From positions 1-34,364 of the forward strand of contig JAFGFE010000033.1 of the NCBI GenBank assembly GCA_016931225.1: a DNA stretch of 34,364 nucleotides. Reading direction: 5' to 3'. Of this stretch, positions 1 to 34,364 are shown piece after piece (position 1 is the first letter of the stretch; every line of letters begins with the position of its first letter). The stretch is from Candidatus Zymogenaceae bacterium (lineage in GTDB: Bacteria; Desulfobacterota; Zymogenia; Zymogenales; Zymogenaceae). A program made the translations under genes and the position numbers. The notes under the pieces were generated by a model. That model saw nothing but the letters and a program-made list of their open reading frames with translations. It was not told where the DNA came from and did no database searches.

Positions 1-201
1 CGAAGCGGGTGCCCGGATGCAACCGGGCTGTTAAACAAGGCGACTCGAAAAACGGAGAACGGGAGAATTCGGAAAGGACATTTTCGGTGAGCGCCCGCAA
101 CCCCCAGGGTTGCACCTGAACCCCGGACGGCGGGCTTCGAAACGGAGAATCGGGAAGGATGTGAAGAGTGGCGTAAGTGGGCGTGAGTACGGCAGAAACG
201 A
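1..201. other. Non-coding hairpin-rich stretch at window edge
   Basis: No convincing gene. It holds a perfect 6-bp hairpin (11-28, GCCCGG/CCGGGC) and a perfect 7-bp hairpin with a 3-nt loop (97-113, GCAACCC/GGGTTGC). Two imperfect direct copies of a purine-rich segment lie at about 46-85 and 136-165 (shared core CGAAA..ACGGAGAA.CGGGA). Short frames entering from the left edge stop by position 120 and look non-coding. Confidence 0.4.
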
Positions 202-235
202 CAAGACCCCGAGGGGATGAACCCACGGGGTCTTG
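202..235 (-). terminator. Hairpin 3' of tRNA-Asn
   Basis: Perfect 10-bp stem (CAAGACCCCG at 202-211 with CGGGGTCTTG at 226-235) and a 14-nt loop, 39 nt past the tRNA 3' end. On the minus strand it is followed by TCGTTTC, only a weak U-tract. A second hairpin (CCGCTG/CAGCGG, about 249-264) lies between it and the tRNA. Confidence 0.55.
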
Positions 236-273
236 CGTTAACTAAGCACCGCTGAAATCAGCGGATTGAATTT

Positions 274-349
274 TGGCTCCCCGGGCAGGACTCGAACCTG
301 CGACATGGTGGTTAACAGCCACCCGCTCTACCAACTGAGCTACCGAGGA
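274..349 (-). tRNA. tRNA-Asn (GTT)
   Basis: 76-nt cloverleaf on the minus strand. The acceptor arms TCCTCGG and CCGGGGA pair (one G-U), the discriminator is G and CCA is encoded. The T-loop core is GGTTCGAGTCC. The anticodon stem GGTGG/CCACC closes the loop CTGTTAA, giving anticodon GTT. Confidence 0.97.
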
Positions 350-363
350 TTAGGTAATTATTC

Positions 364-391
364 TTTATACCATAAAAGCATTTTATTGCAA
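364..391 (-). promoter_or_regulatory. Sigma-70-type promoter of tRNA-Asn
   Basis: Minus strand TTGCAA (391-386), 16-nt spacer, TATAAA (369-364). The -10 ends 14 nt before the tRNA 5' end, a typical distance. Confidence 0.55.
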
Positions 392-598
392 ATAAAAAAT
401 GATAAGAGAGATCTATTTTCTCTTACCACTGTTCTCTCGATTTCTTTGCGATGGAGAAGCGCCCGGCATTCTCTTTAAAATATCGATGGCCTCACCATGC
501 CCCTCCCCATCATACCTCACCCGTTTTTTCCATCCTTCTGAAGCCCACCCCTTTTAACCGCCTTTGAATCTCCTTATTCCCCCCCTATGCCCCCTCTT

Positions 599-1192
599 CT
601 ATTCGCTGGCTCCTTTTTTGATCTCCACCAACACAAGCCTGGCAACCGCCTTAAGAGTCTCGAAAACACCGGTCCCTTCGGTTGCCACGGATTCAAAATC
701 CGGTACGGTATTGGGATTGAGAAGTTTTTTCATTTCATCCAGGGGCGCCGCGTTCGGCAGGTCCCGCTTGTTGTACTGGACGACATACGGGATTTTATCA
801 AGGTTATAACCCTGTTCCTCCAGATTCACCTTCAGATTTTCGAGGCTTTCCAGGTTTGCTTCCATGCGCTCCACCTGGGAATCCGCCACAAATACGACAC
901 CGTCGACACCCTTGAGAATCAGTTTCCGACTGGCGTCATAAAAAACCTGCCCGGGAACGGTATAGAGATGAAATCTGGTGGTGAATCCGCGAATTTCTCC
1001 CAGTGAGAGGGGGAGAAAATCGAAGAAAAGCGTTCGTTCCGTCTCCGTGGCCAGAGAAATCATCTTGCCCTTGGAGTCGGGATTCGTTTTCTTGTATATG
1101 TATTGAAGATTCGTCGTCTTACCGCAGAGGCCGGGGCCATAGTAGACGATTTTACAGTTTATTTCTCTTGCAGGATAATTGATAAAAGACAT
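599..1192 (-). CDS. mglA: MglA-type small Ras-like GTPase
   Basis: A 197-residue single-domain GTPase of the MglA family, the cytoplasmic polarity switch that cycles GTP under control of its MglB partner; in myxobacteria it sets motility and cell polarity. The P-loop is GPGLCGKTT (residues 19-27), the G3 region reads TVPGQ where Ras has DxxG, and the G4 motif is NKRD. Length and the N-terminal [19 protein letters not shown] are characteristic of MglA. It lies 14 nt downstream of mglB on the same strand, the standard gene pair. No motility or pilus genes are in view, so the polarity process it serves here is unknown. Confidence 0.93.
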
Positions 1193-1206
1193 GGAACCCG
1201 TTCTCT

Positions 1207-1695
1207 CTATTCGCTAAAGAGCCTATCGATATCTTCGTCAGTGATCTCGGCAAAGGGTGATACGCCCTCTTCAGTTTTAGACTCAACTTTCTTCATGAGA
1301 TCATCAAAGATTTTTGTGAGATCCTCTCCGGCCTTCTTGGCGCGCAGCCGCACCAGACCCAAAGATGAACGCTCATCAAAAATCACAACCATGATAACCC
1401 TGCGTCCAACTATTGAAATATAGATATTATCCCGATATCCCTCGTGAAATATTATGGTAAACTCTTTTTCCCCCAGGAGCTTTGCCATGCTGCCTGTGGC
1501 GGCAATATTTCCTGCGGTCAGCGAGGCAAGGGAAGTCGTATCGAGATTCTCCGTTTCCCCGGTACTGGCGATCAACTGCCCGTTCCGATCCACGAGGAAA
1601 AGGACTTTTGCGTTTGTCTCGGTGTAGAGCTTCTCAAGAACTTCGTTTATTTGTTTGAACTGGTCATCATAAAGTATCAGCTGCGTGAAGCTCAT
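1207..1695 (-). CDS. mglB: MglB-like Roadblock/LC7 protein, MglA partner
   Basis: A 162-residue protein with a Roadblock/LC7 fold over roughly residues 5-120 and a charged helical tail. MglB is the GTPase-activating partner of MglA and works as a homodimer. Features include [16 protein letters not shown] near residues 33-47 and the central helix with [22 protein letters not shown]. The ATG is preceded by GGGGAGATGGTAG, a usable ribosome-binding site. First gene of a two-gene mglBA unit with its own promoter (1740-1768). Confidence 0.88.
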
Positions 1696-1739
1696 CTACC
1701 ATCTCCCCAATAAAACAATAAGCCTCGGTTCATTCTGAG

Positions 1740-1768
1740 ACTATATCAGAACAAAAATTTTTTTTCAA
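1740..1768 (-). promoter_or_regulatory. Sigma-70-type promoter of mglBA
   Basis: Minus strand TTGAAA (1768-1763), 17-nt spacer, TATAGT (1745-1740), about 45 nt upstream of the mglB ATG, in the AT-rich gap after the NuoG-like gene. Confidence 0.5.
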
Positions 1769-1781
1769 CATTTTTTTTACT

Positions 1782-2501
1782 TCAACGACAACATTCGCAC
1801 ACATCAGCAATCTCATTCGGAAGACCTTTTTCCTCTTTCATGAACTGAACCAGTCGCTCGGTACAGAAGTACTCACCGCATTCTCTGCACTCAACCAACT
1901 TCAATTCCACCTTCCAGTTTTTTAAGTATCGTATGCCGTCCCTATCCTCCATGGTGAGATAATCGGTGGGACAGACATAGACACAGGAGCCGCAGCCGAT
2001 GCATGTTTCCGACGGGTCCATGTAGGGTGTGGTGGGCATACGGCTGATCCCCCGATTTTGGAACCCTATGGCGTTCGCCCCCACAACCTCGGAACATGCC
2101 CGTACGCACATACCGCACAGAATACAGTCGTCGCCGATTTTTTTGAATCTCGTATCATTGACACCAAGACGATCGGCAAGTTTTTGTATCTCCCGGTTGC
2201 CCGAAGCCCGGGCCATGAGGAGCTCCAGAATGACGTTCCTGGTGGAAACAACGCGCTCGGTATCGGTGTTGATGATCAAACCGTCGTCGGGATAGTAATT
2301 GCAGGAAGTGACGACCCGTGTGCGTCCGCGCTGTTCTATCTCCACCAGACACATACGGCACGCGCCATACGGCTCCAGCGCGTCGTTATGGCACAGGGTC
2401 GGGATATACACGTGAGCCCGTCTGGCGATATCCAGGATGCTGTCTCCCAATGATGCGGTAATCTCTTTCCCATTCAGTGTAACGGTAATGGTCTGTTCCA
2501 T
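1782..2501 (-). CDS. NuoG-N/HoxU-like iron-sulfur subunit
   Basis: A 239-residue electron-transfer subunit resembling the N-terminal part of complex I NuoG or HoxU. A plant-type [2Fe-2S] domain has C37, C48, C51 and C67. Two [4Fe-4S] motifs follow (C126/129/132/136 and C167/170/173/177). The His/Cys [4Fe-4S] motif normally between them is missing, and there is no molybdopterin or H-cluster domain. The tail has six further Cys (205, 208, 213, 235, 237, 238), perhaps another metal site. The ATG at 2501 is preferred: it lies 8 nt after the stop of the NuoF-like gene, with GAGG upstream. Last gene of the por operon. Likely role: passing electrons between the flavoprotein and the 2-oxoacid oxidoreductase or ferredoxin. 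Confidence 0.85.
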   Translation of the reverse strand: MEQTITVTLNGKEITASLGDSILDIARRAHVYIPTLCHNDALEPYGACRMCLVEIEQRGRTRVVTSCNYYPDDGLIINTDTERVVSTRNVILELLMARASGNREIQKLADRLGVNDTRFKKIGDDCILCGMCVRACSEVVGANAIGFQNRGISRMPTTPYMDPSETCIGCGSCVYVCPTDYLTMEDRDGIRYLKNWKVELKLVECRECGEYFCTERLVQFMKEEKGLPNEIADVCECCR

Positions 2502-2509
2502 ACCTACCT

Positions 2510-4360
2510 CTATGTAATACGAACCGCGTCCGTGGGGCAGACTTCGTAACATGCCCGACAGCGGATACATATCGATTTATCAATTGTATGGGGCTTCTTG
2601 TTTTCCCCGGCTATGGCCGATACGGGACACACCTTGGCGCATCGGGTACAGCCGATACAGGCATCCTTGTCGATGGAGAACTCTATCAGGTCCGGACACA
2701 CGCCTGCGGGACACCGCTTCTCTTTAATGTGGGCCTCGTATTCATCCCGAAAATATTTGATTGTGGAGATCACCGGGTTGGCGGCACTGCCGCCAAGTGC
2801 GCAGAGCGATCCCCAGGTCATGGCGCCTCCCAAATCTTCCAAAAGCTCGATGTCGCCGTCCTTTCCCTCACCTGAGGTGATGCGTTCGAGGATGATGAGC
2901 ATCTGCCGCAGTCCCTCCCGGCAGGGAACGCACTTGCCGCACGACTCATCCACCAGGAAGTTGATGAAATACTTCGCGATATCAACCATGCAGGTTTGGT
3001 CGTCCATGACGATCATACCGCCGGAACCCATCATGGAGCCGAGCTTCGTCAGCTCGTCGAAGTCCACCTTCGTATCCAGGTACTTTTCGGGAATACAGCC
3101 GCCGGAGGGACCGCCGGTCTGGACCGCCTTGAAGGCACGGTCATTGAGGATACCGCCGCCGATATCATAGATGATCTGGCGCAGCGTGTATCCCATGGGG
3201 ACCTCCACAAGACCCACATTTTTGACGCTCCCCACCAGGGAGAACACCTTGGTGCCCTTGCTGGTATCGGTTCCCACCGAGGTGAACCAGTCCGCCCCCC
3301 TGCCGATAATGAGGGGGACATTCGCCCAGGTCTCCACGTTGTTGAGGTTGGTCGGTAGGTCCCACAATCCCTTCTCGGCTGAGCGGACATACTTGGCCCT
3401 GGGCTCGCCCACCTTTCCCATGATGGAGGCCATCAGGGCCGATGATTCGCCGCAGACAAACGCCCCGCCACCGCGAACGATCTCGATATCGAAGGAAAAG
3501 TCTGTACCCAGGACGTTCTTCCCAAGAAATCCCATCTCCCGGGCGTCATCCAGGGCCTTTTTCAGGTTCTTCAACGCTAAAGGATATTCCATACGGACGT
3601 AAATATACCCGGTATCCGTACCGATGGCGTATGCGCCGATGATCATCCCCTCGATGACGCTGTGGGGGTCGCCCTCCATGATCGAGCGGTCCATGAACGC
3701 CCCGGGATCGCCCTCGTCACCGTTGCAGATAATGAACTTGCGTTCGCCTTCAGCATCAATGACCGTGCGCCACTTGCGGCCGGCAGGAAAGCCTCCGCCC
3801 CCTCGTCCCCGGAGATCGGCCTTTTCCACCTCTTCGACGACTTCGGACGGCGTCATATCCGACAGCGCCCTCGCAAGGGCGCCGTAGCCGCCCACGGCGA
3901 TGTACTCATCGATGTTTGTGGGGTCTATTTTTCCGTTGTTCCGGAGCACCCAGCGCAATTGACCCTTGTAAAAAGGGATATTCTCTTCTGAGAGAATCTC
4001 CTTTTTCGTGTTCGGATCCTTATAGAGATTTTTTTTGAAGACCCCGCCCTCGACAAGGGTGGATTTCACAATATCCGGTACCTGCTTGGGTCCCACCCTT
4101 TCATAGAATACACCCTGGGGAAGAAAAACCACGAGAGGTCCTCGCTCGCAGAAACCGTGGCATCCGGTCATTTTTACATCAACATTCGCCTTCAAATTCT
4201 GGGCTTTCAGCTCTTCTTCGAAGACATGGGCGACCTCCATGCTGCCGTTTGAAAGACAGCCGGTGCCACCGCAGACCAGAATTTTTTGTCGATCCGGATC
4301 CTGGGATTCCACCAGCGATGTGCGATAGGATTCTAACTTCGCCGCTGATTCAATTCTCAT
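2510..4360 (-). CDS. NuoF/HydB-type NADH-binding flavoprotein
   Basis: A 616-residue diaphorase subunit of the HydB/HndC type. The N-terminal thioredoxin-like [2Fe-2S] domain has C30, C35, C67 and C71. The FMN/NADH domain includes [13 protein letters not shown] (185-197) and [10 protein letters not shown] (213-222), followed by an SLBB region. The NuoF [4Fe-4S] cluster uses C474, C477, C480 and C520. A C-terminal bacterial ferredoxin domain has two [4Fe-4S] sites (C568/571/574/578 and C598/601/604/608). Family members oxidise or reduce NAD(P)(H) at FMN, and the HydBC core can bifurcate electrons between NAD and ferredoxin. It is 15 nt after the NuoE-like gene. No hydrogenase subunit is present, so the neighbouring 2-oxoacid oxidoreductase is the likely partner. 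Confidence 0.92.
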
Positions 4361-4375
4361 TAATGCGACCTTCTA

Positions 4376-4843
4376 TTATTTATTATTTATATATGCATTG
4401 ATAACCCTTTCGATCTTTTCCATGGTCATTTTTCCGTGATTGTCTTCATCCACCTGTACCAGCGGCGCCAGTGCACAGGCTCCCAGACAGTTGACCGTCT
4501 CCAGGGTGAACATTTTATCTGATGTGGTCTTGCCCGCTTTGACGTTCAGTGAGCGTTCAAAGCCCTCGGCGATGCGTTTACCCCCCTTTATATGGCATGC
4601 GGTGCCGAGACACACCTTGATTTCATGCCTGCCCCGGGGCTCCAAGCTGAACGCCTTATAAAACGTTGCGATATGGTATATCTGCGGCTCGGGGATATCC
4701 AGGGTTTCTGATAACTGTGCGACCGCCTCCCTGGGAATATAGCGATACTCGGATTGAATGTCTTGGAGCATCTGGATGATCCGGGATTTCTCCGAGCCGA
4801 AGGAATTAATGACATTCTCAACAAACGCGGGGTTGTATGACAT
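4376..4843 (-). CDS. NuoE/HydC-like [2Fe-2S] subunit
   Basis: A 155-residue thioredoxin-fold subunit of the 24-kDa NuoE family. An N-terminal helical bundle (about 1-65) is followed by the [2Fe-2S] domain with C78, C83, C119 and C123 (CLGTAC and CLGAC). Family role: relay of electrons from the NuoF-type FMN subunit. Translated 20 nt after porB and 15 nt before the NuoF-like gene, so one transcript probably makes the 2-oxoacid oxidoreductase and the diaphorase together. Confidence 0.92.
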   Translation of the reverse strand: MSYNPAFVENVINSFGSEKSRIIQMLQDIQSEYRYIPREAVAQLSETLDIPEPQIYHIATFYKAFSLEPRGRHEIKVCLGTACHIKGGKRIAEGFERSLNVKAGKTTSDKMFTLETVNCLGACALAPLVQVDEDNHGKMTMEKIERVINAYINNK

Positions 4844-4862
4844 ACAATACGATCCTCTGCGC

Positions 4863-5840
4863 TTACATTTCGGTGAGTTTTAATAGCTTTTCGTATTCAG
4901 CATCCACCCGTTCTTGGATGGACTGAATATCGTCCTCAGTCAGGTGGCGAAATCGCCCCTGGCCCTTGAAATATTCGGTGACGGGGCGTCGTTTTGCATT
5001 CTTTTTTTTCATTCTGTAGACGCCGTCTTCCACTTCATACAGGGGAAATATCCCCGTCTGCACCGCCAGCTTCCCGTACTTGATTGAGAGGTGCGAGGGA
5101 ATGCGCCATCCCGTGGGACACACGGAAAGACAATGGATATATGCAGGTCCCCCGGAATCGACGGCCTTTCTGATCTTCTCCTGGAGATCGAATGGATAGC
5201 TCGAACAGGCGGTGGCCACATACGGGATATTATGGGCCGCGGCGATTTTCGGCATATCCTTTTTCCAGGTGCTCTGTCCCTGGGACTTTTTCCCAGAGGG
5301 AGAGGTGGTGGTTGTGGCGCCGAATGGGGTGGAACTGGAGCGCTGGATTCCCGTGTTCATGTATGCTTCGTTGTCGAAACAGACATAGATGAAATCCTCG
5401 TGCTGTCTCTCAAGGGCGCCGGAAAGGGCCTGCAGCCCGATATCGCTGGTTCCCCCGTCTCCGGCCATGCCTATGGAGATGACGCGTTTATCCGGGATAC
5501 GCCCCTTCCTCCTGAGCACCTTTAATCCCGCCGCCATCCCTGAGGCGACGGCGGCTGCGTTCTCGAAGGCAACGTGAATCCACGGCACCCGCCATGCAGT
5601 CAATGGCAGGGGGGATGAAACGATCTCCATGCAGCCGGTGGCGTTTCCTATAACGATATCGTCACCCAGGGCCTTCAGTACGTGACGGACGGCCAGGGCT
5701 TCTGCACACCCCTGGCACGCCCGATGTCCCTGGGCGAAATTCTCCACCTGGTTCATCAGGTTGGGTGCGAAAACCGAGTATGTATCTGTACGTGTATCCG
5801 TATGTGTGTCCACGCGAGTGTCTGTGTATGTGTCCATCAT
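4863..5840 (-). CDS. porB: 2-Oxoacid:ferredoxin oxidoreductase, beta subunit (PorB type)
   Basis: A 325-residue TPP-binding subunit that decarboxylates a 2-oxoacid and passes electrons to a [4Fe-4S] cluster. The TPP motif starts at GDGG (about 128) and ends at FDNE (about 158). Cluster ligands are C42, C45, C70 and C241, the pyruvate:ferredoxin type set. Start: the ATG at 5840 overlaps the porA stop in ATGA (5837-5840), and an adjacent second ATG is equally possible. Residues 3-20 form an unusual Asp-Thr repeat before the conserved domain. The sequence looks most like pyruvate oxidoreductases, but 2-oxoacid specificity cannot be fixed by reading. Confidence 0.92.
   Translation of the reverse strand: MMDTYTDTRVDTHTDTRTDTYSVFAPNLMNQVENFAQGHRACQGCAEALAVRHVLKALGDDIVIGNATGCMEIVSSPLPLTAWRVPWIHVAFENAAAVASGMAAGLKVLRRKGRIPDKRVISIGMAGDGGTSDIGLQALSGALERQHEDFIYVCFDNEAYMNTGIQRSSSTPFGATTTTSPSGKKSQGQSTWKKDMPKIAAAHNIPYVATACSSYPFDLQEKIRKAVDSGGPAYIHCLSVCPTGWRIPSHLSIKYGKLAVQTGIFPLYEVEDGVYRMKKKNAKRRPVTEYFKGQGRFRHLTEDDIQSIQERVDAEYEKLLKLTEM
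5780..5837 (-). repeat. GAYACN hexamer repeat coding for an Asp-Thr tract
   Basis: The start of porB consists of degenerate 6-bp units of the form GACAC(A/G)/GATACN, encoding alternating D-T with Y, R, V or H between. The remaining porB sequence has no such pattern. It may come from slippage expansion. Confidence 0.6.
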
Positions 5841-7012
5841 TCTCTTAATCCAACCATATAATAATTTTCCCACCGGCCCATTTTTAACGCGTCCATGGCG
5901 GTGTGGTATATTCCGGCAATCTGGTCAGGCGGTACATCCCGACCGGAAAGGCCTGCGATGAAATCAAAGATGTTCGGCTTTGCATCAGCATTGTACATGA
6001 CCGATTTGATTTCGACCGCCAGCGGACCTCCTATGGAACCGAGGGACAGAGTGCGATCTATTACGAGTACATTCTTGAATTTTCTCAGGGTGGAAATCAC
6101 GTCGTCTACCGGGAAGGGCCGAAACAGACGAATCTTAACCAGACCGACATTAATCCCGTTTTCCCGCATCTCATCTACGGTCTCCATGACAACGCCGGAA
6201 AAGCTCCCCATTGTCACGAAGACGGTATCCGCATCGTCGGTACGATATTCCTCCACCGGGGTATATGTGCGTCCGGTCAGTTTTCCCCATTCCTCCCATA
6301 TTTCGCAGATGACGTTATACGATTCGTGGAGGGCCACTTCATGGGCCTTCTTCGTCTCAGTGAAGAGTTCCGGCATGGCGAAGGCGCCCATGGTTACCGG
6401 ATTGTCCGGGTGCATGGTATACAGCGGATCATAGGGGGGAAGAAAGCCATCCACCTCCTCCTGGCCGACCGGCACGTACGGCTCGATGACGTGACTCAGG
6501 ATGAATCCGTCCATGTTGACGATCACCGGCAGCAGCACCCGCCGATCCTCGGCGATACGAAAGGCACAAATCGTCTGATCGTAGTCCTCCTGTCCGTCCT
6601 CCACAAATACCATGATCCAGCCGCAGTCACGATTGGCCATGATGTCACTGTGATCATTCCAGATGGTAAGCGGCGCCGAAAGCGTCCGGTTCGCCACAGT
6701 CAGCACAATTGGGAGGCGCATGGGCGCCGCAGCGTACAGGACTTCGCTCATAAGCTGCAATCCCTGGGACGCGGTGGCGGTATAGGTCCGCGCACCGACG
6801 GCGGAACTGCCACAGCAGGCACTCATGGCGGAATGCTCGCTTTCCACACAGATATATTCCGCATCCAGCTCACCGTCGGCCACCAATTCAGAGAGGTGCT
6901 CGACTATGTGAGTCTGGGGCGTAATGGGATATGCGGCGATGACGTCCACCTTGGCCTGTTTCACTGCCTCGCTCACCATAAGGGAAACTTCCATGCCGAT
7001 TCGATTACTCAT
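5837..7012 (-). CDS. porA: 2-Oxoacid:ferredoxin oxidoreductase, alpha subunit
   Basis: A 391-residue alpha subunit forming the substrate pocket with PorB. It has the family signature YPITPQT (residues 28-34), the ESEHSAMSACCGSSAVGARTYTATASQG region (about 57-84) that contacts TPP, and a C-terminal domain with IRLFRPFP. It starts directly after the porD stop and overlaps porB by 4 nt, indicating translational coupling. In four-subunit enzymes gamma, delta, alpha and beta are separate chains, as here. Confidence 0.93.
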   Translation of the reverse strand: MSNRIGMEVSLMVSEAVKQAKVDVIAAYPITPQTHIVEHLSELVADGELDAEYICVESEHSAMSACCGSSAVGARTYTATASQGLQLMSEVLYAAAPMRLPIVLTVANRTLSAPLTIWNDHSDIMANRDCGWIMVFVEDGQEDYDQTICAFRIAEDRRVLLPVIVNMDGFILSHVIEPYVPVGQEEVDGFLPPYDPLYTMHPDNPVTMGAFAMPELFTETKKAHEVALHESYNVICEIWEEWGKLTGRTYTPVEEYRTDDADTVFVTMGSFSGVVMETVDEMRENGINVGLVKIRLFRPFPVDDVISTLRKFKNVLVIDRTLSLGSIGGPLAVEIKSVMYNADAKPNIFDFIAGLSGRDVPPDQIAGIYHTAMDALKMGRWENYYMVGLRE

Positions 7013-7306
7013 TTATGATACTTCCTCCTGCATGGAAATACAACCGCTCGGACACTGCTGGGCACAGATACCGCACCCCTTGCAGTATTCAAGATCGGCC
7101 GAGAAGTATCCGTCTTTCTTCTGGTAAATGGCCATGTCCGGACAGAAATTCCAACAGACGGCGCATCGGATGCACTTGCTCTCGTCAAAAACGGGCTGCT
7201 GGGATTTCCAATCTCCGGTCTTATAGCTGATTGAGTTGCCAGGCTCGTCTACGACGTTCCCGACAGTCAAATCCCTCCAGGTATATTCTTCCATCGGTTT
7301 AGCCAA
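7013..7306 (-). CDS. porD: 2-Oxoacid:ferredoxin oxidoreductase, delta (ferredoxin) subunit
   Basis: A 97-residue 2[4Fe-4S] ferredoxin-like subunit with the motifs CIRCAVCWNFCP and CKGCGICAQQCP. It carries electrons from the PorB cluster outwards. An N-terminal extension of about 40 residues, including the W-rich SYKTGDWKSQQPVFDESKC segment, is typical of PorD. It starts 4 nt after porC ends and abuts porA. Confidence 0.92.
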   Translation of the reverse strand: MAKPMEEYTWRDLTVGNVVDEPGNSISYKTGDWKSQQPVFDESKCIRCAVCWNFCPDMAIYQKKDGYFSADLEYCKGCGICAQQCPSGCISMQEEVS

Positions 7307-7310
7307 AACG

Positions 7311-7859
7311 TCATACCTCCATCTTCGTCTCAGAAATGGCCTTTTTGAAGGCGCTTATGTTCTTTTCGGCGATCCTGCCGAACCGATGTTTAAGCGGCTC
7401 CAGCATCGATTCCTCCTTCACCACATTTGATGTGACCACCAGGGATCCGAGCATGGTTGTGTTGGTGATCGGGAGGCCGAGCACCTCCTTGGCAATGGCC
7501 GATGCGTCGACAACCGCAAGACGAGACTTATAGCCGTACTGCTTTCGTATCTCAGACACGGTCTTGTTGGTGTTGATGATCACCAATCCATCGCCGTTCA
7601 TACCGTTCTCAGGATTGATAATCTCAAGCAGACTCGGGTCCAGAACCACCGCGAAGTTCGGCTCGTATATCTTCGATCGAAGACGAATGGGTTTGTCATC
7701 AACCCTGGCAAACGCCATGACCGGCGCGCCCCGACGCTCGGGACCGAAATTCGGGAACGCCTGGGCATACCTATCTTCAGATATGGCCGCATAGGCCACC
7801 ATCTCCGCGGATGTTACCGCTCCTTGACCTCCCCGGCCGTGAAAGATAATCTCAATCAC
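7311..7859 (-). CDS. porC: 2-Oxoacid:ferredoxin oxidoreductase, gamma subunit
   Basis: A 182-residue gamma subunit with the family start IEIIFHGRGGQGAVTSAEM and the substrate-region motif FPNFGPERRGAPV. A GTG start at 7859 is chosen because GGAGG stands 4 nt upstream and the conserved domain begins at residue 2; an in-frame ATG at 7910 would add 17 residues unlike the family. First gene of the seven-gene operon porC-D-A-B plus the NuoE-, NuoF- and NuoG-like subunits. In the family this subunit helps bind coenzyme A. Confidence 0.9.
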   Translation of the reverse strand: MIEIIFHGRGGQGAVTSAEMVAYAAISEDRYAQAFPNFGPERRGAPVMAFARVDDKPIRLRSKIYEPNFAVVLDPSLLEIINPENGMNGDGLVIINTNKTVSEIRKQYGYKSRLAVVDASAIAKEVLGLPITNTTMLGSLVVTSNVVKEESMLEPLKHRFGRIAEKNISAFKKAISETKMEV

Positions 7860-7931
7860 AGGACCTCCTGTCATACCGTAACTGCAAGAAAGAATATTAC
7901 GGGGAATCATGGAATTATGAAATAGTTTTAA

Positions 7932-7960
7932 ATCCTCCCATTTTTCTTCGATTTTGTCAA
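7932..7960 (-). promoter_or_regulatory. Possible promoter of the por operon
   Basis: In the 154-bp gap between recR and porC the minus strand has a consensus TTGACA (7960-7955), but with 17-nt spacing the -10 reads only GAGGAT. A weak or activator-dependent promoter is possible. Confidence 0.3.
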
Positions 7961-8013
7961 GATTATTACGAAAAATATAGTAAACTTTTATTTCTATTTT
8001 GTATGGAAACCGC

Positions 8014-8613
8014 TCACATTTCCCTTCGATTATTCAACGCCGCCTGCAACGTTGCGGGATCGAAGTATTCCAGGTCTCCCCCGGCGGGGATTCCCTGGGC
8101 GATGCGGCTGATGGATATCGAAATCCCGGAGAGCGCGTCCTGGATGTAGTGAGCGGTCACCTCGCCCTCTTTGGTTGGATTGGTCGCGATGATGATCTCC
8201 TTCACGTTGTGTTCCTTCACCCTGGCAACCAGCTCCTGTATCCGAAGCTCTCCCGGTCCTGTACCGCTCATGGGAGAGATCACCCCGTGAAGAACGTGGT
8301 AGAGCCCCCGATACGAACCCGCTTTTTCCAGGGCCCTGAGATCCCGGGGATCCTCAACCACGCACACTACCGATGCATCTCGCTTCGCATCCGTGCAGAT
8401 ACGGCACGGATCGGTGGGGGAAAAATCAAAACAGACGGAACATGAGGTTATTTTTTCTTTGACCTCAATGATGGCCGAGGCGATGGACCTGGCGTCCCGG
8501 GCGGACATCCCCACAACGGCATACGCCAAGCGTTGGGCGGATTTCTCCCCGATGCCGGGGAGCCGGGTCAGCTCGCGAGTGAGCCTCCTGATAGGTTCAT
8601 CATCCCGGGACAT
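8014..8613 (-). CDS. recR: Recombination mediator RecR
   Basis: A 199-residue RecR, the ring-forming DNA clamp that acts with RecO/RecF to load RecA at gaps. It has an N-terminal helix-hairpin-helix (LTRLPGIGEKSAQRLA, about 15-30), a C4 zinc finger (C58, C61, C70, C73), a Toprim domain (VVEDPRDL to TNPTKEGE) and the C-terminal GIPAGGDLEYFDPATL segment. Complete and typical length. It starts immediately after ybaB, in the classical dnaX-ybaB-recR order. Confidence 0.97.
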   Translation of the reverse strand: MSRDDEPIRRLTRELTRLPGIGEKSAQRLAYAVVGMSARDARSIASAIIEVKEKITSCSVCFDFSPTDPCRICTDAKRDASVVCVVEDPRDLRALEKAGSYRGLYHVLHGVISPMSGTGPGELRIQELVARVKEHNVKEIIIATNPTKEGEVTAHYIQDALSGISISISRIAQGIPAGGDLEYFDPATLQAALNNRREM

Positions 8614-8614
8614 G

Positions 8615-8941
8615 TTATATAGACAGGCCGGGGATCGACAGTCCGCCGGTCACCTTGGCCATCTCATCCTTGACCATATCCTGGGACTTCGCCAGCCCCT
8701 CGTTTACGGCCGCCATGATCAAGTCCTGAAGCATCTCCACATCATCGGGATCAACCACACTCGGCTCGATGGAGATGCTCATCAGCTCCTGGCGCCCGTT
8801 GATCACCACCGTCACCATGCCGCCGCCGGAGGACGCCTCTACTGTTTTCATGGCCAGCTCTTGTTGGATGCGCATCATCTCCTGCTGCATCCGCTGGGCC
8901 TGTTTCATCAAATCCTGTATGCCTCCGCTCCCTTTTGCCAT
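8615..8941 (-). CDS. YbaB/EbfC nucleoid-associated protein
   Basis: A 108-residue YbaB/EbfC family DNA-binding protein, a dimeric nucleoid-associated factor. It has an N-terminal Met/Gln-rich helix (DLMKQAQRMQQEMMRIQQELA), a central strand segment (VTVVINGRQELMSISI) and a C-terminal helix. It sits 20 nt after dnaX and 1 nt before recR, consistent with a co-transcribed replication/repair unit. Confidence 0.95.
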   Translation of the reverse strand: MAKGSGGIQDLMKQAQRMQQEMMRIQQELAMKTVEASSGGGMVTVVINGRQELMSISIEPSVVDPDDVEMLQDLIMAAVNEGLAKSQDMVKDEMAKVTGGLSIPGLSI

Positions 8942-8961
8942 GTCATCCTCCTGGCTGTCTG

Positions 8962-10662
8962 CTATTTCTTTCCCGGTGTATATCCCTCTACATCGACATC
9001 TTCGAACACTTCAAATATATGCCTGGCTGTGTCGCTGTCGATCAGTTTCTGCCTGTTGTCATTAGTACCTTTCGCCGGGGCGCCGGCGGTCGTTTCTCCC
9101 CTCCCCTCCTCAGATATCGGCGATTCCCCCGATTCCGACGCGTCCACCGTCTCTATGGTGAAGTCCATCGGCCGCCTGAAATATCTGCTCAACTCATCCC
9201 GAAGCTTCTCTGCACGCTCAGGTTCATCGAGATCAATAAAACTGCTCTTTCGGGGCATTCGCACCACCAGCCGATCCCCCTCAAGAAGAACCGTCCCCTG
9301 CTGGGTAATCATGGAGTGCATCCTGGGGTCCTTGTTTTCCAGAAAAGAGAGGAACCCCGCCGCATCCCCGGGCTGATCCGATCGTGGTCGCGGCTTATCC
9401 TCGGGATACTGCTCCGGCCGGGCGGTGGGAGCTTCCTGGGGACTCGGCCGGGGGTCACTCAGGTCTTTTTTTTTCCGTTCCCCTCCGGGTCCTGGACCCC
9501 CGCCCGTGATTGAGGCATCGGCCCCTTTGATGTCCATCGATTGCATCTCTGAGATGATATCCGTGATGGAGCGGATATCTCCGGCACGGGTTATCTTGAT
9601 CAATGAGAGCTCCAGTGCGATCAGGGGATCCGTGCTCTGGGTGATGCTCTGCTCGGCGTTGAAGAGTATATCAAACATGACGGTCAGGATTTCCGCGTCC
9701 ACCCGGCGCCCCATTTCGAGAATTTCGCTTTTCTCTTCGTCGGTAAAGGATCCCATCGGGGGATTTTCGACAACACGCCCGAGCAGTATATGACGAAACA
9801 CCTCCACCAGCTCCCGATAGTAATGAACAATATCATAGCCCTGGCCGTACACGTCCGCCAGTATATCCAGGGCGGCGGTGGTGTCCCTCCGGGTCAGGGC
9901 GTCGGCCATCCGGTAGATGAGGGCGCGGTCGGACAGCCCCAGGACCTCCCGGGCGTCCTGTTCTGTGACGTTCGTTCCGGCAAATCCGATGATTTGATCG
10001 AGAAGGCTCTGGGCGTCCCGCATGCTCCCCTGGGCCTCCCGGGCGATGATCAAGAGCGCCGCAGGTGTGACGGCGATACCCTCGGCTTCGGAGATGTTCT
10101 GAAGATGCCGGACGATCTCGGAGACGGCGATTCGCTTGTAATCAAAGCGCTGAGTTCTGGAGAGCACCGTCATCGGTATCTTGTGCGGCTCCGTAGTGGC
10201 GAATATAAAAATAACGTGTCCCGGCGGCTCTTCCAGTATCTTCAACAGCGCATTAAAGGCGTTGGTGGAGAGCATATGAACTTCGTCGATGATATATATA
10301 TTATAGCGGCCGGCCTGGGGCAGGTAGCGCACCCGCTCCCGGAGGTCGCGGATGTCGTCGACGCCGGTGTTTGAGGCGCCGTCGATCTCGTACACATCGG
10401 TGACGCTCCCCTCGGTAATGCCGACACACTGAGGGCAGCGGTTGCAGGGGGTCGGTGTGGGCCCCTCGACGCAGTTGAGCGCCTTGGCGAGAATCCGCGC
10501 CACCGTCGTCTTGCCGACACCCCGGGGACCGGTGAACAGATACGCATGGGCGATCCGTCCCGAGGTGATGGCATTGGACAGAGTCCTGGTGACGTGGTTC
10601 TGCCCGATCACGTCCTCAAAGGACTGGGGGCGGTATTTTCTTGCGATTACAAGATACGACAC
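8962..10662 (-). CDS. dnaX: DNA polymerase III tau/gamma subunit
   Basis: A 566-residue clamp-loader ATPase. The AAA+ domain has Walker A GPRGVGKTT (45-53), zinc ligands C64, C73, C76 and C79, Walker B DEVH (126-129) and a sensor region FATTEPHKIP. Helical domain III runs to about residue 360. A Pro/charged linker follows, then a short tau-specific tail (about 440-566). Codons 397-399 are AAA AAA AAA inside a run of nine A. A -1 shift there reads R-P-E and then stops, giving a 402-residue gamma-like protein. First gene of dnaX-ybaB-recR. Confidence 0.96.
   Translation of the reverse strand: MSYLVIARKYRPQSFEDVIGQNHVTRTLSNAITSGRIAHAYLFTGPRGVGKTTVARILAKALNCVEGPTPTPCNRCPQCVGITEGSVTDVYEIDGASNTGVDDIRDLRERVRYLPQAGRYNIYIIDEVHMLSTNAFNALLKILEEPPGHVIFIFATTEPHKIPMTVLSRTQRFDYKRIAVSEIVRHLQNISEAEGIAVTPAALLIIAREAQGSMRDAQSLLDQIIGFAGTNVTEQDAREVLGLSDRALIYRMADALTRRDTTAALDILADVYGQGYDIVHYYRELVEVFRHILLGRVVENPPMGSFTDEEKSEILEMGRRVDAEILTVMFDILFNAEQSITQSTDPLIALELSLIKITRAGDIRSITDIISEMQSMDIKGADASITGGGPGPGGERKKKDLSDPRPSPQEAPTARPEQYPEDKPRPRSDQPGDAAGFLSFLENKDPRMHSMITQQGTVLLEGDRLVVRMPRKSSFIDLDEPERAEKLRDELSRYFRRPMDFTIETVDASESGESPISEEGRGETTAGAPAKGTNDNRQKLIDSDTARHIFEVFEDVDVEGYTPGKK
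9414..9485 (-). promoter_or_regulatory. Predicted dnaX frameshift/slippage signal
   Basis: The minus strand shows GGAGGGG (an SD-like stimulator), then A9 at 9474-9466, then TGA in the -1 frame at 9457-9455. Starting 14 nt after the A-run is a stem CCGGCCG (9451-9445) / CGGCCGG (9420-9414) with a 24-nt loop. The layout matches known dnaX recoding sites: ribosomal -1 shift in E. coli, transcriptional slippage on A9 in Thermus. Confidence 0.65.
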
Positions 10663-10981
10663 GACGTCTCACACATGCCCCGGATGAAATGATCCGGATG
10701 ACGTTTTCTGGTTGTACACGATTTTCGGCGATCTGAAGAAGATGCTTCATCAAGACCGGTCGGACGGCACACCAACGCCGACCGTCCGGGCGTTTTGGAA
10801 TTTCCGATTATAACGTGGATTATCGGAAAAGACAACCGGATTTTACCCCTACCGGAATGGTTTCAGATATCGCATCCCCGGTATACAGTGGAAGTGGAGA
10901 TCATCACACCATCCCCGTCATGTACACAATCACGCATATCCGGTGAGACGGCACCCCAAGGTGTTATGTTGTGTATTTGTC
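10663..10981. other. Divergent intergenic region with inverted repeats
   Basis: No gene recognised. It has three inverted repeats: CCGGAT/ATCCGG (about 10680-10697), CGGACGG/CCGTCCG (about 10763-10789) and a perfect 8-bp pair TTTCCGAT (10801-10808) / ATCGGAAA (10822-10829). They could belong to dnaX control or to transcript ends; the sequence alone does not say. Confidence 0.35.
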
Positions 10982-11011
10982 TTGACAAAAACAAGAGCGA
11001 AACAGTACAAC
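10982..11011 (+). promoter_or_regulatory. Candidate sigma-70 promoter
   Basis: TTGACA (10982-10987), 18-nt spacer, TACAAC (11006-11011), 139 nt upstream of the ATG at 11150. Confidence 0.4.
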
Positions 11012-11149
11012 ATGAGGAGCGACGGCTCTCTCACATCCCGCTCGATCTTTTCTCGACCGGCCTTCTCGATACCGGACAATCCCGTCGACCGGAATTCCTC
11101 GGTGCTCTCACTTACGGGTGGGCAATACATAATCTTATGGAGAAGAACG

Positions 11150-11608
11150 ATGGAAGAAAACGGTAACAAAATCACGCTTACCAAAAATCACAAGCGGGTT
11201 ATCTTTGGATGCCTGTCGTGCCTGGTCATTATCGGAGTGCTGTACGGTCTTCTCTGGATGGTCGTGATCATGACCGGAAAGAAGATGTTCAACATATTCG
11301 ACAAAGTCGTCGAGTCGACGGAAACCCGATGCGATGTCTTTGAGAATTCCGCATCCGGGTACCTGGACGATCAGGGCGGATTTTGTTCCTGGCAGATAAC
11401 GACAAAATCCCCGAATACCGAGGTGTTGTTCGTGTGCGATACCCCCTCCGCCGATTTTCGGATTCAGCTTTTGGCATCGGACGGCGAAACGGTATTGACG
11501 GAATACATCCTGCCCGAGAGGCTCACCATATCCCTCCCGGAAGCCGGTACATATTGGCTGATAATCTATTCCACTGGGGAAAGCGGGGCGTGGAGCGCCA
11601 CCTGGTAA
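11150..11608 (+). CDS. Membrane-anchored hypothetical protein
   Basis: A 152-residue protein of unknown function. A basic N-terminus is followed by one hydrophobic segment (about residues 16-38, FGCLSCLVIIGVLYGLLWMV), so it is probably anchored with its C-terminus outside. The exported part (about 45-152) looks like a small beta-sandwich, with alternating hydrophobic strands, two Cys that could pair, and a final TYWLIIYSTGESGAWSATW reminiscent of bacterial pre-peptidase-type C-terminal beta domains. The ATG at 11150 is chosen for GGAGAA upstream and a normal membrane start; upstream in-frame codons lack both. Convergent with the SRP RNA gene. Confidence 0.6.
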   Translation: MEENGNKITLTKNHKRVIFGCLSCLVIIGVLYGLLWMVVIMTGKKMFNIFDKVVESTETRCDVFENSASGYLDDQGGFCSWQITTKSPNTEVLFVCDTPSADFRIQLLASDGETVLTEYILPERLTISLPEAGTYWLIIYSTGESGAWSATW

Positions 11609-11641
11609 ATCCGACCGGGCCGTCTCACCCCCATACGAAAC

Positions 11642-11764
11642 GGGCATCCAGGATAGCCAGGTTGATCCGCGGCACATAGAGCGGCTCCCTACCGCTGCTT
11701 CCTTCCGGACCTGACGGGGTTTAGGAACATCTATTGCGCGGGACCCAGCTATCCTGGATGCCCC
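11642..11764 (-). ncRNA. ffs: Signal recognition particle RNA, bacterial small (4.5S) type
   Basis: Minus-strand RNA of about 123 nt with the conserved apical core GTCAGGTCCGGAAGGAAGCAG, including the GGAAG tetraloop neighbourhood and the AGCA asymmetric loop. The ends pair over at least 14 bp (GGGCATCCAGGATAGC with GCTATCCTGGATGCCC). It binds Ffh for co-translational membrane targeting. Confidence 0.96.
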
Positions 11765-12030
11765 TTCATATTGCATTGAAATTCGATGCTTTTTCCCGAG
11801 CCCGAAGCCGATTAAAACATCGGTCGAATGCTCGGCGTCAATAAACACCGTATGAATATTATTATTACTTCAAATGGTGTGTCCTGTCAACCCTTCCATG
11901 AAAAAGTCGACGTCCCTCCCCCACATTCCGTCCGCCTTGTCTCAAAGCGAAATCGAACGGGCACACCTCTAATGAAACTGAAAAAATATCGGCTCGAACG
12001 GTATAATAAAAAATCCATTTTTTAAGCCTT

Positions 12031-12062
12031 AAAAAAAACGGCCCACTCTCTAAGGGCGGGCC
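12031..12062 (-). terminator. Rho-independent terminator of the tRNA-Ser unit
   Basis: Minus strand GGCCCGC (12062-12056), 9-nt loop, GTGGGCC (12046-12040), then a run of U (12038-12031), just past tRNA-Ser(GGA). Confidence 0.75.
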
Positions 12063-12076
12063 ATTCCTTTTTTTCA

Positions 12077-12168
<92 letters not shown>

Positions 12169-12258
12169 GCTCTGATTGCCGTTTGTTCTTCTTCTCTCTT
12201 TCCCGATACCACCCTCGCCTCGTAATAATTCAGCATATGTACTGATATAGATGAATCC

Positions 12259-12351
12259 TGGCGGAGAGGGTGGGATTCGAACCCACGTGGGAGTGTTACC
12301 CCCCAAACCGATTTCGAGTCGGCCCCGTTATGACCACTTCGGTACCTCTCC
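12259..12351 (-). tRNA. tRNA-Ser (CGA)
   Basis: 93-nt class II tRNA. It has the same acceptor (GGAGAGG/CCTCTCC) and T-arm as the GGA isoacceptor 90 bp away. Anticodon stem GCCGA/TCGGT with loop CTCGAAA gives anticodon CGA. CCA is encoded. Its 5' end lies only 5 nt after the tadA stop, so it is probably processed from a tadA-tRNA transcript. Confidence 0.97.
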
Positions 12352-12356
12352 CGTAT

Positions 12357-12854
12357 CTATCTTTTCTCGATGAAAAAACGCGTAATCATCTCTCTCGCCT
12401 CGTCCTCACCGATGCCGGCCGTCACCTCAACCCGGTGATTGAGCCTCATATCCCCGAGCAGCTTGAAGAGGGAATCAACCGCCCCCGCCTTTGGGTCGGG
12501 GGCTCCGTAGAACAGCCGCCGTATTCGCGAATGGAGTATCGCTCCCGCGCACATGACGCAGGGTTCCATGGTGACGTACAAATCGGCGCCCTCCAGGCGA
12601 TAATTCCCGATTCGCTCGGCGGCATCCCTCAGTGCAAGTATCTCCGCGTGGGCCGTGGGGTCAGAACGGGCGATCATCTCGTTCTTCCCGCGACCGATAA
12701 TTCGGTCGTCCCGGACGACCACCGCCCCCACCGGCACCTCATTGGATTTATACGCATCCCGCGCCAAATCCAACGCACAACCCATAAAAACCTCCGGGCT
12801 ATGCGGCCCGGTATGAACGGACGGCTCTCTCAAACCCATAGCGGATCGATACAT
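12357..12854 (-). CDS. tadA: tRNA(adenosine-34) deaminase TadA
   Basis: A 165-residue zinc deaminase converting A34 to inosine in tRNA-Arg(ACG). The active site is H69-A-E71 and PCVMC (C99, C102). The hallmark EVPVGAVVV is at about 39-47. The family usually starts near residue 24 here, so the first about 20 residues may be extra: in-frame ATGs exist at 12839 and at residue 24 (12785), and none has a clear SD. Two tRNA-Ser genes follow on the same strand, forming a small tRNA-maturation unit. Confidence 0.94.
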
Positions 12855-12898
12855 CGAGCGTATATCGGAATACGATTACACCCGATTATGAAAAAAAT

Positions 12899-12926
12899 AT
12901 TGTAGCACCTTTTTTCAAACATGCAA
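12899..12926 (-). promoter_or_regulatory. Promoter of tadA-tRNA unit
   Basis: Minus strand TTGCAT (12926-12921), 16-nt spacer, TACAAT (12904-12899), about 45 nt before the tadA start. A perfect 7-4-7 palindrome ATATGAT-ctca-ATCATAT (12941-12958) lies 15 bp upstream of the -35 and may be an operator. The remaining gap to 13202 shows no gene. Confidence 0.5.
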
Positions 12927-13202
12927 GCAGAAAAGTAAATATATGATCTCAATCATATTCCAAACATCACGGCTCACAGATGAATCTTATCTCAATGCTC
13001 AATTTTTCAACTTCGCTTCCTCTATTTAAAAGATACATCATCAACCGTCTTGACGACTGCGGGCATCCCCCGAATTTAATGAGCTAACCACGACGAAATT
13101 TGTTTGCTTTTTTTGCTCTACATGATATCATTCTACCATCCTCTGGCATTTCGTCAGCGGATATTTCCACGTTTGGAGAATGGTTTTTGATAGGAGAAAA
13201 AG

Positions 13203-13628
13203 ATGAAGCGAGTTGTTCTCTCTTTCGTTCTGTGTCTGTTCATTGCAGTACCCCTTTTCATCATGGGATGCGGCGGCGAAGAACCGGCACCGGCCGATGA
13301 GGCGGTTACCGAGGAAACCGCACCAGCTGCTGAAGAGCCCGCCCCCGTGGAAGTCGAGGAAGCCCCTGCGCCCGAGACAGCCATCGATTGGCAGAGATTG
13401 GGTGTAAATCTTTCTCTTGAGGGGAAAACAGACGAGGCCCTGGAGGCGTTTAACAAGTCAATCGAGCTTGACCCAGAGCTGGGATACGCCTACTACGGCC
13501 GCGCCGAGGTTTACAAAAAGCTGGGTATGAATGACGAGGCCCTCGCCGATTATGATACGGCCTGCGGGCTGGAAATCGACGCCGCATGCAGCGCCGCGGA
13601 ATCCCTCAGAGCGCAGATTGGAGGGTAA
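13203..13628 (+). CDS. TPR lipoprotein
   Basis: A 141-residue predicted lipoprotein. Its signal peptide ends in a lipobox-like I-M-G-C with the lipidated Cys at 23. Residues 28-60 form an Ala/Pro/Glu-rich spacer. Two tetratricopeptide repeats (about 61-128) follow, with the typical NKSIELDPELGYAYYGRAEVY. The C-terminus ACGLEIDAACSAAESL repeats the AC...AC pattern of the TPR protein at 33868. AGGAG lies 8 nt before the ATG. Probably a periplasm- or envelope-located protein-interaction module; partner unknown. Confidence 0.85.
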   Translation: MKRVVLSFVLCLFIAVPLFIMGCGGEEPAPADEAVTEETAPAAEEPAPVEVEEAPAPETAIDWQRLGVNLSLEGKTDEALEAFNKSIELDPELGYAYYGRAEVYKKLGMNDEALADYDTACGLEIDAACSAAESLRAQIGG

Positions 13629-13661
13629 TGCCCTCCCGATTGATTACATCAGTCGACACAG

Positions 13662-13695
13662 GCCGCGGGGACGAAACATCCCCGCGGCTTTTTTT
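13662..13695 (+). terminator. Rho-independent terminator of the TPR lipoprotein gene
   Basis: Perfect 10-bp stem GCCGCGGGGA (13662-13671) / TCCCCGCGGC (13679-13688), 7-nt loop, followed by eight T. Confidence 0.9.
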
Positions 13696-13701
13696 CGCGT
13701 T

Positions 13702-15918
13702 TTACTTCATCAGCGTCTCCACCATCCGGTTCGTCTGCGCCAACCGTGTGGATAGCAGAGTGATGATAAATCGATGCAGGGCCGCGGCCAGATCCGGACT
13801 TTTCCGCTCCATGCGACCGAGCGATTCCCGCGTCAGTCGATACAGGACGCTTGTTTCATTCGCCGTCACCGACGCCGACCGATAGGCATCGCCCGAAAGC
13901 CCCAGATACATCCCCATCTCCCCCACCACGTTGCCGGACTTGACCGTCCTCAGGCGCACCGATCGTCCCTCCTCAGTCTCCAACGTCACCGTCAGGCTCC
14001 CGGACTCGATGAAATAGAGCTCATCGGCGACGGCGCCTTGAGTGATGACCATATCGTTCGCTCGGCACGTCACCCGCTCAAGATAGCCCAGAAACACGCC
14101 GATATCCATTTCATCGATATCCAGGCGGGAGAGGAATACATCGATATCGGAGACTTCCGTACCGTCATCGCCAAGGCACATGGCGATGATTTCGTTCTCG
14201 CACCACTCAAGGGCATAGTCGAACTCCGAAAATACCCTGACGACATCCCCCGTTTCATCCACGACACCGCCGATGGCCAGCTGATCCCGCATCCAGTCCG
14301 TGAGGTTGGTGAAAACGAGCATGAAGCCGCTCTTCTCTGCGAGCTGTTTCATCTTCATGATACTGTTGACGGCCGACGCGTCAAACCCGCTGACATGGCG
14401 AAAATCGAGGATGACAAACCTCGGCGTCTCTTGTGATTGATCGTCGACCCGCGCGCTTACCTGATTCAAGAGCGAATCGGCGGTTCCGAAAAATATAAAG
14501 CCCTGGAGCTTTAGTATAAAGAGCATCCATACATTCTCATCGAGGCATCGCTGGTGAATCGTGGAGCGATCCACCGGGCTGCGGCACGAATCGCCGTCGA
14601 GCTTGTGCTTGGCGACCTCCACCTTGCTGTAATTGACCACAAACAGAAGCGCCGCCACAACCAAACCCGCGAACACACCCTTGAGAAATCCAAAATGCGC
14701 GATCGCCACCAGGATCAGAATGACAAGGAGGTAGTCGGTCTTCGAAAGGCGAAACCACGCGTCATACACCCATTCGGTGAGAAACAAAAGCCCCAGGTAC
14801 ATCAGGAGGCCGCCGAGTATCGGCAGGGGAAAATATGAGAGCACCGACGCCCCAAACAGCATCATCACGACGCACATCAGGGCCGCCGTTATTCCCAGGA
14901 TGCGGGTCGGCGGTCCCAGGCGGCTGCCCAGGGTGGAGAGGCTCAGCGTCTGATATCCGACCACACCCCCGCCGAGGCCCGCAACCACATTGGCGAGACC
15001 CGCGGCGGTCAGCTCCCGGTTCAGGTCGACGTCCTTTTTCAGGATCAGCTCGAGCCCCGTTGTATTGAAGAGGAGGGATATCACACTGACCAAAAGAACC
15101 GCCACGATGCTCCCCGCCTGAGAAAGCACCACCTGCCAGTGTACATCCCTGAAGAACGAGGCCGTCGGAAGCTTCCACAGTCCCTCTCCGGGCATTGATC
15201 CCAACAGGAGTCTCAGGGACCTCGCCTCCTCTATGGACGTGCCGGTCAGCGCCAGGGCCGCATAAAAGACCGCAACGCCTCCCACGATCAGTCCCGGAAC
15301 CAGGAGCGAGTGATCGATTCTGCGAAGGGAAATGAGAACCACAAAGGCGAAAATCGTCCCCGGCAGCCACATCAGGAGGATATCGGGTCGAAACAGCCCC
15401 GGTACGATCGCAAAGGTCAGGGATTCACCCAGCATCACCCCCATGGCGCCGCTGGCCAAAAGCCATCCGGTCCCCGCCAGAAAGCCGCCCACCACCGGAA
15501 ACGGGATATACCTGACGAGACGCCCCAGCCTGAATCGACCCATCGCCATGAAGGCGACGCCCGATACCAGCGATGTCATGATAATCACCGCGACGAGCGT
15601 ATGAAACGCCGATTCCGGATCGTGAGGGATCGCGGCCACAACAGCGACACCCACGACGGAAAATATGGCGGCGGGGACGTCCTGGGATATGGCGATTATT
15701 CCGGGTCGGGAGGATATCAATGCGATGACGAGGCACACGGCGCACGTCCCGAACAGCACATATCCGATTCCCTGAGCTAGATATGGGGAAAGGTCTCCGG
15801 AAAATATCAGGGCGGCGAATGATATCTCGAGAAATACGAGTGTGAAGCCGATGATGATCCCGCCGACGATGCCGGTCAGGATTCGCTGGAATGTCAACGC
15901 ATTGCTGGAATGTATCAT
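13702..15918 (-). CDS. SulP-family anion transporter fused to STAS and cNMP-binding domains
   Basis: A 738-residue inner-membrane transporter of the SulP/SLC26 family (sulfate, bicarbonate or other anions). A transmembrane core with many hydrophobic helices occupies about residues 1-420. A STAS domain (about 445-560, FVILDFRHVSGFDASAVNSI) follows, then a cyclic-nucleotide-binding/CAP-like beta-roll (about 600-715, with LYFIESGSLTV and GNVVGEMGMYLG). The ATG at 15918 is preferred; a TTG at 15966 could add 16 residues, and neither has a strong SD. The fused sensor domain suggests control by a ligand such as cAMP, but the canonical binding residues would need an alignment. Convergent with the TPR lipoprotein gene. 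Confidence 0.88.
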   Translation of the reverse strand: MIHSSNALTFQRILTGIVGGIIIGFTLVFLEISFAALIFSGDLSPYLAQGIGYVLFGTCAVCLVIALISSRPGIIAISQDVPAAIFSVVGVAVVAAIPHDPESAFHTLVAVIIMTSLVSGVAFMAMGRFRLGRLVRYIPFPVVGGFLAGTGWLLASGAMGVMLGESLTFAIVPGLFRPDILLMWLPGTIFAFVVLISLRRIDHSLLVPGLIVGGVAVFYAALALTGTSIEEARSLRLLLGSMPGEGLWKLPTASFFRDVHWQVVLSQAGSIVAVLLVSVISLLFNTTGLELILKKDVDLNRELTAAGLANVVAGLGGGVVGYQTLSLSTLGSRLGPPTRILGITAALMCVVMMLFGASVLSYFPLPILGGLLMYLGLLFLTEWVYDAWFRLSKTDYLLVILILVAIAHFGFLKGVFAGLVVAALLFVVNYSKVEVAKHKLDGDSCRSPVDRSTIHQRCLDENVWMLFILKLQGFIFFGTADSLLNQVSARVDDQSQETPRFVILDFRHVSGFDASAVNSIMKMKQLAEKSGFMLVFTNLTDWMRDQLAIGGVVDETGDVVRVFSEFDYALEWCENEIIAMCLGDDGTEVSDIDVFLSRLDIDEMDIGVFLGYLERVTCRANDMVITQGAVADELYFIESGSLTVTLETEEGRSVRLRTVKSGNVVGEMGMYLGLSGDAYRSASVTANETSVLYRLTRESLGRMERKSPDLAAALHRFIITLLSTRLAQTNRMVETLMK

Positions 15919-16443
15919 GATATGAGTCCAAATGAAGGATTTATTAAAACCGCATCGAATCCGCAATGATGAGTATGATGCTTTTTTATATCACGGCGGC
16001 ACGCAGGAATGAAGATTTTTCTGCGATGTCGCCGCTCTTTTCACCCCACAAACGGAGATATCCGCGGAATGTAGTTGCTGCACGTGTGATTCCCTGTATG
16101 AGAAAACTATCCACAAAAGAGAAGATACGAAGAAGGCACCATGAATTGTCTTGATACATACCGTCGGTTTTCCCGTATGAGAAAAAGCCCAAAGCATACA
16201 CTCCGGGCAATGAATTTTTTATAAGAACATATTTCGAGAAGTGACGGCATCAAGAAAGATCGGACACCGCTTTCGGATCATCACACCCTAACACTATGGG
16301 ATGGAGACGACGCTCCCGTCCGTGCCGAAGAACCTATTTGCAATACGCTCTTCAAATCGGGCATATCACGCAAAGGACGGGGTATCACGAAAAAGGCCGA
16401 ATTGATGGTCAATGCCGCACGCCGAAATCAAGGTGAAAACCAA
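15919..16443. other. Intergenic region, no gene recognised
   Basis: About 520 bp with only short, unconvincing frames on both strands. The part next to 15918 should hold the transporter promoter, but I see no clear -35/-10 pair. Confidence 0.4.
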
Positions 16444-16842
16444 TTATCTCTCGTCAAGCCACTCTTCCGCTTTAGTCATATTATCAAAGTATCTGGTTTC
16501 CATCTTCTCCTGTTCCATTTCACCTTTGTGTTTTTCGAGAATTATTTTAAGGATTGAAGTGGTGACGATAATGGCCGCCCTCTTCTGACCCATTTCCCGC
16601 ATCAGTGTGGTTCCCTCGAGAATAAGACCCGAAATCTCCTGAGTCGGTGCGGCGAAGTGGGTCCCATCGGAAATAATATCAAAACCCGGCCGCAGCTTCT
16701 TTGCACATGCTTTCAAATCATCGATGTAATCGGGAACATCCGAAATCTTGTTCCAGGTCCCTTTCGGATAGAAATAGATACGATTTTTTGCCAGATCCAC
16801 CTCAATATCATAGTTGTCCCTGTGTGCCATCCGCTGTAACAT
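16444..16842 (-). CDS. Small STAS/SpoIIAA-like hypothetical protein
   Basis: A 132-residue cytoplasmic protein with no signal or membrane segment. The pattern fits a SpoIIAA/STAS-like fold: an N-terminal strand pair (YDIEVDLAKNRIYFYPKGTWN), a helix (DVPDYIDDLKACAKKL), a strand with FDIISDGTHF, further helices, and the closing YFDNMTKAEEWLDE typical of small STAS-like proteins. The ATG has GGGAGG 6 nt upstream. Monocistronic by appearance. Function unknown; an anti-anti-sigma or regulatory role would be a guess. Confidence 0.65.
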   Translation of the reverse strand: MLQRMAHRDNYDIEVDLAKNRIYFYPKGTWNKISDVPDYIDDLKACAKKLRPGFDIISDGTHFAAPTQEISGLILEGTTLMREMGQKRAAIIVTTSILKIILEKHKGEMEQEKMETRYFDNMTKAEEWLDER

Positions 16843-17266
16843 ATCATACCTCCCATAATAAAATGTTGTTGCCGATGCCGCAGATATGCCCTGTTTTCAC
16901 CGTTCGTCGCGTAATTGTGCCGCAAATAGGAAACATAAGCCTGAGAAAGATATTTGTCGTACTGTGTGTGAAGTGGATTATCTCAGGGGAGTATGAAATT
17001 TCAATACGTACGGGATGAAATCATTTTCGACAATACGTCCAAACGGGTCGTGTCTTCACTCCGGAAACAGGATATAGTATACAACCGCTCTCACCCTCAA
17101 AAAGTTTCAGAGGGTATCTCGTACCACAGCGATTTCTCCCATGTGCCGACAAATACAACCTACAAAAAAACGAATGGGTTGCCCGGAATCGTCATCTTCC
17201 TATCAATTTTATATATACATATTCTATGTGAGTTCTTGATTATTGTCAATATGCACTGCAAATATG
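16843..17266. other. Intergenic region, no gene recognised
   Basis: About 420 bp. A 106-codon plus-strand frame (16993-17313) overlaps the hairpin at 17267-17298, has no ribosome-binding site and no family features, so I do not call it. Confidence 0.4.
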
Positions 17267-17298
17267 CCGCGCCCCGGCCGTCTCAGACCGGGGCGCGG
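17267..17298 (-). terminator. Strong hairpin after the propeller protein gene
   Basis: Perfect 11-bp stem CCGCGCCCCGG (17267-17277) / CCGGGGCGCGG (17288-17298), 10-nt loop, 26 nt past the stop of the 17324-18499 gene. It lacks a U-tract on the minus strand, so it may stabilise the 3' end rather than terminate alone. Confidence 0.55.
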
Positions 17299-17323
17299 AT
17301 TGCACGTTCTTGAGCAGAGTCGA

Positions 17324-18499
17324 TTACGGAGCGTAGTACCACACGCCGCCGTCTCCGGTGACGCCGTAGAGGGAGTTCCGTCCCGCCTCGATCATCGTTC
17401 CCGGTCCGCCGATCTGGGTCCAGTTCTCCGGAGTGCCGTCATAGCGAAATACCCCGGTGGGGGAGAGGCCGTAGAGGGCCCCGAATCCGTCAACGGCGAA
17501 ATCACTGCCGGATGAGCCCACCCGGGTCCAGTCCATGGGGCTTCCGTTGTAGCGGTAGATATCCCCGGTGCTCGGTTGTATACCGTACAGGGAGCTCCCG
17601 CCGGCATAGAGGTCCGTCGCCGGGCCGCCGATGCGGGTCCAGTCGTTGGGCGTGCCGTTGTATCGGTAGACTCCGCTGCCGTCGGGCGAGATGCCGTAGA
17701 GCACCCCGTTGCCGTCAACGACGAAGGTCCGTCCGGGGCCGCCCACTCGGGTCCAGTCGTACACTCTCCCGTTGTACTGGTAGATGTCTCCGGTATCCGG
17801 GTTGGTGGCGAACATCCGGTCGCCCCCGGCGTAGAGCTCCGCCGCCGGGCCGCCGATCTGGGTCCACTCATTGGGATGGCCGCTGAACCACCACACGCCG
17901 CTGCCGTCCGGCGAGAGTCCGTAGATCACCCCGTTGTCATCCACGGCGAAGGTCCGGCCGGGGGTGCCTATCCGGGTCCAGCTGTTTGGAGTGCCGTCGT
18001 AGCGATAGATGTCCCCCGAGGACGCGTGGACGCCGAACAATTCGTTTCCGCCGGCGTAAATCTCACGGGCGGAATTCCCGATGGCGTCCCACTCCCAGGA
18101 GGGGGCCGGCTCAGGGGCGCCGCCGCCTCCACCACCGCCTCCTCCGCCGCCGCCACCGCCGCCCGATCCCTCTCGGGTGAAGACCACACCGTTATTCCAG
18201 GCGATCTCGGTGGCGTAGCCCGAGGAGTTCATGGTAATGGTCCCCTCGGCATAGCCGAAGGGCCACACGGCGCTGATGGAGGTATCGTCGATATCCCCCA
18301 CCCCCGTCTGGCCGGTATCCGGCATGTTCCAGGTAAATACATTTCCGAGCTGCATGATGTTGTACACATGACCGTTGCTGCCGATCCAGCGGCCGGAGAC
18401 ATTCGGAGCCGCAAGGGCGCCTGCAGCCACACACGCCATCAACGCCGTACACAGCGTCATCAGGCCTATCCGCACCATTTTTCTTTTTTTCGTTTTCAT
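17324..18499 (-). CDS. Secreted seven-bladed propeller protein with poly-Gly linker
   Basis: A 391-residue exported protein. A Sec signal peptide is cleaved after ALA (about 30). Residues 33-110 are a beta-rich module (VSGRWIGSNGHVYNI...AVWPFGYAEG...GVVFTRE) that recurs in the neighbour at 18691. Fifteen consecutive Gly (113-127) link it to seven repeats of 36-39 residues (133-391), each opening W(T/D)xIG and closing with a YRY/WYY strand. These look like tectonin-type beta-propeller blades. Blades alternate between an AGG...GDIYRY type and a VDxxG...LSPDGSGV type, so a two-blade unit was probably duplicated. GGGAG precedes the ATG. Substrate unknown; carbohydrate or surface binding is possible. 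Confidence 0.75.
   Translation of the reverse strand: MKTKKRKMVRIGLMTLCTALMACVAAGALAAPNVSGRWIGSNGHVYNIMQLGNVFTWNMPDTGQTGVGDIDDTSISAVWPFGYAEGTITMNSSGYATEIAWNNGVVFTREGSGGGGGGGGGGGGGGGAPEPAPSWEWDAIGNSAREIYAGGNELFGVHASSGDIYRYDGTPNSWTRIGTPGRTFAVDDNGVIYGLSPDGSGVWWFSGHPNEWTQIGGPAAELYAGGDRMFATNPDTGDIYQYNGRVYDWTRVGGPGRTFVVDGNGVLYGISPDGSGVYRYNGTPNDWTRIGGPATDLYAGGSSLYGIQPSTGDIYRYNGSPMDWTRVGSSGSDFAVDGFGALYGLSPTGVFRYDGTPENWTQIGGPGTMIEAGRNSLYGVTGDGGVWYYAP
18119..18163 (-). repeat. GGN trinucleotide tract encoding 15 Gly
   Basis: Uninterrupted glycine codons of mixed third base on the minus strand, forming the interdomain linker of the propeller protein. A likely site of in-frame length variation. Confidence 0.85.
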
Positions 18500-18631
18500 T
18501 GCATGACTCCCGATATAAAACCTTCTTTTACGTATCTGTAGTATCGCATGGTTTATTTATACCAACAATCGCCGTTTTGTTCTGTGAGTGCGCTCACACG
18601 CATTGTTTTTTTGGATAGTGTTTTTCTCGAG

Positions 18632-18660
18632 AAAAAAAGGCCCCGGATCGCCCCGGGGCC
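18632..18660 (-). terminator. Rho-independent terminator of the 18691-19617 gene
   Basis: Minus strand GGCCCCGG (18660-18653), 6-nt loop, CCGGGGCC (18646-18639), then U7 (18638-18632), 30 nt after the stop codon. Confidence 0.88.
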
Positions 18661-18690
18661 CAAAAGTCCTTTTCATTCCATTGTATCGCC

Positions 18691-19617
18691 TTACGGCCGC
18701 TCCCACACATCTCCGCTGTTCCACTGGATACGAAGCGCCCTTCCCTCCGGGGTTACATCGGTGATGGTTCCCACGTCGTTCAGGTTCATGCTGGGGGGCT
18801 TGGCGCCCCAGTGCACGTTTATCTTATCGCCGTCGTAGACGTCTGCGTTCCCGGTATCGGTACCGATAATGAAAATTCCCCCCGGATTGGTCCATTTTAC
18901 CGTGTGCGTGATACCATTCTGGGTGAGGGAATAGTCATACCCCTGGGCGTGGTTGACCCAGTTTCCGCCGACATCCACCGGAGCGATGTCAAGAAAGTTG
19001 TTTGGCTGGTTGGACTGGATGCGCCTTCCCTGATACTCGATCTCCAGTACTCCGCCGGTAGCCCCGGGCGGGATCTCGCAAATCACGTACGATGCACCCT
19101 TGGTGTTGATAATGGGAAGATTCATGTTATTCAAAAAGACCTGAATCTGTCCCCCCACATTCTGGGTGAGGTCGATCCACAGCTCGCCCCCCACCCTGGC
19201 CGGATTCGGACCGAAGCTGAAGTTGAGATCCCCGCCGCCGCCACCGCCTGGCGCCGGGGTCCCTGGAGGCGTACCCGGTGTGCCGCCCCTGGTAAAAAGC
19301 ACTCCGTTGGACCAGACGATCTCGATCGCCCATCCCGAGGGATCCGTGACGATGTTCCCGGTGGCCGCCCCGAAGGGCCACACGGCATTGGCACTGTTCC
19401 CGCTGATTTTCCCCACGCCGATCTCTCCCGTCGCCGGGACGACCCACTCGAAACCGTCGCCGATTTGGACGATATCGTATTCGTTTCCGATGTTGCTGAA
19501 CCAGTGACCGGAGATGTCCGCGGCGAACGCCGCCGGGGCCAGGGCGCACACGATCACAACGCCGAGGACCAACATTCCTCCCCTTACCGCCATCCGAAGC
19601 ATATACGTATTTTTCAT
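18691..19617 (-). CDS. Secreted protein with two copies of the shared beta module
   Basis: A 308-residue exported protein. The signal peptide is cleaved at about AFA|AD (32-33). Residues 34-112 form the same module as in the 17324 protein (ISGHWFSNIGNEYDIVQIG...AVWPFGAATG...GVLFTRGG). A Pro/Gly linker with six Gly follows. The middle beta domain (about 134-215, FGPNPARVGGELWIDL...GGVLEIEYQG) looks like an extracellular Ig-like/IPT fold. A diverged second module copy (about 217-308, GGNWVNHAQGYDYSLTQNG...RIQWNSGDVW) closes the protein. GGGAGG precedes the ATG. Separate from the propeller gene by a terminator, yet clearly paralogous. Function unknown. Confidence 0.7.
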   Translation of the reverse strand: MKNTYMLRMAVRGGMLVLGVVIVCALAPAAFAADISGHWFSNIGNEYDIVQIGDGFEWVVPATGEIGVGKISGNSANAVWPFGAATGNIVTDPSGWAIEIVWSNGVLFTRGGTPGTPPGTPAPGGGGGGDLNFSFGPNPARVGGELWIDLTQNVGGQIQVFLNNMNLPIINTKGASYVICEIPPGATGGVLEIEYQGRRIQSNQPNNFLDIAPVDVGGNWVNHAQGYDYSLTQNGITHTVKWTNPGGIFIIGTDTGNADVYDGDKINVHWGAKPPSMNLNDVGTITDVTPEGRALRIQWNSGDVWERP

Positions 19618-19935
19618 AGCATCCTCCCGTGTATGATTCCGACAAAAATAATAATAATTTTTATTCTATTGTCCGATATCGCTGTCGGTGTGGCTGTGAG
19701 GAATCTCACGCTTTTCTTTTTTGAATGAGAGCTGAAAAAAAGACATCTCGTCCCCGATCAGGACGAAAAAGAGGAGTTGGAAACAGATATATATTATATA
19801 TATCATCTAAATCCTCCGGGGTCTCCTGTTTCGGGATGGAAATAAAAAACGGGTGACCCGAAGGACGCGGCGATCGTTTTAAAACGGCCGCCGCTGATTT
19901 CATATGCCGTAGGAAGAATGAAAAATCGAGAAGAT
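19618..19935. other. Gap between selD and the secreted protein gene
   Basis: No gene. It holds the terminator-like hairpin listed separately and, nearer selD, a nested inverted repeat around GTTTTAAAAC with GCGGC/GCCGC arms (about 19868-19898), plus a short CGGG-TCA-CCCG stem followed by U6 on the minus strand (about 19840-19862). Confidence 0.45.
19735..19766 (-). terminator. Terminator-like hairpin downstream of selD
   Basis: Minus strand TCGTCC (19766-19761), 7-nt loop, GGACGA (19753-19748), then GATGTC and a run of seven U. It would end readthrough from the selenium operon. Confidence 0.55.
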
Positions 19936-20988
19936 TCAGCGGTTTTTCACAACCTCGATGCCGGAGCCGGAAACAACCTCCCCCACCTCCCACATATCGA
20001 CCCCCCGCCCCCGGGCGAGGGCGAGTATCTTCTCGGTTTGTCCCGAAGGAACCGCCGCCAGAAGCCCCCCGGACGTCTCCGGCGTGTAAAGGAGCTGCCG
20101 TTTCTCATCGGGGATGTCGTCGTCGAAGGTAATCCGGTCCTGAAAGGTGCGCTCGTTGTTGCAGGTGCCTCCGGGGAAGAGCCACATGTCCGCATATTCC
20201 TCCGCCCCGGGGAGGAAGGGGATCGTATCTGCGAAGAATCGCAGCCGAACGCCGCTGTTTTCGGCCATCTCCATGCCGTGGCCCAACAGGGCGTACCCGG
20301 TCACATCGGTCAGGCCGTTGATGTCCCCCTCCCGAAAGACGTCCGCCGCGTCCTTATTCAGCGTAAGCATGGCGTCTATGGCGGCCTTCACGTGGGAAGG
20401 ATGAGCCTCCCCGGCCTTCAATACCGTGGTGATGATGCCCACACCTAACGGCTTGGTGAGAAACAACACGTCACCGGGCCTAGCGCCGGCGTTGGTGAGC
20501 ACGCGGTTCGGGTGGATGGTACCCATCACCACCAGTCCGTATTTCGGCTCGTCGTCGTCCACCGTGTGTCCCCCGGCGATGACCCCCCCCGCCCGGATCA
20601 CCGTGTCGGCCCCGCCGCGGAGTATTTCCGCCGTGACCTCCACGGGAAGCGACGGGGGAAATCCGCAGATATTGAGGGCCAGCCTCACGTCCCCGCCCAT
20701 GGCGTATACGTCAGACAACGCATTGGCGGCGGCGATGGCGCCGTACTGGTAGGGATCATCCACCACCGGGGTGAAGAAGTCGAGGGTCAGGATGATCGCA
20801 AGGTCCTCGGATATTCTCCAGACCGCGGCGTCGTCCAGCGCGTCCATCCCCACCAAGAGATCAGGGAAGGACTCTTTGGGAAAACTGTCTTTGATATGAC
20901 GCATGACCTGCGCCAGGGCGTCGGGAGCCGCCTTTGCGGCTCAACCGGCGGCCTTGGCCAGTCTCGTCAGACGAATCTCTTCCGTCAT
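19936..20988 (-). CDS. selD: Selenide, water dikinase SelD, selenocysteine-containing
   Basis: Makes selenophosphate from selenide and ATP, the donor for selenocysteine and selenouridine. It is 350 residues when read from the ATG at 20988 (AAGGA upstream) through an in-frame TGA at 20943-20941. The N-terminus reads M-T-E-E-I-R-L-T-R-L-A-K-A-A-G-U16-A-A-K, matching the SelD active-site loop where Sec or Cys stands at this position with the essential Lys (K19) three residues on. Downstream the typical VGMDALDDAAVW, GAIAAANALSDVYAMGG, AGGHTVDDDEPKYG and PGGTCNNE motifs are intact. Starting instead at the ATG at 20904 would remove the catalytic loop. Last gene of the selenium operon. Confidence 0.95.
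20925..20942 (-). promoter_or_regulatory. Candidate bacterial SECIS hairpin in selD
   Basis: Perfect 7-bp stem GAGCCGC (20942-20936) / GCGGCTC (20931-20925) with loop AAAG, starting at the second base of the UGA codon. Bacterial SECIS elements lie directly 3' of the UGA within the coding sequence and bind SelB. Confidence 0.6.
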
Positions 20989-21008
20989 CGGAATAGTTCC
21001 TTTCTCAC

Positions 21009-21230
21009 CTATAACAACTCAACACGATCGTAGGGGGCCCCTATTTCGTCCATTAGGCGCTTCGATTCCTCCGCCTGTTTTGCCGGGATACGCACAGCCG
21101 TACCGCAGTCGGAAGAGATGTGCCTCGGCACCGGGATCATCTTCGCCGAAAGTCCCGCAGCCAAGAGTATCTTCTCCGCCCGGATGGCGTGGCTGGTGCT
21201 GTGGGTGATAATCACGGCGTACGTACTCAT
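21009..21230 (-). CDS. DUF3343 putative Se/S carrier-like protein
   Basis: A 73-residue DUF3343 protein (YAVIITHSTSHAIRAEKILLAAGLSAKMIPVPRHISSDCGTAVRI). The family has one conserved Cys (here in SSDCG, residue 42) and frequently neighbours selenium or sulfur trafficking genes, so a carrier role for persulfide or perselenide is inferred. It sits between the cysteine desulfurase gene and selD (20-nt gap). Confidence 0.85.
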   Translation of the reverse strand: MSTYAVIITHSTSHAIRAEKILLAAGLSAKMIPVPRHISSDCGTAVRIPAKQAEESKRLMDEIGAPYDRVELL

Positions 21231-21317
21231 ATTCCCTCAAAACACATGGTGACGGACAATGCTTTTATATGAACTCATTGTATACCGACACGGGCGACGG
21301 GGCAACACGGAAACCGT

Positions 21318-22487
21318 CTATCCCCCCCGTATAATATCGGCGACGGCCTCCACGGCGGCGTTGACATTTTCGCCGGTGGTGAACGGCCCCATACTGAACC
21401 TGACGGTCCCCTCCGGGAACGTCCCCAGGGTGCGATGCGCCCTCGGTGCACAGTGAAGCCCCACACGACTCATGACGTCATACTCGTCGGACAGCCGCAT
21501 CCCCACGTCCGACACGCTCATCCCCGCCACCACAAAGGAGACGGTTGCGGTTTGCCGATTTTCGTCGGCCGGTCCGAATACCTTCACCCCGCCTATATTT
21601 CCCAATCCGTCGAGCAGCAGCCGCGTCATGATCTTCTCATGCTCCCTCACAATCCCCACACCCCGTTCGGCTAACCATCTTACCCCCGCTCCCAGCCCAG
21701 CGATGCCGCCGATATCGGCGGTTCCGCTCTCGAAGCGATCCGGCATGAACTCGGGCTGTTCCTCTTTTTCCGACCGGCTGCCGGTGCCACCGAACGCCAG
21801 CGGCGTGACGTTTCGGGGGTCGAATCCGGGGCCGAAGATCAACCCGCCGGTCCCGGTGGGGCCTAAAAGCCCCTTGTGGCCGGTGAAGGCGAGAATGTCA
21901 ATGGCGTCCTTCTCCATATCCAAAGGACAGCACCCGGCGGTCTGAGCGGCATCCACCATCAGGGGTATTCCACGCTCGGATGTCATCTTTCCCAGCTCAC
22001 CCACCGGCAAGATCGTCCCACATACGTTTGAGGCGTGGTTGACCACCGCCAGGCGCTCATCGCCCACGAGCGCTTTTTTGAAATCATCAGGGTCGATGCT
22101 TCCGTCCTCTTTCGCCTCCACCATCGTCAGGCGTATGTCCCGGGACGCCTCCAGGAATCTTAGGGGCCGAAGGACCGAATTGTGCTCCATGGAGGTGGTG
22201 ATCACCCGGTCTTTCGGCCTGAGGTACCCCAGCAACATCAAGGAGATGGCGACGGTGACGTTGGCGGTAAACACCACCGAGAGAGGATCCCCACCCCCCA
22301 GGAGGGTGGCGAGAGACTCCCTCGTCTCCATGCGTATCCGCTCCGCTTCAACGGAGAGCCTGTGCCCGCTGCGGCCCGGATTTGCCCCCACCTCGCGGTA
22401 GAAACGAACGATCTCCTCAAGGACGGAGTCCGGCTTCGGCCACGACGTAGCGGCGTTATCCATGTAAACAGTACCGATAGTATGCAT
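21318..22487 (-). CDS. Cysteine desulfurase / selenocysteine lyase-type PLP enzyme
   Basis: A 389-residue class V aminotransferase of the cysteine desulfurase family. It has N-terminal VYMDNAATSWPKP, the PLP lysine K205 in FTGHKGLLGPTGTGGL, and a probable catalytic Cys at 346 in GLHCAPRAHRTLGT. It takes S or Se from cysteine or selenocysteine as an enzyme-bound persulfide. Placed between tusA-like and DUF3343/selD genes, it most likely supplies Se (or S) for SelD. Other options are a general IscS-like role, less likely given the absence of isc partners here. Confidence 0.9.
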   Translation of the reverse strand: MHTIGTVYMDNAATSWPKPDSVLEEIVRFYREVGANPGRSGHRLSVEAERIRMETRESLATLLGGGDPLSVVFTANVTVAISLMLLGYLRPKDRVITTSMEHNSVLRPLRFLEASRDIRLTMVEAKEDGSIDPDDFKKALVGDERLAVVNHASNVCGTILPVGELGKMTSERGIPLMVDAAQTAGCCPLDMEKDAIDILAFTGHKGLLGPTGTGGLIFGPGFDPRNVTPLAFGGTGSRSEKEEQPEFMPDRFESGTADIGGIAGLGAGVRWLAERGVGIVREHEKIMTRLLLDGLGNIGGVKVFGPADENRQTATVSFVVAGMSVSDVGMRLSDEYDVMSRVGLHCAPRAHRTLGTFPEGTVRFSMGPFTTGENVNAAVEAVADIIRGG

Positions 22488-22506
22488 ATCACCTATGTGT
22501 ACGTCA

Positions 22507-22539
22507 CCCGCCGCCCGTTTTTGAAAAACGGACGACGGG
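22507..22539 (-). repeat. 16-bp near-perfect inverted repeat between tusA-like and desulfurase genes
   Basis: Arms at 22507-22522 and 22524-22539 around a single base. On the minus-strand transcript the only non-Watson-Crick pairs are two G-U. No U-tract follows on that strand, so it may adjust downstream expression by processing or partial attenuation. Confidence 0.6.
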
Positions 22540-22550
22540 CATGATGAACA

Positions 22551-22763
22551 TTATTTCTTCAAGACCAGCTCGAAGGTATCTCCCTTCTCTTCATAGCTCA
22601 CGTCCCAGCCTAGCTTTTTAGCCGAGCGACTCACGTTTTGTACCTGGGTCATGGTATCCACCAGCACGGTCACCTCGCCTCCGTCCAAATCTTTGACGGC
22701 CTTTCTCGTCATAATGACCGGCTGGGGACAGGAAAGCCCCCTGGCATCCACTGTCTTTGTCAT
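22551..22763 (-). CDS. TusA/SirA-like sulfur (selenium) carrier
   Basis: A 70-residue TusA-family protein. The hallmark DARGLSCPQP holds the persulfide Cys (C13) in a CPxP motif, followed by the usual two-layer alpha/beta fold (VTVLVDTMTQVQNVSRSAKKLGWDVSY). The ATG at 22763 is 1 nt after the yedE stop, and GGAGG at the end of yedE serves as ribosome-binding site. TusA-like proteins next to YedE and SelD are a known selenium-trafficking neighbourhood (YedF group). Confidence 0.92.
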   Translation of the reverse strand: MTKTVDARGLSCPQPVIMTRKAVKDLDGGEVTVLVDTMTQVQNVSRSAKKLGWDVSYEEKGDTFELVLKK

Positions 22764-22764
22764 G

Positions 22765-23871
22765 TTACGCCTCCCCTCTTTCCAAAGATACGAATCCGAC
22801 CAGCAGCACGAACACCAGGCCGATGCCCACGATCCACGGTGCGTTGGGCTGAGTTCCCACCATGAGGAAGTTGTGCGCAATCGCCGCACCGGTGATCATA
22901 CCCAGCACGAACACGCCCGCATCGCCGTCGCCTTCGCCGGCGAGGAAGATCTGCCGTCCAGGGCATCCTCCGGCCAGTGCGAAGGAGAGACCCGCCAGGA
23001 CCATGCCCCCGAAATTGAGGAGCTGATTCGTGTGGGCGGCGGGCTGATTGATCACCTCGCCCGCTTCATTGAGGCCCAGGGTGAAGCCGGGATGAAACTG
23101 CCCGAAGATCAGGTTCATCACAAAGGCCGCAATCACCAGGGCGATTACTCCGCTCAGCAGGTGGAAATCCCGCATCAGGATAACGTCCCGTATGGCGCCC
23201 ATGGTGCAGAACCGGGTACGTTGGGCGAGAAATCCGACCAAAAGAGCCACCCCGATGGAGATCAATATCGGCGCGCCCATGCTGCCCGGTCCGGATTCAC
23301 TTCGAAAGAGCGCGGCTCCCTCGCCGTAGCTCGGGTAGATCACCGCCAGAAACAACAGTACCAGCATGATGAAGGGCATCATCAGTCCAAACCCGGTGCG
23401 CTCGGGATGCGCCCGTCCCAAGCTGAACCCCTTCTTCAAGAACAGCACGCCCACGCCCACCCCCACAACGAGGCCGACGATCCCGACAATGGCGTTCCAG
23501 TCCCCGCCGGCGAGCCGCAGCATCGCCCGCCAGGGACACCCGAGGAACACCAGGGCGCCGATCATGGCGGTCATCCCCAGAAAGAAGCGCACGATCGGTG
23601 CGGAGCCCGAGCGAAACCGAAATTCCCGAAACGCAACCGCCGCGATGAACGATCCCAAAAGAAACGCCGGTATCTCCGGCCTGAGATACTGGACGATGGC
23701 CGCCCGGTGCATCCCCAAGGCGCCCGCAATATCCCTCTCGAAACAGGCCATACAGATGCCCATGTTGCCGGGATTGCCCAGCTTCTGCAGCGTCACCGCC
23801 AGCACACCGATGAGCGCCCCCACCAGGATAATCCCCCAGCGGGTGGCGAAAAAACCGGTAACTTTCGACAT
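22765..23871 (-). CDS. yedE: YedE-type selenium/sulfur membrane transporter
   Basis: A 368-residue polytopic membrane protein of the YeeE/YedE family, two homologous halves with about nine or ten hydrophobic segments. Conserved cysteine motifs occur in each half: ICMACFERD, FLGCPWRAM, RFCTMGAIRD and GGCPGRQI, matching permeases that pass thiosulfate- or selenium-type species by Cys relay. The ATG at 23871 is chosen for AAAGGAG directly upstream (an ATG five codons earlier contains that SD). First gene of the operon yedE-tusA-like-desulfurase-DUF3343-selD. Selenium as substrate is inferred from the neighbours. Confidence 0.9.
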   Translation of the reverse strand: MSKVTGFFATRWGIILVGALIGVLAVTLQKLGNPGNMGICMACFERDIAGALGMHRAAIVQYLRPEIPAFLLGSFIAAVAFREFRFRSGSAPIVRFFLGMTAMIGALVFLGCPWRAMLRLAGGDWNAIVGIVGLVVGVGVGVLFLKKGFSLGRAHPERTGFGLMMPFIMLVLLFLAVIYPSYGEGAALFRSESGPGSMGAPILISIGVALLVGFLAQRTRFCTMGAIRDVILMRDFHLLSGVIALVIAAFVMNLIFGQFHPGFTLGLNEAGEVINQPAAHTNQLLNFGGMVLAGLSFALAGGCPGRQIFLAGEGDGDAGVFVLGMITGAAIAHNFLMVGTQPNAPWIVGIGLVFVLLVGFVSLERGEA

Positions 23872-24382
23872 GTTCTCTCCTTTCATCCGATTAGATTCGC
23901 GGGAAATCCGAGGGAATCTTCCCCCGAGACTTCACAAAAACCCGCGGATGTCTCTACACCCTCACATCGTCCCATATACCATCGGCGGCCGTCACACGAC
24001 GCCCGGAACCAGACGCACCCGTGCGGCTCAAGCCGCGGATGATCGCACCCGTGTCGATTGACAGGGGTGAAACCCCGGGCTCGACGATTTTAATATGGAT
24101 GAGATGATCGGTGTTATCCGACATGCACAAACGACCCATCACGCCTCCCGCATCTCCATTCTCCGGGAGGGCGGGCCGCGTGTCGTCGGCCGTTACCGGA
24201 TGGGGAGATACCTTGTGCGTGGATGCGGACGCGAGACTGCTGGTCGGGACCGCCCGGGCCCCGTCAGGTCGCCTCAGATCAACGGCACGGGCGTGCCGAA
24301 GCGTCCAATTGTTTTCATGAAAACGTGAAACCTGTCCATATTGTATTCCTGTGCCTATATACGCGACACATCCTCCAAAAAC
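23872..24382 (-). other. Long structured leader of the selenium operon
   Basis: About 510 nt between the inferred start of transcription and yedE. Hairpins on the minus strand: GTTTTC/GAAAAC palindrome (about 24310-24323); CGGCAC-GCCC-GTGCCG (about 24288-24303); GGGGT-TTC-ACCCC (about 24064-24076); GCGGCT/AGCCGC (about 24024-24037) flanked by two copies of ACGGGTGCG; and, nearest yedE, CGCGGG (23946-23941) / CCCGCG (23903-23898) enclosing an inner CGGGGGAA/TTCCCTCG stem (23926-23909). A 148-codon frame crosses the leader but lacks family features. I do not recognise a known riboswitch class. Confidence 0.45.
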
Positions 24383-24388
24383 GCATTC

Positions 24389-24416
24389 ATTATCCAACAT
24401 CAGGACTATTTGTCAA
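24389..24416 (-). promoter_or_regulatory. Sigma-70 promoter of the selenium operon
   Basis: Consensus TTGACA (24416-24411), 16-nt spacer, GATAAT (24394-24389) on the minus strand, the strongest sigma-70-like promoter in the window. It is divergent from the sigma-54 activator gene. Confidence 0.65.
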
Positions 24417-24460
24417 GGAATTAATTATAGATTGACGGCGTAGCGGCATCAATTGCGTGC

Positions 24461-24489
24461 TGGTTGCAAATTAAGGTTGCATATATGCA
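24461..24489 (+). promoter_or_regulatory. Tandem operator-like repeats upstream of the activator gene
   Basis: TGGTTGCAAA (24461-24470) and GGTTGCATATATG (24475-24487), spaced 13 bp start to start, the second containing the perfect 12-bp palindrome TGCATATATGCA (24478-24489). The same two sequence variants recur at 25886-25898 and 25927-25936 upstream of the sigma-54 promoter. Likely self-regulation by the activator. Confidence 0.55.
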
Positions 24490-24512
24490 CCTTTCGTGAT
24501 ACCCTTGTATAT

Positions 24513-25874
24513 ATGAAGGAGAAAACATCGATATCCCATCTTCACACCAATAAACACTTTGTCGACCTGATACTGGACAACATCGCCGACGGCGTCTTCA
24601 CCGTGGACACCGACTGGAAAATCACCAGTTTCAACACCGCCGCTGAAAACATCGTGGGTATTGAAAAGAGCGAGGCGCTGGGACGGCGCTGTCACGACGT
24701 CTTTTCCGCCAGCATCTGCACCAGCCGCTGCGCCCTTCGCCACTCCATCGAAACCGGCGAGGCGATCATAGACCAGAAGATCGACATCATCAACAGCAGT
24801 GGAGACAAGGTCCCCATCTCGATAAGCACCGCCGTCATGCGGGATGCGGACGGGACGGTTCTGGGAGGCGTGGAGACCTTTCGGGACCTGTCGGCCATGG
24901 AGGAGCTGAGAAAAGAGATATCGTCACGCTATACCTTCGAAGACATCGTCGGCAAGCATCAGGCGATTCTCGATATATTCGATATCCTGCCGGATATCTC
25001 CGAAAGCGACAGCACCGTACTGATAGAGGGGAAAAGCGGCACCGGCAAGGAGCTCTTCGCCCGGGCCATCCACAACCTCTCCCCTCGGTCGTCGGGCCCC
25101 TTTGTCGCCGTCAATTGCGCCGCCCTTCCCGAAAGCCTCCTGGAATCGGAGCTGTTCGGATACGTCCGGGGTGCCTTCACCAACGCGACCCAGGACAAGC
25201 CGGGCCGATTCGCCCTGGCAAAAGCGGGCACCATCCTGCTGGACGAGGTGGGTGAGCTTCCCCTCCCCACCCAGGTGAAGCTCCTTCGGGTCCTGCAGGA
25301 AAGGAGCTATGAACCCCTGGGGTCCGTCAAGAGCGTCGATGCCGATGTGCGCATCATCGCCTCCACCAACCGTGATCTTGCGCAGATGGTCAGGGAGGGG
25401 TTGTTTCGAGAGGATCTCTTTTTTAGACTCAACGTGCTCAGGATTCGCCTGCCGGAGCTTATAAACCGCAGGGGAGACATCCCGCTTCTTGTCGATCATT
25501 TCGTCGCCCGCCACGCCGCAAGGACGGGCAAACCGATTGTGGGTGTCTCCGACGACGTGCTCTCTTTTCTGATGCGGTATAATTTCCCCGGCAATGTCCG
25601 GGAGTTGGAAAACATCATCGAGCACGGCGTTGTGCTCTGCCGGGGGGAGATCATCGAAATGGAGCATCTGCCCACCGAACTGTTCGGCAACGCTCCGGCT
25701 CTGATGTCCGAAATCGGGACGGGGGATTTGAAAACGACTCGGAGCCAAGCGGAGAAGCAAATCATCATCGACGCCCTTGCCAGATATGACGGCAACCGCC
25801 TTCAGACAGCCCGGGAGCTGGGCATGCACAAGACCACTCTTTGGCGAAAAATGAAGAAATTCGGCCTGCTTTGA
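24513..25874 (+). CDS. Sigma-54-dependent activator with Cys-bearing PAS domain
   Basis: A 453-residue enhancer-binding protein. The PAS domain (about 15-125) carries C60, C69 and C73 (RRCHDVFSASICTSRC), a possible redox or metal sensor. The AAA+ domain (about 143-375) has Walker A EGKSGTGKE (172-180), Walker B ILLDE (241-245) and sigma-54 contact loop GAFTNA (220-225) instead of GAFTGA. A Fis-type helix-turn-helix ends the protein (about 415-453, RLQTARELGMHKTTLWRKM). The ATG at 24513 fits the family start, but no SD precedes it. It has the same relation to the following genes as the cognate activator of the Desulfovibrio ORP operons. Confidence 0.92.
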   Translation: MKEKTSISHLHTNKHFVDLILDNIADGVFTVDTDWKITSFNTAAENIVGIEKSEALGRRCHDVFSASICTSRCALRHSIETGEAIIDQKIDIINSSGDKVPISISTAVMRDADGTVLGGVETFRDLSAMEELRKEISSRYTFEDIVGKHQAILDIFDILPDISESDSTVLIEGKSGTGKELFARAIHNLSPRSSGPFVAVNCAALPESLLESELFGYVRGAFTNATQDKPGRFALAKAGTILLDEVGELPLPTQVKLLRVLQERSYEPLGSVKSVDADVRIIASTNRDLAQMVREGLFREDLFFRLNVLRIRLPELINRRGDIPLLVDHFVARHAARTGKPIVGVSDDVLSFLMRYNFPGNVRELENIIEHGVVLCRGEIIEMEHLPTELFGNAPALMSEIGTGDLKTTRSQAEKQIIIDALARYDGNRLQTARELGMHKTTLWRKMKKFGLL

Positions 25875-25885
25875 TTGTGGTACGA

Positions 25886-25999
25886 GGTTGCATCTATGAT
25901 ACCAATGATCGTAGTATTGTTTCATTTTTGCAACCAGGACTATTGCTTTCTCCACCGCCGTTCACCGAGCGATGAGGCCAACCATATGGTATCATTGGT
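25886..25999. promoter_or_regulatory. Enhancer-like sites upstream of the sigma-54 promoter
   Basis: Two inverted pairs. GGTTGCATCTATG (25886-25898) faces TTTGCAACCA (25927-25936), the reverse complement of TGGTTGCAAA; both match the repeats before the activator gene. In addition ATGATACCA (25896-25904) and its reverse complement TGGTATCAT (25987-25995) lie about 130 and 40 bp before the -24 element. Also a perfect 10-bp palindrome ACCATATGGT (25981-25990). Distances suit activator binding with DNA looping. Confidence 0.55.
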
Positions 26000-26030
26000 C
26001 TTATTCTTTTTTTTCGCGTGTCCTTTCTTC

Positions 26031-26046
26031 TGGCACGCCAATTGCA
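26031..26046 (+). promoter_or_regulatory. Sigma-54 (-24/-12) promoter
   Basis: TGGCAC-GCCAA-TTGCA, an exact match to the consensus TGGCAC-N5-TTGCW, with GG at -25/-24 and GC at -13/-12. Predicted transcription start about 26057, only 3 nt before the ATG at 26060. Confidence 0.88.
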
Positions 26047-26059
26047 ATATATTTCTCAC

Positions 26060-26476
26060 ATGAGTGAGAATACTGAAAAGATCGCCCTCCCCCTGTTCGG
26101 GGAGAGAATCGCGCCCCGCTTGGACACGGCCCAGCGCCTTCGCTTCGTGACTGTTCGCGACGGCTCCGTGGAAGAGACCGAAGACGTGATGGTGGTGGGG
26201 GTCCACCCCCTCAAGCTCGCCCACTGGCTCAGGGACGAGGGGGTCGGCGTCCTGATATGCTGCGGCATCGACCGGATGACATCCCGGATGTTTTACGAAT
26301 CCGGTATCCTGTTGATTCCCCGTATCGGCGCCGACGCGGACCAGGCCGTCCGCGCGTATATCAACGGCACCATCGAGTCGCTCAGCATCATCCCGATCAA
26401 CAGACCGGGACGGGGAAGACGCCATCGCGGTGGGCGGTTCGGGCGATTCACACAGGACGATAATTCACAAGATTGA
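26060..26476 (+). CDS. NifX/NifB-like dinitrogenase-cofactor-type protein, first of ORP-like operon
   Basis: A 138-residue member of the dinitrogenase iron-molybdenum cofactor family (ribonuclease-H-like fold). The core starts at once (KIALPLFGERIAPRLDTAQRLRFVTV) and runs to about residue 110. The tail is Arg/Gly-rich (GRGRRHRGGRFGRF), possibly nucleic-acid or protein binding. The only sensible start is the ATG at 26060. It lacks an SD and lies about 3 nt from the predicted sigma-54 transcription start, implying leaderless or nearly leaderless translation. Family members carry metal clusters; the metal here is unknown. Confidence 0.82.
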   Translation: MSENTEKIALPLFGERIAPRLDTAQRLRFVTVRDGSVEETEDVMVVGVHPLKLAHWLRDEGVGVLICCGIDRMTSRMFYESGILLIPRIGADADQAVRAYINGTIESLSIIPINRPGRGRRHRGGRFGRFTQDDNSQD

Positions 26477-26502
26477 TAAAACAACAGAGGAGGATATGAA
26501 TC

Positions 26503-26874
26503 ATGCCGAGAGGAGACAGAACGGGACCACAGGGAATGGGACCCATGACCGGACGGGGCATGGGATACTGCGCCGGGTATAACACTCCCGGATTCGCCAA
26601 TCCGGCAGGTTTCGGTTTCGGCCGGGGCATGGCCTGGGGTCGTGGTCGGGCGCCTATGGGCGGCGGCCGGGGCATGGCATGGGGCCGGGGCGGAGGTGGA
26701 TGGGGTGGATACGGATACGGGGCAGTACCGCCGGCGTATCCCCCGGCTTTTTCCCCCTATACCCCCGAGGATGAACAGACGTATCTCGAGACGGAGATGG
26801 AGGGCCTGAAGACCCACATGGAGGCGATTCAAAAGCGCCTGGACCAGCTCATCGCCACGAAGAACGAGAAGTAA
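26503..26874 (+). CDS. DUF5320 glycine-rich protein with C-terminal coiled coil
   Basis: A 123-residue DUF5320 protein. It begins with the family signature MPRGDRTGPQGMGPMTGRGMGYC, then a Gly/Arg/Met/Trp-rich low-complexity part (to about 75), a Pro/Tyr stretch (AVPPAYPPAFSPYTPEDE) and a C-terminal coiled coil (YLETEMEGLKTHMEAIQKRLDQLI). GGAGG stands 9 nt before the ATG. These proteins habitually accompany NifX-like and MinD genes in anaerobes; the biochemical role is not established. Confidence 0.85.
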   Translation: MPRGDRTGPQGMGPMTGRGMGYCAGYNTPGFANPAGFGFGRGMAWGRGRAPMGGGRGMAWGRGGGGWGGYGYGAVPPAYPPAFSPYTPEDEQTYLETEMEGLKTHMEAIQKRLDQLIATKNEK

Positions 26875-27004
26875 CAAATCATTCGCACGCGATACTCATG
26901 TGCACACGGGAATGATGAATGTACAGAAGCCATGTACGCTCATGATCTCGAAAGCCGGGTGATCCGTGTGATCGCCCACAGGGATCCGTGCGGGAAACGA
27001 CACC

Positions 27005-27931
27005 ATGAAAGAAGACAAAGAAAAAAGTACCGAGTGCGGACAGGACTCGACCTGTTCCGCCTGTGACAAGGGATCGGAATGTGATGCGGCGACACGGGAA
27101 AAACACGCCGAAGAATTGTTGAAACAACGCCTGGACGCCATATCAAAAAAGGTCATGGTGATGAGCGGCAAGGGCGGCGTGGGAAAATCAACGGTGGCGG
27201 CCAATCTTGCGGTAGCCCTCGCCCGGAAGGGATGTGAGGTGGGACTTCTTGACGCGGATATCCACGGCCCCAACATCCCGAAGCTTCTGGGACTGGAGGA
27301 CAGCAGGCTTCACAGCTCCCCGGAGGGTATTCTTCCGGTTCGTCCCATGGAGCGGCTGAAGGTCGTCTCTGTCGCGTATATCCTCGACTCCCCGGATACT
27401 CCGGTTATCTGGAGGGGTCCGATGAAGCACGGGGTTATCCGACAGTTTCTTGGGGAGGTGGTCTGGGGAAATTTGGATATACTTATCGTGGATCTTCCCC
27501 CTGGAACCGGGGACGAGCCGCTGTCTGTGGCCCAATCCGTCGGTGACGCCGACGGCTCGATCATCGTCACCACACCCCAGGATGTGGCGCTTCTGGACAG
27601 TCGAAAATCCATCGCCTTCTCCCAAAAAATCGGTGTACCGGTACTGGGAGTGGTGGAAAACATGAGCGGACTGGTCTGTCCCCACTGCGGCAAGACCATC
27701 GACATGTTCATCCCCGGAGGCGGCGAGGCGGCTGCCCACGAAATGGGAGTGGCCTTTCTCGGTTGCATTCCAATGGATCCCGTAATCATGCAGGGCGGGG
27801 ATGCCGGAACTCCGTTCATGGGAATGGAAGACGCAGGCGGCACCGTTGCCGCATTTGAAAAGATCGTAAAACGTATTGAAAAGAATCTGGAAGCGGTCGA
27901 TCCGAAACGATACGGCCTCGGAGGAGATTAA
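27005..27931 (+). CDS. Mrp/Nbp35-type iron-sulfur carrier ATPase
   Basis: A 308-residue P-loop NTPase of the Mrp/Nbp35/ApbC family, which binds and transfers Fe-S clusters. The N-terminal Cys cluster is C11, C17, C20 and C26. The deviant Walker A is GKGGVGKS (55-62). The ADIHGPNIPKLLG, VWRGP-type (IWRGPMKHG) and DLPPGTGDEP motifs follow, and the CPHCG pair (about 222-225) can bridge a cluster in the dimer. Family core is complete. A 130-bp gap separates it from the DUF5320 gene, and its SD is weak. It is immediately followed by another NifX-like gene. Confidence 0.93.
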   Translation: MKEDKEKSTECGQDSTCSACDKGSECDAATREKHAEELLKQRLDAISKKVMVMSGKGGVGKSTVAANLAVALARKGCEVGLLDADIHGPNIPKLLGLEDSRLHSSPEGILPVRPMERLKVVSVAYILDSPDTPVIWRGPMKHGVIRQFLGEVVWGNLDILIVDLPPGTGDEPLSVAQSVGDADGSIIVTTPQDVALLDSRKSIAFSQKIGVPVLGVVENMSGLVCPHCGKTIDMFIPGGGEAAAHEMGVAFLGCIPMDPVIMQGGDAGTPFMGMEDAGGTVAAFEKIVKRIEKNLEAVDPKRYGLGGD

Positions 27932-27936
27932 AACCG

Positions 27937-28311
27937 ATGAAAAAAATCGCATGCGCCGCCGATGACGGCGGCGGTTTGAATGCAGAGCTCTCCGCCCACT
28001 TCGGTCGCTGTCCGTATTACGTGATGGTGACGGTTGAGAAAGAAAATATCACCGACGTCTCAGTTGTCGAAAATCCTCATTACGAAAACCACCAGCCCGG
28101 GGTCATGCCCCGGTTCATCTCGTCATTGGGGGCCGACGTGATTATCGCCGGTGGAATGGGACCCCGGGCTGTGGACTTATTTCACTCTTTGAATATCGAT
28201 GTGGTCTCCGGCATCATCGGAAGGGTCGAGGATGTCGTACGCGCATTCCTTGACGGCAAAATCGAGGGGGTGGTGCCCTGCGCCCACGATCACAATGAGA
28301 GCTGCCAGTAA
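27937..28311 (+). CDS. NifX/NifB-like protein with His/Cys-rich C-terminus
   Basis: A 124-residue dinitrogenase-cofactor-family protein (KIACAADDGGGLNAELSAHFGRCPYYVMV to the end). The HFGRCPY motif, the GADVIIAGGMGPRAVD turn and the C-terminal CAHDHNESC are clear. The His/Cys tail could bind metal. It resembles ORP-type and archaeal NifB-like small proteins that hold a Mo-Cu or Fe-S cluster. GGAGGAG lies 10 nt upstream, and the start is 5 nt after the Mrp stop. Confidence 0.87.
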   Translation: MKKIACAADDGGGLNAELSAHFGRCPYYVMVTVEKENITDVSVVENPHYENHQPGVMPRFISSLGADVIIAGGMGPRAVDLFHSLNIDVVSGIIGRVEDVVRAFLDGKIEGVVPCAHDHNESCQ

Positions 28312-28403
28312 GCCGGCGGCTTTCACCTGTGATGTGAGATCGAGATACAAAATATGAATCTCACGTACCATACAAACATCAAATAAATACCAGAGGTGAC
28401 ATC

Positions 28404-28652
28404 ATGACTCCAAGAGGGAGCGGCCAAGGAAGAGGCGGAGGACAGGGACCGGGGTCCGGCGGTGGACGAGGACAGGGACAGGGACCGGGGTCCGGCGGCG
28501 GTCGGGGCATGGGCGGAGGAAATCAGCCCGGGGCCGGCCCAACCGGTGAGTGTGTCTGTCCGAATTGCGGAAAGAAGCAGACCCACGTTCGAGGAACACC
28601 CTGCTACAATTTAACGTGTCCGGACTGCAATGTCCCCTTGATACGGGCATAA
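28404..28652 (+). CDS. Gly-rich protein with C-terminal zinc ribbon
   Basis: An 82-residue protein. Residues 1-47 are Gly/Arg/Gln-rich with a near-exact repeated block (GPGSGGGRG twice). Residues 49-80 form a Cys-pair ribbon: CVCPNCG, PC and CPDC. Similar ribbons occur beside DUF5320 and MinD genes of ORP-like loci. The ribbon probably binds Zn or an Fe-S cluster. GAGGTG precedes the ATG. A 7-bp inverted repeat (GTGAGAT 28334-28340 / ATCTCAC 28358-28364) lies in the 92-bp gap upstream. Confidence 0.75.
   Translation: MTPRGSGQGRGGGQGPGSGGGRGQGQGPGSGGGRGMGGGNQPGAGPTGECVCPNCGKKQTHVRGTPCYNLTCPDCNVPLIRA
28443..28498 (+). repeat. 20-bp direct repeat, 36-bp period
   Basis: Two exact 20-bp copies (28443-28462 and 28479-28498) inside the Gly-rich coding part of the zinc-ribbon gene. 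The period is 12 codons, so gain or loss keeps frame. Confidence 0.85.
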
Positions 28653-28709
28653 ACGGTATCCTGCATGTGCGTTTTTTCGCATATCGGGACGATATATAAG
28701 GAGACAGAC

Positions 28710-29084
28710 ATGAAAATCGCCATAACCGCAGAGAAGGGATCATTGGATGCTGCCCTCGATCCCCGGTTCGGCCGATGCGCCTGGTTCATCATCCTGGATA
28801 CCGCCTCACCAGAGGCGTTCACCGCCATCGAAAATCGTGCCGCGTCGGCCGGGGGCGGTGCCGGCGTCCAGGCGTCCCAGGCGATTATCGATGAGGGAGT
28901 TCAGACGGTGATCTCCGGCAATTTCGGTCCAAAGGCATACGACGCCCTCAACTCCGCCGGGGTATCCATGTGCGTCGTGGAGGCCCAGACAGTTCGGGAG
29001 GCCGTTGAAGCATTCAACGCCGGGAAAGGAAAACTGCTCGATTCCCCCACTGCCGCGGCCCATGCGGGCCTTCGGAGAATATAA
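28710..29084 (+). CDS. Third NifX/NifB-like protein of the operon
   Basis: A 124-residue dinitrogenase-cofactor-family protein starting MKIAITAEKG, with FGRCAWFIILD at about 21-31, the ENRAASAGGGAGVQASQAIIDEGVQTVISGNFGPKA core and VREAVEAFNAGK at the end. The ATG at 28710 is chosen for AAGGAG 8 nt upstream; an earlier in-frame start lacks this. It differs from the 27937 gene by lacking the His/Cys tail and by having a Gly-rich loop typical of ORP-like proteins. Likely apo-carrier for a metal cluster. Confidence 0.87.
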   Translation: MKIAITAEKGSLDAALDPRFGRCAWFIILDTASPEAFTAIENRAASAGGGAGVQASQAIIDEGVQTVISGNFGPKAYDALNSAGVSMCVVEAQTVREAVEAFNAGKGKLLDSPTAAAHAGLRRI

Positions 29085-29119
29085 TTTCAGCAATGTAGCC
29101 GGACCAAGGAGATATTGAA

Positions 29120-29974
29120 GTGAAAATAACCGTAGCCAGCGGCAAGGGCGGCACCGGCAAGACCACCGTCGCCGTCAACCTGGCCGTCCTGGCGGCAAGC
29201 GAGATGGATGGGGTCGCCTACGTGGATTGCGACGTGGAAGAACCGGACGGTCACCTTTTTTTAAATCCCCACATTACGTCTGAAAGCGACGCCCGAGTGC
29301 CGGTTCCGGTCGTCGACGAGGATCGATGCACCCACTGCGGGGACTGCGCCCGTGCCTGCAGTTTCAACGCCCTTCTTGCAGCGAAAAAAAAGGTGGTCAT
29401 CTTCGAGGAACTCTGTCACGGCTGCGGCACCTGCTCCATCGTCTGCCCCGAGGACGCTATCTCTGAAACGACCCGGGCGATCGGCGTGGTCCGGCAGGGC
29501 CACGCAGACGGTACGACATATCTGGGCGGAGTCCTCAATGTGGGAGAACACATGGCCACACCGCTTGTGGCACGGGTGAAGGAAGATATAACGCATGATA
29601 TTTCCCTTGCTTTTATCGACGCCTCCCCCGGCACGTCCTGCCCGGTTATCGAGGCGGTCAGGGATACCGACTATGTCATTCTCGTCACCGAACCCACCCC
29701 CTTCGGACTGAGCGATTTAACCCTTGCGGTGGAGATGACCCGTACACTGGGCATTCCCTTCGGCGTCGTGATAAACCGGGCCATGGATACCGCGAGCGAA
29801 CTGGATGACTACCTCGAACGGGAAAATATAGACATCCTCGCCCGCATTCCCCTGAGAAGGGAGATCGCCGAAACGATCTCCCGGGGCGAGATGTTACTGG
29901 ACAAAAATCGGGAAATACGAGATATTTTCCAATCCCTTTTCGAATCAATTGCATTAAAATTGAAAACCGCATAG
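29120..29974 (+). CDS. MinD-family ATPase with inserted 2[4Fe-4S] ferredoxin domain (1)
   Basis: A 284-residue P-loop ATPase. Deviant Walker A GKGGTGKT (8-15); inserted ferredoxin domain with C70/73/76/80 and C99/102/105/109; then the DASPGTSCPVIEA segment and a TEPTPFGLSDL switch region. Starts at GTG (29120) with AAGGAG 8 nt upstream. Such CooC/MinD ATPases with ferredoxin inserts come in pairs in the ORP operon and beside NifB-like proteins, and probably drive ATP-dependent cluster or metal insertion. Confidence 0.92.
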   Translation: MKITVASGKGGTGKTTVAVNLAVLAASEMDGVAYVDCDVEEPDGHLFLNPHITSESDARVPVPVVDEDRCTHCGDCARACSFNALLAAKKKVVIFEELCHGCGTCSIVCPEDAISETTRAIGVVRQGHADGTTYLGGVLNVGEHMATPLVARVKEDITHDISLAFIDASPGTSCPVIEAVRDTDYVILVTEPTPFGLSDLTLAVEMTRTLGIPFGVVINRAMDTASELDDYLERENIDILARIPLRREIAETISRGEMLLDKNREIRDIFQSLFESIALKLKTA

Positions 29975-30228
29975 GATAAACCGAACAGAAAGACAGAACA
30001 CTCATCATAGTATAAAAATCATCGCATGGGACGGGGTCGCCTGCGGGCCTACACCCGCCGTATGAGCACAATGTACGGATTCGGGTGCGGCCGTCATCAT
30101 CAAACGGGAGATGTTTTTCTCCTGCACAGGCTTAAAACTCTCTTCGTACACTTCCGGCGATGTTCCGGACGGTAACACACGTACGATAAAATTTCCGGGG
30201 ATTGTTTCGGATATCGTATTGGGATAGC
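29975..30228 (+). other. 254-bp gap inside the ORP-like gene run
   Basis: No family-supported gene. A 49-codon frame from the ATG at 30026 has Cys/His content but no SD. Small hairpins (CGGGTGTAGGCCCG type near 30045-30062 on the minus strand; GGAGA/TCTCC near 30107-30122) are present. An internal promoter or processing site is possible. Confidence 0.35.
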
Positions 30229-30762
30229 ATGAGAAACTTCAAAGACATCTACAATCGGAAGAGCGCTGAGTCGGACGAGCTTTCCTATTCACCGACCGTC
30301 ATCGATCACTTTCAACACCCGAGAAACATCGGCGTGCTGGATGACTATAATGCGTATGCCAAAAGCGGCGATCCGGAATGCGGCGATTATGTCGAGATGT
30401 TCTTTCTGATCCGCGAGCCTGACGGTGTCATCGAGAACGTATCATTTCGCGTGTTCGGATGTGCCGGGGCCATTGCCTGCGGCAGCGCCGTCACGGTGCT
30501 GGCACAGGGGATGGATATGCTCGAGGCCCTCACCCTCTCAGAAAATGACGTTTTGACCTATCTGGGCGGTCTTCCTGAAAATAAGCGTCATTGCTCCATA
30601 ACGGCTCTCACGGCCCTCAAGACGGCCCTCTCCGAGTATCTCATGCGTACCTACGCGGTGAACGAGGGGATCGTGACCGATGAGGATGAATTTTACCAAA
30701 CCTATGTACAGGATCACCCGCTATCGAATCGGGTGTATAATCGTCATGAAAAAAAGCGATAA
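30229..30762 (+). CDS. IscU/NifU-N-like iron-sulfur scaffold
   Basis: A 177-residue protein with a full IscU fold (about 20-145): SPTVIDHFQHPRNIGVLDD, GDPECGD with C51 and the conserved D53, FGCAGAIACGSAVT with C78, and KRHCS with C122. So all three cluster-ligand Cys of IscU are present, plus an extra C84. N- and C-terminal extensions (about 19 and 32 residues) are unusual. The ATG at 30229 fits the frame; the SD is weak. It sits between two ferredoxin-MinD ATPases and overlaps the second by 17 nt. No iscS is adjacent, and the nearest desulfurase is in the selenium operon. Confidence 0.88.
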   Translation: MRNFKDIYNRKSAESDELSYSPTVIDHFQHPRNIGVLDDYNAYAKSGDPECGDYVEMFFLIREPDGVIENVSFRVFGCAGAIACGSAVTVLAQGMDMLEALTLSENDVLTYLGGLPENKRHCSITALTALKTALSEYLMRTYAVNEGIVTDEDEFYQTYVQDHPLSNRVYNRHEKKR

Positions 30763-31660
30763 CAGACCCTTTACCATCGTCGTGGTCAGCGGCAAGGGGG
30801 GTACCGGCAAGACAACGGTTACCGCCGCCCTGTCGATTCTTGCGGAAAATATCGTCGTGTGCGATGCGGACGTCGACGCCGCCAACCTTCACCTTATCCT
30901 CAAACCCCAGGTCATTGAATCCAGGGACTTTTTCGGTATCAAGCTGGCATCCATAGACGAATCTCTCTGCACAGGCTGCGGCGAATGCCTCGACGCCTGC
31001 CGCTACGACGCGATCGTTCCCGATCCCATCCGGGTTGTGGAATCCTTCTGCGAGGGGTGCGCCGCCTGTTTTCACGTTTGTCCGGTCAATGCCGTCACCA
31101 TGAAGCCGCACCAGGCAGGAGAGCTGTATATCTCACGAATAGCATCCCACAGTGACGGCCGGACAGACATCCCGATGATTCACGCCCGCCTGGGCATCGC
31201 CGAGGACAACTCCGGCCTGCTCGTCAGCGAGGTCAGGAAGTCGGCCGATGAAATGGCCGAAACCGATCACTTGGAGACGATCCTCATAGACGGACCGCCG
31301 GGCATCGGCTGTCCGGTCATCGCGTCTCTCACCGGGTCGAACCTGGCTCTGGTGGTCACCGAGCCGACGGTCAGCGGCGTGTCGGATCTTGAACGCATCC
31401 TGGAGCTCTGCGGCCACTTTCGCATCCCCACTCGGATCATCATCAATAAATGCGATATCAACGAAGAGCTGTGCCGCACCATAGAGCGTGTCGCTGAAGA
31501 CGCGGGCGGAAAAGTCATCGGCCGCATCCCGTATGACGAGAGGGTCATTGAGAGCATCTCTCGGAAAACGACCGTAATTGAGGCGGGCCCTGAATCGATC
31601 GCCCGGGAAATCCGCTCCGTGTGGGATCGGGTGACCGGTGAGATTGCCGAAATGAGATAA
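30746..31660 (+). CDS. MinD-family ATPase with inserted 2[4Fe-4S] ferredoxin domain (2)
   Basis: A 304-residue paralogue of the 29120 protein. Walker A GKGGTGKT (16-23), ferredoxin insert with C75/78/81/85 and C102/105/108/112, DGPPGIGCPVIAS (DxPPG type) and TEPTVSGVSDLERILELC. The ATG at 30746 lies inside the end of the IscU-like gene (17-nt overlap), implying coupling. The pair of ferredoxin-MinD ATPases probably forms a heterodimer, as inferred for the two such subunits of the ORP complex. Confidence 0.92.
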   Translation: MKKSDNRPFTIVVVSGKGGTGKTTVTAALSILAENIVVCDADVDAANLHLILKPQVIESRDFFGIKLASIDESLCTGCGECLDACRYDAIVPDPIRVVESFCEGCAACFHVCPVNAVTMKPHQAGELYISRIASHSDGRTDIPMIHARLGIAEDNSGLLVSEVRKSADEMAETDHLETILIDGPPGIGCPVIASLTGSNLALVVTEPTVSGVSDLERILELCGHFRIPTRIIINKCDINEELCRTIERVAEDAGGKVIGRIPYDERVIESISRKTTVIEAGPESIAREIRSVWDRVTGEIAEMR

Positions 31661-31674
31661 CACAGGAGAAACAC

Positions 31675-31926
31675 ATGCCGATTTATGAATATCGCTGCCT
31701 TACCTGTGAACATATCCAGGAAATGCTGGTGGTTGTGGGAAACCGGGAGGAAACACCGACATGTTCGAAGTGCGGCGGCACGGCCTTTCAAAAGCTGATG
31801 TCCGCCTCCAGCTCCCGGGTGTCTCCGTCCTCAGGCGATACAACATCTTCGCAAACCCGCTGTTGCGGCGCGGAATCGCCGAGGGGGGACTGTATCCCCG
31901 GTTCCTGCTGCAGCACAAAGGGATAA
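31675..31926 (+). CDS. FmdB-type zinc ribbon protein
   Basis: An 83-residue FmdB/putative regulatory protein. The signature MPIYEYRCLTCEH is followed by CSKCGG, forming a four-Cys ribbon (C8, C11, C30, C33). The tail holds a further cluster of Cys (RCCGAESPRGDCIPGSCC). AGGAG lies 8 nt before the ATG and 14 nt after the ATPase gene, so it ends the operon. Function of the family is not firmly known. Confidence 0.85.
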   Translation: MPIYEYRCLTCEHIQEMLVVVGNREETPTCSKCGGTAFQKLMSASSSRVSPSSGDTTSSQTRCCGAESPRGDCIPGSCCSTKG

Positions 31927-31946
31927 TACCCCTTATTGAATAGCGG

Positions 31947-31970
31947 CGGCCGTTTTCCCGGCCGTTTCCG
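31947..31970 (+). terminator. Weak terminator hairpin after FmdB
   Basis: CGGCCG (31947-31952), 6-nt loop, CGGCCG (31959-31964), followed by TTTCCGTTTCC. Confidence 0.5.
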
Positions 31971-31985
31971 TTTCCATCAACGACG

Positions 31986-32018
31986 CACCGCCCTCGTCGT
32001 TCAACGACGAAGGCGGTG
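31986..32018. terminator. Strong hairpin between convergent genes
   Basis: CACCGCC-c-TCGTCGT (31986-32000), loop TCA, ACGACGA-a-GGCGGTG (32004-32018): 14 paired bases with one C-A mismatch. TTCTCTTTC follows on the plus strand. It probably ends the ORP-like operon and shields the convergent gene. Confidence 0.7.
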
Positions 32019-32045
32019 TTCTCTTTCTGTGCGTTTGGGTGATGG

Positions 32046-32819
32046 TTACTTTACTGGGTTTTCGAAGGAACAGGGCACCATCGTGACGCACTTGCCGCAC
32101 ACGTCGCTGGGTCCCAAATGACCGTATCGCTCGTCGTTCTCCTTCAGGACATCGTAGCAGGCAAATCGATCGAAGGAATCCTCCTTCAGGGCGCCGAACG
32201 TACACTTGGCGACGCACTTCCTGCAGCTCTTATTGTACTTATACAGGCAGTACTCGAAGAAGGGCTTTGGTGAGGGCGGTATCTCCGCGTCGATCAGAAG
32301 GCTCCCCAGCCTCCCCGCAGAGCCCTTTTCGGTGATGATCATCTTGTGCAGGCCGAACGTCCCCAGCCCCGCGATAAACGCCGCATGCTTGTGGGACCAG
32401 TCGGAGGTGAGGGTTTCTGGATCGAAGTTATGGGTGGGAGGAAGCGAAAGCGCCCCGATCCCGAACTCCTTCAGCTCGTCGACGAGATGTCTGTTCATGT
32501 CGATAATAAGCCTGTTTGTTTCCACGTAGGCCAGGGCCCACTGTTCGGAGGCTGCGCCCACCGAATCGTTGCTCTCGACGATCTCCCGCACAAAGGGAAG
32601 AAAATAGACGACCACCGTCTTGGATTCCGGGAAAAGCTTTTTCGGCGTTGTATGGGTCATGCTTACCGCGAATCGCAGCCGGTCGAAAGCGGGATCGGAT
32701 GCGGAGGCGAAGGCGATCAGAGGCGCCTCCCAGTCGGTGTGCGTCCCCTCGTTTCTTTTCCTGTTGGTCACGTACTCCTGGATGATATATCCGATCAGTC
32801 TCTCCGGGGATTCGGTCAT
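32046..32819 (-). CDS. QueG-like 4Fe-4S protein
   Basis: A 257-residue cytoplasmic protein resembling the epoxyqueuosine reductase (QueG) fold without a HEAT domain. The N-terminal part has PLIAFASASDPAFDRLR, KTVVVYFLPFVREI and the SLPPTHNFDPETLTSDWSHKHAAFIAGLGTFGLHKMIIT region typical of the family. The C-terminal iron-sulfur part has SCRKCVAKCTFGALK and CGKCVTMVPC. The usual second CxxCxxCxxxCP is incomplete, so it may carry one complete and one altered cluster. A true queuosine role is uncertain; many paralogues are uncharacterised reductases. The 262 bp upstream hold no gene. Confidence 0.78.
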   Translation of the reverse strand: MTESPERLIGYIIQEYVTNRKRNEGTHTDWEAPLIAFASASDPAFDRLRFAVSMTHTTPKKLFPESKTVVVYFLPFVREIVESNDSVGAASEQWALAYVETNRLIIDMNRHLVDELKEFGIGALSLPPTHNFDPETLTSDWSHKHAAFIAGLGTFGLHKMIITEKGSAGRLGSLLIDAEIPPSPKPFFEYCLYKYNKSCRKCVAKCTFGALKEDSFDRFACYDVLKENDERYGHLGPSDVCGKCVTMVPCSFENPVK

Positions 32820-33081
32820 CTTCCCTTATGCTCCTTTTTTCGGTAGGGACACAACGCCACACCCACCATCATCGAGCGCCGTTTTCAGTCGAAGCGATGT
32901 GTTTTGAAATCGTCGCATCCACAGATCATCCCTGCTCTCATATACTTTTTTTGTGTGTTGAAATCACAGGTCTATTAAAAAATGTGCCACAAGCGGTGTT
33001 CTTATTCGGAATTCCGTCTCGGCCGTTTCTATCGTTCCCTCCCCCATCTTTCTCTCACACGATCGACCGAACCATCCCTCC

Positions 33082-33531
33082 TCACCCTCCTGTACCGTGT
33101 AAGATCTCCTCCAGTATGAGGCCCGCGTCTTCAACCAGGCGGGGACACAAATCTCCAAAAACGCCCCGCTCGGCCGCCTTCAGCCGCTCATCGTTGTCGC
33201 TGATATCACATGCTACGAGTTCCCGGCAAATGATGGACCCGTGTTTCTCCCTGAACCGGGCGGCGAACCGATTGACCAGCTCGTAGCATCGATCCCGCGC
33301 GGCCCCATCCGCCGCATCGGTTACGCCGTGCTTCAGGCCGATGACCATCAGGGCGCCGGTGACGGCGCCGCACACCTCGCCCAAACGCGCCATGCCGCCG
33401 CCGAAGGGTTCGGCGATCTTCCGGGCGAGATTCGTATCGATGCCCCGACCTTCGCCGTAGGTCGAAAACACCGACTGAGCACAGTTGAATCCTTCAAGAA
33501 ACATGTTTTGAGCGTTTTTGGATTGGGTCAT
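33082..33531 (-). CDS. C_GCAxxG_C_C family redox protein
   Basis: A 149-residue protein of the C_GCAxxG_C_C family. The N-terminal FNCAQSVF supplies the first Cys. The hallmark GGGMARLGEVCGAVTGALMVIGLKHG follows, and later Cys sit in ARDRCYELV, SIICRELVACD and FGDLCPRLVEDA. Family members are small redox or cofactor-binding proteins, common in anaerobes. The ATG at 33531 is chosen over an upstream GTG because AAAGGA stands before it. Function unknown. Confidence 0.88.
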   Translation of the reverse strand: MTQSKNAQNMFLEGFNCAQSVFSTYGEGRGIDTNLARKIAEPFGGGMARLGEVCGAVTGALMVIGLKHGVTDAADGAARDRCYELVNRFAARFREKHGSIICRELVACDISDNDERLKAAERGVFGDLCPRLVEDAGLILEEILHGTGG

Positions 33532-33816
33532 GTCGCGTCCTTTCTTCACACATTACAAGATATATCGGGGTGTCTTCTGTGTCATCATTTCGGCGGTATG
33601 TTAGTATGAGGTAGTGTGATACATCGCCCTTTTCTTCGTACTGTTTTCAGATTTTTCAGTATACGATATACGACATCGATAAGATCTCGAACACTAAAAA
33701 AAACCGCCGATTTTTATCTAATCCGTGGTTCAATAGTATATTATGTGAAACAAGATATTCACGCATTTCATCTCCACATGGCCATATTCTACCACCCCCA
33801 AAATGGCCACACAACG
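33532..33816. other. Intergenic region, no gene recognised
   Basis: AT-rich. Contains a 7-bp inverted repeat TGGCCAT (33779-33785) / ATGGCCA (33803-33809) next to the following terminator. Confidence 0.4.
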
Positions 33817-33841
33817 AAAAAGGGCCGGGCGGGTCCCGGCC
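33817..33841 (-). terminator. Rho-independent terminator of the TPR gene
   Basis: Minus strand GGCCGGG (33841-33835), loop ACCCG, CCCGGCC (33829-33823), then CUUUUU. Confidence 0.85.
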
Positions 33842-33867
33842 TTATAAATCATCTCTTTTCTGATGCC

Positions 33868-34364
33868 CTAATATCCCAAAAAATGCAAGGCCTCGCACGC
33901 CTCATTCTCGCCCAGGTCACATGCCGTCTTCAAATCCGATATCGCCTTCTCCGTCTCACCCATATCATGGTATATTGAGCCGCGAAGATAGTAATAATAG
34001 GCCTCATTGTCTATGGTGAGCTCGATAGCCTTTGTGAGATCAAGAACGGCGTCATCGTACCGACCCAACACATGATAGCTCGCCCCCCGCATTTCATAAA
34101 AAGAGCTTTCTTCCGGGTCCAGCTCGATGGCCCGGGTGAAGTCGGCGATCGCATCTTCATGGTGACCCGATACATAATTGGAGGATCCCCGTTTGTTGTA
34201 GTATACTGAGTTTTCAGGGTCCAGCTCTATGGCCCTGGTGAAACATTCGATCGCTTTTTCTCGTTCACCCGCGCTGCGATACTCATCCCCCTTTTTACAC
34301 CACTCTTCGGCATCCTGCGCCCCGGCCGCAGCCGATACGCACACGAGGATTGTCAGCACTATAC
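33868..34364 (-). CDS. TPR protein, exported, 5' end outside the window
   Basis: At least 163 residues. The visible N-terminus (LTILVCVSAAAGAQDAEEW) is the end of a signal peptide with probable cleavage after AGA, and the frame stays open to the window edge, so the gene starts beyond 34364. Four tetratricopeptide repeats follow (about 18-150), with the consensus AI(E/A)xFTRAIELDPExSxxYxxRG in the first two. The C-terminus TACDLGENEACEALHFLGY carries the same AC...AC ending as the TPR lipoprotein at 13203. Role unknown; envelope protein-protein interaction is likely. Confidence 0.85.
   Translation of the reverse strand, partial: IVLTILVCVSAAAGAQDAEEWCKKGDEYRSAGEREKAIECFTRAIELDPENSVYYNKRGSSNYVSGHHEDAIADFTRAIELDPEESSFYEMRGASYHVLGRYDDAVLDLTKAIELTIDNEAYYYYLRGSIYHDMGETEKAISDLKTACDLGENEACEALHFLGY

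Follow-up and report, generated by a model that had tools for sequence, protein, structure and literature searches.

Three copies of a small domain (in the following termed the module) are encoded by two neighbouring genes on the minus strand of the DNA analysed here, a stretch of 34,364 nucleotides from Candidatus Zymogenaceae bacterium (the window). The module represents a real, previously undescribed family, with a fold of a known kind: structural models predict an avidin/calycin-type minimal eight-stranded barrel. Tentatively, its role may well be that of a small barrel, either accessory or binding a ligand, carried by exported proteins which probably bind glycans. Neither Pfam nor NCBIfam has a name for this conserved module, and a model built from the present copies could annotate exported "hypothetical" proteins.

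Module copies in the two genes

On the minus strand, gene 2 (18691..19617; 308 aa) lies upstream and gene 1 (17324..18499; 391 aa) downstream, both confirmed as open reading frames. The product of gene 1 comprises (i) a signal-peptide-like start (residues 1-31, 18407..18499), (ii) module copy 1 (residues 33-109, 18173..18403), (iii) a glycine linker and (iv) a Tectonin propeller (residues 134-391, 17327..18100). That of gene 2 comprises (i) a signal-peptide-like start (residues 1-33, 19519..19617), (ii) module copy 2 (residues 34-110, 19288..19518), (iii) a Pro/Gly linker, (iv) an IPT/TIG-like domain (residues 127-212, 18982..19239) and (v) a diverged module copy 3 (residues 215-308, 18694..18975). 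The module spans 77 residues and in both proteins directly follows the signal-peptide-like start, as had been claimed by the sequence-only reading. These starts, recognised by eye and forming an N-terminal helix in each structural model, suggest that both products are exported.

Copies 1 and 2, delineated by alignment, profiles and eight strands in the models, are 51 % identical and align with a score of 222, compared to a mean of 31 (sd 6) for shuffled sequences. Copy 3 shares 36 and 29 % identity with the two N-terminal copies and scores 73 against copy 1 and 67 against copy 2 (shuffles again with mean 31 and sd 6). For none of the three pairs was the score reached in 2000 shuffles, so the proposed presence of three copies, including a diverged one ending the second protein, holds above chance. 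In case of two further pairs of N- and C-terminal modules, taken from relatives, 1 of 2000 shuffles reached the score. A profile devoid of any C-terminal copy retrieved the orthologue of copy 3 in a second genus (E 1.7e-4), whereas the window's own copy 3 stayed short of E 1e-3 in this search. With the wider profile A4, which includes copy 3, the latter was matched at E 4.7e-21.

Searches of family libraries

Fifteen module copies were scanned against Pfam (best E 0.042) and NCBIfam (best E 0.027); the matches were scattered over families that each hit a single copy, and neither library named any of the copies. The avidin family (PF01382) appeared for one of the 15 copies (E 0.12) and none reached its curated cut-off; PF11512 (Atu4866) matched none at E values up to 1, and PHROGs yielded nothing better than 0.17. 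Across 198 genomes of the phylum, PF01382 itself was found once, and not in the genome studied here. Sequence matches in the PDB to UVR8 and HERC1 were rejected as module relatives: they cover residues 13-42 only, resemble the W..G.LG.G units of propellers and vanish with profile A4. Literature searches revealed no mention of "Zymogenus", and among the papers listed for secreted calycin domains of unknown function none dealt with this module, as judged from titles and the opening of the abstracts. The earlier designation as a type not yet described thus stands for the family, which is unnamed in the scanned libraries, but not for the fold.

Predicted fold

AlphaFold2 models, based on 4 aligned sequences for gene 1 and 8 for gene 2, predict the N-terminal module of either protein as eight strands forming a barrel, with pLDDT values by ten-residue block of 74-83 (gene 1) and 82-91 (gene 2). 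Strands in the gene 1 model are 4-9 residues long. Outside its N-terminal module the gene 2 model is poor; copy 3 is still modelled as eight short strands, with low confidence. Structure prediction, which had been proposed as a check, speaks against a new fold.

A second-look aligner was used with residues 32-111 of the gene 2 model. Among the matches listed were zebavidin (4bj8) and avidin (7p4z; Z 9.3, 2.7 Å, 79 residues), a domain of quinohemoprotein amine dehydrogenase (Z 9.3, 2.0 Å, 75 residues), a designed barrel (Z 9.2, 2.1 Å, 77 residues), Atu4866 (2jmb; Z 7.7, 2.9 Å, 70 residues, 19 % identity) and the C-terminal barrel of the Ulm16 cyclase (Z 7.4). Since the designed barrel scores as high, the match to avidins may reflect a common arrangement of strands. 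A Foldseek search with the entire gene 2 model was led astray by linkers and poorly predicted regions (rmsd 17-19 Å in the top rows), and the first match in BFVD, an algal-virus protein (E 1.2e-9), had an rmsd of 22.6 Å.

According to PMC2954199, the calycin signature consists of a first-strand Trp together with a Lys or Arg in the last strand. These residues occur in all 15 module copies (W6 in 15/15; R77 in 14/15 and Lys in 1/15). Another calycin trait is a 3-10 helix capping the barrel, a helix type that the strand assignments of the two models do not list separately. Read in alternation along the predicted strands, the residues Y14-I16-Q18, F23-W25, G34-G36, A45-W47, I67-W69 and V73-F75-R77 would in each case lie on a single face of their strand, and this conserved face is consistent with a packed or narrowly open core.

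Partner domains

The partners proposed from sequence were a propeller and an Ig-like domain. The propeller is borne out by PF19193 (Tectonin; 50 bits, cut-off 30), and the Ig-like domain appears IPT/TIG-like by fold, its match to PF01833 falling below cut-off. The propeller of gene 1 contains seven W-repeats spaced by 36-38 residues. Its phmmer and Foldseek matches include tectonin 2 (5fsb; E 9.2e-10 and 6.6e-13, respectively), with designed "Cake" propellers scoring better than tectonin 2 in phmmer (best E 8.5e-21). The second-look aligner placed UVR8 first (Z 21.2), PLL4 (20.3) and PLL2 (20.1) being listed as well, and RCC1-like propellers are also close (Z about 20). Several entries among the tectonin 2/PLL lectin matches listed hold sugars. 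The repeats alternate between two types (A-B-A-B-A-B-A), a pattern such as amplification of a two-blade unit would leave.

The middle domain of gene 2 obtained 14.5 bits with PF01833 (IPT/TIG; cut-off 20.9), and residues 127-212, a low-confidence part of the model, matched IPT domains with Z up to 8.3. The IPT/TIG-like assignment accordingly denotes a resemblance of fold. Judged from these partners, the earlier suggestion of a binding module appears plausible.

Distribution and architectures

Homologues exist beyond the gene pair, namely in other Zymogenaceae (a family placed in the Deltaproteobacteria by NCBI) and in Methanotrichales. Neither outcome that the sequence-only reading had set as a refutation, a clear hit to a named family or confinement to this pair, was therefore obtained. 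A profile search of the module's own genome (3.73 Mb, 46 contigs) revealed no further close copy; the wide profile added a single, very weak hit (E 0.005) in a small protein with a lipoprotein-like start. The module was matched in 2 of 98 relatives and, in a survey of the phylum, in 3 of 394 genomes (own genome aside in both cases). Two of these three are close, Candidatus Zymogenaceae Zod_maxbin.0311 (G001) and Candidatus Zymogenus CSMAG_2390 (G003), both from the same family as the own genome. The congeneric relative of G003 (G002, 99 % complete) gave no module match, so that presence is patchy.

In G001 the same two genes form a cassette with unchanged order, gene 2 being 64 % and gene 1 58 % identical to its counterpart in the window. 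This cassette, from another genus, is flanked by genes for a YchF-type GTPase and a GNAT-type protein (named by eye), whereas the neighbours in the window are selD and a sulphate permease; the cassette is hence kept amid different neighbours. In addition, G001 encodes a second propeller fusion and a beta/gamma-crystallin-type protein whose C-terminus is formed by a module copy. Together, the two other Zymogenaceae genomes contain the cassette, two more propeller fusions and one beta/gamma-crystallin fusion.

Four architectures were found: the module combined with (i) a Tectonin propeller (gene 1, L004, L005, L006), (ii) a TIG-like domain and second module copy (gene 2, L008), (iii) a beta/gamma-crystallin domain (L009), and (iv) an archaeal protein devoid of Pfam matches (L014, L031). 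None of the copies found here is a barrel without a partner domain. This variety, extending over bacteria and archaea, supports the proposed mobility of the module.

A short peptide pattern, searched in a collection of genomes from 84,980 species, retrieved 18 stretches, 5 of which encode relatives: four lie in G001 and G003, the fifth in Methanosaeta sp. PtaU1.Bin112 (Methanotrichales). The strictness of the pattern makes this count a lower bound. Among 50 Methanotrichales genomes, 16 (PtaU1.Bin112 included) matched at E ≤0.01, with close matches in two only (E 5.5e-27 and 7.6e-23). A draw of 246 genomes from the archaeal phylum yielded no match at E 1e-6 other than PtaU1.Bin112 itself.

No phage, plasmid or viral contig with a close module copy emerged from the searches made: the crystallin-linked copy, the sole one tried, had no match in phage and plasmid collections, and protein search with the module retrieved no viral contig. 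The pattern I-x-W-x-N-G-x-x-W-T-R occurred in 20 viral stretches, none of which contained the rest of the module before the motif (by eye).

A tree was built from 11 close copies. Groups were formed by the gene 2 copies from the N-terminus (99/99), by those from its C-terminus (100/100) and by the archaeal pair (92/93), indicating that the cassette's three copy types had already diverged before the two genera split. The tree is unrooted with unsettled deeper forks, and no direction of transfer between archaea and bacteria can be read from it.

The weaker Methanotrichales matches that were readable belong to a longer cousin domain of roughly the form LTGxWxxxDGGxYYIRQxGxxxWWYG...GSVWTR. It was also encountered on two cyanobacterial plasmids (54 and 46 % identity) and in a single further genome from the bacterial phylum. 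Four loci of this YYIRQ...WWYG...GSVWTR type were noted, one of them beside a PAN domain; where scanned, cousins from methanogens and cyanobacterial plasmids had no match in Pfam, and NCBIfam has no name for the cousins either.

Upstream sites and gene neighbourhood

Palindromes of the CRP type (TGTGA-N6-TCACA) precede both genes, one agreeing in 10/10 letters 83 nt before the ATG of gene 1 (18583..18598) and one in 9/10 letters 77 nt before that of gene 2 (19695..19710). Two sites with up to one mismatch are not rare in the window as a whole (15 of 100 shuffles), but a stretch of 250 nt rarely contains a site of 9/10 letters or better by chance (0.2-1.2 % of mononucleotide shuffles). The own genome contains 6 exact CRP-type sites compared to 1 for the reversed control pattern. 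An exact palindrome is also located 64 nt before the first gene of the G001 cassette. Across eight upstream regions, 9-10 letters agreed in four, including that of the gene 1 homologue L012 (199 nt upstream; the other gene 1 homologues are L010 and L011), 7 in one and 6 in three. The latter three belong to L011, the archaeal L014 and the downstream gene of the G001 cassette; L011 and L014 lack a CRP-type site. In the own genome, two proteins pass the Pfam cut-off for a CRP-type helix-turn-helix, and one of them contains the stretch SRETVSR, which corresponds to the DNA-reading helix of CRP. A CRP-type regulator may hence control gene 1 and gene 2. The genes of the G001 cassette are separated by about 31 bases, whereas a terminator-like hairpin (10 pairs and a T run; consensus match only) lies between the genes of the window (18638..18661, minus strand). 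Two of the other five exact palindromes in the own genome are located close before open reading frames with signal-peptide-like starts (by eye).

The neighbouring selD-like gene (AIRS domains; 19936-20988, minus strand) contains an in-frame TGA near its start within the motif AAGUAAKA and probably encodes a selenoprotein itself. Due to the in-frame TGA, the ORF caller cuts this gene short. The transporter at 13702-15966 (minus strand) is of the sulphate-permease type, with a STAS and a C-terminal cyclic-nucleotide-binding domain. The window also contains a bacterial small SRP RNA (11652-11750, minus strand) and, elsewhere, three tRNA genes.

Possible role of the module

In the preferred reading, both genes would be under control of a CRP-type regulator and yield glycan- or surface-binding proteins, in which flexible Gly/Pro linkers connect the exported barrel, a small mobile extracellular domain of the avidin/calycin type, with further domains that serve recognition: in gene 1 the seven-repeat Tectonin-type lectin propeller, and in gene 2 the IPT/TIG-like domain together with another barrel. 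The propeller may hold a sugar, and the barrel could act as a second recognition or docking domain keeping the protein on the cell surface or matrix. A packed or narrow core makes binding in the barrel's interior doubtful, and a structural or multimerising role is therefore a serious rival, albeit one we regard as somewhat unlikely. Here the barrel would be a cap without ligand that pairs with other barrels and thereby renders the lectin propeller or TIG protein multivalent. Conservation of Trp, Tyr, Phe and Gly on a single face of short strands points to such a packed core, gene 2 contains two barrels, and the quinohemoprotein amine dehydrogenase domain matches as well as the avidins do. However, conservation on a par with the core is also seen for the polar Gln18 and, in the majority of copies, for Asn71 and Arg77, which packing alone need not require.

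That the barrel carries a small hydrophobic ligand inside, in the manner of lipocalins or fatty-acid-binding proteins, would agree with the calycin signature residues and with the Ulm16 match. We consider it highly unlikely, since 77 residues, strands of 4-9 residues and aromatics on one face probably leave little cavity, and scanning of six neighbouring proteins revealed no ligand-handling family apart from the sulphate permease. The chance that the module is a true biotin-binding avidin appears minute, despite the fold match (Z 9.3) and the appearance of PF01382 for a single copy. According to PMC1831776, the biotin contacts of avidins include Asn12 and Ser16; at the aligned places, Asn is found in 2 of 15 copies (replaced in 13) and Ser in none, the comparison being restricted to these two contacts as the remaining ones fall outside the aligned columns. 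Moreover, no copy passes the Pfam cut-off. A broader and quite unlikely proposal is that mini avidin-like barrels represent a general docking module, passed between Zymogenaceae and methanogenic archaea, which helps cells of anaerobic communities to adhere to one another or to a common matrix.

If the barrel of the preferred reading binds a ligand, it would constitute a very small avidin-type binding scaffold already used naturally as a fusion part. In this poorly known lineage of bacteria, the gene pair, possibly CRP-controlled, offers a concrete case in which to test for attachment to surfaces.

Comparison with known systems

Avidin is a homotetramer, its barrels pairing into tetramers. The module resembles avidins in its predicted eight-stranded barrel and in GxW plus Gly at the same spacing within the first 17 columns, the only ones aligned by profile comparison with three avidins. 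The profile match is marginal: A4 scored 16.7 compared to a maximum of 16.0 in 200 column shuffles, and profile A3 scored 13.9, inside its shuffles (mean 11.3, maximum 23.5). The module differs in its length (77 residues versus about 112-118 in the avidins compared), in not keeping the biotin contacts Asn12 and Ser16, in remaining below the Pfam cut-off and in being fused to other domains. As judged from the models and profiles, we describe its fold as avidin-like but place the module outside the avidin family. Lipocalins are much larger than the 77-residue module. Likeness to the calycin superfamily consists in the presence of the signature Trp and Arg/Lys as residues at the expected strands.

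Atu4866 (PF11512, 2jmb) shares the size (79 residues) and the barrel (Z 7.7), but PF11512 is matched by no module copy; among the literature matches listed, the name occurred in one study on legume symbiosis, and no function for Atu4866 was found. The propeller of gene 1 is similar by sequence and structure to tectonin 2 and the PLL lectins of Photorhabdus, from which it differs by its seven repeats of two alternating types and by the added barrel.
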